This document shows positions 1-64,000 of a stretch of DNA of 64,000 nt, one piece after another. This stretch comes from Luteimonas endophytica. GTDB lineage: Bacteria; Pseudomonadota; Gammaproteobacteria; Xanthomonadales; Xanthomonadaceae. A program made the translations under genes and the position numbers. The notes beneath the pieces were generated by a model. That model had not been told where the DNA came from, ran no database searches, and was given only the letters and a program-made list of their open reading frames with translations. The stretch is from assembly GCF_029887875.1 (NCBI RefSeq), contig NZ_JARXRM010000046.1:1-64000 (forward strand), written 5' to 3'. Each line of letters begins with the position of its first letter. The first letter of the stretch is position 1.

Positions 1-76
1 CCGCTTGTATGTTTGGGCCTGTCGGGGCGGAGGGACCTGAGCCGCATCTGGCCTTTGGCACAGACCGTAGGAGATT

Positions 77-201
77 TCGTCCCCCCCACCACAGCGCCCA
101 TGAGGAATCCATCGGCCGGCGTGTGGCGCCGGACCGACCATCTCGGCAAGCGAGCGCCGGGGCCCCGACAGGCTGATCCACGCTACCTCGGAGATCCTGT
201 C
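77..201 (+). ncRNA. Candidate bridge RNA region of the IS110 element
   Basis: The stretch between the left inverted match and the transposase start has no coding look and can fold: for example CCGGCG pairs with CGCCGG around 117-134, and further GC-rich self-complementary segments follow near 150-176. Elements of the IS110 group are known to encode a structured bridge RNA in the non-coding DNA upstream of the transposase, with loops that pair to target and donor DNA. The assignment here rests on position and family only, and the RNA ends are unknown. Confidence 0.3.
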
Positions 202-1134
202 ATGACAACAGAACACCCCCTGTGCATCGGCATCGACGTCAGCAAGGCCGAGCTGGCCATCTATGACGGCAGCAGCTTCATCACGGTGGTCAACACCACC
301 AAGCAGATCAAGGCCTGGCTCAAGACCCTGACCGGACCGGCCAGGATCGCCGTCGAAGCCACCGGCACCTATCACCTGCAGGTACTGGAGCAGGCGAGCC
401 GGAAGGGCCACGCCCTGTTCGTGGTGGACGGCTTCCGGCTCAACCGCTACCGCGACAGCGTCGGCGGTCGGGCCAAGACCGACCTGGCCGATGCGAAGCT
501 GCTGTGGCGCTACCTGCGCCACGAGTACGACCATCTACGCCCCTGGGTGGCCCCGCCGCCCGGCTACGCCCGCCTCAAGCGCCTGCTCAACCGCCGCGCC
601 AAGCTGGTCAAGATGGGCGTGGCGGTGCGCCAGAGCCTGGCCGGGGTGCCGGAGCTGCGGACCGCGTGCCGCAGCCTGTTGGAACGCCTGGATCGACTGC
701 TGGCGTCGATCGACCGGCTGCTGCAGCACCAAGTGGAAAAGTCCGGGCTGCAGGACCAGATCAAGCGGGTTGGCGCCATCGAGGGCATCGGCAAGCTCAA
801 TGCCACGGCCTTGACCACCGCCTACCTGCGCGGCGCGTTCCGCAGCAGCGACGCCTTCATCGCCTTCCTGGGCCTGGACGTTCGAATCCGCGACTCCGGC
901 CGCCAACGTGGCCGCCGCAAACTCACCAAGCAGGGCGACAGCGAGACCCGACGCCTCCTGCACAACGCCGCCATGGCCGCCTCGCGCAGGGGCCGATGGC
1001 ACCAGCTGCACCAAGCCAACCTGGCCCGGGGCCTGACCCGCATCCAGAGTCTGGTCATCGTCGCCCGCAAGCTCGCCCGGCTCGCCTTCGCCCTGCTCAA
1101 GAGCGGAGCCCAATACCGCCCACAACCGACCTGA
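202..1134 (+). CDS. IS110-family transposase (DEDD recombinase)
   Basis: This 310-residue protein is the recombinase of the insertion sequence. The N-terminal RuvC-like DEDD domain shows D12 (GIDVSK), E52 (VEATGTYH) and D94/D97 (KTDLADAK). The C-terminal transposase domain holds the motif RDSGRQRG, with S232 as the likely nucleophile, followed by LTKQGD. The start was placed at ATG 202 because the protein then begins directly with the conserved first strand; the frame is open further upstream, but that part has no family similarity. Length is usual for the family and the frame is intact, so the element may be active. In this family, cleavage and strand exchange are guided by an RNA made from the element. 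Confidence 0.93.
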   Translation: MTTEHPLCIGIDVSKAELAIYDGSSFITVVNTTKQIKAWLKTLTGPARIAVEATGTYHLQVLEQASRKGHALFVVDGFRLNRYRDSVGGRAKTDLADAKLLWRYLRHEYDHLRPWVAPPPGYARLKRLLNRRAKLVKMGVAVRQSLAGVPELRTACRSLLERLDRLLASIDRLLQHQVEKSGLQDQIKRVGAIEGIGKLNATALTTAYLRGAFRSSDAFIAFLGLDVRIRDSGRQRGRRKLTKQGDSETRRLLHNAAMAASRRGRWHQLHQANLARGLTRIQSLVIVARKLARLAFALLKSGAQYRPQPT

Positions 1135-1206
1135 GACCGTTGCAGCCGAACATAGAATCTCCTACGAATGCGCGGGTGCCGGCCGCGCCTCGCGACCGCT
1201 GCGTCC

Positions 1207-3234
1207 TCAGGCCGCCATGCCGCTGTGGCGCAGCAGCGCGTCGATGCGCGGCTCGCGGCCGCGGAAGGCGCGGAAGTTCTCCAGCGCCGGGCGGCTGCCG
1301 CCGCGCGCGAGGATTTCGTCGTGGAAGCGTGCGCCGGTTTCCGCCAGCCGCTCCGGGGCCTCCTCGAAGGCGGCGTAGGCGTCGGCGCTCAGCACCTCGG
1401 CCCATTTGTAGCTGTAGTACCCGGCCGCGTACCCGCCAGCGAAAACGTGCGCGAACTGATGCGGGAAGCGGTGCCAGGCCGGCGGGCGGTTCACCGCGAC
1501 CTCGTCGCGCACGCGCTCCAGCAGCGCCAGTACGCCTTCCTCCGGGGCGCCGGCGCGGCCATGCAGCTCCATGTCGAACAGGGCGAACTCGAGCTGGCGC
1601 ACGGTCTGCATTCCGCTCTGGAAGTTGCGCGCGGCCAGCATGCGCTCGAACAGCGCCCGCGGCAGCGGCTCGCCGCTGTCGACGTGCGCGGTCATCCCTT
1701 CCACCCGCTCCCATTCCCAGCAGAAGTTCTCCATGAACTGGCTGGGCAGCTCCACCGCGTCCCACTCCACGCCGTTGATGCCCGCCACCGGCAGCTCGCC
1801 GATGCGGGTCAGCAGCTGGTGCAGCCCGTGGCCCATCTCGTGAAACAGGGTGGTGACCTCCTCGTGGGTGAAGGTCGCCGGCCTGCCGTCGCCGCCGCGG
1901 CCGAAATTGCAGACCAGGTACACCAGCGGCGTCTGGGTGCCGCCGGCGCGCGTGCGGCGGTTGCGGCAGTCGTCCATCCAGGCACCTCCGCGCTTGCCCT
2001 CGCGGGCGTAGAGGTCCAGGTAGAACTGGCCGACCAGGCGATCCCCGCGGTCGACCAGCCGGTAGAAACGCACGTCGTCGTGCCACACCGGGGCCTGGTC
2101 GGGCTCGACCCGCAGGCCGTACAGGTCGTGGATCAGTCCGAACAGCCCCGCCAGCACCTTCGGCTCGGTGAAGTACTGCTTCACTTCCTGCCCGGAGACG
2201 CTGTAGCGGGACTGGCGCAGCTTCTCGCTGGCGTAGGCCAGGTCCCACGGTTGCAGCGCCTCGAGCCCGAGGGTGTCGCGGGCGAAGGCCTCCAGCTCGG
2301 CGCGATCCCGGCGCGCGAATGGCAGCGCGCGCCCGGCCAGGTCGCGCAGGAACGCCAGCACTTCCTCCGCCGACCCGGCCATCTTGGTGGCCAGCGAGAC
2401 CTCGGCGTAGCTGCCGAACCCGAGCAGCGCCGCCAGCTCCGCGCGCAGCGCCAGGATGCGTTCGATCAGCGCCGAGTTGTCCAGCTCCGCCGGCCCGTGC
2501 TCCGAGGCGCGTACCCCGTAGCCGCGGTACAGCGCCTCGCGCAGCGCGCGATCGTCGGCATAGGCCTGGACCGGCAGGTAGCAGGGCATCTGCAGGGTCA
2601 GGCGGTAACCAGGCCGCCCGTCCTTTTCCGCCGCCGCCCGGCACGTGGCGACCACGTCGGCGGGCAGTCCGGCCAGGCGCGCGGGATCCTCCACGTACAG
2701 CGAGAAGGCGTCGGTGGCGTCGAGCACGTTCTCCGAGAACTTCGCCGACAGCGCGGCGAGCTCCTCCTGGACCTCGGCGAACCGCGCCTTGGCGTCGTCC
2801 GGCAGTTCGGCGCCGCCGAGGCGGAAATCGCGCAGCGCGTTCTCCACCGCCCGCCGTCGTGCCGGATCGAAGCCGGCGAACTGCGGTGCGTCGGCCAGCG
2901 CACGGAACTGCCGGTAGAGCGCCAGGTTGTGTCCGAGTGCGCTGCGCAAGCGGGTGACCCGCGGAAGGTTGGCGTTGTAGGCCTCGCGCAGCGGCTTCGA
3001 GTTCATCACCGCCTGCAGGTGGGTGACCTGGCCCCAGGCGCGATCCAGGCGCTCGGTGGCGTCCTCGAGCGGGGTCACGAAATTCTCCCAGGTCACCGGC
3101 GCCGCCGTTTCGGCGCTTCGCACCGCCGCCTCGGCTTCGGCCAGCAGCGCGTCGAGGGCGGGGCCGACGTGTTCGGGGCGGACCGCGTCGAAGCGCGGCA
3201 GGCCGGAGAAGTCGAGCAGGGGGTTGGGGGTCAT
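1207..3234 (-). CDS. prlC: Oligopeptidase A, M3 metallopeptidase
   Basis: A 675-residue cytoplasmic zinc peptidase of the M3 (thimet oligopeptidase) family that degrades short peptides, including cleaved signal peptides. The zinc site HEMGH is visible in the context LFHEMGHGLHQLL in the C-terminal third, with the third ligand expected in the following INGVEWDAVELPSQF segment. There is no signal peptide and the length matches E. coli PrlC (680 residues). The start MTPNPLLDF is the first ATG and fits the family. It is transcribed away from the insertion sequence and seems to be a single gene. The symbol is chosen by family resemblance; dipeptidyl carboxypeptidase Dcp is a less likely alternative. 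Confidence 0.93.
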   Translation of the reverse strand: MTPNPLLDFSGLPRFDAVRPEHVGPALDALLAEAEAAVRSAETAAPVTWENFVTPLEDATERLDRAWGQVTHLQAVMNSKPLREAYNANLPRVTRLRSALGHNLALYRQFRALADAPQFAGFDPARRRAVENALRDFRLGGAELPDDAKARFAEVQEELAALSAKFSENVLDATDAFSLYVEDPARLAGLPADVVATCRAAAEKDGRPGYRLTLQMPCYLPVQAYADDRALREALYRGYGVRASEHGPAELDNSALIERILALRAELAALLGFGSYAEVSLATKMAGSAEEVLAFLRDLAGRALPFARRDRAELEAFARDTLGLEALQPWDLAYASEKLRQSRYSVSGQEVKQYFTEPKVLAGLFGLIHDLYGLRVEPDQAPVWHDDVRFYRLVDRGDRLVGQFYLDLYAREGKRGGAWMDDCRNRRTRAGGTQTPLVYLVCNFGRGGDGRPATFTHEEVTTLFHEMGHGLHQLLTRIGELPVAGINGVEWDAVELPSQFMENFCWEWERVEGMTAHVDSGEPLPRALFERMLAARNFQSGMQTVRQLEFALFDMELHGRAGAPEEGVLALLERVRDEVAVNRPPAWHRFPHQFAHVFAGGYAAGYYSYKWAEVLSADAYAAFEEAPERLAETGARFHDEILARGGSRPALENFRAFRGREPRIDALLRHSGMAA

Positions 3235-3312
3235 GGCGGAATCGGCGGCAGCGGGGCGGTGATTCTAGTCGGGCCGGGGCATCGAAACGGCCGCCGGCCT
3301 CGCGCGCGGGGC

Positions 3313-3924
3313 TCAGGCCAGCGGCGCGGGATAGGGGTGCTTCTGCAGCATCCGCGCCAGGTGCACGGCATTGCTGGCGGCGGTGCGGATGCTGTCGGCG
3401 ACCTTCTTCGGGGTGTCGTCCAGGTCCTTGTAGTCGGTGCTGCCCATCGCCTCGCCCACCCAGTACGGGGCGGCGCCGGCGGCCACGGTGAAGCCGACGT
3501 CGGCCAGCGCCTGGTACAGCTCGGCGGTCACGTGGTGCGCGCCGTCCTCGTTGCCCACCACGGCGGCCACCGCGACGCGGCCGAAGGTGGGGTAGCGGCC
3601 TTGGTCGTCGATCTCGCCGAGGAACGCGTCCATCCGCTCGAGCACGCGCTTGGCGACGCTGGAGGGCTGCCCCAGCCAGATCGGCGTGGCCAGCACCAGG
3701 ATCTGCGCCTCCAGCACCCGCCGGCGCAGTTCCGGCCACTGGTCGCCGCCACCCTCGTCGGCGCTCACGCCGGGCTTGACGTCCAGGTCGACCACGCGCG
3801 CCTGTTCGGTCTCGGCGCCCTGCGCGGCGATCGCCTCGAGCACCTGGTCGAGCAATTTCTGGGTGGAGGAGGGGGCGGGGCCGCGGGTGAGCGTGCAGTT
3901 CATGCCGAAGGCGCGCAGGGTCAT
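3313..3924 (-). CDS. Flavodoxin-like NAD(P)H-dependent oxidoreductase
   Basis: A 203-residue protein that starts MTLRAFGMNCTLT and has the layout of the NADPH-dependent FMN reductase/flavodoxin fold. The N-terminal strand is followed by a phosphate-binding turn (NCTLTRGPAPSST), then VLATPIWLGQPSS, the typical FMN-contact loop of this family, and VVGNEDGAHH. It probably reduces quinones or flavins in the cytoplasm. It lies 78 bp downstream of prlC on the same strand, with no sign of coupling. The frame stays open far upstream of ATG 3924, but that extension has no recognisable content. The substrate cannot be told from sequence. Confidence 0.85.
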   Translation of the reverse strand: MTLRAFGMNCTLTRGPAPSSTQKLLDQVLEAIAAQGAETEQARVVDLDVKPGVSADEGGGDQWPELRRRVLEAQILVLATPIWLGQPSSVAKRVLERMDAFLGEIDDQGRYPTFGRVAVAAVVGNEDGAHHVTAELYQALADVGFTVAAGAAPYWVGEAMGSTDYKDLDDTPKKVADSIRTAASNAVHLARMLQKHPYPAPLA

Positions 3925-3982
3925 GGTCGCGTTCCGGGTGCGGGTGGACGTCCAGTCTCGCCCCGGCGGGGTCCACGGCACG

Positions 3983-4804
3983 TCATGGCGGGTCCGGCGG
4001 ACGCCTGGCCTCGGCCGCCGCCGGGGCGCGGCCGTCCGCCGGGTGTTCGTCGGGATGCTCGCGGCGTTCGCCGTACCACAGTTCCAGCCCCTGCCGCGAA
4101 CGCAGCATGCCGCGGCCGCGTAGGGCCAGGCGCCAGAGCAGGGCGAGCTGCTGCAGCGGCGAGTGGGTGCGAAGCTTGCGTCCCGAGGTGAGCACGTGCT
4201 CGCGCAGGACCACGAAGCGGCCGGCACGCGCCAGCGCGCGGCTGATCGCCACGTCCTCGCCGGCGTACCAGCGCTCGTCGAAGCCGCCCGCGGCCTCGAA
4301 CGCGGCGCGGGTACAGAACAGGAAGCATCCCGGCGCGATCCGCGCCAGCCGGAACCCCAGCACCGACAGCGAGACCAGCGCGCGCACGTACAGCGGCTGG
4401 CGTCCGTCGAGCCGCACCGCGCAACCGCCGCCGGCCGCGCCTCCGGCCAGCGCCGCCAGCGCCGCCCGCAGCACCGCGGCATCCACGCGGGTGTCGGCGT
4501 CGACGAACAGCAGCCAGTCGCCGGCGGCGGCGCGCGCGCCCGCGTTGCGGGTGGCGGCGATGTGCCGGTGCGCCACGTGCAGCACGCGCGCGCCGCCCGC
4601 CGCGGCGATGGCGGCGGTGGCGTCGGTGGAGGCGTCGTCGGCCACCACGATCTCGTAGGGCACGCCCGCGGCCGCGGCGGCGGCGTGCAGCGCGGCGAGG
4701 GTGGCGCCGATCCGGCGTGCCTCGTCATGGGCCGGCACCACCACCGACAGCCGCGGTGCGCCGGCGAAGGGCGCCACGCTCGCGGCAGTAGAGGCCGACG
4801 CCAT
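3983..4804 (-). CDS. Glycosyltransferase family 2
   Basis: A 273-residue GT-A fold glycosyltransferase. The nucleotide-sugar binding start RLSVVVPAHDEARRI, the acidic pair in IVVADDASTDAT and the metal-binding DADTR motif (LLFVDADTR) are all present, and GEDVAISRAL fits the catalytic E/D-D region. One weakly hydrophobic stretch (LVSLSVLGFRLARIA) could touch the membrane. The ATG overlaps the stop of the MscS gene by one base (TGATG), so it should be translated by coupling from that gene. The acceptor is unknown. Such enzymes act in surface polysaccharide, glycolipid or carotenoid-glycoside assembly, and no such pathway neighbours it here. Confidence 0.88.
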   Translation of the reverse strand: MASASTAASVAPFAGAPRLSVVVPAHDEARRIGATLAALHAAAAAAGVPYEIVVADDASTDATAAIAAAGGARVLHVAHRHIAATRNAGARAAAGDWLLFVDADTRVDAAVLRAALAALAGGAAGGGCAVRLDGRQPLYVRALVSLSVLGFRLARIAPGCFLFCTRAAFEAAGGFDERWYAGEDVAISRALARAGRFVVLREHVLTSGRKLRTHSPLQQLALLWRLALRGRGMLRSRQGLELWYGERREHPDEHPADGRAPAAAEARRPPDPP

Positions 4805-5958
4805 CAGGACGGTCGCGCCGCGGGCGGCGCTGCGGGGTCGGCCTCGCGACTCTCCTCGGCCCCCGGCGAGTCGGTTTCTCCGCCGCTGCCGCGCCGTCGC
4901 GGCGCGCCGGCGCCGGCGCCGGGCTCGTGCACCTCGGCGCGCAGCCGCGGCAGCGCGCCGGGGTGGCGCGCTGCCAGGAAATCGATCATGCCCTCGCGCA
5001 CCGCGCAGCGCAGGTCGAACAGGCTGCCCGAATCGCGGGCGCTGACCAGCAGCCGTACCTGGATGGTGGTCTCGGCCGTCTCGGTCACCTGCGCCACGCA
5101 CACCCGGCCGTCCCAGCGAGAGTCCCGCTCGCACAGCCGCTGCAGTTCCGCGCGCACCTCGTCCATCGGCGTGCGGTAGTCCAGCCACAGGAACGCGGTA
5201 CCCAGCAGCTCCGCGCTGCTGCGGGTCCAGTTCTGGAAGGGGTTCTCGATGAACCACTGCAGCGGCACCACCATGCGCCGCTCGTCCCAGATCCGCACCA
5301 CCACGTAGGTGCTGGTGATCTCCTCGATGCGGCCCCACTCGCCCTCGACGATGACCACGTCGTCGAGCCGGATCGGCTGGGCCAGCGCGATCTGCAGCCC
5401 GGCGATGAGATTGCCGAACACCGGTTTGGCGGCGATGCCGGCGATCAGGCCGATGATGCCGGCCGAGGCCAGCAGGGTGGCGCCGATCTGGCGGATCGCG
5501 GGGAAGGTCATCAGCGCCAGCGCCACGCCGACCAGGATGATCGCGCCCTGGATGACGCGGCTGATCACCGCGGTCTGGGTCTGCACCCGCCGCGCCTGCA
5601 GGTTGTCGGCCACGTCGACCGGATGCTCGCGCAGAATCCGCCGCTCGACCGCGCCGACCGCCCGTACCAGCAGCCAGGTCAGGCACAGCAGCGTGCCGAT
5701 CCCCAGCCAGTGCTGGATCCGGCCGGCCCACTCGGGCGGCAGCGGCGTGGCGGTGACCGCGATGCTGAGAAACAGCAGCGGCAGGGCCAGTGCCGCCGGA
5801 ACCGCCACCACCTGGGCGATGCGGGCGCGCAGATGGGTGGCCGCGCGGGCCCGGGCATGGGCGGCCAGGACCAGCAGCGCCCGGCGTACCAGCAAGCCCA
5901 GCGCCAGCGCGATCAGCAGGGGCCACGCGATCGCGCCGAATTGGCTCCAGTCCTGCAT
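4804..5958 (-). CDS. MscS-family mechanosensitive ion channel
   Basis: An inner-membrane channel of about 384 residues. Several transmembrane helices come first, then the pore helix and upper beta domain signature (GLIAGIAAKPVFGNLIAGLQ, then RLDDVVIVEGEWGRIEEI) and the C-terminal alpha/beta vestibule. MscS-type channels open on hypo-osmotic shock and release solutes. The start at 5958 has a GGAG about 12 bases upstream; an in-frame ATG at 5997 would add 13 residues and is equally possible. The C-terminal tail is low-complexity and acidic/proline-rich. The stop overlaps the start of the glycosyltransferase. A second MscS-family gene occurs at 54.3 kb. Confidence 0.9.
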   Translation of the reverse strand: MQDWSQFGAIAWPLLIALALGLLVRRALLVLAAHARARAATHLRARIAQVVAVPAALALPLLFLSIAVTATPLPPEWAGRIQHWLGIGTLLCLTWLLVRAVGAVERRILREHPVDVADNLQARRVQTQTAVISRVIQGAIILVGVALALMTFPAIRQIGATLLASAGIIGLIAGIAAKPVFGNLIAGLQIALAQPIRLDDVVIVEGEWGRIEEITSTYVVVRIWDERRMVVPLQWFIENPFQNWTRSSAELLGTAFLWLDYRTPMDEVRAELQRLCERDSRWDGRVCVAQVTETAETTIQVRLLVSARDSGSLFDLRCAVREGMIDFLAARHPGALPRLRAEVHEPGAGAGAPRRRGSGGETDSPGAEESREADPAAPPAARPS

Positions 5959-6148
5959 GCGCCGGGCGGGGCTCCATTGGAACGGGGGAACGGCCATCCT
6001 GGGCCGCGCTGCGTCAATGCGATGTCGATCTCCATTCATCTGCCGTGCCTGCGCGCGCTGAACGCCGCGCAACGGCACGAACCGCGGTTCACCTGCGCTT
6101 CGCCGACCCGCGCCGAGACTGCGCCCACCTTCCCCAGGGAGTTCCCGC

Positions 6149-6577
6149 ATGAAGACCTTCCCGATCCGCGCAGCCGCCCCCCTGGCCCTGGCCTGCGCCC
6201 TGGCCGCTGCCGCCGCCCAGGCGCAGGAGCCGATGACCGAGGCGCAGGTGCGCGCGACGCTCGAGGCCGAGGGCTACACCAACGTCGACGACATCGCGTT
6301 CGAAGGGGGCATGTGGGAGGCCGACGCAAGCAGCGCCGACGGCAACCGGGTCGACCTCCGGATCGATCCGGCCAGCGGCGAGGTCTATCCCGAGGACCAG
6401 GTCTCCAACCTCACCGGCTCGGACATCGAGGCGCGGCTCTCGGCCGCCGGGTATACCAACATCCACGACATCGACTTCGAAGACGGCCTGTGGCGCGCCG
6501 AGGCCGACGACGCGAACGGCCAGCAGCTGGAGCTGCGGATCGATCCGCGCAGCGGCGAGGTGATCGGCAGCGAGTAG
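6149..6577 (+). CDS. Secreted PepSY-like protein with two repeats
   Basis: A 142-residue protein with a clear Sec signal peptide (to about residue 25, cleavage after AQA) and two PepSY-type repeats of about 57 residues. Each repeat has the order EAEGYTNVDDIAFEGGMWEA ... LRIDPASGEV; the second reads SAAGYTNIHDIDFEDGLWRA ... LRIDPRSGEV. PepSY domains are periplasmic modules thought to inhibit proteases or sense cell-envelope or metal state. The gene is transcribed divergently from the MscS gene, with 190 bp between them, and has a GGGAG ribosome site 8 bases before ATG 6149. The partner is unknown. Confidence 0.85.
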   Translation: MKTFPIRAAAPLALACALAAAAAQAQEPMTEAQVRATLEAEGYTNVDDIAFEGGMWEADASSADGNRVDLRIDPASGEVYPEDQVSNLTGSDIEARLSAAGYTNIHDIDFEDGLWRAEADDANGQQLELRIDPRSGEVIGSE

Positions 6578-6749
6578 CGCGCGCCTGGATCCCGTCGCGC
6601 AGGCCTGCCCGCCGGCCAGGCGCCGCATCGTTTCCAGTCCAGCGGGCCGGGATATGTGACGCCCCGGCGAGTCTCGGGGCGGCTGGTCACGTCTCCCCCG
6701 GCCCGCCACCCGCGACGCCTTCCCCGGAAGCTCCGCAGGCGTCGAGCGA

Positions 6750-7505
6750 TCAGCCGCCGCCCGGCAACGGTGTCGCCATGCCGCCTCCGCGGCGCCGCAG
6801 CCACAACGTCTGCAGCCCCAGCAGCAGCGCGATCGCCAGCGCCGTCCAGGCCGCCGCCTCGGCGCCGTCCAGTCCGGAGCGCGACTGCTTCACGTAGACC
6901 GCGCCCAGCCCCCACAGCGCCGCCGCCACGTAGGCCAGGTTGCCGCGCATGCGCTGGTTCAGCCCGAGCAGCACCGCCGCCGCGGTGGCGAACAGCGCCA
7001 GGCTCCAGCCGAGCATGTCTCCGGTCGGCAGCCACCGATAGGCGAGGATCGCTTGCGCGAGATTGAGGAACGCCGCCAGCGACAGCCAGCCGGCGTGCAG
7101 CGACAGCGCCGCCCACGCCAGCGCGTCGGTGCCGGGGCGCGAGAGCAGCAGCGCGCACCACCCTAGGCAGGCCAGCGCGGCGAAGATCACCACCAGGCAC
7201 AGCCAGAACAGTCCCTGCGAGAACAGCGGCATCCACGCCGCGGTGAGCGCGAAGCCCAGCGCCGCCGGCAGCGCGATCCGCCCCAGCAGCGGCTCGCGGC
7301 GGCGCCCGCCGGTCGCCTGCCAGGCCGCGTAGGCCAGGTCGAGCAGGAAGATCAGCCCCCAGATCGAGAACGCGTAGCCGGCCGCCACCAGCAGTGTGGG
7401 GTAGCGATCCGACACGGTGCCCTGGTCAGGGCCGAACATGCCGCGCTGGGACAGCCAGGCGACCAGCGGCATGGCGATGGCGGACAGCAGGACCAGCAGG
7501 CGCAT
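6750..7505 (-). CDS. TspO/MBR-related membrane protein
   Basis: A 251-residue integral membrane protein with about seven hydrophobic helices. The segment AAGYAFSIWGLIFLLDLAYA and a tryptophan-rich character resemble the tryptophan-rich sensory/TspO-MBR group that binds porphyrins or similar ligands. The protein is about 90 residues longer than a classical TspO, as is common for the bacterial relatives of this type. It ends in a low-complexity Arg/Gly tail. It is divergent from the TonB receptor, with a shared 223-bp control region. The function is inferred from family only. Confidence 0.7.
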   Translation of the reverse strand: MRLLVLLSAIAMPLVAWLSQRGMFGPDQGTVSDRYPTLLVAAGYAFSIWGLIFLLDLAYAAWQATGGRRREPLLGRIALPAALGFALTAAWMPLFSQGLFWLCLVVIFAALACLGWCALLLSRPGTDALAWAALSLHAGWLSLAAFLNLAQAILAYRWLPTGDMLGWSLALFATAAAVLLGLNQRMRGNLAYVAAALWGLGAVYVKQSRSGLDGAEAAAWTALAIALLLGLQTLWLRRRGGGMATPLPGGG

Positions 7506-7630
7506 GACCGGCGGCTTCCTCGGGCGGAACGCCGACGCTAGCAGCGCGCGGCGCAGCGGTGGGTGAAAGGTGCCGTGCGCGCTGTCGCAATCGGCGCGCG
7601 CGTCCGGTCACGGACCGGGTTGCCCCTAGA

Positions 7631-7659
7631 TTGCCGGGCGTACGCGGCAGGGCTATGGT
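7631..7659 (+). promoter_or_regulatory. Candidate sigma-70 promoter for the TonB receptor
   Basis: TTGCCG at 7631-7636 and TATGGT at 7654-7659 are spaced by 17 bases and lie about 70 bp before the receptor start. This is the best match in the divergent region, in GC-rich DNA where chance matches are less frequent. No Fur-box-like AT-rich palindrome is visible. Confidence 0.35.
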
Positions 7660-7728
7660 CCCGCGGTTCGGCGCCGGCCAGTGCGGGCGCGGGGGGATCC
7701 AGGCAGAAGAATCGAGGGAGGAGTACCG

Positions 7729-10164
7729 ATGCACATCACCCAGAGGACGCCGCTGGCGCTCGCGGTCGCGCTGGCCCTGCTGCCGGCGGTGGCCGGCGCG
7801 CAGCAGCCGCAGGAACAGGCCGATCCGGCGCAGCCCGACGCCACCGAGCTGGACACCATCGTGGTCAGCGGCGCCGCCCAGGCCGGTGGCCTGCGCAAGC
7901 GCGACGCGAGCTACTCGATCACCACCGCCACCCTCGAACAGGTGCAGGAGGCCGCGCCGAAGAGCACCGCCGACCTGCTCAAGATCGTGCCCGGCGTCTG
8001 GGCCGAGTCGGCCGGCGGCACCACCGGCGCCAACATCGACGTGCGCGGCTTCCCCGGCGGCTCCGACGCGCCGTTCATCACCGTGCAGCTGGACGGCTCG
8101 CCGCTGTACCCGCCGCCGACCGTCTCGTTCCTGGAGAACTCCTCGCTGTTCCGCATCGACGACACCGTCGAGACCGTGGAGGTGCTGCGCGGCGGGCCGA
8201 GCCCGATCTTCGGCAACGGCCAGCCGGGCGCCACCATCAACTTCATCCAGAAGAAGGGCGGACTGGCCCCGGAGGGCAGCCTGCGCCTGACCACCGGCAG
8301 CGGCAGCCAGCGCCGGGTCGACGGCTTCTACGGCGCGCCGATCAACGACCAGTGGAGCTACAGCGTCGGCGGCTTCTGGCGCAGCACCGACGGCATCCGC
8401 GACACCCAGTTCCCGGCCGACGAGGGCGGCCAGCTCAGCGCAACGCTCACCCGCTGGTTCGACAACGGCGAGCTCACCCTCTACGGCCGCATGCTCGACG
8501 ACAAGAACGCGTTCTTCACCGCGGTGCCGCTGATCTCGCGCGACGGCGGCCGCGACGTCGACGCCTTTCCCGGCTTCGACCCGGGCAGCGACACCCTGCT
8601 GGGCGGGGACTTCCGCCACGTCGACATCGAGGTCGGCCCCGGCGAGACCATCCGCCGCGACCTGGCCGAGGGCCGCGGCGCCGACGTCGACCTGTTCGGT
8701 GCGATCCTCGACCTCGATTTCGGCGGCTGGCGCCTCAGCCACCGCAGCAACTATCTCAGCGGCGACGCGCCCACCAACGGCCTGTTCACCGGCGCCAACC
8801 CGCAGACCCTCGGCTCCTGGCTCGAGGACGCGATCGAGGACGCCAACGACGATCCCGCCGTGGTCGCCGCCGCCGGCGGACCGGCCTCCTCGGCCAGCGC
8901 CAGCTTTGTCAACGGCGGCGGCGCGGTGGATCCGGACCAGCAGGTGCTCACCGCCGGCTGGTGGGTGGTGGACAAGGCGCTCGACTCGTTCACCAGCGAG
9001 ACCCGGCTCAGCTTCGACCTCGCTCCCGGCCACACCCTGACCGGCGGCGCCTACTACGCCAACTACTCCTCGCACGACCGCTGGTACCTCGGCAACGAAA
9101 TGCTGCTGACGGTGGAGCCGAACGCGCGGCGGATCGACGTGGCGCTGGACAACGGCGTGGCGGTCACCCGCGACGGCTTCGCCGGCGCGCCGTTCTTCGC
9201 CCTCGACGCGCGCTACGACGGCGAGAACCTGGCCGGCTTCCTCGCCCACGAGTGGCAGATCAACGAGGTGCTGCGCTTCGACGCCGGGATGCGCTACGAG
9301 GAGCAGAAGGTCGACGCGCTGATCTCCAACGCCGTTGCCGCCGACTACGACGGCGATCCGACCACCCTGTACAATAACGGCGCCTCGTTGCGCGACGGCA
9401 GCTACCGCAGCCTGCGCTACGACAACGACGAGGTTTCCTGGACCGCCGGCCTCAACTGGCGCATGAGCGACGCCGCCAGCGTGTTCGCGCGGGTCAACTC
9501 CGGGTTCTTCTTCCCGCAGTTCGACAACCTGCGCGACGGCCAGGACAACACCCAGCAGGTGGACCAGTACGAGATCGGCCTGAAGAGCGGCAACGAGCTC
9601 TTCGACCTGTACCTGACCGCGTTCTACAACGAGTTCGAGGGCCTGCCGTTCCAGCTGTTCCTTCCGGACGGCACCAACGTCACCGCGATCGGCGACTCGC
9701 GCGCGCACGGGTTGGAGTTCGAGGGCGCGCTGCGGCCGTTCGACAATTTCGAGGTCGCGCTGACCGGCAACTGGGTCGAGGCGGAATACCGCAACTTCGG
9801 CGACAACACCGGCAACGAGGTGCGGCGCCAGCCGAGCCTGCAGTACCGGGTGACGCCGAGCTATTTCCTGCCGGCGGGGTGGGCGGACCTGAAGCTCTAC
9901 GCCACCTACACCTACGTCGGCCGCCGCTACTCCGACCCCGAGAACCAGCAGCGGATCCCTTCCTACCAGACCGTCGACGCCGGTGTCGCGGCCTACGTCG
10001 GCGACAACTGGGAGTTCCGTCTGAGCGGCAGCAACCTCACCGACGAGATCGGGCTGACCGAGGCCAATGCGCGCATCGTCGGCGACGCGGTGACCGGCGA
10101 CGTGTTCCTCGGCCGGCCGATCTTCGGCCGCGCCTGGGAGTTCTCGGCGGCCTACCGGTTCTGA
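7729..10164 (+). CDS. TonB-dependent outer-membrane receptor
   Basis: An 811-residue outer-membrane transporter. A signal peptide ends near AGA-QQ (residue 25). A TonB-box-like stretch, ELDTIVVSG, follows at about 40-50, then the plug domain (ADLLKIVPGV, DVRGFPGG, VEVLRGGPSPIFGNGQPGATIN) and a 22-strand barrel ending in the aromatic signature FSAAYRF. A strong GGGAGGAG ribosome site precedes ATG 7729. The plug resembles ferric-siderophore type receptors, but no siderophore or FecIR-type genes adjoin, so the ligand is open. Its 3' end overlaps the convergent oxidase-assembly gene by 13 bases. Confidence 0.93.
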   Translation: MHITQRTPLALAVALALLPAVAGAQQPQEQADPAQPDATELDTIVVSGAAQAGGLRKRDASYSITTATLEQVQEAAPKSTADLLKIVPGVWAESAGGTTGANIDVRGFPGGSDAPFITVQLDGSPLYPPPTVSFLENSSLFRIDDTVETVEVLRGGPSPIFGNGQPGATINFIQKKGGLAPEGSLRLTTGSGSQRRVDGFYGAPINDQWSYSVGGFWRSTDGIRDTQFPADEGGQLSATLTRWFDNGELTLYGRMLDDKNAFFTAVPLISRDGGRDVDAFPGFDPGSDTLLGGDFRHVDIEVGPGETIRRDLAEGRGADVDLFGAILDLDFGGWRLSHRSNYLSGDAPTNGLFTGANPQTLGSWLEDAIEDANDDPAVVAAAGGPASSASASFVNGGGAVDPDQQVLTAGWWVVDKALDSFTSETRLSFDLAPGHTLTGGAYYANYSSHDRWYLGNEMLLTVEPNARRIDVALDNGVAVTRDGFAGAPFFALDARYDGENLAGFLAHEWQINEVLRFDAGMRYEEQKVDALISNAVAADYDGDPTTLYNNGASLRDGSYRSLRYDNDEVSWTAGLNWRMSDAASVFARVNSGFFFPQFDNLRDGQDNTQQVDQYEIGLKSGNELFDLYLTAFYNEFEGLPFQLFLPDGTNVTAIGDSRAHGLEFEGALRPFDNFEVALTGNWVEAEYRNFGDNTGNEVRRQPSLQYRVTPSYFLPAGWADLKLYATYTYVGRRYSDPENQQRIPSYQTVDAGVAAYVGDNWEFRLSGSNLTDEIGLTEANARIVGDAVTGDVFLGRPIFGRAWEFSAAYRF

Positions 10165-11219
10165 GGCCCGGGCCCCGGTGCCGGCCGCGGCGCGGTTCGG
10201 GCCGGCCGATCGTCGGCCGCCCGGGACGCGCCGCGCGCCCGGGGGCGACCGGGCCGGTCGCCGGCCCGCGGCGCCGGGCCGGCGTCGCGGCGCCCGATGC
10301 GGTCGAAGCCCAGCCACAGCAGCCACAGGCCGCCGAACAGGTAGGGTAGGGCGCTCGGAATCCACATCACGATGCCGGCCAGCTGCTGGTCGGCCAGCGG
10401 GTCCAGCCCGAGCAGCGGCGCGCGCTGCACGTAGACCGGGTAGAGCGGCCGGGGCGAGAACGTCAGCAGCGCGCCGAGCAGGCCCATGGCCATCATCACC
10501 GCCACCAGCGCCACCACCCCGGCGCCGGCGCCGGTATCGGGCATGCGGATACGCCGCCAAAGCGCCGCCCAGAACCACAGCCCCGCCGCCAGGAAGCTGC
10601 CGTGCATCAGCCAGTGCACGGGGTCGCTGGCCAGCGCCGCCGCGGTGGCGGATGGCAGGTGCCAGGCCAGCATGACCGCGACGTGCGCCGCCGCCGCGAT
10701 CGCGAGCGCCAGCGCCAGGCGCTCCAGCGTGCGGTGCGTTGCGCGATGCAGCGCCTGCGCCCCGCGCCGCGGCAGCGCCACCGCCGCCACCGCCAGCGGC
10801 CGGCCCGCCAGCAGCAGCGGCGGCACCAGCGCCAGCAGCAGCATGTGCTGGCCCATGTGCGCAGCCAGCGACCACTCGCCGAGCGCGTCGAGCGGCCAGA
10901 CCGTCGCCAGCAGCAGCGCCAGGATCCCGGCGGCGAATGCGCACGCTTGCGCGCTGCCCACGCCATGGCCGGCGCCGGCGCGCCGCCACAGCCGCGCCAG
11001 ACCGATGGCGTAGAGCAGCACCAGCAGAGCCAGGGGCACGAGCAGCCATGGCGACAGCGACCAGGCGGTGGCCAGCGTCGGCACGCCCTCGCGCTGGTGC
11101 GCGAACGCGGGGAGGGAGGCGCCGAGCCCGCAGGCCAGCAGCGCCCCGACGCCAACCGCGGGCGGCCGCCCGAACTGGGCGGACCGGGATCGTGGCGAAG
11201 GTCGGCTGGGCGCGCGCAT
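10152..11219 (-). CDS. ctaG: Cytochrome c oxidase assembly factor, CtaG/Caa3 type
   Basis: A 355-residue protein with an N-terminal hydrophobic region and about seven transmembrane helices. Histidines typical of the Caa3_CtaG family are seen in AHMGQHMLLLALVPPLLLAGR and in DPVHWLMHGSFL, and MLAWHLPS also fits. In Bacillus, CtaG of this family is needed to form active caa3 oxidase, probably through copper insertion. Here it stands downstream of the oxidase structural genes, separated by two plus/minus small membrane genes. The start at ATG 11219 was chosen because it precedes the hydrophobic region directly. The C-terminal 50 residues are Arg/Pro-rich and look unstructured. Confidence 0.88.
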   Translation of the reverse strand: MRAPSRPSPRSRSAQFGRPPAVGVGALLACGLGASLPAFAHQREGVPTLATAWSLSPWLLVPLALLVLLYAIGLARLWRRAGAGHGVGSAQACAFAAGILALLLATVWPLDALGEWSLAAHMGQHMLLLALVPPLLLAGRPLAVAAVALPRRGAQALHRATHRTLERLALALAIAAAAHVAVMLAWHLPSATAAALASDPVHWLMHGSFLAAGLWFWAALWRRIRMPDTGAGAGVVALVAVMMAMGLLGALLTFSPRPLYPVYVQRAPLLGLDPLADQQLAGIVMWIPSALPYLFGGLWLLWLGFDRIGRRDAGPAPRAGDRPGRPRARGASRAADDRPARTAPRPAPGPGPQNR

Positions 11220-11272
11220 CGCCACCGACCGTAGCAGGCCGCCGGTCGAAGCGTCGGCAACCCCCCGTACGA

Positions 11273-11369
11273 GCGGCCCATGGCCGCGAAGGCCGCGGGC
11301 GGATCCGGCAGGCATGGCGGTGATCCCCCGGCACTGGCTACCGCGCCGGTTTTCGCGGCCATGGGCCGC
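11273..11369. repeat. REP-like inverted repeat A
   Basis: Two perfect 18-bp arms face each other at 11273-11290 and 11352-11369 (GCGGCCCATGGCCGCGAA and its reverse complement), with 61 bases between. Downstream of the second arm follows CCTACGA, the complement of the TCGTAGG start seen in copy C. A 25-bp stretch at 11274-11298 is identical to 16425-16449. The unit lies between divergent genes and could form a large cruciform or RNA hairpin. Confidence 0.8.
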
Positions 11370-11498
11370 GCCTACGAAGAGCGGATCGGCGACGGCCAAT
11401 GCGATGTCTCCAGCTGGCGCGGCCGGTGTGCTGGCGGGATGAACGCCGGTTTCGCACGCGGCGACGTAAGCTGGGTGCGGCGTCCGCGGAAGGTCCGC

Positions 11499-11954
11499 AT
11501 GTATTTCTGGCTGAAGTTCCTCCACATCGCGGCGATGGCGGTCTGGTTCGCCGGGCTGTTCTTCCTGCCGCGCCTGCTCTCGGCGCGGCACCGCGAGGAG
11601 GAGGACGCAGTGCGGGAGTACTTCAACCCCGTGACCAACGCGCTGTTCTTCCGCATCGCCACCCCGGCCGCCATCGTCACCGTGACCCTGGGCATGATCC
11701 TGATCGCCTATGGTCCCACCGGGGCGTGGCTGGTGATGAAGCTGGTCGTGGTGGCGTTGGCGGTGCTGCTGCACCTGTACTTCGGGCTGCTGCTGTACGA
11801 GCTCGGGCACGGGCGCGACCGCCACGGGGTCTGGTTCTACCGCGTCGCCGGCTGGGTGCCGCTGGCGCTGCTGCTCGGCATCGCCGCGCTCACCGGGGCC
11901 AAGCCGCAGACCGCCGGCGACCTGCCGGCCCCGCCGGTCGCGGCGGCGCGCTAG
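11499..11954 (+). CDS. HemJ/CopD-like membrane protein
   Basis: A 151-residue protein with four predicted helices. The start WLKFLHIAAMAVWFAGLFFL, with His in the first helix, and the later MKLVVVALAVLLHLYFGLL, with Lys and His, match the HemJ (UPF0093) layout. HemJ oxidises protoporphyrinogen IX in heme synthesis; the same fold family also includes CopD copper transporters. Its position inside an oxidase cluster favours a heme or copper role. GGAAGG lies 5 bases before ATG 11499. It is the only plus-strand gene in the cluster and converges with the DUF2231 gene. A chromosomal hemJ or hemG elsewhere would favour CopD. Confidence 0.72.
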   Translation: MYFWLKFLHIAAMAVWFAGLFFLPRLLSARHREEEDAVREYFNPVTNALFFRIATPAAIVTVTLGMILIAYGPTGAWLVMKLVVVALAVLLHLYFGLLLYELGHGRDRHGVWFYRVAGWVPLALLLGIAALTGAKPQTAGDLPAPPVAAAR

Positions 11955-11963
11955 CGGTCCGCG

Positions 11964-12494
11964 TCATTCGGCCGGCGGCTCGTCCTTGCCGAGCTCGTGC
12001 GATTCCTCGTCGCCGTACACACCGATGCCGTGGCGGAAGCTGAGGGTGCCGCCGAGCCAGCCGGCGACCATCACCAGCAGCAGCATCGCCGCCGACTGCA
12101 GCAGGCCCCAGGGCCAGACCGCGGCCTCGGCGCCGGGGGCACGGAGCCACACCCCGAGCGCGGCCATCGCCAGCACCATCACCGCGACGATGAAATGGTT
12201 CCAGGCCGAGACGTGGTGCCGCACCACGCGGATCGAGAACATGTCGAAGGTGCCGATCGCCCCCGCCACCAGGCCCATCGCCAGCCCCACCGCGTTGAGC
12301 CAGTAGGCCAGCTGCGCCCAGAACCCGTCGCCGATCCACAGGAACACCAGGTCGACCGGGAACACCAGGCTGAGCAGCGCGATCGGATAGACCACCAGCA
12401 TCGGGTGGATCGGGTGGTGGGCGATCGACATCCGGCTTTCGACCGTATGGCTGCGGGTGCGCGGGACCGGTTGCGAAAGATGCTTCTTGACCAT
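11964..12494 (-). CDS. DUF2231 membrane protein
   Basis: A 176-residue protein with four hydrophobic helices and the DUF2231 signature HHPIHPMLVVYPIALLSL near residue 25-45. Further His residues (VVRHHVSAWNHFIVA) could ligate heme, as proposed for this family, which often sits beside oxidase or cytochrome genes. It lies between the oxidase genes and ctaG, 7 bp after the small membrane gene upstream, and so is probably in the same transcript. The C-terminal tail is charged. Function is unproven. Confidence 0.82.
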   Translation of the reverse strand: MVKKHLSQPVPRTRSHTVESRMSIAHHPIHPMLVVYPIALLSLVFPVDLVFLWIGDGFWAQLAYWLNAVGLAMGLVAGAIGTFDMFSIRVVRHHVSAWNHFIVAVMVLAMAALGVWLRAPGAEAAVWPWGLLQSAAMLLLVMVAGWLGGTLSFRHGIGVYGDEESHELGKDEPPAE

Positions 12495-12501
12495 CGGTTC
12501 C

Positions 12502-12879
12502 TCAGGCGCAGGGCGCCAGCAGCAGCACGGGAATGGTGGTGAACACCACCGCGATCGCCGCCAGCAGCGCCAGCAGCGCGGTCACCGAGGCGGTGAAGCG
12601 GTGCCGGCGCGCCTCGGCCCCGGCACCCGGTTCCGCCCGCGCCGTCCGCCAGGCGCGCCAGGCGCGCAGCCCGAGCCAGGCGATCGCCGCCAGCGCCAGC
12701 AGCGTCATCAGCAGCAGCCACCAGCTCGCCGCCTCCACGCCGGCAACGCGGTTGCGCTGCCAGCCCTCGGCGCAGGCCAGGCCCTGCAGGCTGTAGACCA
12801 CCACGAAATGCAGCGCCCACACCGCCATCGGCGCGGCCATGCCGGTCAGGCGCAGCGGGCCGAGGCGCCGCGCGGTCAC
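12502..12879 (-). CDS. Small membrane protein of the oxidase operon
   Basis: A 125-residue protein with three hydrophobic helices, one conserved-looking His (AVWALHFVVVYSLQGLAC) and two Cys. The GTG start at 12879 overlaps the stop of the oxidase I-III gene (GTGA), so it is coupled to it. The name of the family is not known to me. Small three- or four-helix proteins at this place in such clusters often act as accessory oxidase subunits. It is not similar to subunit IV families that I can recognise. Confidence 0.75.
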   Translation of the reverse strand: MTARRLGPLRLTGMAAPMAVWALHFVVVYSLQGLACAEGWQRNRVAGVEAASWWLLLMTLLALAAIAWLGLRAWRAWRTARAEPGAGAEARRHRFTASVTALLALLAAIAVVFTTIPVLLLAPCA

Positions 12880-15392
12880 GCCAGCCTCGGGAACAGGTGG
12901 ATCACCGCCCACGCCACCGCGCCCTGGCCGAGCGCATAGCGCCACAGCCCGGCGGCGATGCGCGGCTCCAGGGGACGCGCAGGTCCGGCCAGACCGTGGC
13001 GGATCCGGCCCCAGACGAACCCGGACGCGAGCATCGCCACCGCCACGTGCACCGCGTGGAAGCCGGCCAGCGTCCATACCACCGACGCGTAGGCGTGCGC
13101 CTGCGGCGGTCCCACCGGACCGGCCAGGGCGGAGACATGCGCGACCACGAACCCGGCGCCCAGCGCGGTCGCCAGCAGCCAGCCGCCGCCACCGCCCTGC
13201 GCGCCGCGGCTGCCGCGGTGCGCCAGTTCCGCGGCCACCGCGCAGCCGACCAGCAGCGCCAGCGCCAGCAGCGGCATCGCCCAGCCGCCGGTGGCGATGC
13301 CCGGCGGCGGCCAGGCCGGGCTGCCCAGCCACAGGTAGAAATAGGCGAACACCAGCGAGGCGAACAGCGAGCCGTCGATCAGCAGGCCGATCACCAGCGC
13401 CCACCAGCCCGGCGCGTTGCGCGCCGCATACTGCGACGGCAGCGCCAGCCCCGGCGCGGCGTCGATCCGCGCCGGGGCGTGGCGGTCGCCGGTGCTCCAG
13501 GCCCAGGCGGCGAACAGCGCCAGCAGCGGCGCCAGCAGCAGCGCCGCGCCCAGGTACAGCTTGGCGATGAAGCAGGCCAGCAGCGCCGCGATGTTCAGCG
13601 CCGCCAGCAGCGGCAGCCAGGTGGAATGGGAAATCCGGATCACCTGCTCGGGCGTGGCCGACAGCAGCCCGGTGCCGAGCAGCTCGCGGCGCCCGGCCGC
13701 CGGGTCGCCGAGGATCCCGTCGGTGCGTGCGGATTCCTCGGCCACCGCCGGATCCGCCCACAGCGGGTAGCGGTCGCCGGCGCGCGGGATCGAGGCGAAG
13801 TTGTACTGCGGCACCGGCTGCGGGATCGCCCACTCCAGGGTGCCGGCGTTCCACGGATCGCGCGCGCAGCGCCGGCCCAGGCGCAGGCTCAATGCCGCGT
13901 CGATCAGGATGCCCAGGGTGCCCACCGCCAGCACGAAGCCGGCCGCGGTCGACAGCAGGTTCAGCCACTGGATGCCGAGCTCGGCCGGGTAGGTGTAGAC
14001 CCGCCGCGGCATGCCCAGCAGCCCGGTCAGGTGCATCGGCAGGAAGGTCAGGTTGAAGCCCACGAACACCAGCCAGAACGCGGTGCGGCTGAGGCTCTCG
14101 GATGGCATCCGCCCGCCCACCAGCGGCAGCCAGTAGTACAGGCCGGCGAACAGCGGGAACATCAGCCCGCCGATCAGCACGTAGTGCAGGTGCGCGACCA
14201 CGAAGTGGGTGTCGTGCGCCTGCCAGTCGAACGGCACCAGCGCCAGCATCACCCCGGTCAGCCCGCCGAGCACGAACACGAAGAAGAAGCCGAACAGGTA
14301 CAGCATCGGCACCCGCAGCCAGGGCTTGCCCGACCACAGCGTGGCGATCCAGGAGAACACCTGGATCCCCATCGGGATCGCCACCGCCATGCTCGCGGCG
14401 CTGAAGAACCCCAGCGCCAGCAGCGGGATGCCGACCGCGAACATGTGGTGCACCCACAGCCCGAAGCTGAGGAAACCGGTGGCCACGGTGGCCAGCACGA
14501 TCCAGGTGTAGCCCACGATCGGCCGCCGCGCGAAGGTCGCCACCACCATCGACACCACCCCCGCCGCCGGCAGGAAGATGATGTAGACCTCGGGGTGGCC
14601 GAACAGCCAGAACAGGTGCTGCCACAGCAGCGGGTCGCCGCCGCGGGCGACCTCGAAAAACGCGAAATCGAACGCGCGCTGGATCTCGAGCAGGATCGAG
14701 GCCAGGATCAGCGGCGGGAACCCGAACGCCACCATGAATGCGGTCACCAGCATCGCCCAGGCGAACAGCGGCATGCGGCGGATGTCCATGCCGGGCGCGC
14801 GCGTGAGCAGGATCGCGACGATGATCTCCACCGCCGCGGTGACCGCGGCGATCTCGGCGAAGGTCACCCCGATCAGCCAGAAGTCCGCGCCCATGCCCGG
14901 CGAATAGGTGGCGTCGGTCAGCGGCACGTACATGAACCAGCCGCCGTCGGGCGCGGCGTCGAACAGGAAGCTGGAATACAGGAACAGCCCGCCGAACAGG
15001 TAGCACCAGTAGCCGAACGCCGACAGCCGCGGGAACGGCAGGTCGCGCGCGCCGAGTATCTTCGGCAGCAGGTACATCGCGAAGCCTTCCATGATGGGCA
15101 CCGCGAACAGGAACATCATGGTGGTGCCGTGCATGGTCACGAACTGGTTGTAGCGCCGCGGGTCCAGCACCTCGGCGTCGAACCAGGCCAGCTGCAGGCG
15201 GATGAACATCGCCAGCATCCCGCCGACCAGCAGGAAGGCGAAGCCGGTGGCGATGAAACGCAGCCCCACGGTGCCGTGGTTGACCGCGGTGAGCTGCCCG
15301 CGCCAGCCCGGCGCGTTGGCCCAGATCCCCGCCAGCTCGGCCAGGCGCGAGCGATTGGTGTCCTCGCTGATGGACTCGCGCGCGATGGTCAT
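12876..15392 (-). CDS. Cytochrome c oxidase subunits I and III, fused
   Basis: An 838-residue fusion. Residues 1-510 are subunit I of an A-type heme-copper oxidase: heme a ligand H88 (TMHGTTM), GHPEVY at 265-270 with CuB ligand H266, the proton-channel Glu E268 and the cross-linked Tyr Y270, CuB pair H315/H316, and H401/H403 (AHLHY) for the two hemes. A linker with extra helices follows. Residues about 655-838 are subunit III (WWALVIGLLIDGSLFASLVF), shorter than a free subunit III. The enzyme reduces oxygen to water and pumps protons. The ATG overlaps the stop of subunit II (ATGA), and the stop overlaps the next gene (GTGA). Confidence 0.94.
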   Translation of the reverse strand: MTIARESISEDTNRSRLAELAGIWANAPGWRGQLTAVNHGTVGLRFIATGFAFLLVGGMLAMFIRLQLAWFDAEVLDPRRYNQFVTMHGTTMMFLFAVPIMEGFAMYLLPKILGARDLPFPRLSAFGYWCYLFGGLFLYSSFLFDAAPDGGWFMYVPLTDATYSPGMGADFWLIGVTFAEIAAVTAAVEIIVAILLTRAPGMDIRRMPLFAWAMLVTAFMVAFGFPPLILASILLEIQRAFDFAFFEVARGGDPLLWQHLFWLFGHPEVYIIFLPAAGVVSMVVATFARRPIVGYTWIVLATVATGFLSFGLWVHHMFAVGIPLLALGFFSAASMAVAIPMGIQVFSWIATLWSGKPWLRVPMLYLFGFFFVFVLGGLTGVMLALVPFDWQAHDTHFVVAHLHYVLIGGLMFPLFAGLYYWLPLVGGRMPSESLSRTAFWLVFVGFNLTFLPMHLTGLLGMPRRVYTYPAELGIQWLNLLSTAAGFVLAVGTLGILIDAALSLRLGRRCARDPWNAGTLEWAIPQPVPQYNFASIPRAGDRYPLWADPAVAEESARTDGILGDPAAGRRELLGTGLLSATPEQVIRISHSTWLPLLAALNIAALLACFIAKLYLGAALLLAPLLALFAAWAWSTGDRHAPARIDAAPGLALPSQYAARNAPGWWALVIGLLIDGSLFASLVFAYFYLWLGSPAWPPPGIATGGWAMPLLALALLVGCAVAAELAHRGSRGAQGGGGGWLLATALGAGFVVAHVSALAGPVGPPQAHAYASVVWTLAGFHAVHVAVAMLASGFVWGRIRHGLAGPARPLEPRIAAGLWRYALGQGAVAWAVIHLFPRLA

Positions 15393-16237
15393 GGTGCGGT
15401 CCCCGGCGCCGCATCGGCGCCGACTGCGCCATCGAGGCCGGTGCCGGCGGCGACTTCGGCTGCGGCGGGGGCCGCGACGCCGCGTGCCTCCAGCCAGGCG
15501 GACCAGTCGTCGGGCTCCAGCACCCGCACCGCGAAGTCCATGTGCGCATGTTCCAGTCCGCAGAATTCGGCGCACTGGCCGCGCATCGGCCCGGCGCGGT
15601 CGGCGCGCAGCCGCAGCCGGTTGACCCGGCCGGGAATGGCGTCGATCTTGCCGCCCAGGCGCGGGATCCAGAAGCTGTGGATCACGTCGACGCTGCTCAC
15701 GTGGAACTCCACCATCTGCCCGCGCGGCAAGGCCAGCTCGTCGACCGAGGTGGCGCGCAGGCTGCCGTCGGTACCCAGATAGCGAAACCGCCACTGCCAG
15801 CGCCGCGCCTCGACCTCGACCACCGCATCGACCTCGGCGCCCAGGCCGGTCACGCGCCCGCTGGTGACGGTGCCGTACACCAGCAGCGCCGCCAGCGCCA
15901 GCGCCGGCAGCACCAGCCCGCCGCCGACGATCAGCCGCTGCGGCCGCGCCAGCGCGCGGGTGTTCTGGCCGCGCAACAGGGCGTACAGCAGCAGCGCGAG
16001 CACCAGCGCCCAGATCGCCGCCGCAGCGCCCAACATCAGCCACCAGGTCTGCGCGACCTGCGCCGCGGCCGGGCCGGCCGGGTCGAGCGTGGACTGCGGC
16101 CCGGCGCAGGCGCACAGCGCGCCCGCGCCCGCTGTCGCGATCGCGCCGCGGGTCCAGCGATGCCAGTCGCGGTGTCGGATCGTGCGCTCCCTGGTGCCGT
16201 CGATGGTGCCGCCGCGGCGGCGTTCTGCAGCCGACAA
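15389..16237 (-). CDS. ctaC: Cytochrome c oxidase subunit II
   Basis: Subunit II carries the CuA centre that receives electrons from cytochrome c. Two membrane helices come first, then a cupredoxin domain with VEARRWQWRFRY and the CuA motif GQCAEFCGLEHAHM (two Cys, His, Met). No heme-binding CxxCH is present, so this is aa3-type rather than caa3-type. The N-terminus is uncertain: TTG 16237 is used here, but the sequence just before the signal segment (LCACAGPQ, a possible lipobox) lacks any ATG or GTG. ACG 16183 is preceded by AGGGAG, and ATG 16324 is far upstream. It is the first gene of the operon. Confidence 0.88.
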   Translation of the reverse strand: MSAAERRRGGTIDGTRERTIRHRDWHRWTRGAIATAGAGALCACAGPQSTLDPAGPAAAQVAQTWWLMLGAAAAIWALVLALLLYALLRGQNTRALARPQRLIVGGGLVLPALALAALLVYGTVTSGRVTGLGAEVDAVVEVEARRWQWRFRYLGTDGSLRATSVDELALPRGQMVEFHVSSVDVIHSFWIPRLGGKIDAIPGRVNRLRLRADRAGPMRGQCAEFCGLEHAHMDFAVRVLEPDDWSAWLEARGVAAPAAAEVAAGTGLDGAVGADAAPGTAP

Positions 16238-16562
16238 GCTAACGGCGCCGACAATCAGACCATGTGAACGCGGGAGCGGCGGTCGCAGCGCCGGCCGGGT
16301 TGACGGTGATTCGGAGCACGGCATGCCGCGCCGGCTTTGGCGTGCGTGGCGCGCTCCTGCGAGGGACCGGCGCATGAAGGGCGGCGCCGCGGAGGTTGTC
16401 CCGCAGCGCGGCTGCCCGGACGAACGGCCCATGGCCGCGAAGGCCGCGGCGTCGGCGGCGATCCCCGCCGGCCCCGGCACACCGCAGCGACACAGATGGC
16501 GGTGCCACCCCTGCTCCCTGCCAGCGACGGAAACTGAGACGCCTCCGCAGGGCCGGCAGGGC
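16238..16562. other. Intergenic region with REP-like copy B
   Basis: The 325 bases between the oxidase operon and the YCII gene hold no convincing gene. They contain a REP-like unit: one arm at about 16341-16363 (GCGCGCTCCTGCGAG) and a second at 16425-16449 that is identical over 25 bp to copy A. The oxidase promoter should lie in the part nearest 16240-16330, but no clear minus-strand promoter was found. Confidence 0.6.
16341..16449. repeat. REP-like unit B
   Basis: The left arm, at 16341-16363, read on the minus strand begins CTCGCAGGAGCGCGCCA, like the left arm of copy C. The right arm at 16425-16449 matches copy A exactly for 25 bp. The two arms are therefore related but not a perfect palindrome. 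The unit sits upstream of the oxidase operon and downstream of the YCII gene. Confidence 0.7.
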
Positions 16563-16937
16563 TCAGGCGCCGACGCGCTTTCGCACCGCGTCCACGTCAC
16601 GCACCGGCCGCACCTCGATGCAGCCGGTGCCGGCCCAGGGGAACTCCTGCGCCATCCGCACCGCCTCCTCGATGCTGTCCGCTTCCACCAGGTTGAACCC
16701 GGCCAGCACCTCCTTGCTCTCGGCGAACGGCCCGTCGGTGACGCTGGCGCGGCCGCCGCGGATGCGCACCGAGCGCGCGCTGGCCGGCGCTTCCAGCTGC
16801 TTGAAATCCAGCAGCTTGCCCTGCCCGCGCAATTGGTCGGCATGCTGCAGGCAGCCGCGCATCATGGTGTCGAACTGCCCTTCGGGCAGCGCCTCGAGCA
16901 GGGTGTCGTCGGTGTAGACCAGCAGCAGGTATTGCAT
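16563..16937 (-). CDS. YCII/DGPF-domain protein
   Basis: A 124-residue protein of the YCII-related (DGPFAETKE) family. The start MQYLLLVYTDD and the motif TDGPFAESKEVLAGFNLVEA are diagnostic. A His/Asp pair in the fold suggests small-molecule or hydrolase chemistry, but the role is unknown. These proteins are commonly found beside ECF sigma factors; none adjoins here. ATG 16937 starts directly at the conserved strand, although the frame is open 75 bases further. It probably forms a single-gene unit. Confidence 0.9.
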   Translation of the reverse strand: MQYLLLVYTDDTLLEALPEGQFDTMMRGCLQHADQLRGQGKLLDFKQLEAPASARSVRIRGGRASVTDGPFAESKEVLAGFNLVEADSIEEAVRMAQEFPWAGTGCIEVRPVRDVDAVRKRVGA

Positions 16938-17173
16938 GGTGGGTCCGCTGAGAGTGTCGGGGCCGCCAATTAGGCCGGATCCGCGCTGCGCACGCCACCG
17001 TTTCCCGCGCAACGCAGCGGCGCGCCGCCGCCGACCCCGGAATCACGTCTTCGATGCCAGAATGCAGCGCCGCGCGTCCCGCGCGCCCGCTCCGGATCCC
17101 GCATGCCCGCGTCGACCCCGCCCCCGCCGCCCGCCCAGCGCTGTCGCGGCCCGCGCCACGGAGCCGCCTGAGC

Positions 17174-18292
17174 ATGGTCCGGGGCGACCGCCTGCAGTCG
17201 GTGGTGCACGGTGCCGCGCTGGCGCTGATCGTCGGCTGGGTGCTGTACGTCGGCAAGCAGGTGTTCGTGCCGATGGTGTTCGGGGTGCTGGTGGTCTACG
17301 TGATCATCGGCCTGGCCCGCGCGCTGACCGCACTGCCGCTGGTCGGGCCGCGGCTGCCGGCGCCGCTGCGCTACGCGCTGTCGATCTTCGGCATCAGCGT
17401 GGCCATCGCCGCCGCGGTCTCGCTGGTGGTCAACAATTTCGGCCGGGTGGTGCAGCTGGTCCCCACCTACCAGGACGCGCTGCTGCAGCGGATCCAGCAG
17501 CTGGCGGAGTTCCTGGGGCTGCAGGCCGCGCCCACCTGGACCGCGCTGCGCGAGGATTTCCTCGCCCGGGTCCAGCTGCAGGACCTGATCGGCACCACCG
17601 TGGTCTCGGTGACCGGCATCGGCATGACCGTGCTGATCGTGCTGCTGTACGTGACCTTCCTGCTGCTGGAGAAGCGGGTGCTGCCGGCCAAGCTGCACGC
17701 CATGTCCGACGATCCGGCGGACGTCGCGCGCATCCACCACGTGCTCGACAGCATCAACACCCGCACCGGCCAGTACCTGTCGCTCAAGACCCTGATCAAC
17801 GTGCTGCTCGGCGTGGTGAGCTGGGCGATGATGGCGCCGTTCGGGCTGGAGTTCGCCGGCTTCTGGGCGGTGCTGATCGCGGTGCTCAACTACGTGCCCT
17901 ACATCGGCTCGTTCCTGGGGGTGCTGTTCCCGGTGGCCTGGGCGATCGTGCAGTTCGGCGACCCGGGTACGGTGATCACCCTGTTGCTGCTGTTGACGAC
18001 CGCGCAGTTCTTGATCGGCAACTTCCTCGATCCCTACCTGATGGGCAACTCGCTCAACCTCAGCCCGTTCGTGATCCTCGCCAGCCTGCTCACCTGGGGC
18101 GGACTGTGGGGCATCCCCGGCGCGTTCCTGGCGGTGCCGATCACCGCGGTGCTGGCGATCGTACTGTCCGAGTTCCCCGGCACCCGGCCGATCGCGGTGC
18201 TGATGTCGCGCAACGGCCGCCTCCACGGCCGCCTCCACGGCCGGCTCGGCGGTCCGCCCCGCGCCCGGGCGCCCGCCGGTCCCCCGGCGTGA
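17174..18292 (+). CDS. AI-2E-family transporter (PerM/TqsA-like)
   Basis: A 372-residue inner-membrane protein of the AI-2E transporter superfamily. Two N-terminal helices (ALALIVGWVLYVGKQVFVPM), a large central soluble domain, then a cluster of helices with the family motif LNYVPYIGSFLGVLFPVAWA and GGLWGIPGAFLAVPITAVLA. Members export autoinducer-2 or act as Na+/H+ antiporters, and the substrate cannot be read from sequence. ATG 17174 has a GGAG 11 bases upstream; an in-frame ATG at 17054 would add 40 Pro/Arg-rich residues. The C-terminus carries a short direct repeat, GRLHGRLHGRLGG. Confidence 0.88.
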   Translation: MVRGDRLQSVVHGAALALIVGWVLYVGKQVFVPMVFGVLVVYVIIGLARALTALPLVGPRLPAPLRYALSIFGISVAIAAAVSLVVNNFGRVVQLVPTYQDALLQRIQQLAEFLGLQAAPTWTALREDFLARVQLQDLIGTTVVSVTGIGMTVLIVLLYVTFLLLEKRVLPAKLHAMSDDPADVARIHHVLDSINTRTGQYLSLKTLINVLLGVVSWAMMAPFGLEFAGFWAVLIAVLNYVPYIGSFLGVLFPVAWAIVQFGDPGTVITLLLLLTTAQFLIGNFLDPYLMGNSLNLSPFVILASLLTWGGLWGIPGAFLAVPITAVLAIVLSEFPGTRPIAVLMSRNGRLHGRLHGRLGGPPRARAPAGPPA

Positions 18293-18302
18293 CGCGGGCC
18301 GA

Positions 18303-19145
18303 TCAGTCCATCTCGTCCCCCGGCACCTCGAACAGCGCTCGAAACGCCCCCAGCGCCGCCGGGTGATAGATCGTCTGGTGCCGCTCCCCGGGCATCGGCG
18401 CGTACTCCACCCGCAGCTCCGGTTTCGCCGCGGCCCGCAGCGCCCACGCCAGCCGCGCGGTCGCCGCGGCGAGTTCCACCTGGCCGCTGTGGGCGAGGAA
18501 CAGCACCCCCGGCTCGTCGCCGCGCCCGCCCAGGTGCGCGTCCAGCCCTTCCAGCAGCGCACCGTCGTTCCACCACAGGCTCGGATCGATCGCGATGTGC
18601 TGGTCGAACAGCCCCGGCGCCAGCAGGAAGGTCTCCACCACGAACAGCCCGGCCAGCGATTCGCCGACGATCGCGGTCTGGCCGCTGGTGGCGTAGCGCG
18701 CGTCGATCGCCGGCATCAACTCGTCGCGCAGGAACGCGCGGAATGCCGCCGAGCCGCCCACGCGCGGGGCGATCTTGCGATCCTCGGCGTTGTCGGTCGG
18801 CCCGGTCAGGTCGCGACGGCGCTCGGTGTTCTCGATCCCGACCACCATGAACGGCCGCATCGTGCCGTTCATCACCGACACCTGCACCAGCCCGGCGACG
18901 TGCAGGAAATCCTCGCCGATGCCGCCGTCCGGCATGTACAGCACCGGCAGCGCCGCATCGGGAGCGGCCCCGTATCCGGGCGCGCGGTACACGTTGATGC
19001 GGCGGGTCTCGCCGAGCACCTGCGACTCGATGGTGAAGGTTTCGCCGATCGCCAGCGGCGCGGCATCGCCGATGGTGGCGGCGGGGGCGGGCGCGGCGGG
19101 CGCCAGCAGCAGCACGAGGAGCAGCGCGCGGAACACCATGGGCAT
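18303..19145 (-). CDS. Exported alpha/beta-hydrolase, esterase D type
   Basis: A 280-residue protein with a signal peptide (to about residue 23) and the putative-esterase fold of the Fes/IroE/EsteraseD group. The nucleophile elbow is GESLAGL, the oxyanion region is VLYMPDGGIGEDF, and a late ERHQTIYHPA holds the likely catalytic His. Family members hydrolyse siderophore esters, S-formylglutathione or acyl esters. The export signal suggests a periplasmic or secreted esterase. Two ATGs, at 19145 and 19139, are possible starts. It converges with the AI-2E gene 10 bp away. No siderophore genes adjoin. Confidence 0.85.
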   Translation of the reverse strand: MPMVFRALLLVLLLAPAAPAPAATIGDAAPLAIGETFTIESQVLGETRRINVYRAPGYGAAPDAALPVLYMPDGGIGEDFLHVAGLVQVSVMNGTMRPFMVVGIENTERRRDLTGPTDNAEDRKIAPRVGGSAAFRAFLRDELMPAIDARYATSGQTAIVGESLAGLFVVETFLLAPGLFDQHIAIDPSLWWNDGALLEGLDAHLGGRGDEPGVLFLAHSGQVELAAATARLAWALRAAAKPELRVEYAPMPGERHQTIYHPAALGAFRALFEVPGDEMD

Positions 19146-19315
19146 CACCGGTTCGGCCAGGCGGCGACGATAGCCCGGAACCGCGGCCGATCGCGGTCCG
19201 GCCGCCGAAACCGTGATTCGGGCACATCCGGCACCTGGCGCATCGCTCGCGAAACCCGGGCCCCGATCCCGCCAGCTCGGCCCGCTGCGGGCGCGGTTAC
19301 GGTCCGCCGGCGCAG

Positions 19316-20131
19316 TCAGGTCGGGCGTTCGATCCGGCGGTACACCGCCTTGGCGAGCTGGTGCAGGCCGTAGGTCAACAGGCCCAGGCCGACCGCGGCC
19401 AGCAGTCCGCCGCGTTCCAGCATCCCCAGGACCTCGCCGGTGTCGGCGGTGGCCGAAGCGCGGTACAGGCGCCCGGCGTTGAAGACGAACCAGCCGATCG
19501 GCAGCAGCACCAGCCCCCGCGCGGCGGTGCCGATGCGCCCGATCGCCTCGACCGCGCGCGACGTGGCCGCGCTGGCCGTTCCCATGCGGCGGCCCACGTC
19601 GCCGCGCGCCGCCTTGACCAGTTGCTGGATGCCGTAGCCGATCACGCCCAGCCCGGCCCCCATCACCAGCCAGGTGCCGAACGGTTGCTCCAGCAGCCGC
19701 GCGACCCAGATCTCGGTGCCATCGCCGTCCCCGGTCCGCTCCAGGCGCGCCAGCCGCCAGGCGGTATACGCCAGCGACCCGTAGATCGCCGCGCTCAATG
19801 CGTAGAACAGCCGCATGAAGATGCGCCTGGCGTCGCGCTCGCGGTGTTCCGGGTCCAGGACCGCCTGCACCAGCCGCCATGCGACGTGGGCGAGCAGCCC
19901 CAGCGCGATCAGCATCAGCATCAGGTGCCCGCCGCGCTCGTCCGCGAGCGACTGCAGCGCACCGGTGGTGCCCTGCGGTTCTCCAGAGGCCAGGCCGGCT
20001 TCGAACGCGATGTAGCCCAGCAACACGTAGACCACGCCCTTGGCGGCGTAGCCGGCTCGCGCCACCGGCGGCACCCAGCGTGCGACCTGCTGCGCAGCGG
20101 AGGCTCCGGCGCTCCCGATGGATCGATTCAT
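19316..20131 (-). CDS. DUF1206 membrane protein
   Basis: A 271-residue membrane protein made of three related two-helix modules, as expected for DUF1206: ARAGYAAKGVVYVLLGYIAF, then RLFYALSAAIYGSLAYTAWR, then GTAARGLVLLPIGWFVFNAG. Each module has the family's Gly-Tyr/Ala-Arg-Gly turn. Function is unknown. ATG 20131 was chosen because the protein then starts directly before the first module. The upstream 202 bp to the divergent small gene hold no further feature. Confidence 0.85.
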   Translation of the reverse strand: MNRSIGSAGASAAQQVARWVPPVARAGYAAKGVVYVLLGYIAFEAGLASGEPQGTTGALQSLADERGGHLMLMLIALGLLAHVAWRLVQAVLDPEHRERDARRIFMRLFYALSAAIYGSLAYTAWRLARLERTGDGDGTEIWVARLLEQPFGTWLVMGAGLGVIGYGIQQLVKAARGDVGRRMGTASAATSRAVEAIGRIGTAARGLVLLPIGWFVFNAGRLYRASATADTGEVLGMLERGGLLAAVGLGLLTYGLHQLAKAVYRRIERPT

Positions 20132-20333
20132 GGCGTGGGCTCGGGTGGAGGAGAAGGGGGTTTTCGCAGAGCGACGGTGCGGGCGCCGTGAACGGGATCC
20201 GCCTCGCGGAAATGTGCCTGGGATGTCATAAGATCGGTCGCTCGCACGGGATCCGCCACGGCCATCCCGCGCGATGGCCGCCCGCGTCCGGTGCCATCGT
20301 GGCGACGCCGTTTTTCCCGCCGAACCTCCTGAC

Positions 20334-20642
20334 ATGCACCTCATCCAGATATTTCTCCCTCTGCGCGACGACGATGGCAGCGCCTTCCCCAAGGCGCTCT
20401 ACGAGAGCGTGCGCCGCGAGCTCACCGATCGCTTCGGCGGGGTCACGGCCTTCGTGCGTTCGGCGGCGGTGGGGGCGTGGGAGGACGAGGAGGGCAGGGT
20501 CCAGCGCGACGAGGTCGTGCTCTTCGAAGCGATGACCGAACATGTAGACCACGGCTGGTGGGCCGGCTATCGGGGCGAGCTGGAGCGGCGCTTCCGCCAG
20601 GACGAGGTGCTGGTCCGCGCCAGCGCAGTGGAGCGGCTCTAG
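20334..20642 (+). CDS. Small conserved cytoplasmic protein
   Basis: A 102-residue soluble protein, MHLIQIFLPLRDDDG at the start, with an alpha/beta character and a central LTDRFGGVTAFVRSAAVG. The family name is not known to me. The codon use is normal and the protein has no signal or membrane segment, so it looks real. It ends 74 bp before the MATE transporter and may share its transcript. CTCCT at 20326-20330 is not a ribosome site, so initiation is weak. Confidence 0.7.
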   Translation: MHLIQIFLPLRDDDGSAFPKALYESVRRELTDRFGGVTAFVRSAAVGAWEDEEGRVQRDEVVLFEAMTEHVDHGWWAGYRGELERRFRQDEVLVRASAVERL

Positions 20643-20716
20643 CGCGCCGCCGCAGCCCGGTGCCGCCCGGGCGCCCGGCGAGCCTCCGCGGTCTAGGAAG
20701 CCGGCATCATGCCTGC

Positions 20717-22057
20717 ATGACCGCAGCCGCCAGCCTTCTCCCGCCCGTCACCCGCGCCGCCATCGCCCGACGCGCCTGGCCGATCATCATCGCCAATGCC
20801 GCGGTGCCGACGCTTGGTCTGGTGGATACGGCAGTGATGGGTCACTTCGGCACCGCGGCCGACCTGGGAGCGCTGGCGCTGGGGGCGCTGCTGTTCAATT
20901 TCGTCTACTGGAGCTTCGGCTTCCTGCGCATGGCGACCACCGGTTTCGTCGCGCAGGCGGACGGAGCGGGGGACGAGCCGGAGGTGCGGGCCACGCTCGG
21001 CCGCGCCGTGCTGTCGGGCGTCGGCCTGGGCATGGGCCTCTGGCTGCTGCAATGGCCACTGGCGCACGGCTACTTCGCACTGATGGACGGCAGCGCCGCG
21101 GTGGAGTCGGTGGGGCGCGAGTACTACGCGGCGCGGATCTGGGGGGCGCCGGCGGCGCTGGCGCTGTACGCGCTGAGCGGAGCGCTGATCGGACTGGGGC
21201 ACGTCCGCACGCTGCTGGCGGTGCAGCTGCTGCTCAACGGACTCAATGCCGGGCTCGACGTGTATTTCGCGGCGGCGCTGGGAATGGGCGCGCGCGGCAT
21301 CGGTCTGGGCACGGCGCTGGCGGAGTGGGCCGCCTGCCTGGTCGCGGCGGCGCTGCTGTGGCGGCTGCTGCGCGGGCGACACCGCGACGCCGAGCCGTTC
21401 CTGCCGTGGGCGCGCATCGTCGATCGCGCCAGGCTGCGCCAGTCGCTGGCGGCCAACGGCGACATCCTGGTGCGCACGCTGTGCCTGCTGCTGGGCTTCG
21501 GCTGGTTCGCCAACCAGGGCGCGCGCTTCGGCGACGTCACCCTGGCGGCCAATCACATCCTGTTGCAGCTGGTCTCGTTCAGCGCGTTCTTCCTGGACGG
21601 CTTCGCCTTCGTGGCCGAGGCCCTGGTGGGCGGGGCGGTGGGCGCGCGCGATTCGCTGCGGTTCCGGCGAGCGGTCCGGCTGTCGAGCGAGCTGGCGTTC
21701 GGCACCGCGGCGGTGCTGGCGTTCGGCATCGCCGTGTCCGGCACGCTGGTGGTCGAGGCGTTGACCGCGCTGCATCCGGTGCGCGATGCGGCCGCCACCT
21801 ACCTGCCATGGACCGCGCTGTACGTGCTGGTGTCGGTGGCCGCGTTCCAGCTCGACGGGGTCTTCATCGGTGCCACCCGCACCCGCGAGATGCGCAATGC
21901 CGGGCTGGTGTCGCTGGGCGTGTTCCTGGTGCTGGTGCAGCCGCTGGCGGCGCGGTTCGGCAACCACGGGCTGTGGGCGGCGTTCGTGGCGTTCGTGCTG
22001 GCGCGGGCGGCCGCGCTGCTGCCGTACTGCCGGCGCCTGCTGGTGGGGCTCGGCTAG
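20717..22057 (+). CDS. MATE-family multidrug exporter, DinF type
   Basis: A 446-residue protein with twelve predicted transmembrane helices and the two-fold MATE layout. The first helix segment contains WPIIIANAAVPTLGLVDTAV and MGHFGTAADLGALALGALLF, which matches the DinF branch, and the second half repeats with ANGDILVRTLCLLLGFGWF. MATE proteins export cationic compounds using Na+ or H+. The ATG at 20717 is the natural start before the first helix. Substrate unknown. Confidence 0.92.
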   Translation: MTAAASLLPPVTRAAIARRAWPIIIANAAVPTLGLVDTAVMGHFGTAADLGALALGALLFNFVYWSFGFLRMATTGFVAQADGAGDEPEVRATLGRAVLSGVGLGMGLWLLQWPLAHGYFALMDGSAAVESVGREYYAARIWGAPAALALYALSGALIGLGHVRTLLAVQLLLNGLNAGLDVYFAAALGMGARGIGLGTALAEWAACLVAAALLWRLLRGRHRDAEPFLPWARIVDRARLRQSLAANGDILVRTLCLLLGFGWFANQGARFGDVTLAANHILLQLVSFSAFFLDGFAFVAEALVGGAVGARDSLRFRRAVRLSSELAFGTAAVLAFGIAVSGTLVVEALTALHPVRDAAATYLPWTALYVLVSVAAFQLDGVFIGATRTREMRNAGLVSLGVFLVLVQPLAARFGNHGLWAAFVAFVLARAAALLPYCRRLLVGLG

Positions 22058-22234
22058 TCGTGCAGCCGGTCCGCGGGGCGCGCCACCGGCGGGCGGGCGG
22101 CAGAGGCAGTGGCGGGATCGCCGCCGGGTTTGCGACTTCAGTGGAGAGTCCGGGTTGCGGCCGCCGTTGGCGGTAGTCGCGCCGCGGACTCACGGCAGCC
22201 GCCGTAGTCCCCAATCGCCCACCAGGAGTCCACG

Positions 22235-22876
22235 ATGTCCTTCGCAATCGCCTCTCGTCCTGCCGGCGCCGCCCGGCTCCCGCGCACCTTCCGCCACGCT
22301 CCGCTGCTTGCCATGGCCGGTGCGGTGCTCTGCCTGGCGTTCCCGTCCGAGCCGCTGCAGGCGCAGCAGCGCATGGCCGCCGCGCCGCCACCCGGTTGCC
22401 CCGAGGGATGGAAACCGGTGCCGCCCGGACTCAACCCCGCGCTGCGCTGCCTGCCCGACAACGTGGTCGCGCGGCCGGCGCCGGGACGTGCCGCGCCGGT
22501 CGATCCCGGTGCCTGCCCGGCCGGCTGGCGCCTGGTCGGGCCCGAGGTGAACCCGGTGTTCCGCTGCCAGCCGGGCAGCGTGGCGGCGCGGCCGACCCGC
22601 GGCTCGGCGGCACCGCCGGACCCGACCGCCTGCCCGGCCGGCTGGAAGCCAACGCCGCCCGGCATCAATCCGGCGCTGCGCTGCCTGCCCGACGATATCG
22701 TGGTCTCGCTGGCGCCCGGCCGTGCCGCCCCGCCGCCGCCGGTCGGCTGCCCCGACGGCTGGGAGCCGGTGGCGCCGGGCGTGAACCCGGTACTGCGCTG
22801 CCTGCCCGGCAACCTGGCCCCGCGCGGCGACCAGGGGCTGGCCCCGGCGCGGGCACCCGCGCGCCACGACGGCTGA
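22235..22876 (+). CDS. Secreted protein with four Cys-pair repeats
   Basis: A 213-residue protein. A signal peptide ends near residue 44 (LQAQQ). The mature part consists of four repeats with an exact period of 39 residues. Cysteines are at 55/72, 94/111, 133/150 and 172/189, each pair as C-P-x-G-W-(x)8-N-P-x-x-R-C. The spacing suggests one disulfide per unit, in the periplasm or outside the cell. Pro/Ala-rich linkers join the units. I do not recognise the family. The next gene is also a secreted repeat protein, with a 39-base unit. Confidence 0.8.
   Translation: MSFAIASRPAGAARLPRTFRHAPLLAMAGAVLCLAFPSEPLQAQQRMAAAPPPGCPEGWKPVPPGLNPALRCLPDNVVARPAPGRAAPVDPGACPAGWRLVGPEVNPVFRCQPGSVAARPTRGSAAPPDPTACPAGWKPTPPGINPALRCLPDDIVVSLAPGRAAPPPPVGCPDGWEPVAPGVNPVLRCLPGNLAPRGDQGLAPARAPARHDG
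22385..22805 (+). repeat. 117-bp tandem repeat, about 3.6 units
   Basis: The four Cys-pair units of the secreted protein are encoded by a tandem repeat of 117 bases. DNA similarity between units is clear but not perfect; for example CTGCGCTGCCTGCCC recurs in units 1, 3 and 4. The duplication is therefore old, or selected at the protein level. Confidence 0.75.
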
Positions 22877-23049
22877 TCCCGGGCCCTGCCGGCCGGCTGC
22901 CCCTGCGGCACCCGGATCGGCGGGACCCGCCCGGCACCCCGGCCCGCCCCGGCCACGGCCGCGGGCGCGACGGAGGGCGGCCGGTCACCGCCATCCGGCA
23001 TGGCCGATGCCGCGGCCCGGTGCCGTGAAACCAACCCAAGGAGAACGAC

Positions 23050-23574
23050 ATGACCAGACCATTCGCCAACCTGGCGGCCTGCCTCGCCCTGCTCGCCCTG
23101 GCGGCCATGGATTCGACCGCCGCTGCGCAGCAGGCGCCCACCACCGAGCCGGTGGATCCCTCGCACGGCCCGGTAAGGTCCGACGACCCGGGGCTGCGCG
23201 CGATCGCATCCCCACCGCGGCAGGGTGACGACGACGGCGGTCCCGGACAGGGGCGCCAGCCCCAGAGCGACGACGGCGGCCCGGGGCAGGGGCGCCAGCC
23301 CCAGAGCGACGACGGCGGCCCGGGGCAGGGGCGCCAGCCCCAGAGCGACGACGGCGGTCCGGGGCAGGGGCGCCAGCCCCAGAGCGACGACGGGGGGCCG
23401 GGGCAGGGACGCCAGCCCCAGAGCGACGACGGCGGCCCGGGGCAGGGGCGCCAGCCCCAGGGCGACGACGGGGGGCCGGGGCAGGGGCGCCAGGACCTGG
23501 CCCTCACCGGGCCCTGGTCATCGGCACCGCCCGGTTCGGCTGGGGCGCCGGCGCCCAGCTACCCGCCCGCGTAG
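23050..23574 (+). CDS. Secreted low-complexity repeat protein
   Basis: A 174-residue protein with a signal peptide (to about residue 27, AAAQQ) and a middle part of seven copies of a 13-residue unit, SDDGGPGQGRQPQ. The units are acidic, glycine-rich and without hydrophobic residues, so an extended or disordered structure is expected. An AGGAG-like site lies before the ATG. It follows the Cys-pair protein by 173 bp. Family and role are unknown to me; it may be a surface or matrix protein, or a calcium-binding linker. Confidence 0.7.
   Translation: MTRPFANLAACLALLALAAMDSTAAAQQAPTTEPVDPSHGPVRSDDPGLRAIASPPRQGDDDGGPGQGRQPQSDDGGPGQGRQPQSDDGGPGQGRQPQSDDGGPGQGRQPQSDDGGPGQGRQPQSDDGGPGQGRQPQGDDGGPGQGRQDLALTGPWSSAPPGSAGAPAPSYPPA
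23227..23493 (+). repeat. 39-bp minisatellite, seven units
   Basis: Near-identical units of 39 bases run through the low-complexity gene, differing only at a few positions (GGCGGC/GGGGGG, CAGAGC/CAGGGC). Such near-identity suggests recent expansion and possible length variation between strains. Because 39 is a multiple of 3, copy-number change keeps the frame. Confidence 0.9.
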
Positions 23575-23909
23575 CCACCGGCCGCGAGGGTGGCCGATGC
23601 CCGTGGCGCCGCCTATCGCCGCGCGCAACCAGGCGCCCGCAGGGTCGTCGGCGGCCGCGATCGGCCGCGTCTTTCTCGATGCGCCCGCCGCCACCGTGCT
23701 GGCCGAGGACCCGCCGCCGCCGGCGGCGGGCACGGGCGGCACCGCCAGCGGCCAGCTGCTGCTGGGCCCCGGCACCTGGACGCTGTAGTGCTTGCCGATG
23801 CCGCGCGACAAGTGGCGGAGACCGGCGAGCGACGACCAGCGGCGCGTGCGGGTGACCGTCGGGAGCGGCGGTGGCGCGCAGCGCATCACGCGCGGGTGGA
23901 CCGAAGGCG
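23575..23909. other. Non-coding or unresolved stretch
   Basis: These 335 bases lie between the low-complexity gene and the 3' end of the kinase gene. A plus-strand frame from ATG 23597 to 23788 (63 codons) and an open minus-strand frame exist, but neither has a ribosome site or a recognisable domain. No strong hairpin with a T-run was seen. It could hold a decayed gene. Confidence 0.4.
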
Positions 23910-26693
23910 CTAGCGTGGCTCGCCGGCGCGGGCCAGGGCGTCCGCGGCCGCGATGGTGCGCGGGTCCGCTTCGCCGAAGGTGTCGCGCCTGAGCCGCCAG
24001 GCTTCCCGCAACAGCGGCAGCGCCGCGGCGCGGTCGCCGCGGTCGACCAGCAACTCGCCCAGCGGCAGCAGCACCAGGGCCAGGCGCTGGTGTCCCGCCG
24101 GCAGCCGCTCGCGATAGATCTCCAGCGCCTGGCGCAGGTGCGTCTCGGCCTCGTCCAGCCGCCCCTGCCGGTGCAGCACCACGCCGAGCCGGAACAGGTC
24201 GGTGCCGACCCGGTCGTGGGCGTCGCCATAGTCGATGCGCTGCCGCTCGAGCGCCGCGCGGTAGTGGGTTTCGGCGCCGGCGTAGTCGCCGCGCAGCTCG
24301 GCCAGCCAGCCCAGATTGAAGACGGTGGCGGCGCGCCATGGGTGCTCGGGCTCGTAAGCCTCCAGCGCCTGGCGGTAGTACGGTTCTGCCGCGTCCAGGT
24401 CGCCGGACTCGGTGAGGGCCAGGCCGAGGTCGTTGAGGTTCTGCGCCACCGCCGGGTGGCGCTCGCCGAGCGCACCGCGACGCATTTCCAGGGACCGGCG
24501 CAGCAGCGCGACCGCGCCATCCAGATCCCCCCGGGTGTGCAGCAGCCGCGCCTGGTTGTTGAGCACCCGCGCCACCTGCGGATGGGAGTCGCCGTACACC
24601 CGCGTCGCCAGTTCCAGCGCCTCTTCGTACAGCGCCCCGGCACCGTCGTAGTCGCCCAGGTCGGTGCGCGCCAGCGCCAGGTTGGACAGGCTGGCCGCCA
24701 GCTGCGGGTGGGTCGGCGGCAGCAGCCGGCGGCGCAGGGCGAGCGCCTCGCCCAGCAGCGGCTCGGCGGCGGCGTAGTCGCTCCGGTGGCGCGCGATCAC
24801 GCCCATCCGGTCTAGGCTCTGGGCGATGTCCACGTGCACCTCGCCGAACAGCCGCCGGCGCATCGCCAGCGCGTCGCGGTGCAGCTCGAGCGCCGCGTCG
24901 TGGTCGCCGGCGCGGAACGCCGCCTGGCCGAGATCGTCGAGGGTGTCGGCGATGTCGGGGTGCGGCGGCGGCGCGGCCGACTGGAACCGCGCCAGCGCAT
25001 CGCGCAGCAGCATGCCGGCCTGCGGATAGTCGCCGCGATCGATGTGCAGCCGGCCGCTGTTGCGCAGCGCCCGCGCGAGCAGCCGTGGGTCGTCGCCGGC
25101 GACCGTGCCGGCCGCCTCCAGCGCGCGGTCGAACAGCGGCCCGGCGCGATCGTACAGGCCGAGCTGGCGGTAGGCCTCGCCCACCGTGCCGAGCAGTTCC
25201 GCCTGCACCTGCGGGTGGTCGCCGAGTTCGGCCTCGATGCCCTCCCAGCCACGGTCGAGCAGTTCGCGGGCGCTGAGCTGGGCGCCCCCCGATGCTTCCG
25301 GGTCGGCGCCCTGGAACAGCCGCAGCACCAGTGCCTGCACCTGCTGCGCCCGGGCGGCCTCGGCCCGGGCGCGGTCGCGCTCGCGGGCGATGGTCCCGGC
25401 CTGCAGGGTCACGGTGACCGCGTAGGCGGCCAGCAGCAGCAGCACGGCGGCCGCGCCGGCGACCCCGAAGGGATGCCGGCGCACGAACTTGCCGGTGCGA
25501 TAGCCGAACGTCTCCGGGCGCGCGCGCACCGGCCGCCCCTGGCGCCAGCGCCCGATGTCCTCGACCAGCGCCGCGGCGGTGGCGTAGCGGCGCTCGGGAG
25601 CCTTGCGCAGGGCCTTGCAGACGATGTTGTCGAGGTCCCCGCGCAGGGCCCGGCGCAGCGCCTGCGGCGTGCTACGCCGCGCGGCGCAGGCGGCCGGGTC
25701 GCCCTCGGCGACGCGCAGGCTCGGGCGCGTTGGTTCGCCGTGACAGACGCTGCGCTCGAGCGCGATCAGCGAGTCGCCGGCCAGCGGTTGCGCGCGCTGC
25801 CCGGTGAGCAGCTCGTACAGCAGCAGACCGAGCTGGTAGACATCGGTGGCGGTGGTGGCCGGGGCGCCGGTGACCTGCTCAGGGGTCGCGTATTCCGGCG
25901 TGAACATCCGCGCCGCGGTGCGGGTCAGCGGTTCGTCGGCGGCAGCGGCGCTGCCGGACAGCACCTTGGCGATACCGAAGTCGAGCAGCTTCACCTCGCC
26001 GGCCGCGGTCACCACGATGTTCGACGGCTTGAGGTCGCGATGCACGATCAGGTGCCGGTGCGCGTAGGCGACGGCCTGGCCGATGCGCACGAACAGCGCC
26101 AGGCGCGCGTCGATGTCCAGGCGGGCCTCGTCGCAATAGCGGTCCAGCGGCAGGCCCTCGACGTACTCCATCGCCAGCCACGGCATCCCGCGCTCGTCGC
26201 GGCCGCCGTCGAGCAGCCGCGCGATCCCCGGGTGTTCGAGCGAGGCCAGGATCTGCCGCTCCTGGGCGAAGCGCTGCAGGAACTCGGCCGAGTCCACGCC
26301 GGGCCGGATCAGCTTCAACGCTGCGCGTTGCTCGAAGCCGCCGCCGACGCGTTCGGCCAGGTACACCGTGCCCATGCCGCCGCGGCCGAGTTCGCGCAGC
26401 AGCAGCCAGGCGCCGATCCGGCGGCCGCTGTCGGCGCCGGGGGCCGGGCGGTCGGTGCGCTCCTGCCCGTCGGCGAGCGCCCGCCACAGCGGCCCATCGG
26501 CAAGCGCCGGGGGCTCGAGCTGCGGCGCCGGCGCGTCGACCAGCCGCAGCAGCTCGTCCAGTTCGGCGCGAAGCCCGGGGTCGCCGGCGGTTTCGCGATC
26601 GAGGAAGGCCAGCCGGGCCGTGCCCTCCAGCTCCAGTGCCCGTTCGAACAGCGCGTCGACGCGCACGCGCGGATCGCCGCCGCGCGCGCTCAC
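23910..26693 (-). CDS. Ser/Thr protein kinase with TPR sensor region
   Basis: A 927-residue membrane kinase. The kinase domain spans about 94-370: glycine loop LGRGGMGTVYLAE, Lys K127 (AALKLIR), catalytic D220 in HRDLKPSN and D238 in DFG. One transmembrane helix lies at 409-430 (GVAGAAAVLLLLAAYAVTV). Residues 440-927 are a series of tetratricopeptide repeats (TPR_12 type), placed outside the cytoplasm by this topology. The GTG start at 26693 overlaps the stop of the ECF sigma gene (GTGA). In the ECF43-type systems of Xanthomonas and Vibrio, such a kinase activates the sigma factor by Thr phosphorylation, which is the likely role here. Confidence 0.92.
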   Translation of the reverse strand: MSARGGDPRVRVDALFERALELEGTARLAFLDRETAGDPGLRAELDELLRLVDAPAPQLEPPALADGPLWRALADGQERTDRPAPGADSGRRIGAWLLLRELGRGGMGTVYLAERVGGGFEQRAALKLIRPGVDSAEFLQRFAQERQILASLEHPGIARLLDGGRDERGMPWLAMEYVEGLPLDRYCDEARLDIDARLALFVRIGQAVAYAHRHLIVHRDLKPSNIVVTAAGEVKLLDFGIAKVLSGSAAAADEPLTRTAARMFTPEYATPEQVTGAPATTATDVYQLGLLLYELLTGQRAQPLAGDSLIALERSVCHGEPTRPSLRVAEGDPAACAARRSTPQALRRALRGDLDNIVCKALRKAPERRYATAAALVEDIGRWRQGRPVRARPETFGYRTGKFVRRHPFGVAGAAAVLLLLAAYAVTVTLQAGTIARERDRARAEAARAQQVQALVLRLFQGADPEASGGAQLSARELLDRGWEGIEAELGDHPQVQAELLGTVGEAYRQLGLYDRAGPLFDRALEAAGTVAGDDPRLLARALRNSGRLHIDRGDYPQAGMLLRDALARFQSAAPPPHPDIADTLDDLGQAAFRAGDHDAALELHRDALAMRRRLFGEVHVDIAQSLDRMGVIARHRSDYAAAEPLLGEALALRRRLLPPTHPQLAASLSNLALARTDLGDYDGAGALYEEALELATRVYGDSHPQVARVLNNQARLLHTRGDLDGAVALLRRSLEMRRGALGERHPAVAQNLNDLGLALTESGDLDAAEPYYRQALEAYEPEHPWRAATVFNLGWLAELRGDYAGAETHYRAALERQRIDYGDAHDRVGTDLFRLGVVLHRQGRLDEAETHLRQALEIYRERLPAGHQRLALVLLPLGELLVDRGDRAAALPLLREAWRLRRDTFGEADPRTIAAADALARAGEPR

Positions 26694-27250
26694 GTCGGCG
26701 CCAGCTCCTTGAGCAGCCATGCCCGGGCGCGCATCCAGTCGCGCTGGACGGTGCGCAAGGAGGTCTCCAGCGCGCGCGCGGTCTCCTCCTCGGTCATGCC
26801 GCCGAAGTAGCGGCACTCGACCACCTGCGCCAGGCGGGGATTGAACGCCGCCAGCCCCTGAAGCGCCTCGTCCACCGCCAGGATCGTCTGCGACTGGCCG
26901 TCGAGCGCGATCAGGTCGGGCTGCAGGGTCAGGTCGATGGCGCCGCCGCCGCGCTTGGCGGCATGCCGGCGCCGCGCGTCGTCCACGAGGATGCGCCGCA
27001 TCGAGCGCGCGCAGATGGCGAAGAAGTGCGCGCGGTCCTGCCAGTCCACGGCGTCCTCGTCGACCAGTTGCAGGTAGGCTTCCTGCACCAGCGCGGTGGT
27101 GTCGAGGGTCTGGCCGCGGCGGCCGGCGCGGGCGATCTGGCCGCGGGCGATGATGCGCAGACGTTCGTACACCAGCGGCACCATGCGGTCGAAGGCCGCG
27201 CGGTCGCCCTGGTGGTGGCGCTGCAGCAACCGGGTGATCTCGCTGGCCAT
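26690..27250 (-). CDS. ECF sigma factor coupled to a Ser/Thr kinase
   Basis: A 186-residue ECF sigma factor of the TIGR02999/ECF43-like type. Region 2 includes LDTTALVQEAYLQLVDE and WQDRAHFFAICARSMRRIL; region 4 includes VVECRYFGGMTEEETARALE. The LDTTALVQEAYLQL signature is characteristic of this group. There is no anti-sigma gene. The gene is followed by the kinase with a four-base overlap, so the kinase takes the place of the anti-sigma factor. In X. citri the EcfK/PknS pair controls type VI secretion, but no such genes are in the window, so the regulon here is open. The start is ATG 27250. Confidence 0.92.
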   Translation of the reverse strand: MASEITRLLQRHHQGDRAAFDRMVPLVYERLRIIARGQIARAGRRGQTLDTTALVQEAYLQLVDEDAVDWQDRAHFFAICARSMRRILVDDARRRHAAKRGGGAIDLTLQPDLIALDGQSQTILAVDEALQGLAAFNPRLAQVVECRYFGGMTEEETARALETSLRTVQRDWMRARAWLLKELAPT

Positions 27251-27394
27251 GCCGGGCCCTCCATCACGCTGCGGGCGAGCATAGCAGGGGCCCGGTGCGC
27301 CTCGCCGCCGCGTGTCGGCGCAGGGGACCGCCCGCTCCGGTCGCGAGGCGAGCACCGGGATCGCGGCCGCGGCGCGGGCTGCGGGCGAGGGCGA

Positions 27395-27411
27395 ATATCC
27401 CGCTGGCGGGA
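27395..27411. promoter_or_regulatory. Small palindrome before the ABC exporter
   Basis: CCCGC-TGG-CGGG lies in an AT-richer pocket (GAATATCCCGCTGGCGGGAA), about 120 bp upstream of the ATPase start and 145 bp from the divergent sigma gene. It may be an operator. No promoter elements were placed with confidence. Confidence 0.25.
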
Positions 27412-27530
27412 AGATCATTCCGCAATCCAGGGGCTTTATCCGCGCGCCGCCGGCGTCTAGGCTGGGTGCCCTCCCGATCCCGCCATCGCGACGCGGCGCG
27501 CCTGCGCGCCGCGCCCCACCAGGACCCCGC

Positions 27531-28468
<938 letters not shown>

Positions 28469-28472
<4 letters not shown>

Positions 28473-29230
28473 ACTGGCACGGCGTCAAGGCCATCTACCG
28501 CTTCGAGATGGCGCGCACCTTCCGCACCCTGACCCAGTCGATCGTGTCGCCGGTGCTGACCACCTCGCTGTACTTCATCGTCTTCGGCGCGGCGATCGGC
28601 GGGCGCATGGGCGAGATCGACGGGGTGAGCTACGGCGCCTTCATCATCCCCGGCCTGATCATGCTGTCGCTGCTGTCGGAGAGCGTCTCCAACGCCTCGT
28701 TCGGCATCTACATGCCGAAGTGGACCGGGACCATCTACGAGGTGCTCTCGGCGCCGGTGTCGTACGTGGAGATCGTGCTCGGCTACGTCGGCGCGGCGGC
28801 CACCAAGTCGGTGATGCTGGGGTTGTTGATCCTGGTCACCGCGCGTTTCTTCGTTCCCTACGAGATCGCCCATCCGCTGTGGATGGCCTGCTTCCTGGTG
28901 CTGATCGCGCTCAGCTTCAGCCTGTTCGGCTTCATCATCGGGCTGTGGGCGGACGACTTCCAGAAGCTGCAGGTGATCCCGCTGATGGTGGTGATGCCGC
29001 TGACCTTCCTGGGCGGCGCGTTCTACTCGATCGAGATGCTGCCGCCGCTGTGGCAGAAGATCACCCTGTTCAACCCGATCGTGTACCTGATCAGCGGCTT
29101 CCGCTGGAGCTTCTACGGCAGCGCCGACGTCCACATCGCCATCAGCACCACGATGGTGCTGGCGTTCCTGGCGGCGTGCCTGGCGATCGTGTGGTGGATC
29201 TTCCGCACCGGCTGGAAGCTGAAGGCCTGA
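28469..29230 (+). CDS. ABC-2-type permease (YadH-like)
   Basis: A 253-residue inner-membrane permease with six helices. The ABC-2 family signature is seen near the middle to C-terminus ([20 protein letters not shown]) and ends at [16 protein letters not shown], typical of YadH and NodJ relatives. It pairs with the preceding ATPase through an ATGA overlap. Two ATPase and two permease chains should form the exporter. It ends 42 bp before the convergent autotransporter gene. Confidence 0.92.
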
Positions 29231-29272
29231 GCGCGGGCGGCGGCGATGCCAGGCATCGCCGCACACCAGGCA

Positions 29273-32200
29273 TCAGAACCCCAGTGCGTAGCGCAGCGAC
29301 ACCGCGCGCGCATCGCCGCGCGGGCCGAAGCGCTGGTCGTAGCCGAACGAGAGGCTGGCATCGCGCGACAGCCACGCATCCACGGCGACGCCCGCCAGGC
29401 CGCCCGAACGCGCCGGCTGCAGCCCCGCCAGCGGCGACCACGCGTCCACGCCGACGAAGCTGGCATCCACCTCCAGGCCATCGGCGCTCAGGGTGTGCTG
29501 CCACTCGGCGTAGCCGCGCAGGTCCAGGCCGCGCCAGGCGTGCGCGGCGCGCAGGCCGGCGATCGCCTGGGTCCGCGAGGAGGCGATCGCGCCGGTGCGC
29601 AGGCCGAAACCCGAGGCGCCCCGCTCATGGAAGCCGTCGCTCTCGACGCGCGCGTGTTCGGCGCCGGCGTACGGCGTCAGGCTGGTGGCGCCAAGGCCGA
29701 AGCGGTACCCCGCCTCGAGGCCGGCCGAGGCGAACGTGCCGGCATAGTCGGCCTGCACCGCGGATCGGTCGCCGCCCAGCAGCAGCTGCCGGTCGATGCG
29801 ACGATCGTAGCGGCCGACACCGAGCTGTCCCATCGCATAGCCGTTGCCGTGCAGCCAGCCGCCGTACACCTGGCCCTGCGCCTGGCGATCGCGGCCGCGC
29901 TCCGCAGCGCCGGGCACCGCGCTGTCGGCGCGGGTCTGGCCGAAGGCCAGGCCGGCCACGCCCGAGCCGCCGAGGCGGTAGTCGTTGCCCAGCATCCAGC
30001 CGTCCATCTGGTAATCGCCGCCGGCGAAGCTCCCAGAGCCGGCACCGCCGAGCGCCTGGGTCCACTCGCCACCGGCCGCCGGCCGCCCTGCCAGTTCACC
30101 GAAGCGCGACGACAGCGCACGCCGGTTGAGATCGATGCTGTCGAAGGTCATCGCCGAGGCTGCGGCGTGGGCCTTCCCGGACAGGCTGTCGAGCATCGTC
30201 GTGAACGCACTGGCGGTCTGTACCTGCTGGATCTGCCCGGCCGCGCGGATCAGGCCGTTGTCGGCAGGCAGATCGTCGGCACCTTCCCCTGGCAACTGAG
30301 CATCGATTCTTCGAAAGGCATTCTCCAGCCGGACGGCCGAGTCCAGTGATGACACTGTCATGCCGGCCAGTCCCCCCGCTGTGGCGGCGACGTCTGCACG
30401 CTCGACATCCAGCCAGACCCGATCGGTCCCGTAGCCGAACGTCGCGACTAGTACCAGGCTGGGATTCCAAGTCATCGTCGAGAACTCTCCCGATACGCCA
30501 CCGTCGGCGATCAGTACCTCCGTGCTACTCCGTGCCACGTAGCCACTCACCACGCCGTTGATGTCGAGATTCCCGGCCAGCGTAGCCTGCCCTTCGAAAT
30601 GCAGAGGGTCCGCGCCCAGGTAGATGCTCAGTACGCCGCCTCCTATCTGGATGTAATCCCCTTTGAATCTAGCGTTCGGATAGCGCCCGACCATGACGAA
30701 ACCCTCGTTCCGGATATCGCCACGGAATGTCGTCTGCGCGCCACCGCCGTGGCCGAAACTCAGGCTGCCTTGGTTCAGTACGTTCCCCTGCAGCTGGCCC
30801 CCGAACACTTGAACCGAGCCTGTTGGCTCGACGTGGATCGGCGAGGTCAGGGAGTTCCTCACGGCCAGAACCGCTTGTCCGCGGACTCGCGTGGTCCCGG
30901 TGTAGGTGTTCTCGCCTTCCAGCGAGAGGTTGCCGGGCTGTCCGTTGCCGTCCACGATCAGGCCACCCGCGCCGCTGATGGAGTTCTGCCACATGCTTCC
31001 CATGTGGCCTTGGAGGTTGACGGTCACATCGCCCCAGTCGAACCTCGCCGGTCCAAGCACCGCCTTGCCGACATCGAGCAGGCCGTACCCGAACACCGCA
31101 TCCGGGCCGGGATCGCCCAGGTCGGCCGCGGTGCCCAGCAGGGTCTGCCGCACCAGGTCGTTGTCGAAGTACGGGAACGCCTCCCAGACCAGCGCGGCCG
31201 CGCCCGCCACCTGCGGGGCGGCGAACGAGGTACCGCTGCCGTACCACAGGTCCGGATCGCCGGTCGTGGCATCGTGCGCGGTGAACATCACCGTGCCCGG
31301 CGCCACCAGGCAGTACGACATCGCGATGCCGCACGCATTGGAGTAGTCGGCCAGCTCGGTCGGGTTGGCGGTGTCGAGCGCCGCTACCGCGAGCCAGCCG
31401 CGCTCCAGGTCCGCCGCCGGACGGGTGCCGCCGGGTCCCGGCTGGCTGGGCAGCGCGGCGGTATCGGACGGGTCCGCGCCGGACTCGTTGCCGGTGGCGA
31501 ACACCACCAGGCCGTCGTGGTCGTGGACGAAGGAGCGGTACTCGGAAGCGATCGGGTCGGTGGCTGCCGGGTCGGTCCAGTACAGGCCGCCCCAGGAGTT
31601 GTTCATGATCCGCATGCCGCGGTCGATCAGGTCCTCGTGGATCGGCAGCAGCCCCAGCGGACCGTCCACCTCGTTGCCCTGGCCCGAGCCGTCGTCTTCC
31701 GGCGGCTCGTCGTTGATGATCCGCGCCGAGAGCAGTTCGGCGCCGGGGGCGATGCCGCCGGGCCACTCGCCGACCGCCGCGCCCGCGGCGATCTGCGCCA
31801 CGGTGGTGCCGTGGCCGACCACGTCGTCTACGCCCAGATCGTTGTCCTGGCCGACGTAGGTGAGGTTGGCGATGACCCGCCCGACCAGCGCCGGGTGATC
31901 GCGGTTGATGCCGGTATCGATCACGCCGATGCGATAGCCGGCGCCGCTGTAGCCGGCGTCGTGGGCGTCCCGGGCATTGGTCAGGGCCAGATGCGCGTCG
32001 ACCGCCGGTTGCGGGGTCGGCGGTGGAGCCGGCGGAGGAGGCGGCTCCGGTGGTGGTGGAGGCGGCGGAGGCGGGGTGGTCGGCGGTGTCGCCGGGTCCG
32101 GCCGGACGTTGTCCCCGCCGCCGCCGCCGCCGCAAGCGGCGAGCGCCACCGCGAGGGCAGCCGTCAGCATGGCGCGCGCGCACGGGCGGCGGCCGGTCAT
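29273..32200 (-). CDS. Lipoprotein autotransporter subtilase (NalP-like)
   Basis: A 975-residue type V secreted protease. A signal peptide ends in a lipobox (AVALAAC, C23), followed by a proline-rich linker at 38-65. The S8 peptidase domain has D95 (IGVIDTG), H130 (GHGTTV), oxyanion N238 (ATGNES) and S325 (GSGTSFAAPQ). A passenger beta-helix-like part with an autotransporter-associated repeat (GENTYTGTTRV) follows. The last 260 residues form the autotransporter barrel, ending LRYALGF. The lipid anchor plus barrel recalls NalP of Neisseria, which is released from the surface. Start ATG 32200; an earlier ATG at 32257 would break the signal peptide. Confidence 0.92.
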   Translation of the reverse strand: MTGRRPCARAMLTAALAVALAACGGGGGGDNVRPDPATPPTTPPPPPPPPPEPPPPPAPPPTPQPAVDAHLALTNARDAHDAGYSGAGYRIGVIDTGINRDHPALVGRVIANLTYVGQDNDLGVDDVVGHGTTVAQIAAGAAVGEWPGGIAPGAELLSARIINDEPPEDDGSGQGNEVDGPLGLLPIHEDLIDRGMRIMNNSWGGLYWTDPAATDPIASEYRSFVHDHDGLVVFATGNESGADPSDTAALPSQPGPGGTRPAADLERGWLAVAALDTANPTELADYSNACGIAMSYCLVAPGTVMFTAHDATTGDPDLWYGSGTSFAAPQVAGAAALVWEAFPYFDNDLVRQTLLGTAADLGDPGPDAVFGYGLLDVGKAVLGPARFDWGDVTVNLQGHMGSMWQNSISGAGGLIVDGNGQPGNLSLEGENTYTGTTRVRGQAVLAVRNSLTSPIHVEPTGSVQVFGGQLQGNVLNQGSLSFGHGGGAQTTFRGDIRNEGFVMVGRYPNARFKGDYIQIGGGVLSIYLGADPLHFEGQATLAGNLDINGVVSGYVARSSTEVLIADGGVSGEFSTMTWNPSLVLVATFGYGTDRVWLDVERADVAATAGGLAGMTVSSLDSAVRLENAFRRIDAQLPGEGADDLPADNGLIRAAGQIQQVQTASAFTTMLDSLSGKAHAAASAMTFDSIDLNRRALSSRFGELAGRPAAGGEWTQALGGAGSGSFAGGDYQMDGWMLGNDYRLGGSGVAGLAFGQTRADSAVPGAAERGRDRQAQGQVYGGWLHGNGYAMGQLGVGRYDRRIDRQLLLGGDRSAVQADYAGTFASAGLEAGYRFGLGATSLTPYAGAEHARVESDGFHERGASGFGLRTGAIASSRTQAIAGLRAAHAWRGLDLRGYAEWQHTLSADGLEVDASFVGVDAWSPLAGLQPARSGGLAGVAVDAWLSRDASLSFGYDQRFGPRGDARAVSLRYALGF

Positions 32201-32402
32201 CGTGTCGTGCACGGTTTTCCCCTTCGTCCCTGGTGGCCGACCACCATGTCGGCCCATCCCCGGCGCCTTCTATACCGCAAGACGCGGCCATTGTCGCCCC
32301 TTGCGTGATCGACCACGAAAAAGGCCGCGACCCTGTGCAGGGCCGCGGCCGCAAGCGCTACGAATGCCGGATCGGCTCCGGTTCTCGTTGTTGTCGCGTC
32401 GG

Positions 32403-33464
32403 CTACTCGCCGGTGGCCGATACCGTCAGTGCGGAAGCGTCGACGCTGGCCACACCCTCGATGTCGGCGGCGATGCGCTTGGCCGCGTCGATCTGCGCCT
32501 GGCTCTCGACGTCGCCCGACAGGGTGACCACGCCGTTGACCGTCTCGACGTCGATCTGCAGCCCGGCCACGTCGGTGTCGGCGAGCAGGCTGGACTTGAC
32601 CTTGGTGGTGATCCAGGTGTCGTCGATGGGCTGGTCGGACTCCCCTTCCATGTCCATGTCCATGTCGGTCTCGGCGCGGGCGTCGGTGGCATGGCGGGCG
32701 CCGGCCTCGGCGCTGGCATGGTCGTCGGCCCGGGCGTGGGGGTGGCTGTGGGCTCCGGCATCGCCACTGCGCTCCACGCGCAGGCCGGAGGTGTCGACGC
32801 TCGCGACCCCATCGATGTCCGCGGCGATGCGCCTGGCCGCATCGATCTGGGCCTGGCTCTCCACGCCGCCGGTCAGGGAGACCTCGCCGTTGACGGTCTC
32901 GACCTCCACCTGCAGGCCGGCCACGTCGGTGTCGGCGAGCAGGCTGGATTTGACCTTGGTGGTGATCCAGGTGTCGTCGATGGGCTGGTCCGACTCCATC
33001 CCGACGTCCATACGCGCGTCCTCCCGGGCATCCATGCGCGCGTCGGCGGCGGCACGCATGTCGGTATCGCGATCGGTCGCTGCGGGGGCAACGGTCAGCC
33101 CGGAGGCGTCCACGTTCGTCACGCCCTCGATGCCGGCGGCGATGCGCTTGGCCGCGTCGATCTGCGCCCGGCTCTCGACGTCGCCGGACAGGGAGACCAC
33201 ACCGTTGACGGTCTCGACCTCGACCTGCAGGCCGGCCACGTCGGTGTCGGCGAGCAGGCTCGACTTGACCTTGGTGGTGATCCAGGTGTCGTTGACGGGC
33301 TGGTCGGACTCCATTCCCGCGTCCGTCCGCGTCTGGGTGTCGACCTGTGCATCGGCGTCGGCCGCGGCCTCCTGGGCCATGACGCCGCCGGCGGCGAGCA
33401 TCAGGGCAACCGACAGCGCGGCGGCAAGTGTGTTGCGCGGGTTGCGCTTGATGAGCTCGTTCAT
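32403..33464 (-). CDS. Periplasmic protein with three BON domains
   Basis: A 353-residue protein with a signal peptide (to about residue 31, VMAQE) and three BON domains, each of about 75 residues and nearly identical: SDQPxxDTWITTKVKSSLLA, then TVNGxVxLxGxVES, then AAKRIAA. Acidic Asp/Met/Ala-rich linkers join them. BON domains bind phospholipid membranes; OsmY and DolP are two-domain examples that guard the envelope under osmotic stress. A three-domain form with such high repeat identity is less usual. It lies upstream of, and on the same strand as, the autotransporter, but with a 202-bp gap. Confidence 0.93.
   Translation of the reverse strand: MNELIKRNPRNTLAAALSVALMLAAGGVMAQEAAADADAQVDTQTRTDAGMESDQPVNDTWITTKVKSSLLADTDVAGLQVEVETVNGVVSLSGDVESRAQIDAAKRIAAGIEGVTNVDASGLTVAPAATDRDTDMRAAADARMDAREDARMDVGMESDQPIDDTWITTKVKSSLLADTDVAGLQVEVETVNGEVSLTGGVESQAQIDAARRIAADIDGVASVDTSGLRVERSGDAGAHSHPHARADDHASAEAGARHATDARAETDMDMDMEGESDQPIDDTWITTKVKSSLLADTDVAGLQIDVETVNGVVTLSGDVESQAQIDAAKRIAADIEGVASVDASALTVSATGE
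32437..32643 (-). repeat. BON repeat unit, copy 1 (C-terminal)
   Basis: This is the first of three DNA copies encoding the BON domains. It is followed at 32791-32998 and 33105-33311 by copies 2 and 3. Runs such as GACCTTGGTGGTGATCCAGG are identical in all three. The linkers between the copies differ. Confidence 0.85.
32791..32998 (-). repeat. BON repeat unit, copy 2
   Basis: Middle DNA copy of the BON-domain unit, with only scattered mostly synonymous differences from copies 1 and 3. Confidence 0.85.
33105..33311 (-). repeat. BON repeat unit, copy 3 (N-terminal)
   Basis: Copy that encodes the first BON domain of the protein. It has GTTGACGGG where copies 1 and 2 have GTCGATGGG, giving NDTW instead of DDTW. 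Confidence 0.85.
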
Positions 33465-33728
33465 TGCGTGCTCCAGCAGTGGGAAACGGTGCGGCGAGTT
33501 TCCCCGCCCGAATGTCCACGATGCGTGACCGCGAACGCCTGGACGCGGGGATCCGGCAGCGCGAACCGCCCGCTGTTCAGCTGCCGGCGCGGTGGCTGAG
33601 GGGCGCGTTCATCGTCGATTGCCCGCGCCCGCCGGGGTTGCTGCGACGCGAGGTCCCCGCTGTGCGCCGGCAAGGCCGGGCCCCGGCGATTCATGCGGGC
33701 GATAGCGAGGCGCACCTAGACTCGGCCC

Positions 33729-34166
33729 ATGAATCGACGCGTGTTCCGCCGCCTTCCGCCCGCCACCGGGTTGATGCTGGCGCTGCTGCTGCCGTCGCTG
33801 GGCGCGTTGAGCGGCGCGGCTGGCGCGCAGGTGGGCGAACCCCGCCGCGCCGAAATCCTGCCGCCGCCGCGGGTGCGCGCTTCGCCGCCGCCACCGCGCG
33901 GGGTCGCCGGCGATCTCTCCGCGCGGCCGCGCCAGGAGAGCGTCATCCCGGCGGCGGGGCCGTCGCCCAACGCGCTTCGGCCGGAGCGGGCCGCCGCCGC
34001 CGACACCGCGCTGCGGCCCGCCGCCGCGCGCGTCTACGACCGCGGCGGCAGGCTGATTCCGGGAGCGCTGCAGGTCGGCCCGAACCGCGTTGTCGACCCG
34101 CGCACCGGCCGCCACCTCGAGGTCCGCGCACGCGGGGACGATCTGCAGGTGGTGCCGGGCGGGTAG
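33729..34166 (+). CDS. Small exported Pro/Arg-rich protein
   Basis: A 145-residue protein with a signal peptide (residues 1-33, AAGAQ) and a Pro/Ala/Arg-rich mature part. The end has some order: ARVYDRGGRLIPGALQVGPN, then DPRTGRHLEVRARGDDLQVV. The family is not known to me. A likely periplasmic or envelope protein, standing alone between the divergent BON gene and the barrel gene. Confidence 0.65.
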   Translation: MNRRVFRRLPPATGLMLALLLPSLGALSGAAGAQVGEPRRAEILPPPRVRASPPPPRGVAGDLSARPRQESVIPAAGPSPNALRPERAAAADTALRPAAARVYDRGGRLIPGALQVGPNRVVDPRTGRHLEVRARGDDLQVVPGG

Positions 34167-34262
34167 GGCATCCGGCGCGCGCTCCGCGGCCCGTCTTCAC
34201 GGCGCCCCCGCTTCCCCGGTCTAACCTGACCCTTCGTGGATGTGCGGGGAGGTGGATCGCCA

Positions 34263-35354
34263 GTGGCGCCGGGAGTCTGGCCGCATCTGTTGCTCCTGCT
34301 GGGCGTGCCGGCCCTGGCGCCGGCGGCGGAGGGGGCCGCGGAGCCGGACTATTCGCTGGGCGGGGCCATCCGTTTCAGCTACGGCTGGCTCGACTACGGC
34401 CCTTCCACCGGATTCGAGCCGGAACTGGTGCGGGTGGACGCGAGCGGCGACGCCGGTCGGTTCTCCTTTTCGCTGCAGTACCGCTGGTACGACGGTTTCG
34501 ACGCCGTCCACCATGCCTGGGCCGGCTGGAAGCCGGGTCCGTCCTCGGAACTGCGGGCCGGGGTGCAGCAGGTGCCGTTCGGGCTGCTGCCTTACGCCTC
34601 GCACAGCTTCTGGTTCGGCTCGGGCTACTACCTGGGGATCGAGGACGACTACGACCTCGGCATCGTCTGGCAGCGCGGCGAGGGTGCGCACCAGTGGCAT
34701 GTCGGGGCGTTCTCCGGAGACGAATACGGCACCGGCGCGCGCTACGACCGATACTCGTTCGACGTCGCCACGACCGACGCGCTGCCCTATCGCGAGCGCG
34801 GACGGGTTGCGCTCCGCTACGAGTACGACCGGCGCGGCGATGGCAGCGGCCTCGAGCTCGGCGCGTCGCTGTTCGCCGGGCGGGTGGAGCGCCGCCCGGA
34901 CGGCCGGCGCCACCGCCACGAGGGCGCGGCGCTGCACGCGCAGTGGCGGCGTGATCCGTTCACCCTGCAGCTGCAATGGGCGCGCTACCGCTACCGCGTG
35001 CCGGAAACGCGGGTCGCGATGTCGGCATTCGGCTTTCCGTTCGAAATCGCCGCCGAGGCCGACGTGCCAACCTTCAACCTGGCCTGGGAGCTGCCGCACA
35101 CGGGATGGTTCGACGGCATCACCTGTTACAACGATCTCAGTGCGACCTTTCCGGTGGCCCGCGCCCCGGGCCTGCGCGAGTCGTGGCAGAACGTCACCGG
35201 CTGCAGCTTCGCCAAGGGCGCCATGTTCACCTACCTGGACTGGATCGCCGGCCGCAACATGTGGTTCGTCGGCGGCTCCGGCATCGGCATCGACGAGCCG
35301 GGGTCGGATCGCTGGCGATCTCGCCTGAACCTCAACGTCGGCTTCTATTTCTGA
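34263..35354 (+). CDS. Outer-membrane beta-barrel (porin-like) protein
   Basis: A 363-residue protein with a short signal peptide (LLLLLGVPALAPAAEG) and alternating barrel strands throughout (RFSFSLQYRWYDGF, HEGAALHAQWR, RLNLNVGFYF at the end with C-terminal Phe). It resembles phosphate-selective porin-like or DUF-type barrel proteins. GTG 34263 has GGGGAGG 10 bases upstream; a GTG at 34236 would add nine residues. It ends 84 bp before the BCCT transporter on the same strand, so a link with solute uptake is possible. Confidence 0.75.
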   Translation: MAPGVWPHLLLLLGVPALAPAAEGAAEPDYSLGGAIRFSYGWLDYGPSTGFEPELVRVDASGDAGRFSFSLQYRWYDGFDAVHHAWAGWKPGPSSELRAGVQQVPFGLLPYASHSFWFGSGYYLGIEDDYDLGIVWQRGEGAHQWHVGAFSGDEYGTGARYDRYSFDVATTDALPYRERGRVALRYEYDRRGDGSGLELGASLFAGRVERRPDGRRHRHEGAALHAQWRRDPFTLQLQWARYRYRVPETRVAMSAFGFPFEIAAEADVPTFNLAWELPHTGWFDGITCYNDLSATFPVARAPGLRESWQNVTGCSFAKGAMFTYLDWIAGRNMWFVGGSGIGIDEPGSDRWRSRLNLNVGFYF

Positions 35355-35438
35355 CCCATCGGCGACGGATTTCGCCGCGCCGCGCCGGGCGCGGCCCACC
35401 GCCAGACACGGCGACCGCGCACAGCCGGAGCGAAGAAC

Positions 35439-37424
35439 GTGAACGAGCGAACCCAACCATCGAAACCCGGCTGGTACAGGATCAATCCGCCGGTATTCTT
35501 CACCTCGGCGGCCTTGGCGCTGGTGTTCGTCGCTCTGGGGGCGTTCGCGCCGGACTGGTCGGATGCGTTCTTCGGCGGTCTCCAGGGCTGGGTGGTCGAG
35601 AGCGCCGGCTGGTTCTACGTGCTGGCGGTCGCCGGCTTCCTGGTGTTCGTAGTCTCGCTGGCGTTTTCCAGCTTCGGCAGGCTCAAGCTGGGGCCGGACC
35701 ACAGCTCGCCGGACTACAGCTATCCGTCCTGGTTCGCGATGCTGTTCTCGGCCGGGATGGGAATCGGCCTGATGTTCTTCGGCGTCGCCGAGCCGATCAT
35801 GCACTACGCCACGCCTCCGGTCGGCGATCCGGAAACCGTGGCTGCCGCGCGCCAGGCGATGCGCGTCACGTTCTTCCACTGGGGCATCCACGCCTGGGCG
35901 ATCTATGCGGTGGTGGCGCTGTCGTTGGCCTATTTCGCCTTCCGCCACGGGCTGCCGCTGACCATCCGCTCGTCGCTGTATCCGCTGATCGGCGAGCGGA
36001 TCCACGGGCCGATCGGCCATGCCGTGGACGTGTTCGCGGTGCTGGGGACGCTGTTCGGCGTGGCGACCTCGCTGGGCTTCGGCGTGATCCAGGTCAATTC
36101 CGGCCTGGCCTACCTGTTCGACGTGCCGGTCGGCATCGCCACGCAGATGGTCCTGATCGCGGTGATCACCGGCGTGGCGACATTGTCGGTGGGCCTGGGC
36201 CTGGACGCCGGGATCCGCCGCATTTCCGAGCTCAACATGATCCTGGCGGTGACGCTGCTGGCATTCGTGCTGGTCGCCGGCCCGACCGTGTACCTGCTGC
36301 AGACGCTGGTGCAGAACACCGGCATGTACGTTTCCAACCTGTTCTCGATGACCTTCAATCTCTACGCGTACGAGCCCACCGGCTGGATCGGCGGCTGGAC
36401 GTTGTTCTACTGGGGATGGTGGATCGCCTGGTCGCCGTTCGTGGGGATGTTCATCGCCCGCGTATCGCGTGGGCGGACCGTGCGCGAATTCGTCACCGGG
36501 GTGCTGCTGGTGCCGCTGGGGTTCACCTTCATGTGGATGACGTTCTTCGGCAACACCGCGCTGCACATGATCATGGTGGACGGGTCGGCCGGGCTGATGG
36601 AGGCGGTGGCCGAGGACAGCTCGGTGGCGCTGTTCCGGTTCTTCGAGCTGCTGCCGCTGTCGTCGATCACCTCGCTGCTGGCGACGCTGCTGGTGATCAC
36701 CTTCTTCGTCACCTCTTCCGACTCCGGCTCGCTGGTGGTGGACATGCTGACCTCCGGCGGCGTGGATGAAGGCCCGCTATGGCAGCGGATCTTCTGGGCG
36801 GTGGTGGAGGGCGCGATCGCGGCGGTGCTGCTGTATGCCGGCGGGCTCGGCGCGCTGCAGGCGGCGACCATCGCCAGCGCGCTGCCGTTCGCCCTGGTCA
36901 TGCTGTTGATGTGCTGGGGCATGGTCCGGGCGATGCGGCTGGAGGTGACCCGCCAGCTCAGCATGCGCGAGGCGCGGCTGGCGCCGCTGGGCATCGCCGG
37001 GCCGATCGACTGGAAGACCCGGCTGCGCGCGATGGCGCACCATCCGCGCCGCCAGGAGGTGCTGGAGTTCCTGCAGCAGCAGGTCCGGCCGGCGCTGGCC
37101 GAGGTGGCCGCGGAACTGGCCAAGCACGGCATGAAAGCGCGGGTGGACGAGGCCGCGGACGGGCGCATCTGGATCGAGGTGGGCCACGGGGAGGAGATGG
37201 ATTTCTTCTATTCGGTGCGGCCGCGCCCCTATGCGCCGCCGTCTTTCGCGATGAGCGACCTGCGCCGCAAGCGCGTCGAAGAGAGCCGCTACTTCCGCGC
37301 CGAAGTGCACCTGCGCGAGGGCGGGCAGGACTACGACGTCATGGGCTGGCACCGGGACGAGTTGATCCACGACGTGCTCGACCAGTACCAGCGCCACATG
37401 CACTTTCTCGACGTGGTGCGCTGA
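35439..37424 (+). CDS. betT: BCCT-family betaine/choline transporter
   Basis: A 661-residue secondary transporter with twelve helices. The Trp-rich BCCT signature is visible around WGWWIAWSPFVGMFIARVSR, and GMGIGLMFFGVAEPI is the glycine-rich stretch of helix 3. A C-terminal cytoplasmic domain of about 160 residues makes it BetT-like (BetT 677 residues) rather than OpuD-like. BetT imports choline with protons for glycine betaine synthesis under osmotic stress. No betAB genes adjoin, so a betaine substrate cannot be excluded. GTG 35439 is preceded by CCGGAG and matches the family start. Confidence 0.93.
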   Translation: MNERTQPSKPGWYRINPPVFFTSAALALVFVALGAFAPDWSDAFFGGLQGWVVESAGWFYVLAVAGFLVFVVSLAFSSFGRLKLGPDHSSPDYSYPSWFAMLFSAGMGIGLMFFGVAEPIMHYATPPVGDPETVAAARQAMRVTFFHWGIHAWAIYAVVALSLAYFAFRHGLPLTIRSSLYPLIGERIHGPIGHAVDVFAVLGTLFGVATSLGFGVIQVNSGLAYLFDVPVGIATQMVLIAVITGVATLSVGLGLDAGIRRISELNMILAVTLLAFVLVAGPTVYLLQTLVQNTGMYVSNLFSMTFNLYAYEPTGWIGGWTLFYWGWWIAWSPFVGMFIARVSRGRTVREFVTGVLLVPLGFTFMWMTFFGNTALHMIMVDGSAGLMEAVAEDSSVALFRFFELLPLSSITSLLATLLVITFFVTSSDSGSLVVDMLTSGGVDEGPLWQRIFWAVVEGAIAAVLLYAGGLGALQAATIASALPFALVMLLMCWGMVRAMRLEVTRQLSMREARLAPLGIAGPIDWKTRLRAMAHHPRRQEVLEFLQQQVRPALAEVAAELAKHGMKARVDEAADGRIWIEVGHGEEMDFFYSVRPRPYAPPSFAMSDLRRKRVEESRYFRAEVHLREGGQDYDVMGWHRDELIHDVLDQYQRHMHFLDVVR

Positions 37425-37449
37425 TGGCGGCAACGGCGCGCGGCCGTCC

Positions 37450-37734
37450 CTAGGGCGCTTCGCCGCGCCCCTGCGCGCGGGCGTTGCGGATCACCGCGCG
37501 CACCAGCTCGCGGTCGCGGTGCCGGGAGATCGCCACCGCGCCGAGCCGCAACGCCTGTTCGCGCAGTTCCGCGGTCACGTCGTAGTGGGCGCCGCTGGTG
37601 CGGTTCTGGAACGCCCGCCGCGGGATGCCCAGGCGCGCGGCGAACGGATGCAGTTCGGCGAGGGTGTCGGCCATCAGGTGCGCCCAGCGCCGCCCCCGCC
37701 ACAGGGTGACGGCATCGTCGACATACACGGTCAC
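37450..37734 (-). CDS. DUF4031 protein
   Basis: A 94-residue protein that fits DUF4031: it begins VYVDDAVTLWRGRRWAHLMA and includes LHPFAARLGIPRRAFQ, with Asp/His residues that could bind metal. The family is widespread and of unknown function. GTG 37734 gives the canonical MTVYVDD start; TTG 37761 would add nine Ala-rich residues. The gene converges with betT 25 bp away. Confidence 0.85.
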   Translation of the reverse strand: MTVYVDDAVTLWRGRRWAHLMADTLAELHPFAARLGIPRRAFQNRTSGAHYDVTAELREQALRLGAVAISRHRDRELVRAVIRNARAQGRGEAP

Positions 37735-37815
37735 GGCGCGTGCGGCCGCGCCGGCGTCCAACGGTTCATGCGGCGCGGATCGGCCGAGCCGTGCGCGAGC
37801 GCGGTGCGACGATCC

Positions 37816-38418
37816 CTAGGCCGGCGCGTTGCCACGATCGCCGGAGTGCGCCGTCCCGGCGCCGGCGCGCGACCCGGGCCCCTCGAATTCGCGGCGCACC
37901 CAGCGGTCCAGCAGGCTTTTCTCGTAACGCAGCGCATCCGAGTCGCGGAGGGTGGATGCGCCGGACAGGTAGCCCGGATCGCTCAGTTCCCGGGTCCCCT
38001 CGGCGAGTACCGCGCCACTGGCGTCGAGGCGGCGGAACTCGAGCGAGATCTTCGGCCAGTAGATGTCGCGCATCATCCGCACGTGGTCCATGCGCGGGCC
38101 GTGCCAAGGCTCGTAGCTGCCGGCGCGGCGGATGTCGGTGATGGTGATCTCGAGCCGCTCGCCCGGCGGCAACCGCGCCGCGGCGCTCTCGCGCAGGTGC
38201 TCGGCGAGCTGTTGCACCCAGTCTCCGCGCACCGCTTCCCAGCGATTGCGGCTGTGGCGGATCTCGGTGAACTGGGCCGGGTCGGTCCAGGCCACGGCGA
38301 CGCGGCCTTCGTCGGCCAGCGCGCGCGGCGCCTCCGGGTCGGTCACGCTGCGGACGCGGGCCTCGGCCGCGGTGGCGAAGAGCAGGCCGATCAGCAGTGC
38401 CGGAAGGATGAGTCTCAT
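37816..38418 (-). CDS. DUF3016 exported protein
   Basis: A 200-residue protein with a signal peptide (RLILPALLIGLLFATAAEA). The core VAWTDPAQFTEIRHS ... LEITITDIRRAGSYEPWHGP ... RMMRDIYWPKISLEFRRLD is typical of DUF3016 in xanthomonads and Shewanella. Periplasmic, function unknown. The last 20 residues are low-complexity. The start is ATG 38418; downstream of tesA on the same strand with a 156-bp gap. Confidence 0.9.
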   Translation of the reverse strand: MRLILPALLIGLLFATAAEARVRSVTDPEAPRALADEGRVAVAWTDPAQFTEIRHSRNRWEAVRGDWVQQLAEHLRESAAARLPPGERLEITITDIRRAGSYEPWHGPRMDHVRMMRDIYWPKISLEFRRLDASGAVLAEGTRELSDPGYLSGASTLRDSDALRYEKSLLDRWVRREFEGPGSRAGAGTAHSGDRGNAPA

Positions 38419-38574
38419 GGCAGGTCTCCCGCGGACGTGTGATCGAGTCTGCGCCGACGCCCGAACGCATGCAACGCGGCGCCGGCCGGTCCGCCGGTCG
38501 CGGTCGTCGTCGGTTCAGCTTGCCGCTGCACGCCGGCCCGTGGCGCCCCGGCGCCCCGGGCCGCAACGCCGAAC

Positions 38575-39297
38575 TCAGCGGGCCGTGCCGGCCGGTGCGT
38601 CCGCATCGGCCCGGAGCAACGGCTCCAGCGCCGCGCGCACGTGGTCGCGCAGCCGCCCCTGGGCTTCCGCCGTCGGATGCAGGTTGTCGTCCTGGAACGC
38701 CTGGCGGTCGCGCGCGATCGGCTCGAGCAGGAACGGCAGCAGCGGGATCCCGAAGAACTCCGCCAGCTCCCGGTACAGCGCCTCGAACCGGCGGGTGTAG
38801 TCGCCGCCCAGATTCGGCGGCATGCGCATGCCGACCAGCAGCACCTCCGCGCCGACGTGCTGCGAAGCGCCGATCATGCGCGCCAGGTTGCGGCGCATCT
38901 CGCGGATCGGCAGGCCGCGCAGGCCGTCGTTGGCGCCCAGCGCGATCACCACCACGTCCGGCCGGTGGCGCGTGAGCTCGCCGACGATCCGCGAGGAGCC
39001 GCCGGCGCTGGTCTCGCCGCTGATGCTGGCGTTGACCACCCGCCAGCCCGGGCGCATTCCGGCCAGGTCCTCGCCGAGCAGCGCCACCCAGCCCTCGGAC
39101 GCGGCCATGCCGTAGCCGGCCGACAGCGAATCCCCCATCACCAGCAGGGTGCGCGGCGCTTCGCCGGCGGTGCGCGCCGGCGCCGGTTCCGCAGCCTGGG
39201 CCACCGAAAACAACGCGGCCGCCAGCAGCAGTCCCCAGCCGATGGCACATTGCAACTGGCGGCGGAAGGCCGCATACCCGTGGTTTCGCAACGCCAT
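38575..39297 (-). CDS. tesA: Arylesterase/lysophospholipase TesA (SGNH hydrolase)
   Basis: A 240-residue periplasmic SGNH hydrolase. The nucleophile block is GDSLSAGYG, the oxyanion Gly and Asn blocks are ISGETSAGG and ALGANDGLRG, and the last block, DNLHPTAEAQ, has catalytic Asp and His. A signal segment (WGLLLAAALFSVAQA) precedes. TesA hydrolyses acyl-CoA, lysophospholipids and aryl esters. It is divergent from ybbA/ybbP, as in many proteobacteria. The first ATG, 39297, gives a longer N-terminal region before the signal segment. Confidence 0.95.
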   Translation of the reverse strand: MALRNHGYAAFRRQLQCAIGWGLLLAAALFSVAQAAEPAPARTAGEAPRTLLVMGDSLSAGYGMAASEGWVALLGEDLAGMRPGWRVVNASISGETSAGGSSRIVGELTRHRPDVVVIALGANDGLRGLPIREMRRNLARMIGASQHVGAEVLLVGMRMPPNLGGDYTRRFEALYRELAEFFGIPLLPFLLEPIARDRQAFQDDNLHPTAEAQGRLRDHVRAALEPLLRADADAPAGTAR

Positions 39298-39428
39298 TCC
39301 CCGCTCCGATGATCGTGGCCGCCAGCATAGGCGCCGCCGCGGCCGGGGCGCCAGTCGAGCCGGAAGCGCTTAAAAATCGTTTAATCGCCGCCGCCGATGA
39401 TCGCCGATTCCCCCGCACGAGGACCAAC

Positions 39429-40136
39429 ATGGCCGACTCCTCCCCCGCCACCCCCGCGCAGACCCGCCACGCGCTCGAGGTTGCCGGCCTGGGCAAGCGC
39501 GTGCCGCTGCCGTCCGGCGAGCTGACCATCCTCGACGGGGTCGGGTTCCGCATCGCCCACGGCGACAGCGTCGCCATCATCGGCGCCTCCGGCTCGGGCA
39601 AGAGCACGCTGCTGTCGCTGCTGGCCGGGCTCGACACCCCCAGCAGCGGCGAGGTGCGGCTCGACGGCGTGCCGCTGTCGACCCTGGACGAGGACGGCCG
39701 CGCCCGGGTCCGGGCGCGCAAGGTCGGCTTCGTGTTCCAGAGCTTCCAGCTGCTGCCTTCGCTCACCGCGCTGGAGAACGCCATGCTGCCGCTGGAACTG
39801 CGCGGCGATGCCGACGCCCGCGGGCCGGCAGAGGAGACCCTGCGCAAGGTCGGCCTGGGCGAGCGCCTGGGCCACTACCCGCGGCAATTGTCCGGCGGCG
39901 AGCAGCAGCGGGTGGCGCTGGCGCGCGCCTTCGTGACCGGCCCGTCGCTGCTGTTCGCCGACGAGCCCACCGGCAACCTGGACACCCGCACCGGGCAGGC
40001 GATCATCGAGCTGCTGTTCGCGATGAACGCCGAGGCCGGGACCACCCTGGTGCTGGTGACCCACGACGAGCACCTGGCCTCGCGCTGCGGCCGGGTGCTG
40101 CGGCTGGACGGCGGCCGCCTGGTGTCCGGCGCATGA
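39429..40136 (+). CDS. ybbA: ABC transporter ATPase YbbA (LolD-like)
   Basis: A 235-residue ATPase of the MacB/LolD branch. Walker A GASGSGKST, signature LSGGEQQRVA, Walker B LLFADEPTGNLD and H-loop VTHDEH are intact. It pairs with the FtsX-like permease that follows with an ATGA overlap. The YbbAP-TesA set is conserved and is thought to deal with lipids or hydrophobic compounds. AGGA lies 5 bases before ATG 39429. AT-rich TTAAAAATCGTTTAATC at 39370-39386 probably holds the promoter. Confidence 0.95.
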   Translation: MADSSPATPAQTRHALEVAGLGKRVPLPSGELTILDGVGFRIAHGDSVAIIGASGSGKSTLLSLLAGLDTPSSGEVRLDGVPLSTLDEDGRARVRARKVGFVFQSFQLLPSLTALENAMLPLELRGDADARGPAEETLRKVGLGERLGHYPRQLSGGEQQRVALARAFVTGPSLLFADEPTGNLDTRTGQAIIELLFAMNAEAGTTLVLVTHDEHLASRCGRVLRLDGGRLVSGA

Positions 40137-42631
40137 GGGTCGCGGCGCTGGCCTGGACCCAGCTGCGCCGGGACCTGGCCGCCGGCGAGGTGCGGATCAT
40201 GCTGGCGGCGCTGGTGCTGGCGGTACTGGCGGTGACCGCGGTGGGCCTGGTCACCGACCGCGCCGCGCGCGCGCTCGCGGTCGAGGCCAACCGCCTGCTC
40301 GGCGGCGACGCGGTGCTGCGCGCCGACGCGCCGATCGACGAGGCCGTGCGCGCGGCCGCCGACGCCGCCGGCCTGCGCCGCACCGAGACCGTCGAGCTCG
40401 ACAGCATGATCCGCGCCGGCGACGAGCCGCGCCTGGGCGACCTGCGCGCGCTGGCCGAAGGTTTCCCGCTGCGCGGCGCGTTCCGCATCGTCGACGCGCG
40501 CGGCGGCGCCGAACGCGACGCCGGCGGCGTGCCCGCGCCGGGCACGGTGTGGATGAGCCGGGCCGGCGCCGATACCCTGGGCGCGCGCCTCGGCGACGAG
40601 ATCGGCATCGGTGAACTGCGCCTGCGCCTGGTCGCGCTGGTGGTCCAGGAGCCGGACGCGTCGATCGACTACTTCAACGTCGCGCCCAAGGTCTTCCTCA
40701 ACCTCGCCGACCTGCCCGCCACCGGCCTGGTGCAGGAAGGCAGCCGGATCCGCTACCGGCTGGTGGTGGCCGGGGACATCGGCGCGGTCGAGGGCTTCGC
40801 CGCCGAAGTTCGCGCCGGGCTGCAGCGCGGGCAGCGGCTGGAGACGATCCAGGACGCGCGCCCGGAGGTTCGCTCGGCGCTCGACCGCGCCGGCCGGTTC
40901 CTGGGCCTTGCCGCGCTGGTCTCGGTGGTGCTGGCGGCGGTCGCGGTGGCGATGGCGGCGCGGCGCCACAGCGAACGGCACCTGTCCGGCGCCGCGGTGA
41001 TGCGCTGCCTCGGCGCCACCCAGCGCACCCTGGTCGGGATCCACGTCGGCGAGCTGCTGCTGCTCGGGCTGATCGCCGGGACGGTGGGGGTGGTGCTGGC
41101 ATTCGTGCTGCAGTGGGCGGTGGCGGGCTGGATCGCCGACGCATTGAAGGTCTCGCTGCCGCCGGCCGGGTGGCTGCCGGTGCTGCAGGGCTATGGCGTC
41201 GGCATGGTGGTGCTGCTGGCGTTCGGCGCGCCGCCGGTGCTGGCGCTGCGGCGGGTGCCGGCGCTGCGGGTGCTGCGGCGCGACCTGGACCCGGTGGAGC
41301 CAGGCGCGCTGCTGGTCGCGCTGGCCGGGTTCGCCGGCCTCGGCGCGCTGCTGTGGTGGAAGGCGGGTTCGGCGGAACTGGCCACCGCGATGCTGGTCGG
41401 CATCGTCGCCACCCTGGCGGTGCTGGCACTGCTGGCCTGGGCGCTGGTGGCGCTGCTGCGGCGGCTGCGCGGGCGGCTGCGCGGCAGCCTGCGCTACGGG
41501 CTGGCCAACGTCAGCCGCCGCGCCGGCACCAGCATCGCGCAGATCTCGGCGCTGGGGCTGGGGCTGATGGCGCTGCTGCTGCTCACCTTCGTGCGCACCG
41601 ACCTGCTCGACCGCTGGCAGATGGCGCTGGCCGAGAACGCACCGAACCGCTTCATCATCAACGTGCAGCCCGACCAGCTGGACGGCGTGCGCGCGTTCAT
41701 GGAAGAGCAGCGGGTCGACCCGCCGGTGCTGTTCCCGATGGTGCGCGCGCGCCTGCTCGCGCACAACGGCCAGGCGGTGGCGGGCGAGCGCTACGCCGAC
41801 GCGGATCCGCGTACCCGGCGCCGCGCCGAGCGCGAGTTCAACCTGTCCACCGCCGAGACCCTGCGCGACGACAACAAGGTGACCGCAGGCACCTTCTGGG
41901 AAGGCGTGCCGGCGAGCCCGGAATTCTCGGTGGAGGAGGGCTTCGCCGAGTCGCTGGGCTGGCGCATCGGCGACCGGGTCGCTTTCGATATCGCCGGCCA
42001 GCGCCTGGAGGCGCCGATCACCAGCCTGCGCAGCGTGGAATGGGAGAGCTTCCGGCCGAACTTCTTCGTGCTCGCTTCGCCCGGGGCGCTGGACGGCTAT
42101 CCGGCCAGCTACATCACCGCGGTCAGCGTGCCGCCTGAGCGCAACCGCTTCACCGCCGAGCTGGTCGAGCGCTACCCGAATCTGTCGGTGATCGACGTCG
42201 ATGCGGTGTTGGCGCAGGTGCGCAGCACCGCGGACCAGGTCTCGGTGGTGGTGCAGGCGGTGTTCTGGTTCTCGCTGGGGGCCGGGGTGCTGGTGCTGCT
42301 GGCAGCGGTGAGCGCCAGCCAGGACGAACGCCTGCTCGAGGGTGGGGTGATGCGCGTGCTCGGCGGCAGCCGCCGCCAGTTGCGGCTGGCCCAGGCCTCC
42401 GAGTTCGCCGCGATCGGCCTGCTGGCCGGGCTGGTGGCGGCGATCGCCGCTTCGGTGCTCTCGGGGGTCGTCGCCAGCCAGGTCTTCGACCTGCCCTGGA
42501 ATCCGAACTGGCGCCTGGCCGCAGCCGGCGGCGGACTCGGGGTGTTGATGACCCTGCTGGCGGGGCTGGTGGCGACGCGGCGCGTGCTGGACGCGCCGCC
42601 TTCGGTAACCCTGCGCGAACTGCAGGGCTGA
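40133..42631 (+). CDS. ybbP: FtsX-like permease YbbP
   Basis: An 832-residue inner-membrane permease with two FtsX domains and two large periplasmic loops. The layout is one helix, a periplasmic domain, three helices (LAALVSVVLAAVAVAMAARR), two or more central helices, a second loop, then three helices ending LGVLMTLLAGLVATRRVLDA. It is like E. coli YbbP (804 residues), which works with YbbA and stands beside TesA. Such MacB-type systems use ATP to drive movement in the periplasm rather than classical transport. Its start overlaps the ATPase stop. Confidence 0.93.
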   Translation: MRVAALAWTQLRRDLAAGEVRIMLAALVLAVLAVTAVGLVTDRAARALAVEANRLLGGDAVLRADAPIDEAVRAAADAAGLRRTETVELDSMIRAGDEPRLGDLRALAEGFPLRGAFRIVDARGGAERDAGGVPAPGTVWMSRAGADTLGARLGDEIGIGELRLRLVALVVQEPDASIDYFNVAPKVFLNLADLPATGLVQEGSRIRYRLVVAGDIGAVEGFAAEVRAGLQRGQRLETIQDARPEVRSALDRAGRFLGLAALVSVVLAAVAVAMAARRHSERHLSGAAVMRCLGATQRTLVGIHVGELLLLGLIAGTVGVVLAFVLQWAVAGWIADALKVSLPPAGWLPVLQGYGVGMVVLLAFGAPPVLALRRVPALRVLRRDLDPVEPGALLVALAGFAGLGALLWWKAGSAELATAMLVGIVATLAVLALLAWALVALLRRLRGRLRGSLRYGLANVSRRAGTSIAQISALGLGLMALLLLTFVRTDLLDRWQMALAENAPNRFIINVQPDQLDGVRAFMEEQRVDPPVLFPMVRARLLAHNGQAVAGERYADADPRTRRRAEREFNLSTAETLRDDNKVTAGTFWEGVPASPEFSVEEGFAESLGWRIGDRVAFDIAGQRLEAPITSLRSVEWESFRPNFFVLASPGALDGYPASYITAVSVPPERNRFTAELVERYPNLSVIDVDAVLAQVRSTADQVSVVVQAVFWFSLGAGVLVLLAAVSASQDERLLEGGVMRVLGGSRRQLRLAQASEFAAIGLLAGLVAAIAASVLSGVVASQVFDLPWNPNWRLAAAGGGLGVLMTLLAGLVATRRVLDAPPSVTLRELQG

Positions 42632-42644
42632 GCCCGCGCCGCGG

Positions 42645-42905
42645 TCAGGATTCGACGTCCTGCGGCTCGGCCTCGAACCTGCGGGCGTACGCGCGCTCCT
42701 CGGCGACCTGCCTGATCTGCTCGGCAGGCAGTTCCGGGGCGCCGTAGACCGCATACGCGACGGCGCCGTCCTGGCGCCCGATCTGGTGCAGGCGGTAGCG
42801 CGGCCGGCCACCGCCGCCATCCGCCGGATAGTGCAGTGGCGGTACCTCGCCTTCCAGGTCCAGCTCGCTGTTGTCGACCACGCCGCCGACGAAGAGTGCG
42901 CGCAT
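42645..42905 (-). CDS. Small conserved protein of unknown function
   Basis: An 86-residue protein beginning MRALFVGGVVDNSELDLEGE and containing a repeated-looking DGAVAYAVYGAPELPAEQIR. A good ribosome site (AAGGAG) stands 6 bases before ATG 42905. No signal or helix. The family name is not known to me. It converges with ybbP and is divergent from the R-body sigma gene. The upstream 303 bp may control both. Confidence 0.75.
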   Translation of the reverse strand: MRALFVGGVVDNSELDLEGEVPPLHYPADGGGGRPRYRLHQIGRQDGAVAYAVYGAPELPAEQIRQVAEERAYARRFEAEPQDVES

Positions 42906-43208
42906 GCAGGGCTCCTTGGTTGGGGGATGCGGCGACAGTCGCAGGCGCGACGTTTGCATGCGATGAAGCAATGGTTGGCATTGCATGCGCCGGCGAGGCG
43001 CCGTTCATGACCCGCTCCCGCGCGTCCGTCGCGCGGCGACAGGCAGCGGCCCGCATCGAATCCGTGACTGCCTTCCGCCACGGAGCGTGACTCGTTGCCT
43101 ATCGGAACCAGCCCGCCGATCGCGGGACTGGTCCCTGTCCCGCAGGTAACAGGCCGCGGGCGCCCCGGCTGCCGAGACTCGCCCGAAGGACCAGGGGGGG
43201 GAGCAGGC
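42906..43208. other. Divergent control region upstream of the R-body locus
   Basis: The 303 bases contain no gene. Notable are TTGCATGCG occurring twice (42953-42961 and 42980-42988, on a background of GCATGC palindromes), a TTGC-N10-GCAA half-palindrome at 42953-42970, GTGACT at two sites around 43060-43095, and a large bulged hairpin at 43104-43134. It is a likely site for sigma-factor and Crp-type control of the R-body genes. Confidence 0.5.
43104..43134 (+). promoter_or_regulatory. Inverted repeat before the R-body sigma gene
   Basis: GGAACCAGCCCGC and GCGGGACTGGTCC flank a five-base loop and pair over twelve base pairs with two one-base bulges. It lies 75 bases before the sigma-factor start. 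It could be an operator, or an RNA hairpin in the leader. CTGT and ACAG flank the next 10 bases. Confidence 0.4.
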
Positions 43209-43760
43209 ATGGAATACCGAACACCGGAGTGCGGCGATTTCCAGATCGCCGATGAAATGTTCGTCGCGGCGTGGCGCGCGGAACTGCCCGAACTGCGGCG
43301 CCGCGCGCTGCGGCTGGCGGCGGGGCAGCGCGACCGCGCCGAGGACCTGATCGCCGACACCGCGATCAAGGCGCTGCTGTTCATGCGCCGCTCGCCGGAT
43401 GCGATGACCGATCCGCGCGGTTTCCTGTACGTGGTGCTGCGCCACGTATTCCTCGATGCGGTCCGGCGCGGCAAGCGCGAAGCCGAAACCATCGACCGCG
43501 GCGCCGCCGAGGGCGCCGTCGAGAACGCCGCCGGCCAGGGGCTGGCCGCGCCGCAGTGGCTGGAGCTGCACGACCAGCTGCACAGGGTGGTGGCCGCGGT
43601 GGCGGAACTGAGCCGCGACCAGCGCCGGCTGTTCGCCTACCGCTTCGTCGAGGACCTGCCCTACCCGGTGATCGCCGCCAGGCTGCGGATCACCCAGCCG
43701 CTGGCGCGCAAGCGCGTGCAGCTGCTGAGGCAGCGGCTGAAGGCCGCCTCGGACGAGTAG
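43209..43760 (+). CDS. ECF-like sigma factor of the R-body locus
   Basis: A 183-residue sigma-70-like factor. Region 2 is in AGQRDRAEDLIADTAIKALL and RGFLYVVLRHVFLDAVRRGK; region 4 is SRDQRRLFAYRFVEDLPYPV followed by a helix-turn-helix, AARLRITQPLARKRV. It precedes the RebB genes on the same strand with a 131-bp gap. Sigma-like genes are known beside reb genes in other proteobacteria, including P. aeruginosa PA14, so control of R-body expression is likely. The ATG at 43209 has GGGGGAG 6 bases upstream. No anti-sigma gene is seen. Confidence 0.88.
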   Translation: MEYRTPECGDFQIADEMFVAAWRAELPELRRRALRLAAGQRDRAEDLIADTAIKALLFMRRSPDAMTDPRGFLYVVLRHVFLDAVRRGKREAETIDRGAAEGAVENAAGQGLAAPQWLELHDQLHRVVAAVAELSRDQRRLFAYRFVEDLPYPVIAARLRITQPLARKRVQLLRQRLKAASDE

Positions 43761-43891
43761 CGGGCGCGGGGTTCACGCTTCGCGCCGCGCTGCGTTCAAG
43801 CAAGGGTAGCCCGCGAACCCGGCCGGTGCCGGCCGCGGGCCGCCTCCCATCCGCTCCCGGCGGCCAGCGCCGCCCAGCACAGGACAGGTCC

Positions 43892-44128
43892 ATGGCCGAC
43901 AGCACGCCAGTGAACTCGCAGATCACCGACGCGGTGACCCAGACCAACGTCAAGGTCGTGGCCGAAGCGCCGGCGCAGGCGATCGCCTCGCTCTACCAGG
44001 TTTCCAGCCATTCCACCGGCCTGGCGCTGCAGAACGCCGTGCACAGCCAGCAGGCGCTCAACCAGATCTCCAGCGCGGTGATCTCCAAGGCCGTCGCGCT
44101 GATCATGGCGATCGGAGAGAAGCCGTGA
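43892..44128 (+). CDS. rebB: RebB-family R-body protein, short form
   Basis: A 78-residue RebB-family protein (PF11747). The motif VNSQITDAVTQTNVKVVAEAP and the following SSHSTGLALQNAVHSQQALN are the family core. It is shorter than the other two RebB copies here, lacking the C-terminal tail, and ends in a hydrophobic stretch (AVISKAVALIMAI). RebB proteins polymerise into R-body ribbons, and short members are thought to be needed for assembly. AGGACAGG precedes ATG 43892. First structural gene of the locus. Confidence 0.92.
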   Translation: MADSTPVNSQITDAVTQTNVKVVAEAPAQAIASLYQVSSHSTGLALQNAVHSQQALNQISSAVISKAVALIMAIGEKP

Positions 44129-44202
44129 TCGGCGCCGGCCGCGATCGCCGCGCCCGCTCCGCACGCCGGCCGCTGCCGGCGCCTCGGCGGGAGGGCTGAG
44201 CC

Positions 44203-44829
44203 GTGGCGCCGTGGTTCGGCAGGAAGCGGGCGGCGAAGCCCGCGGCGGGCACGGCCGATGCGGCGGCAGCGGCCCCGCCCCCGCCGCCCCCTCCACCGGC
44301 GCCTTCGCCGTCACCGGCACCTGCACCCGCACCCGCACCGATTCCCACCCAGCCGACCACGCTGGCGACGATGAACCGCCACCTGCTGGCGCAGGCCGCC
44401 GCGCCCGCGCCCGCGGCCGATGCGCTCAACCAGAAGATCGTGCAGGCGGTGCGGGCCAGCAATGCCGAGACCACGGCCTACGCGCCGTCGCAGGTGGCGA
44501 TCGGGCCGGACATGATGATCGCCCAGGCCTCCGGGCTGGTCGCACAGTCCGCGGCCGCCTATTTCGATGGCGTCAGCAAGCTGGCCCTGGCCAGCCAGGG
44601 CGTGCTGCTCAAGCAGATGACCCAGAACCTCGTAGCGGAGAAGCTGCCGCAGGCGGCCGAGGACGCGCTCGGCGTGCTCGCGACCGACGTGATGATGGCC
44701 GCCGCCGCCGCCGTGGCCGCCGCCGCCGGGGCGATGGAGGCCGAATCGGCCAGCTTCGCGATCGACCGGATCGACCAGAGCATCGACAAGTACGCCAGCC
44801 TGCTGGCCGCCCGCAAGGGCGGCGGATGA
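44203..44829 (+). CDS. Divergent RebB-like protein with Pro-rich head
   Basis: A 208-residue protein. The first 55 residues are Ala/Pro-rich with long Pro runs. The following part repeats the RebB plan: LNQKIVQAVRASN aligns with VNDQITDAVTQSN, then an Ala/Pro turn, and ASGLVAQSAAAYFDGVSKLA aligns with HSTGILFENAVAAQQQQN. A C-terminal Ala-rich helix (DVMMAAAAAVAAAAGAMEAE) follows. I infer a Reb-type capping or accessory subunit. GTG 44203 has GGGAGGG 8 bases before. It lies in the middle of the locus with RebB on both sides. Confidence 0.75.
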   Translation: MAPWFGRKRAAKPAAGTADAAAAAPPPPPPPPAPSPSPAPAPAPAPIPTQPTTLATMNRHLLAQAAAPAPAADALNQKIVQAVRASNAETTAYAPSQVAIGPDMMIAQASGLVAQSAAAYFDGVSKLALASQGVLLKQMTQNLVAEKLPQAAEDALGVLATDVMMAAAAAVAAAAGAMEAESASFAIDRIDQSIDKYASLLAARKGGG

Positions 44830-44913
44830 CAGCGCTCGTGCGCCAGCTTCCCGCATCGAGCATCGACGGCAGCCGGTCCGTCGACCCATGAACCGACTGT
44901 CCTGGAGACGACC

Positions 44914-45501
44914 ATGACCGCATCCGACGACCCGCTTTCCGCCCAGTTGCACACGCTGGCCGAGCGCTGGCTGGAGCGTCCGCTGAGCGCCGCGGAGACG
45001 CAGGAGCTGGCGCGCTTCCGGCAGTCGCTCGAGCGCGGCGGGAGTGCCGGCCCGCCTGCAGGCCAGGCCGCGGCGCAGGCGATCCGGGACGCCCGTGCGC
45101 AGGCGCAGGCGGCGATGCGGGACGTCCTGGACGGTGCGCGCCGGCTCGCGCAGCGCATGGCCAGCGAGCGCGAGCAGGAAGACCGCGCCATCCTGCGGAT
45201 GGTCGAGAGCGCCGGGAGCCTGGCCGAGCTGCGTCCCTCCGCATTGCCGCCCGACGGGCAGGATTCCCCGGCGGGCCGGATCCTGATCGCGCAGATCGCC
45301 GACCGCCTGGCCAATCTGGTCAGGGCCGAGGTGCAGGAGTGCTTCGAGCGCCAACTGGCGCCGCTGGCCAGCCGGGTCGAGGCGCTGTTGCGCGAAGTGC
45401 GCGCCGCTGCGGCCCCGCCCACGCCTGCCGCACCCCCCGCACGCGCCACGCCCGACGCACCCAGCGCACCGCCGCCGCCCGGCCCCGGCGCACCGGGCTA
45501 G
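44914..45501 (+). CDS. Coiled-coil protein of the R-body locus
   Basis: A 195-residue protein, mainly charged helical, with Ala/Arg/Glu heptads around residues 60-105 (RDARAQAQAAMRDVLDGARR) and again at 125-165 (QECFERQLAPLASRVEALLR). The tail from 166 is Pro/Ala-rich, like the head of the previous protein. There is no family I recognise. The gene is flanked by Reb genes in the same direction with an 84-bp gap, and CTGGAG precedes the ATG. A role in nucleating or regulating the polymer is inferred from position. Confidence 0.75.
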   Translation: MTASDDPLSAQLHTLAERWLERPLSAAETQELARFRQSLERGGSAGPPAGQAAAQAIRDARAQAQAAMRDVLDGARRLAQRMASEREQEDRAILRMVESAGSLAELRPSALPPDGQDSPAGRILIAQIADRLANLVRAEVQECFERQLAPLASRVEALLREVRAAAAPPTPAAPPARATPDAPSAPPPPGPGAPG

Positions 45502-45615
45502 CGATCCCCGGGCGGGTCCACGGACGGATCCGCTTTCCCTTGTTCACGGATCGAAGCGAGCAACGTTATTCGGATCGTACGGCCCACGCCGTGCCGCCAA
45601 CACCAGGAGACACAC

Positions 45616-45939
45616 ATGGCTTTTCCAACCGCAGTCAACGATCAGGTGACCGACGCGGTCACCCAGTCCAACGTCAAGGTCATCGGCGAGTCGCCGGCGT
45701 TCGCGATGGGCTCGATCTACCAGAGCATGGCGCACTCGACCGGCATCCTGTTCGAGAACGCGGTCGCCGCGCAGCAGCAGCAGAACACGCTGGCGCTGGC
45801 CGCCGCCAACCAGGGCGTGATGCAGATCTACAGCCTCGACACCACCTCGGCGGCCGGCGCCACCGAGAAGGTCGCGCAGACCGGGGTGGCCGACAACCTG
45901 ACCAGCCTGCTGACCGTCCTCGACTCGTTCCGGCGCTGA
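45616..45939 (+). CDS. rebB: RebB-family R-body structural protein
   Basis: A 107-residue canonical RebB protein: MAFPTAVNDQVTDAVTQSN, then MGSIYQSMAHSTGILFENAV and AAQQQQNTLA, followed by a tail ending LLTVLDSFRR. Most similar to the next gene. RebA and RebB are the major ribbon subunits in Caedibacter, where the polymers extend by pH change and break membranes of the host. A strong CCAGGAG stands before the ATG. Expressed probably with its neighbour. Confidence 0.95.
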   Translation: MAFPTAVNDQVTDAVTQSNVKVIGESPAFAMGSIYQSMAHSTGILFENAVAAQQQQNTLALAAANQGVMQIYSLDTTSAAGATEKVAQTGVADNLTSLLTVLDSFRR

Positions 45940-46021
45940 GGCCGGCAGTCGTATCCGTGACGCCGCCGGCGCCATCAGGGCCCGTGCACGCGTCTGATTC
46001 CGCACCCAGGAGATCCATCCC

Positions 46022-46366
46022 ATGGCATACCCCACTTCCGTCAACAACCAGATCACCGACGCGGTCACCCAGTCCAACGTCAAGGTGATCGCCGAGGCGC
46101 CGGCGTTCGGCATGGCCTCGATGTTCCAGAGCCTGGCGCACTCCACCGGCATCCTCTACGAGAACGCGGTGGCGGCGCAGCAGCAGCAGAACACGCTGGC
46201 CCAGGCCGGTACCAACCAGGGGGTGATGCAGGTCTACAGCCTCGACACCACCGCCGCGGCCGGCGCCAGCGAAAAGGTCGCGCAGACCGGCGTGTCCGAC
46301 AACCTGAGCAGCCTGCTCACCGTGCTCAACGCCTTCCGCCCGCCGTCGACCCCGTCGGGCCTGTAA
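46022..46366 (+). CDS. rebB: RebB-family R-body structural protein, second copy
   Basis: A 114-residue RebB protein, nearly a duplicate of the preceding one: MAYPTSVNNQITDAVTQSN, SMFQSLAHSTGILYENAV and a tail DNLSSLLTVLNAFRPPSTPS. It differs mainly in the start and in a seven-residue longer end. Duplicated subunits with small changes resemble RebA and RebB, two partners that build the ribbon together. AGGAG lies 10 bases before ATG 46022. Confidence 0.95.
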   Translation: MAYPTSVNNQITDAVTQSNVKVIAEAPAFGMASMFQSLAHSTGILYENAVAAQQQQNTLAQAGTNQGVMQVYSLDTTAAAGASEKVAQTGVSDNLSSLLTVLNAFRPPSTPSGL

Positions 46367-46530
46367 GCCACGCAAGGCGACGATGGCGTCCCCCGCGAGG
46401 CGCGGGGGACGCCGGACCGACAGGGGGGCGGGATGAGCGAGCGCATGCAGGGACGACGGTCGGGGGATTGCCGCGCGCGCGCGGCGAGGACGCCGCCGCA
46501 GAGGCGCGATCGGCGCGACAGGGAGCGCTG

Positions 46531-47310
46531 ATGGGTGCACAGGCGAAACCGGGCCGCGACATCCGCCCGATCCTGGAGAACTGCGCGCTGCTGCGCGGAT
46601 CGCCGGCCGAGCTGCTCGACCACCTGCTCGGCCATGCGCACGAGTGCCGGTTGGGCGCAGGCGAGATCCTGTTCTTCAAGAACGACCCCGGCGAGTTCCT
46701 GGCATTGGTGCTGGGCGGCCAGATCTTCCGGGTGCTATACGGGCCCGATGGTCAGGAGCTGATCGTCGGCGCGGTCGAGGCCGGCGGGACCGTCGATGCC
46801 GCGGTGCTGGTCGACCGGCAGCGTCACAGCTTCACCGCGATCGCCCGCGGACCGACGCGGGTGCTGAGGCTGCAGCGTCGCCATTTCCCGCTGCTGCTGG
46901 CCGACCCGGTGGTGGCTGCGCGCGCGCATGCGGCGCTGTGCCTCGACCTGCGCCAGGCGATCGACGGCCTGGAGACGATGTGCCTGCACCGGCTGGAGTC
47001 GCGGCTGGCGCGGCACCTGCTCACCTGCCTGCAGGCCCAGGGAGGGGGATGCGGGAGCGCCGGCGAGATCGCCCTGCCGCCGACCCAGGGCATCCTCGCC
47101 GCGATGGTCAACGTCAGCCGCCCGAAGCTCAATGCGCAGCTGCAGCGCTGGCACCGCAGCGGGCTGATCAGCAGGCGCCGCAACATGTTGCGCATCAACG
47201 ACCTCGAGCTGCTGCGCTGCAAGGCCCGGCTCGCTCCGGATCCGCTGCCCGCGGCCAACGACGCCGAGCGCAGTCCGATGGGCGCCGGCGCGGCCGCCCG
47301 CCACGCGTAG
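46531..47310 (+). CDS. Crp/Fnr-family regulator of the R-body locus
   Basis: A 259-residue transcription factor with an N-terminal cyclic-nucleotide-like beta-roll (LGAGEILFFKNDPGEFLALVLGGQI) and a C-terminal winged-helix domain (LPPTQGILAAMVNVSRPKLN with QRWHRSGLISRRRNML). There is no Fnr-type Cys cluster, and the cAMP-contact Arg of Crp is not evident, so the signal is unknown. It lies last in the locus, 164 bp after rebB, and GGGAG precedes ATG 46531. Control of the reb genes is inferred. Confidence 0.88.
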   Translation: MGAQAKPGRDIRPILENCALLRGSPAELLDHLLGHAHECRLGAGEILFFKNDPGEFLALVLGGQIFRVLYGPDGQELIVGAVEAGGTVDAAVLVDRQRHSFTAIARGPTRVLRLQRRHFPLLLADPVVAARAHAALCLDLRQAIDGLETMCLHRLESRLARHLLTCLQAQGGGCGSAGEIALPPTQGILAAMVNVSRPKLNAQLQRWHRSGLISRRRNMLRINDLELLRCKARLAPDPLPAANDAERSPMGAGAAARHA

Positions 47311-47335
47311 AATCGGCATTCGTCCGCAAGATGGT

Positions 47336-48400
47336 GTGCCGCCCGTGCCGAGCGCCGCAGGCGATCCCGCACTCGAAACCCTGCTGCTGCCCTTCGCCGA
47401 GGGCCGGCTCGGCTGGCCCGAAGCCGCGGATGGAGTGCCGCCGGTGCTGTTCCTGCGCGCCCGTCCTGGCGCCGCGTTGGCGCGCCATGGCCGCCAGGGG
47501 GTGCTGTGCGAGCAGACCTTCCGTCCGCTGTTCGACGCACTGCAGCGCGACGGCTACCGGGTGACCGAAGGCGGCGAATCGCGCCACCGGCTGGTGCTGC
47601 TGCTGCCGCCGCGGCAGCGCGACGAAGCGCGCGCGCTGTACGCCCGCGCGCTGGATCGGGCGGCCGACGACGGAGTGATCGTCGCCAGCCTCGCCAACGA
47701 CGAAGGAGCGAAATCCGGGCAGGCGGATCTGGCACGCATCGCCGGCCCCGTGCAGGTGCTGTCGAAGCACCACTGCCGGGTCTTCTGGGCGCGGGCCGGC
47801 CAGGACGGCGACGCCGCGCTCGCCGCGCAGTGGCGCGGCCTCGACGCGCCGCGGGCGGTCGCCGGCGGGCGTTTCCTCAGCCGCCCCGGCGTGTTCGCCT
47901 GGGACCGGGTCGATGCCGCCTCGGCGCTGCTGGCCGCGCACCTGCCGCCGAGCCTTGCCGGGCATGGCGCCGACCTGGGCGCGGGCTACGGCTATCTCGC
48001 GGCCGAGCTGCTGCAGCGCTGCCCGGCCGTCACCGCGCTGGACCTCTACGAGGCCGAACGGCGTGCGCTGGACCTGGCACGGGGCAACCTGGCGGCGCAC
48101 GCCGCGCGGGTGACGCTGGGCTGGCACTGGCACGACGTCGCCACCGGGCTGCCGCGGCGCTACGACTTCATCGTCACCAACCCGCCGTTCCATGGCCATG
48201 GCCGGGCCCCGCTGCCGGAGCTGGGCCGCCGCTTCATCGAGGTCGCCGCGCAGGCGCTGCGGCCCGGCGGCGCGCTGTGGTTGGTCGCCAACCGCCAGTT
48301 GCCCTACGAGCAGGCGCTGGGCGCCGGCTTCGGCGAGGTACGCATGGTCGCCCAGCAGGCCGGCTTCAAGGTCGTCGAGGCGCGGAAGGCGCGGAAGTGA
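47336..48400 (+). CDS. rsmC: 16S rRNA methyltransferase RsmC-like
   Basis: A 354-residue class I SAM methyltransferase. The N-terminal domain is a degenerate duplicate, and the C-terminal one has the SAM loop GADLGAGYGYLAAELL (about residues 210-225) and the amine-methylation motif TNPPFHGHGR. RsmC modifies G1207 of 16S rRNA; RsmC of E. coli has 343 residues and the same two-domain plan. GTG 47336 or GTG 47345 could be the start; no ATG is in frame near. The stop overlaps the start of the pseudouridine synthase (GTGA), making an rRNA-modification pair. Confidence 0.87.
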   Translation: MPPVPSAAGDPALETLLLPFAEGRLGWPEAADGVPPVLFLRARPGAALARHGRQGVLCEQTFRPLFDALQRDGYRVTEGGESRHRLVLLLPPRQRDEARALYARALDRAADDGVIVASLANDEGAKSGQADLARIAGPVQVLSKHHCRVFWARAGQDGDAALAAQWRGLDAPRAVAGGRFLSRPGVFAWDRVDAASALLAAHLPPSLAGHGADLGAGYGYLAAELLQRCPAVTALDLYEAERRALDLARGNLAAHAARVTLGWHWHDVATGLPRRYDFIVTNPPFHGHGRAPLPELGRRFIEVAAQALRPGGALWLVANRQLPYEQALGAGFGEVRMVAQQAGFKVVEARKARK

Positions 48401-49098
48401 AGCTGGTCCGCCTGCTCGCGAACCTCGGCTACGGCAGCCGCCGGCAGGTCGCAGCGCTGTGCCGCGCGGGCCGGGTCACCGACGCCGCGGGCGAACCGCT
48501 GTATGCCGACGACGTGGTGGCGCATGCCGAGGTCCGGCTCGACGGCGCGCCGCTCGATCCTGCGCACGGGGTGCTGCTGATGCTGCACAAGCCGGCCGGC
48601 TACACCTGTTCGACCCGCGATCCCGGGCGGGTGGTCCTGGACCTGCTGCCGCCGCGCTTCCGGCTGCGCTCGCCGCAACTGTCGACCGTGGGGCGTCTGG
48701 ACCGCGACACCAGCGGCCTGTTGCTGCTGACCGACGACGGCGCGCTGCTGCACCGGATCATCGCGCCGAAATCCAGCCTGCCCAAGGTGTACGAGGCGGC
48801 GCTGGCCGAGCCGCTGCGCGGCGACGAGGCGGCACTGTTCGCCAGCGGTACCCTGCTGCTGGACTCGGAGCGCACCCCGCTGAAGCCGGCGCGGCTCGAG
48901 CCGCTCGATGCCCGGCGCGCGCGGCTGACCCTGACCGAGGGCCGCTACCACCAGGTCCGGCGGATGTTCGCCGCCACCGGCAACCGGGTCGAGCGGCTGC
49001 ACCGCAGCCGGGTGGGCGGCCTGGCGCTCGACGGGCTGGCCGAGGGCGAATGGCGCATGCTCGGCGCCGCGGAGCGCGCGCGCCTGTTCGCGCCCTAG
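48397..49098 (+). CDS. rsuA: 16S rRNA pseudouridine synthase RsuA-like
   Basis: A 233-residue synthase of the RsuA family, with an S4-like N-terminal domain (LLANLGYGSRRQVAALCRAG) and the catalytic motif TVGRLDRDTSGLLLLTDDG with catalytic Asp; the late motif is TLTEGRYHQVRRMFAATGN. RsuA acts on U516 of 16S rRNA. GTG 48397 overlaps the rsmC stop. Its TAG stop at 49096 lies within CTAG, so it also forms the stop of the convergent DUF1415 gene in the other strand. Confidence 0.92.
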   Translation: MKLVRLLANLGYGSRRQVAALCRAGRVTDAAGEPLYADDVVAHAEVRLDGAPLDPAHGVLLMLHKPAGYTCSTRDPGRVVLDLLPPRFRLRSPQLSTVGRLDRDTSGLLLLTDDGALLHRIIAPKSSLPKVYEAALAEPLRGDEAALFASGTLLLDSERTPLKPARLEPLDARRARLTLTEGRYHQVRRMFAATGNRVERLHRSRVGGLALDGLAEGEWRMLGAAERARLFAP

Positions 49099-49667
49099 TC
49101 GCGGGCGGCGCCCGGCTCCTCGGCCAGCAGCGCGCGCCAGCCGGCATGGCCGAGCCGGCGCAGGGTGCGCAGGTTGCGCTCGACGATCACTCCCGGGTCC
49201 GGATACGCGGCCACCGCCCGGGCCACGCTGTCCTCGCGCAGCAGGTGCAGCATCGGATGCGGCGAGCGGTTGCTGAAGTTCCCGGGATCGTCCTCGTCGC
49301 TGCCGGCGAAGCGATACCGCGGATGGAAGCTGGCCACCTGCAGCACGCCATCGAGCTCCATCGTCTCGACCAGCGCGTCGGCGGCATCGAGGAAGTCGTT
49401 GTACTCGAGGAAGTCGCCCAGTACCCGCGGGTGGATCAGCAGGGTGGTGTCCACGACGTCGGCATCGGCGTCGCGCAGCAGCGCCAGCTCCGTGGCCAGC
49501 GCCTGCAGCAGCATGTCCGGGGTGCCTGCCTCGCTGAGCGCGAAGCGCACCTGGTCGCGGACCACCACCGCCTTGGCGAACGGGCACAGGTTCAGGCCGA
49601 TCACCGCGCGCTGCAGCCAGCGGCGGGTCTCGGCGATCGGGTCGCTGGCGACGGCTTCGCGGTTCAT
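49095..49667 (-). CDS. DUF1415 protein
   Basis: A 190-residue protein of DUF1415: RRWLQRAVIGLNLCPFAKAV near the start, then HPRVLGDFLEYNDFLDAAD, VASFHPRYRFAGSDEDDPGN and SNRSPHPMLHLLREDSV, all typical. Conserved His, Cys and Asp suggest a metal-dependent or redox function, but none is established. The start is ATG 49667. Convergent with rsuA with four bases of overlap. Confidence 0.93.
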   Translation of the reverse strand: MNREAVASDPIAETRRWLQRAVIGLNLCPFAKAVVVRDQVRFALSEAGTPDMLLQALATELALLRDADADVVDTTLLIHPRVLGDFLEYNDFLDAADALVETMELDGVLQVASFHPRYRFAGSDEDDPGNFSNRSPHPMLHLLREDSVARAVAAYPDPGVIVERNLRTLRRLGHAGWRALLAEEPGAARD

Positions 49668-49792
49668 GGCCCTATTCTGCCCGGAGCGCCCGGAGCATGC
49701 GCACCGCGCGCGGCGCGCTGCCGGGACCCGGCCGGAGATGGCTGCCGCCCGCGGCAGGCCATACCCTATGCGCCCCCACCGCAGGCGCTCCC

Positions 49793-50680
49793 GTGGCCGC
49801 TTCGATCGACGACCCCTCGCGCCGCGGCGCCGCCTGGATGCTGCTCGCGGTGGCGCTTTTCGCGCTGATGGATGCCGGCATGAAGTGGCTGGCGGCCGAC
49901 TACCCGCCGCTGCAGGTGGCCACGCTGCGCGGCGCCGCGGCGCTGCCGCTGGTGTTCGCCTGGGTGCTGCTGGGCGGGCGCGCGGCCACCCTGCTGCGGG
50001 TGCACTGGCGCCTGCACCTGGTGCGCGGGGCGCTCGGCATCGCGATGATGGCCGGCTTCGTCTACGGTCTGGCGCGGATGCCGATGTCGACCGCCTACGC
50101 GATCGTGTTCGTGGCGCCGCTGCTGGTCACCGCGATGGCGGTCCCGATCCTGGGCGAGCGGGTCGGGCCGCGCCGCTGGACCGCGATCGCCCTGGGCATG
50201 GCCGGGGTCCTGGTGGTGCTGCGGCCGACCGGCGAGGGCGTGATGACCCTGGCCGGGCTGGCGTTGCTCGGGGCGGCGGCCTGCTATGCGGCCGCGGCGA
50301 TCACCGTGCGGATCCTGGCGCAGCGCGACAGCACCGAGGCGATGGTGTTCTGGTTCCTGCTGCTGCTGGCGCTCGGCGCCGGCGCCCTGGCCTGGCCGGA
50401 CTGGCGGCCGATGCGCGCGCACGACGTGTGGGCGGTGGCCGGGGTGGGCGTCAGCGGGGCGTTGGCGCAGGTGGCGCTGACCCACGCCTTCCGGCTGGCG
50501 GAGGCGTCGCGGATCGCGCCGCTCGAGTACACCGGCCTGGTCTGGGTGGTGCTGCTCGACCTGGGCGTCTGGGGCGTGCTGCCCGACACGCCCACCTGGA
50601 TCGGCGCGGCGATCATCATCGCCAGCGGGCTGTACCTGCTGCGCCGCGAGCGCGTGCTCGCGATCGGGGCGCAGCCCTGA
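49793..50680 (+). CDS. EamA/DMT-family transporter
   Basis: A 295-residue ten-helix drug/metabolite transporter with two EamA repeats: the first begins WMLLAVALFALMDAGMKWLA and the second LALLGAAACYAAAAITVRIL. It resembles the RhaT/S-adenosylmethionine-type branch in xanthomonads, but the substrate is unknown. GTG 49793 was chosen since it lies just before the first helix; an ATG at 49697 would add 32 residues. Weak ribosome site. Confidence 0.88.
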   Translation: MAASIDDPSRRGAAWMLLAVALFALMDAGMKWLAADYPPLQVATLRGAAALPLVFAWVLLGGRAATLLRVHWRLHLVRGALGIAMMAGFVYGLARMPMSTAYAIVFVAPLLVTAMAVPILGERVGPRRWTAIALGMAGVLVVLRPTGEGVMTLAGLALLGAAACYAAAAITVRILAQRDSTEAMVFWFLLLLALGAGALAWPDWRPMRAHDVWAVAGVGVSGALAQVALTHAFRLAEASRIAPLEYTGLVWVVLLDLGVWGVLPDTPTWIGAAIIIASGLYLLRRERVLAIGAQP

Positions 50681-50729
50681 GCGTGCCGGCGATGCATCCG
50701 CTTCACCCCGTTCCGCCCAGGCTGCCACC

Positions 50730-51272
50730 ATGCCGCTGTTGCTGATTCCGGTGCTCGTGCTGTTCGGCCTCGTCGCGGTGCTGTTGCTGTGGCCGCTGGG
50801 GCTCTGGCTGCAATTGCGCGCCGGCGGCGCCAGGCGTCGCGCGCCGGCCTGGGCGGTGCGCCTCAACGCGCTTCTGCTGCCGGTCTCGGCGGCGCTGTTC
50901 CTGGCCGGAGCGGCCATGTCGGGGGTGTGGATCGAGGCCGCGTTGGCGCACGCGGCGGCGGGCCTGCTCGCCGGTGTACTGCTGGCCCGGGCCGGGCTAT
51001 CGATCACCCGCTTCGAATATCTGCCGACCGGGCTGCACTACACCCCCAATCGCTGGCTGGCGCGGGCGCTCGTGATCCTGGTCGCGACCCGCATCGGGCT
51101 GGGGCTGTGGCAGCTCGCGCGGCGCCTGCAGGGCATTCCCGCCGACACCGGCGGCGAGTCCGCGTGGCAATGGCTCACGGCGCCGGCAGGGGTGTTCGCC
51201 GCGGGCGGGCTGCTGCTGGGCTACCACGCCGCCTACGCCTGGGGGCTGCGCCGGCGGGTGCGGCTCGCCTGA
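50730..51272 (+). CDS. DUF1453-like membrane protein
   Basis: A 180-residue protein with five or six hydrophobic segments. The segment SITRFEYLPTGLHYTPNRWL in the middle and LLLGYHAAYAWGLRRRVRL at the end recall the DUF1453/CcdC-type proteins of xanthomonads. Function unknown; CcdC-type members are linked with cytochrome c maturation in Bacillus, but that is not shown for this branch. It lies 49 bp after the DMT gene on the same strand. Confidence 0.75.
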   Translation: MPLLLIPVLVLFGLVAVLLLWPLGLWLQLRAGGARRRAPAWAVRLNALLLPVSAALFLAGAAMSGVWIEAALAHAAAGLLAGVLLARAGLSITRFEYLPTGLHYTPNRWLARALVILVATRIGLGLWQLARRLQGIPADTGGESAWQWLTAPAGVFAAGGLLLGYHAAYAWGLRRRVRLA

Positions 51273-51320
51273 CGGGCGGACCCGGCCGGGTCCGCCCGCC
51301 GCTTCACGGGTCTTGCGCCG

Positions 51321-51722
51321 TCAGAACCGGGCGCCGACGCCCACGCCTACGGTCCAGCGATCGAGCTCGATGTCGCGCTCGACGGTCTCGCCGGCCAGCT
51401 CGGCGTCGGTGCGGGCGCGCATGTAGCGCGCGTCGGCACGGGCGAACCAGGTCGGGTTGATGTTGAAGTCCAGGCCCACGGTGCCGATCGCGCCCTTCGG
51501 GGTGGTCAGGCCGACGTGGTCGCCGCCCGGATTGAGATCCTCGTTGCCGATGTCGGACCGGTAGTAGCCCAGCCCCACGAACGGCCGGAAGGCGGTGTCG
51601 GGGTGGCCGAAGTGGTACTGGCCGCTCACGGCCACCGGCTGCTGCTCGATGGTGCCGATCTTGCCCTGGTCGCCGCGCACGCGGGGATTGAACTTGTCCG
51701 CCGCGCCCCACCCGCGTTTCAC
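51321..51722 (-). pseudogene. ompW: OmpW-family outer-membrane protein, 5'-truncated
   Basis: The frame encodes the C-terminal two thirds of an OmpW barrel: TIEQQPVAVSGQYHF, FRPFVGLGYYRSDIG, and ending DRWTVGVGVGARF. OmpW is normally about 200 residues with a signal peptide and the first strands; here these are absent. The frame opens with a stop at about 51752 and has no signal peptide in any frame of the next 120 bases, where the divergent DUF2884 gene begins. The remaining part is probably not exported, so a deletion of the 5' end is the simplest view. GTG 51722 is the only nominal start. Confidence 0.8.
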
Positions 51723-51838
51723 CGGCGCTGCAGCGAGTTCGCCGCCACCTGACGAAAGTCATGCCATCCACCGGCACACGCTTCGCGGGGCGCGCTCGCG
51801 CAGACTCCGCGCATCGGCAACGCGTTTCGGGAGAGCAC

Positions 51839-52603
51839 ATGCGCATGAAGCGACGGATCGGGGCCGCGGTACTGCTGCTGGCGTGCGGCGGCGCTGCCGC
51901 GAACGAGGTCGACGTCTCCTGCAACGTCGACAGCGACTACGACTTCTCGCTCTCCGAGCGCAGCGTCATCCTCACCCGGGATTCGGGCGCGCCGCGCCGC
52001 CTGGTGATGCGCCGGGGCCGCCTGTTCGTGGACGACGCCTGGGTGCCGCTCGACAGCGCCGATCGCCGGCGCCTGGTCGACTACGAGCGCGAGGCCCGGG
52101 CGGTGGTGCCGCTGGCCCGCGACATCGGCCGCGAGGCGACCGAGATCGCATTCATCGCGCTGGGCGAGGTGGCCGCCGGGTTCAGCAGCGACCCCGACGC
52201 CACCCGCGGCAGGCTGGAAACCGCGCGCGCCAAGCTGGACCGACGGCTGGCAGGCTCGATGTCGGCCAACCGTTTCAGCAACGACGAGCTCGGCGAGGCC
52301 ATCGGCCTGGCGGTGCGCGAGGTGCTGCCGACGGTGATGGGCGACATCGTGAGCGGCGCGGTGCGCGCCGCGTTCGGTGGCGACGTGGCGCGCCTTGAAC
52401 GCATGGAGAACCTCGACGCCGAACTCGAGGCGCTGATCGAGCCGCGCGCCGAGGCGCTGGGGCGCAAGGCCGAACGCCTGTGCGCCCGCATGGAGGCGCT
52501 GGACCGGATCGACGATGCCCTCGAGTACCGGCTGCCCGACGGACGCCCGCTCGACCTGTTGCAGGTCGAGCGCACATCGAGGCGTCGCGCAGACGGCGCC
52601 TGA
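51839..52603 (+). CDS. DUF2884 (YggN-like) exported protein
   Basis: A 254-residue protein with a signal peptide (KRRIGAAVLLLACGGAAA) and a helical charged body fitting DUF2884/YggN. It includes DYDFSLSERSVILTRDSGAP, YEREARAVVPLARDIGREAT and a late QVERTSRRRAD. Periplasmic, function unknown. GGGAGAG stands before ATG 51839; the second ATG at 51845 is also possible. A terminator follows at 52640. Confidence 0.88.
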   Translation: MRMKRRIGAAVLLLACGGAAANEVDVSCNVDSDYDFSLSERSVILTRDSGAPRRLVMRRGRLFVDDAWVPLDSADRRRLVDYEREARAVVPLARDIGREATEIAFIALGEVAAGFSSDPDATRGRLETARAKLDRRLAGSMSANRFSNDELGEAIGLAVREVLPTVMGDIVSGAVRAAFGGDVARLERMENLDAELEALIEPRAEALGRKAERLCARMEALDRIDDALEYRLPDGRPLDLLQVERTSRRRADGA

Positions 52604-52639
52604 CCCCCGGCGACGGCTGCGTGCCGCCGCTCCTCCTCC

Positions 52640-52668
52640 GCCCCCGCATCCCCCGGGGGCTTTTTTTT
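52640..52668 (+). terminator. Rho-independent terminator after the DUF2884 gene
   Basis: GCCCCC at 52640-52645 pairs with GGGGGC at 52655-52660, and a run of eight T follows. It is the clearest intrinsic terminator of the window. It lies 72 bases before aceF, which therefore needs its own promoter between 52669 and 52739. Confidence 0.88.
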
Positions 52669-52739
52669 GGCTGCGGTTGGCGGCCGGCGCCGCTGCGGCC
52701 ACAATACGGCTCTTCCCCCCTCGCAGCGCGGAGTGCCGC

Positions 52740-54191
<1,452 letters not shown>

Positions 54192-54303
54192 GCGGCATGA
54201 GCCTCGCGCCCACGAGCGGCACGATGCGGCCGCCGGCGCGCGCGACGGCCGCCGCGGCGGCCGGAGGGTCGGCCGGTCGTGCCGGCGAGCGCGGCGGGCC
54301 GGA

Positions 54304-55407
54304 ATGAGCGCGGCGGCGTCCCCGGTCGTGGAGGCCAGCGCGCGGTCCATCGTCGGCCTGCGCGCGCTGCTCGATTACCCGCTGCTGCGGGTATCGGAGG
54401 TGACGGTCACCCCGGGCACCGTGTCGGCGGCACTGCTGGCGCTGCTGCTGGCATGGCTGGTCTCGGTGCTGCTGAGGCGGGGGATCCGGCGCTACGGCAA
54501 CCGCCATCCGAACGCCAACCAGGCCTCGCTGTACACCGTGTCGCGACTGGTCCACTACCTGGTGCTGGCGCTCGGCGTGCTGCTGGCCCTGGAGACGACC
54601 GGGATTCCGGTCGGCAAGTTCGCGGTGTTCGCCGGCGCGCTCGGGGTCGGCCTGGGCTTCGGGCTGCAGGCGATCTTCAGCAACTTCGTGGCCGGCCTGA
54701 TCCTGCTGTTCGACCGTTCGCTCAAGGTCGGCGACTTCGTCGAGCTCGATGCCGAACTGCGCGGCACGGTCCGGGCCATCAACATCCGCGCCACGCTGAT
54801 CACCACCAACGACAACATCGACGTGATCGTTCCCAACTCCGAGTTCGTCAGCGGCCGGGTGGTCAACTGGACCCATGGCTCGGTGAACCGGCGGATCCGG
54901 GTGCGCTTCGGCGTCGCCTACGGGGTCGACAAGGAGCTGGTCAAGAAGGCCGCCCTGGAGGCCGCCGCGCAGGTGCCCTTCACGCTGGCGACCGAAGGCG
55001 ACAAGCGGCCGCAGGTGTGGCTGGTGAACTTCGGCGACAGCGCGGTCGAGTTCATTCTCGCGGTGTGGCTCAACGAGGCCGCGGCGCGGCGCAACGCGGC
55101 GATCGAGGCCGCATACCTGTGGGAACTGGATTCCGCGCTCAAGCGCCACGGAATCGCGATCCCGTTTCCGCAGCGCGACCTGCACCTGCGCAGCCTGTTC
55201 GGCATGGAGGGCGCGGCCGCGGCCGCGGCGCTGCGCGGCGAGCGCGTCGACGCGGCCGCCGCCGGCGAGGCCCCGGCCAGCGCGCTGCATCCGCGCGAGC
55301 GCGCGGAGCTTTCCCGCAACGACGCCCGCGACGAGGCGGGGCGCCCGCCCGGCGACCCCGACGGGCCCGTCGCGGCGGAAGACGACGGCCGTGACCCTGA
55401 CCGCTGA
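54304..55407 (+). CDS. MscS-family mechanosensitive channel
   Basis: A 367-residue small channel. The pore helix and beta domain are marked by GKFAVFAGALGVGLGFGLQA, FVAGLILLFDRSLKVGDFVE and the following TRATLITTNDNIDVIVPNS-like segment (INIRATLITTNDNIDVIVPN). Three N-terminal helices precede. The C-terminal 80 residues are acidic/Ala-rich. It stands between aceF and lpdA in the same direction, which occurs in xanthomonads and seems unrelated by function. Confidence 0.92.
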   Translation: MSAAASPVVEASARSIVGLRALLDYPLLRVSEVTVTPGTVSAALLALLLAWLVSVLLRRGIRRYGNRHPNANQASLYTVSRLVHYLVLALGVLLALETTGIPVGKFAVFAGALGVGLGFGLQAIFSNFVAGLILLFDRSLKVGDFVELDAELRGTVRAINIRATLITTNDNIDVIVPNSEFVSGRVVNWTHGSVNRRIRVRFGVAYGVDKELVKKAALEAAAQVPFTLATEGDKRPQVWLVNFGDSAVEFILAVWLNEAAARRNAAIEAAYLWELDSALKRHGIAIPFPQRDLHLRSLFGMEGAAAAAALRGERVDAAAAGEAPASALHPRERAELSRNDARDEAGRPPGDPDGPVAAEDDGRDPDR

Positions 55408-55506
55408 TCCGCGAAAGGGGCGCTCGCACCCGCCCCCGCCGGCCGACCGCAGGCACGCGCCGCGCCGCCCGGCATCCCTCATGACGCACAACTGGAGACC
55501 CTGACC

Positions 55507-57327
55507 ATGGCCAATTCGATCGAAGTGAAGGTGCCGGACATCGGCGATTTTTCCGAGGTGCCGGTGATCGAGGTGCTGGTCTCGGTGGGCGACCGGGTCG
55601 AGGCCGATCAGGGCCTGATCACCCTGGAGTCGGACAAGGCGACGATGGAAGTCCCTTCGCCCGCCGCCGGCGTGGTGAAGTCGCTCAAGGTGGCGGTCGG
55701 AGACAGTGTGTCCGAGGGCGTCGTGGTCGCCGTGCTGGAGGCCGGGGAAGGGCAGGCGACGGAACCGCGCGAAAGCGAGGACTCAGGCAGTGAGGATCGC
55801 GCCGCTGCCGCGCCGCAGGACGGCCCGTCGAAGCCCCCGGTGGCGAAGTCCCACCGCGCCCCGGCCGAGCCGCCGGAGACCAAGCCCGCGCCGCGCAGCG
55901 GCCGGCAGGCGGACGTGGAATGCGCGCTGCTCGTGCTCGGTGCCGGCCCCGGCGGGTACACCGCGGCGTTCCGCGCGGCCGATCTCGGACTCGATACGGT
56001 GCTGGTGGAGCGCTACGAGGCGCTGGGCGGGGTCTGCCTCAACGTCGGCTGCATCCCGTCGAAGGCGCTGCTGCATGCCGCGGCGGTGATCGACGAGGCC
56101 GCGCACGCCGCCGACTACGGGATCGCGTTCGGCAAGCCGAAGATCGACCTGGACGCGTTGCGCGCGCACAAGCAGAAGGTGGTCGGCCAGTTCAACAAGG
56201 GTCTGGCGGGCATGGCCAAACAGCGCAAGGTGCGGGTGCTGGCCGGCAGCGGCGCCTTCGTCTCGCCCAACGAGATCGAAGTCGACGACGGCAAGGGCGG
56301 CAAGCAGCTGGTGAGCTTCGAGCAGTGCATCATCGCCGCCGGCAGCCAGGCGCTGAAGCTGCCCGGCTTCCCCTGGGACGACCCGCGGGTGATGGACTCC
56401 ACGGACGCGCTGGAGCTTGGCGCCACGCCCAAGAAACTGCTGGTGGTGGGCGGCGGCATCATCGGTCTGGAGATGGCCACCGTGTACCGCGCGCTCGGCA
56501 GCGAGATCACCGTGGTGGAACTGGCCGACCAGCTGATGCCGGGCGCCGACCGGGACCTGGTCAAGCCGCTGGCCGACCGGCTGAAGAAGCAAGGCGTGGC
56601 GATCCACCTGGAGACCAAGGTGGTCGAGGCCAAGGCGCAGAAGAACGGCATCGCCTGCAGCTTCGAGGGCGACAGCATCCCGGACACCAAGCTGTTCGAC
56701 CGGGTGCTGGTGGCGGTCGGGCGCGTGCCCAACGGCGGGAAGATCGACGCCGACAAGGCGGGGGTGCGGGTGGGCGAGCGCGGCTTCATCGACGCCGACC
56801 GGCAGATGCGCACCAACGTGCCGCACATCTTCGCGATCGGCGACATCGTCGGCCAGCCGATGCTGGCGCACAAGGCGACCCACGAGGGCAAGCTGGCGGC
56901 GGAAGTCGCCGCCGGCGAAAAGAAGGACTGGGTGGCGCGGGTGATCCCGTCGGTGGCGTACACCGACCCGGAGATCGCCTGGGTCGGCGTCACCGAGACC
57001 GAGGCGAAGGCCAAGGGGATCAAGGTCGGCGTCGGCAAGTTCCCGTGGGCGGCCTCGGCGCGCGCGGTCGGCATCGGCCGCGGCGAGGGCTTCACCAAGC
57101 TGCTGTTCGACGAGACCACTCACCGCGTCGTCGGCGGCGCCATCGTCGGCCCGCACGCGGGCGAGCTGATCGCCGAGGTCGCCCTGGCCATCGAGATGGG
57201 CGCCGAGGCGGCCGACATCGGCCACACCATCCATCCGCATCCGACGCTGAGCGAGTCGGTGGCGATGGCGGCCGAGGTCTACGAGGGCACCATCACCGAT
57301 CTCTACCTTCCGAAGCGGAAGCCGTGA
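55507..57327 (+). CDS. lpdA: Dihydrolipoyl dehydrogenase with N-terminal lipoyl domain
   Basis: A 606-residue E3 component. Residues 1-80 form a lipoyl domain (K44, ESDKATMEVP) almost the same as that of AceF. The linker is Pro/Ser-rich. The FAD-binding start is LLVLGAGPGGYTAAFRAADL, the redox disulfide is in VCLNVGCIPSKALLH, the NAD site is LLVVGGGIIGLEMATVYRAL, and the dimer end holds HPHPTLSE. It reoxidises dihydrolipoamide. E3 with its own lipoyl arm is known in Neisseria and Xanthomonas. Stop overlaps the next gene (GTGA). Confidence 0.97.
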   Translation: MANSIEVKVPDIGDFSEVPVIEVLVSVGDRVEADQGLITLESDKATMEVPSPAAGVVKSLKVAVGDSVSEGVVVAVLEAGEGQATEPRESEDSGSEDRAAAAPQDGPSKPPVAKSHRAPAEPPETKPAPRSGRQADVECALLVLGAGPGGYTAAFRAADLGLDTVLVERYEALGGVCLNVGCIPSKALLHAAAVIDEAAHAADYGIAFGKPKIDLDALRAHKQKVVGQFNKGLAGMAKQRKVRVLAGSGAFVSPNEIEVDDGKGGKQLVSFEQCIIAAGSQALKLPGFPWDDPRVMDSTDALELGATPKKLLVVGGGIIGLEMATVYRALGSEITVVELADQLMPGADRDLVKPLADRLKKQGVAIHLETKVVEAKAQKNGIACSFEGDSIPDTKLFDRVLVAVGRVPNGGKIDADKAGVRVGERGFIDADRQMRTNVPHIFAIGDIVGQPMLAHKATHEGKLAAEVAAGEKKDWVARVIPSVAYTDPEIAWVGVTETEAKAKGIKVGVGKFPWAASARAVGIGRGEGFTKLLFDETTHRVVGGAIVGPHAGELIAEVALAIEMGAEAADIGHTIHPHPTLSESVAMAAEVYEGTITDLYLPKRKP

Positions 57328-58133
57328 AGACGACGGCATCCTGTGCCGCGATCCTCGCGGCACTGCTGGCGGGCACGGCCGCGGCCCACGTCGCGCAGCC
57401 CAACACGATCAGCATGGCCAGCGTCGATCGTTGCCCAGGTGGTCCGGAATGGCTGGAGTCGCTGCGTGCCGAGCGCCGTGCCGCAGGACCGCGCCCGGTA
57501 GCGACGAACCCTGCGCTGCGCGACCGGCTGATTGCCCTGGACAGGGACCGATCCGCCGCGGACTACTCGCAAGCGGCTGCAGAGGCGGCTGCTGCGGCCG
57601 ACGCTGCCGCAGCGGCGGCCCTGGCAGCGATACGTGCAGGCGATTCGGGTTCCGCGCCTTCCGTGCCGGAAAGCACGTCGCCGCCAGCTACGCCCCGGGA
57701 AGCCTCGCGCCTTTCCCGCTTGCAGGCGCTTGTCGACCTGCAGAAGCCGCCGAGGGTTGCCGAGATCGGCCCGAGCGGAATGAACGCGGTCTTTTCGGTC
57801 CTCGAAAGAATCGCTTCCCAGCCGCAGGCCCGGCTGCGCCTGGGCGAAGCGCTCCTGCGGAGCGGCGACCCGGGCCTGGACCGGGCGTCGAGGCGCCGCG
57901 CGGCCGAACTGGTCGATCGTGCATTGCACGACCTCGGCGAGCCGCAGCGGTATGGCACGCTCTTCGACATCCAGGCACAGGGCCGGGCGATCCTTCGACA
58001 GCCTGTCGAGGCCGAGGCGGGGCTGGAGGCGCGGCGAGCGGGACTGGGCCTCGTCCCGTTGGCGCTCGAAACCTGCGTCCGCAGCGACAGCGAGAGCGAT
58101 ATGCCCTGGTCGCTTTTCTTCGGGTTCCTTTGA
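57324..58133 (+). CDS. Exported protein, DUF6624-like
   Basis: A 269-residue protein with a signal peptide (AAILAALLAGTAAAH) and an Ala-rich helix at about 80-105. The C-terminal half resembles DUF6624: it has ALHDLGEPQRYGTLFDIQAQ and ends with EARRAGLGLVPLALETCV. Role unknown. GTG 57324 overlaps the lpdA stop. The TGA stop lies at the centre of a perfect 20-bp palindrome. Confidence 0.72.
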   Translation: MKTTASCAAILAALLAGTAAAHVAQPNTISMASVDRCPGGPEWLESLRAERRAAGPRPVATNPALRDRLIALDRDRSAADYSQAAAEAAAAADAAAAAALAAIRAGDSGSAPSVPESTSPPATPREASRLSRLQALVDLQKPPRVAEIGPSGMNAVFSVLERIASQPQARLRLGEALLRSGDPGLDRASRRRAAELVDRALHDLGEPQRYGTLFDIQAQGRAILRQPVEAEAGLEARRAGLGLVPLALETCVRSDSESDMPWSLFFGFL

Positions 58134-58141
58134 AGGAACCC
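58122..58141. repeat. Perfect palindrome spanning a stop codon
   Basis: GGGTTCCTT and AAGGAACCC flank TG, where the stop TGA at 58131-58133 begins. The nine-base-pair arms lack a following T-run, so it is not a standard terminator. It may bind a dimeric regulator or form a 3' stabilising hairpin for the lpdA transcript. Confidence 0.8.
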
Positions 58142-58354
58142 TCGGCTGGGATCCACCCTAGCCTTCGGCGGGTGAACCAGACGATCCCGCAACTGTGACG
58201 CACCGTCGCCTTTTGGCGGAAGCGCGTCGCGCTTCCGGCGCCGACCTAGGGCGGCTCCCATCTGTGCCCCGCTGCCGGCCTCTGCTCTAGTCGACGGGCC
58301 GGTTCGGCGCAGGGGGGGTCGGCAACGCGCCAGTGCGCGCAGAGGGGAAGGACG

Positions 58355-60265
58355 ATGAGGATTGGATTCGGGATGAAGGCGCTATGTGGCGCCGTCCTGG
58401 CAGCGGCCAGCGCCACGGCCGTGTCGGAAGATGCGCACCGCGTGGCTGGCGGGAGCAAAACCGCACCACAGTCGACCGCGGACGCCGGCGCACTGGAACA
58501 GCGACTGCGTCAGGAAGAAACTCGTCTGCGCGCCGAGCGCGCCGCCTATCCGGGACATTTCCGCCGCGCCTATGCCGCCTATCCGCGGATTCCGGCCGGG
58601 ACCCTCGAGGCGATCGCCTACGTGCAGAGCCGCTGGCAACCGCTCGCGCCGGAGGCGGAGAATCACGGCCATCACCACATGCCCGCCGCGTACGGGGTCA
58701 TGGGGCTCTACGCCGGCGACGGCTTCGCCGACCAGGTCGGCGAGGCGGCGGCGCTGCTGGGCGTGCCGGGCGAGCGGATCAAGGCCGATCCGGCCACCAA
58801 CATCCTCGCGGCCGCGGCGCTGCTGGACCGGCTGATGCGCGGCAAGCCGGTGTCCTCGCTGGAGGACGCGGCGCCGCTGCTGGCCCGCTATGCCGGTTTC
58901 GGCCAGGATCCGGGTGACAGCGCGGTCGGCGACTACGCCCGCGCCAGCTTCGCCTTCGACGTGCTGCTGGCGCTGGACCGCGGGGTGAACGAGAAGGGCA
59001 TGGTGGTGCCGCAACGGGCGGTGGCCTGGGAACAGGCGTTCGATGCCGACACCCTGGTCCGGCTGAACGCGCCGTTCGTGCGCCTGGACGTCGAAGGCGA
59101 CCGCATCGAGACCGACAGCCACGCGATCGACCCGGTCAGCGAGCGGCTGGTGCGCCGCGACGGCGCCGCGGGCAAGGGCCCCGACATGCAGCCGCTGAGC
59201 ACCGACTACGGCCCGGCGATCTGGAACCCGGCGCACTCGTCCAACTACACCGCATCGCGCAGCGCGGCGGTGAGCGCGGTCACCATCCACACCGCCCAGG
59301 GCAGCTACGCCGGCACGATCTCGTGGTTCAAGAACGCCTCGGCCAACGTCAGCGCCCATTACGTGATTCGCAGCTCGGACGGCCAGGTCACCCAGATGGT
59401 GCGCCACGCCCATACCGGCTGGCACGTGCGCAACCACAACAGCTACACCCTGGGCATCGAGCACGAGGGCTACGTCAACAACAGTTCCTGGTATACCAGC
59501 GCGATGTACAACGCCTCGGCGGCGCTGGTGCGTCACTTCTGCGCCAGCTACAGCGCGATCAGCTGCACCGCGGCCTACAGCGGCGCGCCCAGCAGCGGCA
59601 TCAACGTGCTGCCGACCAGCATCAGGATCAAGGGCCACCAGCACTTCAGCGGCCAGACCCACACCGACCCGGGCATCAACTGGAACTGGAGCCACTACTA
59701 CGGCCTGCTGAACCCCGGCAGCGGCGGCGGCACCGCCTATCTGGACCGCTTCGAGTCCAGCGTCGGTCACTTCAACACCAGCCCGGCGTATTCGGGCAGC
59801 ACCACCGGCATCTCCACCGCCTCCACCGCCACCCGCGACTGCACCACCCGGCGCTACGGCAACTGTTCGCTGCGGGTCCTGCTCAGGGACAATCCCAACA
59901 CTTCCGCCAGCTGGGCGGTGCGGCTGCTCTCGGGCGCCGGAAACCCGGGGAGCAACACCGCGCTGTCGCGCAGCAACGGCAGGGTCGGGTTCTGGGCCTG
60001 GTCCGGCGGCAGCGGCATGAGCGTGGGCGTAGGCATCGACGACAGCGACGGCACCGAGCGTTCGGCCAATCGCGCGCTTCCGGCCAACCAGTGGACCTAC
60101 GTCGAATGGAGCCTCACCGATGCAGGCCAGTGGAACGGCTGGGTCGGCAGCGCCAACGGCGCGATCACCGCTTCCAGCGTGAAGCTGGACGCGATCTGGC
60201 TGTACCGCGCGCAGACCAGCTACGACGTCAACGTCTACATCGACGACGTGCAGATCCGCAACTGA
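58355..60265 (+). CDS. Exported N-acetylmuramoyl-L-alanine amidase with SLT-like domain
   Basis: A 636-residue three-part protein. A hydrophobic segment at residues 5-22 is a signal. Residues 75-215 have the SLT transglycosylase plan (TLEAIAYVQSRWQPL, AYGVMGLYAG), but Q91 stands where the catalytic Glu is usual. Residues 305-445 are an Amidase_2 domain with H312 (TIHTAQG), H428 (KGHQHF) and D438 (HTDPG), the expected zinc site. The last 175 residues are a beta-rich domain shared with the next gene. The amidase cuts the stem peptide from MurNAc. Start ATG 58355; ATG 58373 is possible. Confidence 0.88.
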   Translation: MRIGFGMKALCGAVLAAASATAVSEDAHRVAGGSKTAPQSTADAGALEQRLRQEETRLRAERAAYPGHFRRAYAAYPRIPAGTLEAIAYVQSRWQPLAPEAENHGHHHMPAAYGVMGLYAGDGFADQVGEAAALLGVPGERIKADPATNILAAAALLDRLMRGKPVSSLEDAAPLLARYAGFGQDPGDSAVGDYARASFAFDVLLALDRGVNEKGMVVPQRAVAWEQAFDADTLVRLNAPFVRLDVEGDRIETDSHAIDPVSERLVRRDGAAGKGPDMQPLSTDYGPAIWNPAHSSNYTASRSAAVSAVTIHTAQGSYAGTISWFKNASANVSAHYVIRSSDGQVTQMVRHAHTGWHVRNHNSYTLGIEHEGYVNNSSWYTSAMYNASAALVRHFCASYSAISCTAAYSGAPSSGINVLPTSIRIKGHQHFSGQTHTDPGINWNWSHYYGLLNPGSGGGTAYLDRFESSVGHFNTSPAYSGSTTGISTASTATRDCTTRRYGNCSLRVLLRDNPNTSASWAVRLLSGAGNPGSNTALSRSNGRVGFWAWSGGSGMSVGVGIDDSDGTERSANRALPANQWTYVEWSLTDAGQWNGWVGSANGAITASSVKLDAIWLYRAQTSYDVNVYIDDVQIRN

Positions 60266-60334
60266 CCGCGGCGGGCAGGCGGGGGGCGACCAGCCCCCCG
60301 CGTATTCCGGGCCGCCGGCCAGCGCAGGCGGCCC

Positions 60335-60446
60335 GCTCGTAGGAGCGCGCCATCCACGCGAAGTCCACGAATCCGCCAGCGCCTGGAATCATCACCACCC
60401 CCGCCGGCCCCATCCGCGGTCTTCGCGGCCAGGGGCCGCTCCTCCG
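60335..60446. repeat. REP-like inverted repeat C
   Basis: The left arm starts CTCGTAGGAGCGCGCC at 60335. The right arm at 60421-60446 reads, on the minus strand, CGGAGGAGCGGCCCCTGGCC, the same type. It lies in the 231-bp gap between the two peptidoglycan enzymes and may limit read-through. No T-run follows. Confidence 0.7.
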
Positions 60447-60496
60447 CAGCCGTTTCGCTTGCCGTCGAATTGACGACCCCGCACGAGGATCACGTC

Positions 60497-62749
60497 ATGC
60501 CCATCGCTTCGGATCGCGGCCACCACCGCCGCGGCGCGTCGGCGCCGCGCGCGGTCGTGCTGCTCGCATGCGCCGCGCTGCTGGTGCTGGCCGCGGCGTA
60601 CGCCCAGCGGGCGAGCCGGGGCGCCGCCGTGGAAACCATGGTCGGGGAATCAGCGCAGGGAGCCCAGGCGGGCGCATCGGCCCCCCGCCGGCCGGCGCGA
60701 GTCGGCGCCCCCGGCCTCGCAGCCGGAAAGGTCGCGCCGAGGATCCGGGTGCGCGACAGCGCCAGCGGACGCGCGCTGGCGGCGCGCCTGGTGCTGGAGC
60801 ACGCGGCCGGGGCGGCACCGCCGCTGGACGCGCACATCCCACGCAGCGGCGCGCGGCTGCCGGACACCGCGCCCGGGGAATACCTGGTCACCGCGGCCGC
60901 CCCGGGCCAGGCGCCACTCGCTGCGCGGATCGTCTTCGATACCGCGCCGCTCCCCATCACGCTGTGGTTGCCGCCCGCGGCCACCTCCACCGCGCTGCAC
61001 CGGCAGGCGCTGGCCGCGCTCGACTGCGGCCATTGCAGCCTCATCGGCGGCCACGTCTACGACCGCGACAGCGGGGTCGCCGTACCGGGTGCCGTGGTCG
61101 CGGCGGACGGCGGACAGCGTGCGGTCACCGACGCCGAGGGGGCTTTCGAATTGCTGCTGCGGCTGCCGCCGGCGCCGGATGGGGCCGAGACGCCACCGGC
61201 ATCCGCCACCCTGACGATTTCGGCCGGCGGGTACCGCCGCCAGCAGCTCGAAAGGGTGGCGCTGTCGCCCGACGCCGCGCACCACATCATCGACCTGGAA
61301 CGCGGCTCGGGCGTCGATCGCCAGGACCATGGCCATGTCCTGGCGAACACGCGCTCCGGGGCGGGCGTGGAGCCGGGAACCGGCGCCGACGTGCGCGCGC
61401 CGCACGAGCCACCGGGCGCCGACCGCGGCAAGGCCCACGACCCGGCCGGTCCCGACCACGCGCAGCGCGCGGCCAGGCTCGCGCGCGCCGCGGCGGTTCC
61501 GGTGCCGGCCAGCATCCGCGTGGGTACCGGCTGTTCGGGGCGCAGCTGCACCGGTGTCTCGGTGTACGAGTTCGAGGACTACGTGGGCCGCGGCCTGGAC
61601 GACGAGTGGATCGCCTCGTGGGATCCGGACTCGCTGGCGGCGGGCGCGGTCGCCTACCGCAGCTACGCGGCGTGGTACGTCGCCAATCCGGTCGGCGCCG
61701 CCTACGACATCTGCAGCAGCACCTCCTGCCAGGCATTCGGATCCGCCGCCTGGTCGGCGACGGTGGCCGCGGCGGCGGCCACCCGCGGCGTGCTGCTGAC
61801 CCGCGACGGAAGCAGCGCGGCGTTCGCCGAATACTCGGCCGAGAACAACGCCTGGGACGATCCTTCCGACGGTCGATCCTGCAGCAATCCGGACCTCTCC
61901 TGCGGCAACGGCCGCAACGGCTCGCCCGCCAACGGCTGGCCGTGCCTGGCCGACGAGGTCGGTCGCGGCCGCGGCTGTTTCGGCCACGGCCGCGGCATGA
62001 GCCAGTGGGGCACCCAGCGCTGGGCCGCCGATCACGGCCGCGGCTGGCGCTGGATCGCGGACCACTACTACAACGGCAACGGCCGCCCGGGCGGCATGCG
62101 CAACGCCTTTCTCGCCAATCTCGATCCGATCGCCGCCGAGATACTGGAAGATTTCGAGGCCGGCGCCGGCCGCTTCGATCGGCAGCCGACCGAGTCCGGC
62201 AGCACCGTCGGCGTGTCCGGCGCCTCGCGTGCGCAGCGCGACTGCGGCGTGCGCCGCGACGGCGACTGCTCGCTGCGGGTGCTGTTGCGCGACGACCCGG
62301 CGGTGACGGCGGACTGGTCGGTCCGGCTGCTGTCCGGCGGCGGTTCGCCCGCGGCCAACCGGCCGCTGCCGGGCGATGCCGGGATCGGCCTGTGGGTGTA
62401 CTCCGGCGGCACCGGCATGCGCATCGGCATCGGCATCGACGATGCCGACGGCACCGAGCGATCAACGAGCCGCGCCATCGCCTCGAACCAGTGGACCTGG
62501 CTGGAATGGAACCTGGCCGATCCTGCACAGTGGAACGCCTGGGTCGGGGGCAGCGACGGCGCCATCGACGGCGCGCGCGTGACCCTGGACGCGATCTGGC
62601 TGTACCGCGCCCAGACCGCGTACGACGTCAACGTCTACCTCGACGACGTGCAGATCCGCGAGGGACCCCGGCCGCCTTTCGCGGGCGGCACGCTGCCGCC
62701 CGCGTTCACCACGCCAGCGGATGCCCTCCGGGTCAGAACCGCACGCTGA
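60497..62749 (+). CDS. Exported SpoIID/LytB-type protein with shared C-terminal domain
   Basis: A 750-residue protein. One signal or anchor helix at 19-36 (AVVLLACAALLVLAAAYA), a carboxypeptidase-regulatory-like domain at 180-268 (IGGHVYDRDSGVAVPGAVVA), then the SpoIID domain about 335-545. This has FEDYVGRGLDDEWIASWDPD with E370 in the place of the catalytic Glu of SpoIID, AAGAVAYRSYAAWYV, and GHGRGMSQWGTQRW. Several Cys pairs suggest disulfides. The end (about 548-700) is the same beta-domain as in the amidase. SpoIID is a lytic transglycosylase on glycan without stem peptides. ATG 60497 has GAGG 9 bases before. Confidence 0.87.
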   Translation: MPIASDRGHHRRGASAPRAVVLLACAALLVLAAAYAQRASRGAAVETMVGESAQGAQAGASAPRRPARVGAPGLAAGKVAPRIRVRDSASGRALAARLVLEHAAGAAPPLDAHIPRSGARLPDTAPGEYLVTAAAPGQAPLAARIVFDTAPLPITLWLPPAATSTALHRQALAALDCGHCSLIGGHVYDRDSGVAVPGAVVAADGGQRAVTDAEGAFELLLRLPPAPDGAETPPASATLTISAGGYRRQQLERVALSPDAAHHIIDLERGSGVDRQDHGHVLANTRSGAGVEPGTGADVRAPHEPPGADRGKAHDPAGPDHAQRAARLARAAAVPVPASIRVGTGCSGRSCTGVSVYEFEDYVGRGLDDEWIASWDPDSLAAGAVAYRSYAAWYVANPVGAAYDICSSTSCQAFGSAAWSATVAAAAATRGVLLTRDGSSAAFAEYSAENNAWDDPSDGRSCSNPDLSCGNGRNGSPANGWPCLADEVGRGRGCFGHGRGMSQWGTQRWAADHGRGWRWIADHYYNGNGRPGGMRNAFLANLDPIAAEILEDFEAGAGRFDRQPTESGSTVGVSGASRAQRDCGVRRDGDCSLRVLLRDDPAVTADWSVRLLSGGGSPAANRPLPGDAGIGLWVYSGGTGMRIGIGIDDADGTERSTSRAIASNQWTWLEWNLADPAQWNAWVGGSDGAIDGARVTLDAIWLYRAQTAYDVNVYLDDVQIREGPRPPFAGGTLPPAFTTPADALRVRTAR

Positions 62750-63641
62750 CGCCCGCCAGCGGGCCGTGCACCTTCAGCCGCCCGGTGAGGGTGCCGTCGT
62801 ATTCCAGGCGCTCGATTCCCACCGGGTCGCCGGCATCGCCGGCGTCCACGCTGCCGCTGAAGCCGTCGGCCATCTTCAGCCGGAACCAGTCGTAGCCGAC
62901 GTGCACGCCCACCCGCTCGGTGACCATGTACTCGACCAGCAGGCCGCCGCGCTCGAAATGTCCGTCCTCCTCGAGGAAGTCGCCCCACTGGGCATCGAGG
63001 TACTGGCCTTCCAGGCTGACCTGCCACTTCTCGTTCGGGGACCACGCCAGGCGCGTGTGCACTCCGGGGGTCCATTCGCTGCGCTTCCAGCGCACGTCGA
63101 CCGACTCGGGGTCGAGCTCGTCGGTGCCGGTCGAGGTGCCGCGCAGCCGCGTCTCCAGCCGGGCATGGGTGACACCCAGCCCCACGCCCCACTGGAACGC
63201 CGGCGTGTCGACCACCGCGAACTCGTAGTTGAGGTTGGCCAGCGCGAACTCGAAGCGCGCATCCGCGTCGACCGCCGGGATCTCGGCCTCGCCCGGAATC
63301 CCGTCCGGAGCGAGGGTACCGCCGTCGAAGCTCCAGGACTCGCCGCGACGGTAGTCGTAGAAATTGCCGATCAGCCGCTGGCGCGGGCTGATCCGGAACC
63401 AGGCCGACCCGCGCGGGCGCCATTCGCGGCCGATGTCGAACGACGCGCTGTCGTCGAAGGTGGCGGTGTCGGTGCCGTCGGTGATCGCGCCTTCTGCGCT
63501 GAAGGCGAGCGATGCCTCGGGGTTGAAGCCGCTCAGGCGCAGGGCGAAGCGGTGATCGTCTTGTTGTTGGGCGTGGGCGGGCAGCGCGAACAGGCTGCCC
63601 GCCACGCACAGCCCGCAGGCGAGGCGTGGGATGCGTGTCAC
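62733..63641 (-). CDS. Outer-membrane beta-barrel protein
   Basis: A 302-residue protein with a signal peptide (CGLCVAGSLFALPAHAQ, to about residue 25) and alternating amphipathic strands to a final Phe (LAGVSVRF). Strands such as FQWGVGLGVTHARLETRL and WFRISPRQRLIGNFYDY fit an 8- to 12-strand barrel of the OmpA/OmpW-like size class. It resembles uncharacterised xanthomonad outer-membrane proteins. It converges with the SpoIID gene and overlaps it by 17 bases. Confidence 0.8.
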   Translation of the reverse strand: MTRIPRLACGLCVAGSLFALPAHAQQQDDHRFALRLSGFNPEASLAFSAEGAITDGTDTATFDDSASFDIGREWRPRGSAWFRISPRQRLIGNFYDYRRGESWSFDGGTLAPDGIPGEAEIPAVDADARFEFALANLNYEFAVVDTPAFQWGVGLGVTHARLETRLRGTSTGTDELDPESVDVRWKRSEWTPGVHTRLAWSPNEKWQVSLEGQYLDAQWGDFLEEDGHFERGGLLVEYMVTERVGVHVGYDWFRLKMADGFSGSVDAGDAGDPVGIERLEYDGTLTGRLKVHGPLAGVSVRF

Positions 63642-64000
63642 TGGGTGCTCCTGATTGTGGGGGAGCGGCGCCGTACGCTGCGTCGCCGCGCGGCGGATTT
63701 GGCCGCAAACGCGATGCAGCCGACGTGAAGCCCGGTGCGTCGTGGGAGATTCGGGGGGAAGCGTGCACGCGGCGAGCGAGCGGGCGGCGCACGAAGCGGA
63801 GGCGTCGTCCGGCGCCTCCCAGAGGCCCCGAGGCGGGCTCGGAAAAGAGCGAGCCCCGGCCGGGGAGGCCGGGGCTGGCGGGCCCGCCGTGGAGATTCGA
63901 CGAGGAAGAGCGACGGGCCAGCAGGACTGACCGGTGCCGGAGCCGAAGGTTCCCCGCGCGGTGGATCGGATCGCCGGGGCGCGCTCCGGCGCCGCGCGGC
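63642..64000. other. Terminal stretch without a convincing gene
   Basis: The 359 bases hold the upstream region of the outer-membrane gene and a strong hairpin near 63852. A plus-strand frame at 63655-63930 has no ribosome site and reads as low-complexity. The region may belong to a gene that continues outside the window. Confidence 0.5.
63852..63876. terminator. GC-rich hairpin, possible minus-strand terminator
   Basis: AGCCCCGGCC at 63852-63861 and GGCCGGGGCT at 63867-63876 form a perfect ten-base-pair stem with a five-base loop. Read on the minus strand it is followed by CGCTCTTTTCC, a short T-run, which would suit a gene that ends just to the right of the window. On the plus strand no T-run follows. 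Confidence 0.45.

What the first reader, a model, noticed from the sequence alone, without database searches (positions are those of the whole stretch)
58355..62749. Amidase and SpoIID-type pair with a common C-terminal domain in a Gram-negative
Seen: the amidase at 58355 and the SpoIID protein at 60497 end with about 150 residues that are alike over the whole length (for example CSLRVLLRD, VRLLSG, LDAIWLYRAQT, YDVNVY-DDVQIR), and the DNA is also alike there. Known: in Bacillus, SpoIIP removes stem peptides and SpoIID then cuts the bare glycan. Inferred: the two work in sequence here, held at the same site by the shared domain. This could be a wall-remodelling or attack system.
Basis: partly seen in the sequence, partly recalled or inferred. 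Interest (0 to 1): 0.8.

Follow-up and report, generated by a model that had tools for sequence, protein, structure and literature searches.

The report
Wall-cutting enzyme pair sharing matching tails
Two neighbouring genes in a Luteimonas-like bacterium encode exported proteins that should strip and then cut bacterial cell wall, and both end in the same sugar-binding-type domain; in related Lysobacter a duplicated copy of the pair has exchanged that tail, in both genes, for the same unrelated domain, which suggests that the two proteins need to be aimed at the same target.

Summary
The amidase (58355-60265) and the SpoIID-family protein (60497-62749) end in one shared domain of about 173 residues (61% identical; DNA 72% identical over 512 bp). 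No Pfam family matches it convincingly; its predicted fold is a carbohydrate-binding beta-sandwich. The amidase is Amidase_2 (AmpD-like), not SpoIIP, and has a lytic-transglycosylase-like module without the catalytic Glu.

The domain seems to belong first to the amidase: 49 of 49 named-genome loci carry it there; 8 of the 47 with downstream flank also have SpoIID-domain next to it. The 21 SpoIID relatives fetched from elsewhere in the order lack it and show no amidase beside them. In Lysobacter a second pair, related to the first, has an SH3 domain instead in BOTH genes. Of 26 adjacent pairs read, 26 have matching tails (21 and 5; trees 94, 95).

Best reading: exported, co-targeted wall-lytic pair; amidase bares glycan, SpoIID protein cuts it. 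Co-targeting is supported by evolution; activity, order of action and attack versus self are inferred. Bacillus LytB/LytC already shows the principle, so this is a new Gram-negative variant.

The parts
58355..60265 (+). exported amidase: signal peptide by eye, SLT-like module, Amidase_2, shared C-terminal domain (636 aa)
   Evidence: ORF; Pfam Amidase_2 5.8e-23
58523..58990 (+). SLT-like (GH23-fold) module; Gln91 (58625-58627) stands where GH23 has its catalytic Glu
   Evidence: Pfam SLT E 0.015, below cut-off; model matches lytic transglycosylases, VIA Z to 12.2, Foldseek only E 0.11; aligned with two own-genome GH23 enzymes; no Glu in 68 rows
59240..59704 (+). Amidase_2 catalytic domain; His312, Glu369, His428, Asp438
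   Evidence: the four residues identical in 67 of 67 rows; positions
59741..60262 (+). shared C-terminal domain, amidase copy (residues 463-636)
   Evidence: model m980ef3dccbeb
60497..62749 (+). exported or membrane-anchored SpoIID-family protein (750 aa from ATG 60497)
   Evidence: export judged by eye
61034..61306 (+). carboxypeptidase-regulatory-like beta domain
   Evidence: Pfam CarboxypepD_reg 3.2e-09
61511..62128 (+). SpoIID domain; Glu370 (61604-61606) aligns with the catalytic Glu of solved SpoIID; GHGRGMSQWG from 61982
   Evidence: Pfam SpoIID 1.6e-10, over cut-off; alignment with 4rwr and 5i1t, weak at this stretch; Glu invariant in 12 of 12 full-length rows
62144..62662 (+). shared C-terminal domain, SpoIID copy (residues 550-722)

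Best explanation
The two genes encode an exported pair of wall-degrading proteins aimed at the same place by a shared C-terminal carbohydrate-binding-type domain. The zinc amidase, which also carries a transglycosylase-like module without its catalytic Glu that may serve to hold glycan, removes stem peptides; the SpoIID-family protein then cuts the bared glycan, or boosts the amidase as Bacillus LytB does. By distribution the domain belonged first to the amidase; a SpoIID gene of the order with another C-terminus came to lie beside it and took on the amidase's domain. In Lysobacter the pair was duplicated and both members came to carry one SH3 domain instead. Shown here: shared domain, predicted folds, conserved active-site residues, matched tails. 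Inferred by parsimony: the history. Inferred from relatives: catalysis, order of action, binding to peptidoglycan. Open: secretion toward other cells.
For: Shared domain; carbohydrate-binding fold: Foldseek best 1.8e-06 with many CBM entries, VIA Z 11.8 to mannanase entry 1wky (rmsd 2.9, 139 residues) and 9.8-10.6 to CBM4, 11, 27 and 28; weak sequence match to CBM61 (E 0.017). Active-site residues kept. 26 of 26 adjacent SpoIID/SLT-amidase pairs read have the same tail on both: 21 with the CBM-like domain (18, the window, L036 and L040) and 5 with SH3. SpoIID tree: all 6 SH3-tailed rows nest in a group with the Lysobacter CBM-tailed rows (97/95); amidase tree: the 5 SH3-tailed rows are sister to the Lysobacter CBM-tailed ones (100/97) among rows that carry the CBM-like domain. 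Pair 2 has the reverse gene order. SH3 tails are no more alike within a locus (0.82-0.87) than between loci (0.81-0.89), so continuing copying does not keep them matched. The pair sits in two different neighbourhoods. Print: SpoIID cuts glycan bared by an amidase (PMC6221140, PMC6635528; passages).
Against: No assay. The domain's ligand is unknown: fold relatives bind many plant and algal glycans and some are not sugar binders (flagellar sheath FlaA1 is the top VIA row). Of 47 named loci with downstream flank, 39 show no SpoIID gene beside the amidase, so the amidase works without it. The 26 pairs are few independent events, perhaps two. One SH3-tailed SpoIID gene has no amidase beside it (L213). 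G094 has the domain on an Amidase_2 protein and a distant SpoIID-family gene without it on another contig, so the two families also coexist unlinked. Copying between neighbours could give matched tails without selection. Bacillus LytB itself is listed as not hydrolysing wall (PMC10653849) or doing so minutely (PMC7176660), so the SpoIID protein may not be an active glycan cutter.
Confidence: 0.62

Rival explanations
1. LytB-type helper: the SpoIID-family protein is mainly a non-catalytic or weakly catalytic enhancer of the amidase, brought to the same wall site by the shared domain.
For: Bacillus LytB is a SpoIID-family (PF08486) protein listed as not hydrolysing peptidoglycan; it boosts LytC of the same operon and carries three wall-binding domains. 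In 21 of 21 cases read, a SpoIID protein with the CBM-like domain lies beside the amidase.
Against: The SpoIID Glu and GHGRGMSQWG motif are invariant in 12 of 12 full-length rows; such a Glu is needed for C. difficile SpoIID activity (PMC6221140).
Confidence: 0.22
2. Own-wall remodelling: the pair acts on the producer's own wall during growth, division or assembly of envelope structures.
For: Both carry export signals by eye; some SpoIID N-termini look like uncleaved membrane anchors; Waddlia SpoIID works at the division septum (PMC6635528).
Against: Patchy: SpoIID of this kind is in 22 of 385 Lysobacteraceae genomes, and in Luteimonas the gene is present in some and absent in other loci between the same neighbours; a core wall function would be steadier. 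It is common in the Lysobacter genus code (15 of 20 genomes), a group with lytically active species (PMC12219114).
Confidence: 0.3
3. The matched tails are a by-product of recombination between neighbours and carry no shared targeting.
For: In several lineages the SpoIID copy of the domain is most like the amidase copies of its own lineage; best trees do not put all SpoIID copies in one group.
Against: One group is not rejected (AU p 0.245, 0.106, 0.215); SH3 tails are not more alike within a locus than between loci; matching persists in both pairs across species.
Confidence: 0.2
4. The shared domain is a protein-protein (pairing) module rather than a sugar binder.
For: Some fold relatives are structural or adhesion proteins; the fold does not fix the function.
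Against: An SH3 domain, by general knowledge a common wall-binding module, takes its place in both partners of pair 2; 39 of 47 named loci show no SpoIID partner beside the amidase.
Confidence: 0.12

Closest known systems
Bacillus subtilis LytB (CwbA) and LytC (CwlB)
   Same: SpoIID-family protein and amidase of one operon; LytB has three wall-binding domains, CwlB has the CWB2 type; the two synergise, also on foreign walls (passages of PMC7176660, PMC10653849, PMC5817068). The title of Kuroda 1992, seen in a reference list, calls the modifier homologous to the autolysin and to SpoIID
   Different: wall-binding repeats, not a C-terminal CBM-like or SH3 domain; by recall LytC is Amidase_3 and the repeats are N-terminal; Gram-positive
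SpoIID/SpoIIP engulfment enzymes (B. subtilis, C. difficile)
   Same: amidase followed by a SpoIID transglycosylase acting on bared glycan (PMC6221140 passages)
   Different: SpoIIP is another amidase family; no shared domain known to me; sporulation
Chlamydial SpoIID (Waddlia)
   Same: SpoIID outside sporulation, acts on glycan bared by an amidase, also on Gram-negative wall (PMC6635528: abstract, sections 12 and 14, passages)
   Different: no shared domain or neighbouring amidase described in the parts read
Ami of Lysobacter capsici XL1
   Same: secreted bacteriolytic zinc amidase of the same bacterial family (PMC12219114: abstract, sections 5 and 10, passages)
   Different: mature Ami is 270 aa. 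Taking the short L. enzymogenes frame L152 (324 aa) as its likely relative (my inference from size; no Ami sequence was compared), it matches our amidase domain only weakly (5e-04) and shows no shared domain
Carbohydrate-binding modules (CBM4, 11, 27, 28, 30, 61)
   Same: predicted fold
   Different: no family-level sequence match

Membership tests
SpoIID/LytB family (PF08486) | score over Pfam cut-off | tested here: met
   41.9 bits against 23
SpoIID/LytB family (PF08486) | catalytic Glu (E88 B. subtilis, E101 C. difficile) | tested here: met
   Glu370 aligns with Glu77 of chain 5i1t; the 24-residue offset to 5txu in the same table makes this 101. That stretch of the alignment scores only about 2 bits, so the placing rests on the motif and the Pfam match. 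Residue numbers in print:
Stage II sporulation protein D (TIGR02870 equivalog) | score over NCBIfam cut-off | tested here: not met
   25.9 against 234.75 bits
SpoIID_LytB domain (TIGR02669) | score over NCBIfam cut-off | tested here: not met
   60.8 against 83.3 bits
SpoIID/LytB family (PF08486) | transglycosylase activity on bared glycan | not testable with these tools
   needs purified protein
Amidase_2 (PF01510) | score over cut-off and metal-site residues | tested here: met
   82.1 against 26 bits; His, His, Asp and Glu identical in 67 of 67; that these are AmpD's metal and catalytic residues is recalled
SpoIIP amidase | match to the SpoIIP family model | tested here: not met
   not among the 3 families at E up to 1 for the amidase
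GH23 lytic transglycosylase (SLT) | fold | tested here: met
   VIA Z 12.2, rmsd 3.4 over 132 residues to MltF, many GH23 rows; Foldseek weak, best E 0.11
GH23 lytic transglycosylase (SLT) | score over Pfam cut-off | tested here: not met
   15.3 against 21.3 bits
GH23 lytic transglycosylase (SLT) | catalytic Glu | tested here: not met
   Q 56, A 5, M 4, T 1, N 1, gap 1 of 68 rows, some rows being the same genome twice
Carbohydrate-binding module | beta-sandwich fold | tested here: met
   model pLDDT 75, first 21 residues under 50
Carbohydrate-binding module | membership of a named CBM family | tested here: inconclusive
   no convincing Pfam match; CBM61 chain E 0.017
Carbohydrate-binding module | binds a glycan | not testable with these tools
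   needs binding assay
LytB/LytC-type pair | adjacent SpoIID-family and amidase genes sharing a non-catalytic domain | tested here: met
   window and 25 further pairs
LytB/LytC-type pair | CWB2 wall-binding repeats | tested here: not met
   no such match in Pfam scans of both proteins at E up to 1

The most novel reading that the evidence does not exclude
SpoIID-family proteins and amidases form matched sets whose wall-binding module is interchangeable but must be the same on both partners: the CBM-like domain in one Lysobacteraceae pair, SH3 in its duplicate, wall-binding repeats in Bacillus LytB/LytC. The shared module is an address tag that couples stem removal to glycan cutting, used here by Gram-negative bacteria to digest the walls of other cells.
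Probability: 0.4. Interest if true: 0.75.

Novelty: new variant of a known kind. Interest (0 to 1): 0.58.

Why it matters
If true, it is an evolutionary experiment on why wall enzymes carry binding domains: two proteins that must act in order keep the same tail, even when the tail is exchanged. The two Lysobacter pairs make the idea directly testable by exchanging tails in vitro. It also adds a carbohydrate-binding-type domain without a Pfam family, a naturally Glu-less transglycosylase module and a candidate lytic enzyme pair.

Tried and rejected
Recent DNA copying inside the window pair: rejected; codon identity at identical residues (0.74) lies at the upper end of, not above, the values against other genomes. 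A single origin of the SpoIID copies of the domain: neither shown nor rejected (AU p 0.245, 0.106, 0.215). SpoIIP membership: rejected. The domain on phages or plasmids: none found in viral contigs or plasmids; the phages collection was not searched. In the phylum sample 3 of 398 genomes carry it, all of the window's order. PDB sequence search with the SLT-like region: nothing at E up to 1 with the single sequence; with the profile one hit only, to alpha-2-macroglobulin at E 1.5, taken as chance. That this amidase is the Ami enzyme of L. capsici: judged unlikely, by size and inference; no Ami sequence was compared. Promoters or terminators near the genes: none found, against 0.2 and 1.1 expected, uninformative. 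That loss of the transglycosylase Glu goes with having a SpoIID partner: not so, partnerless amidases lack it too.

Paper searches: SpoIID with Lysobacter gave one unrelated paper; in the titles and abstract starts listed by the others (several lists capped at 10-20 of many more) I saw no description of this pair. One listed genome paper on Lysobacter Hz25 (PMC13163355) was not opened. The library holds open-licence papers only.
Full report
WHAT IS THERE. Two genes on the + strand, 231 bases apart. The first (58355-60265, 636 aa) has, by eye, a signal peptide, then an SLT-like module, an Amidase_2 domain (Pfam 5.8e-23) and a C-terminal domain. The second (ATG 60497 to 62749, 750 aa) has a hydrophobic N-terminus, a CarboxypepD_reg-like domain, a SpoIID domain (Pfam 1.6e-10, over cut-off) and the same C-terminal domain. 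The shared stretch is 105 of 172 residues identical, score 583 against at most 12 in 300 shuffles, and 370 of 512 bases identical. The window's genome holds these two copies only and one SpoIID gene. It lies near Luteimonas: the closest named relative found is Luteimonas salinisoli (90% identical domain; 93% identical amidase).

THE SHARED DOMAIN. Pfam gives no convincing match: the best of 23 members is E 0.0017, Fimbrial. A profile of the 23 finds one weak but sensibly placed PDB hit, CBM61 of a galactanase (E 0.017). The predicted structure (pLDDT 75; the first 21 residues poor) is a beta-sandwich. Foldseek lists 62 matches at E up to 0.001; most of the 50 shown are carbohydrate-binding modules or glycan-active enzymes (best 1wky 1.8e-06; CBM30, CBM4, CBM11, CBM16, CBM61). 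VIA gives Z 12.4 to flagellar sheath FlaA1, 11.8 to a xanthanase and to the mannanase entry 1wky, and 9-11 to many CBMs. So the fold is that of carbohydrate-binding modules; the ligand is unknown.

ACTIVE SITES. In the amidase His312, Glu369, His428 and Asp438 are identical in 67 of 67 rows (numbers). By recall these are the AmpD-type metal and catalytic residues; one search aligns the second His and the Asp with AmpD. The SLT-like module matches GH23 transglycosylases by fold (VIA Z to 12.2; Foldseek only E 0.11) and falls below the Pfam cut-off. The catalytic Glu position holds Gln in 56 of 68 rows, Ala 5, Met 4, Thr 1, Asn 1, gap 1 (some rows are one genome twice, and the gap is a broken frame of L021). 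Two GH23 enzymes of the same genome have Glu there in the alignment. Engineered Glu-to-Gln mutants of MltE and Slt are titled inactive in the PDB. The SpoIID domain keeps the Glu that aligns with C. difficile E101 in 12 of 12 full-length rows (that stretch of the alignment alone scores about 2 bits). This residue is printed as needed for activity (PMC6221140).

WHERE THE DOMAIN OCCURS. Of 49 loci found in named genomes, 49 carry it on the SLT-like/Amidase_2 protein; in one (L061) the scan splits the SLT-like part and the amidase over two frames. L042 and L066 end within 0.3 kb of the amidase; of the other 47, 8 have a SpoIID protein with the domain directly downstream. 34 of the 49 are named Luteimonas, Lysobacter or Stenotrophomonas; a few lie outside the order, such as Microbulbifer and Marinicella. 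It is in 20 of 149 genomes of the window's family; in 31 of 397 of the order, one of which (G087) is a weak hit with stops; and in 3 of 398 of the phylum, all of the order. Three more proteins carry it on an Amidase_2 without the SLT-like module: L022, L023 and L107.

SPOIID WITHOUT THE DOMAIN. Relatives of the SpoIID domain occur in 44 of 397 genomes of the order. Four of these are in the window's family and carry the domain. Of the other 40, six genomes also have the domain, but on another contig or about 35 kb or more away, and 34 have none (taking the two draws as the same sample, which the tool does not state). I fetched 21 of the 40: none shows the domain, the amidase or the SLT-like module within the roughly 1-1.5 kb of flank held; in L128 and L131 the C-terminus is cut. 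The C-terminus was read whole in 18 of them and in one of the window's family (L080); all 19 end in a different stretch that closes on a motif like F-x-D/N-G/S/A-F, with variants such as HADGFD and FAHGFE. In the family sample, 8 of 149 genomes have a PF08486 match. Four are the domain-bearing kind. G041 has the other tail. G114's gene is cut by a contig end. G094 and G120 hold distant SpoIID-family genes without the domain, and G094 also has the domain on an Amidase_2 on another contig.

LOCUS HISTORY. In Luteimonas the order is lpd, amidase, (SpoIID), outer-membrane protein. Four of the loci compared (L030, L035, L037, L065) have amidase and outer-membrane gene side by side; four (L028, L036, L040, L053) have SpoIID between them, as the window has; L029 has SpoIID but no such outer-membrane gene after it. 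In L. huabeiensis (L031) an ankyrin-repeat gene lies there. In the three Lysobacter loci compared (L050, L052, L056) none of these neighbours is found, yet the pair stays together.

A SECOND PAIR WITH ANOTHER MATCHED TAIL. A search for all Amidase_2 genes in three Lysobacter genomes showed, in two of them, a second SpoIID/SLT-amidase pair. Both members end in an SH3 domain, 86% identical to each other in L. enzymogenes, and the gene order is reversed. Pfam SH3_3 (cut-off 27 bits) gives 27.4 and 28.9 for two of the three proteins scanned and 23.8, under the cut-off, for the third. I then surveyed the family: 22 of 385 genomes have 28 SpoIID hits, and I fetched 26 regions, leaving out the window itself and one hit with stops. 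One search reads them. 18 of 18 of the first class have the CBM-like domain on both neighbours. 5 of 6 of the second class have SH3 on both; the sixth (L213) has SH3 on SpoIID and no amidase in the region. Of the remaining two, L219 has neither tail nor a neighbouring amidase, and in L218 the contig ends before the tail. Adding the window and two further named genomes (L036, L040) gives 26 of 26 adjacent pairs matched (21 CBM-like, 5 SH3). These are few independent events, perhaps two.

TREES. SpoIID catalytic domains: the 6 SH3-tailed rows form one group (100/100) inside a group with the Lysobacter CBM-tailed rows (97/95), and all 23 rows with neither tail lie outside (the tool warns that long branches meet between outer rows and the tailed group). 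Amidases without their tails: the 5 SH3-tailed rows are sister to the Lysobacter CBM-tailed rows (100/97) among rows that carry the CBM-like domain (several long branches). So by parsimony both genes of the duplicate exchanged the same old tail for the same new one. SH3 tails are 0.82-0.87 identical within a locus and 0.81-0.89 between loci, so continuing copying does not explain the match. For the CBM-like domain the SpoIID copies do not form one group in the best trees, yet one group is not rejected; one gain, several gains or later copying remain open.

MECHANISM. Most likely the amidase strips stem peptides and the SpoIID protein acts on the bared glycan, both held on the wall by their common tail. 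That SpoIID acts after an amidase is printed for C. difficile and for Waddlia. A helper role like Bacillus LytB is the main rival: LytB, a PF08486 protein, is listed as not hydrolysing peptidoglycan; it boosts LytC, needs its wall-binding domains for display on its own cell surface, and its authors infer the same for recipient cells. Attack on other cells is favoured over own-wall work by patchiness (22 of 385 family genomes) and by presence in 15 of 20 genomes of the Lysobacter genus code, but not shown. In 15 of 15 Lysobacter loci of the first class an SH3-bearing frame follows the pair. Of the two I scanned, one (L052, the same gene as in L196) is over the Pfam cut-off for peptidase M23; the other (L050) was scanned with NCBIfam only and matches M23-type models below their cut-offs.

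NOVELTY. The principle, a SpoIID-family protein and an amidase of one operon with wall-binding domains, is known from Bacillus LytB/LytC. New, as far as my searches show, are the Gram-negative setting, the Amidase_2 partner with a Glu-less transglycosylase module, the CBM-like domain, and the parallel change of tails. The searches are listed under Tried and rejected.

Noticed in passing
L168:13454-15124 and L169:13720-15522: A third SLT-like/Amidase_2 paralogue in Lysobacter keeps a Glu at the transglycosylase position (2 of 2) and has another C-terminus; it lies about 6 kb beyond the SpoIID gene of the first pair.
   Followed up: partly
L196:5553-6401 and 14 further Lysobacter loci: An SH3-bearing frame follows the first pair in 15 of 15 Lysobacter loci (M23 peptidase in L196); its SH3 is of the same kind as the tails of the second pair.
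   Followed up: partly
L117-L137, L080: SpoIID proteins of the order end in a motif like F-x-D/N-G/S/A-F in all 19 complete cases read; possibly a sorting signal.
   Followed up: no
L031:6755-9610: An ankyrin-repeat gene lies between amidase and outer-membrane gene in Luteimonas huabeiensis, where relatives have SpoIID or nothing.
   Followed up: no
G088:C1:272868-273035: A SpoIID remnant with stops inside in another genome of the family; not read further.
   Followed up: no
window 57324-58133: Frame with a weak, sub-cut-off DUF6624 match between lpd and the amidase, found also in L. salinisoli.
   Followed up: no
L072, L075: The amidase with the shared domain also occurs in Microbulbifer and Marinicella, perhaps by transfer.
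   Followed up: no
Lysobacter genus code g16: Genomes with the SpoIID gene are 5.1-6.3 Mb, those without 4.4-4.7 Mb (15 against 5 of 20).
   Followed up: no
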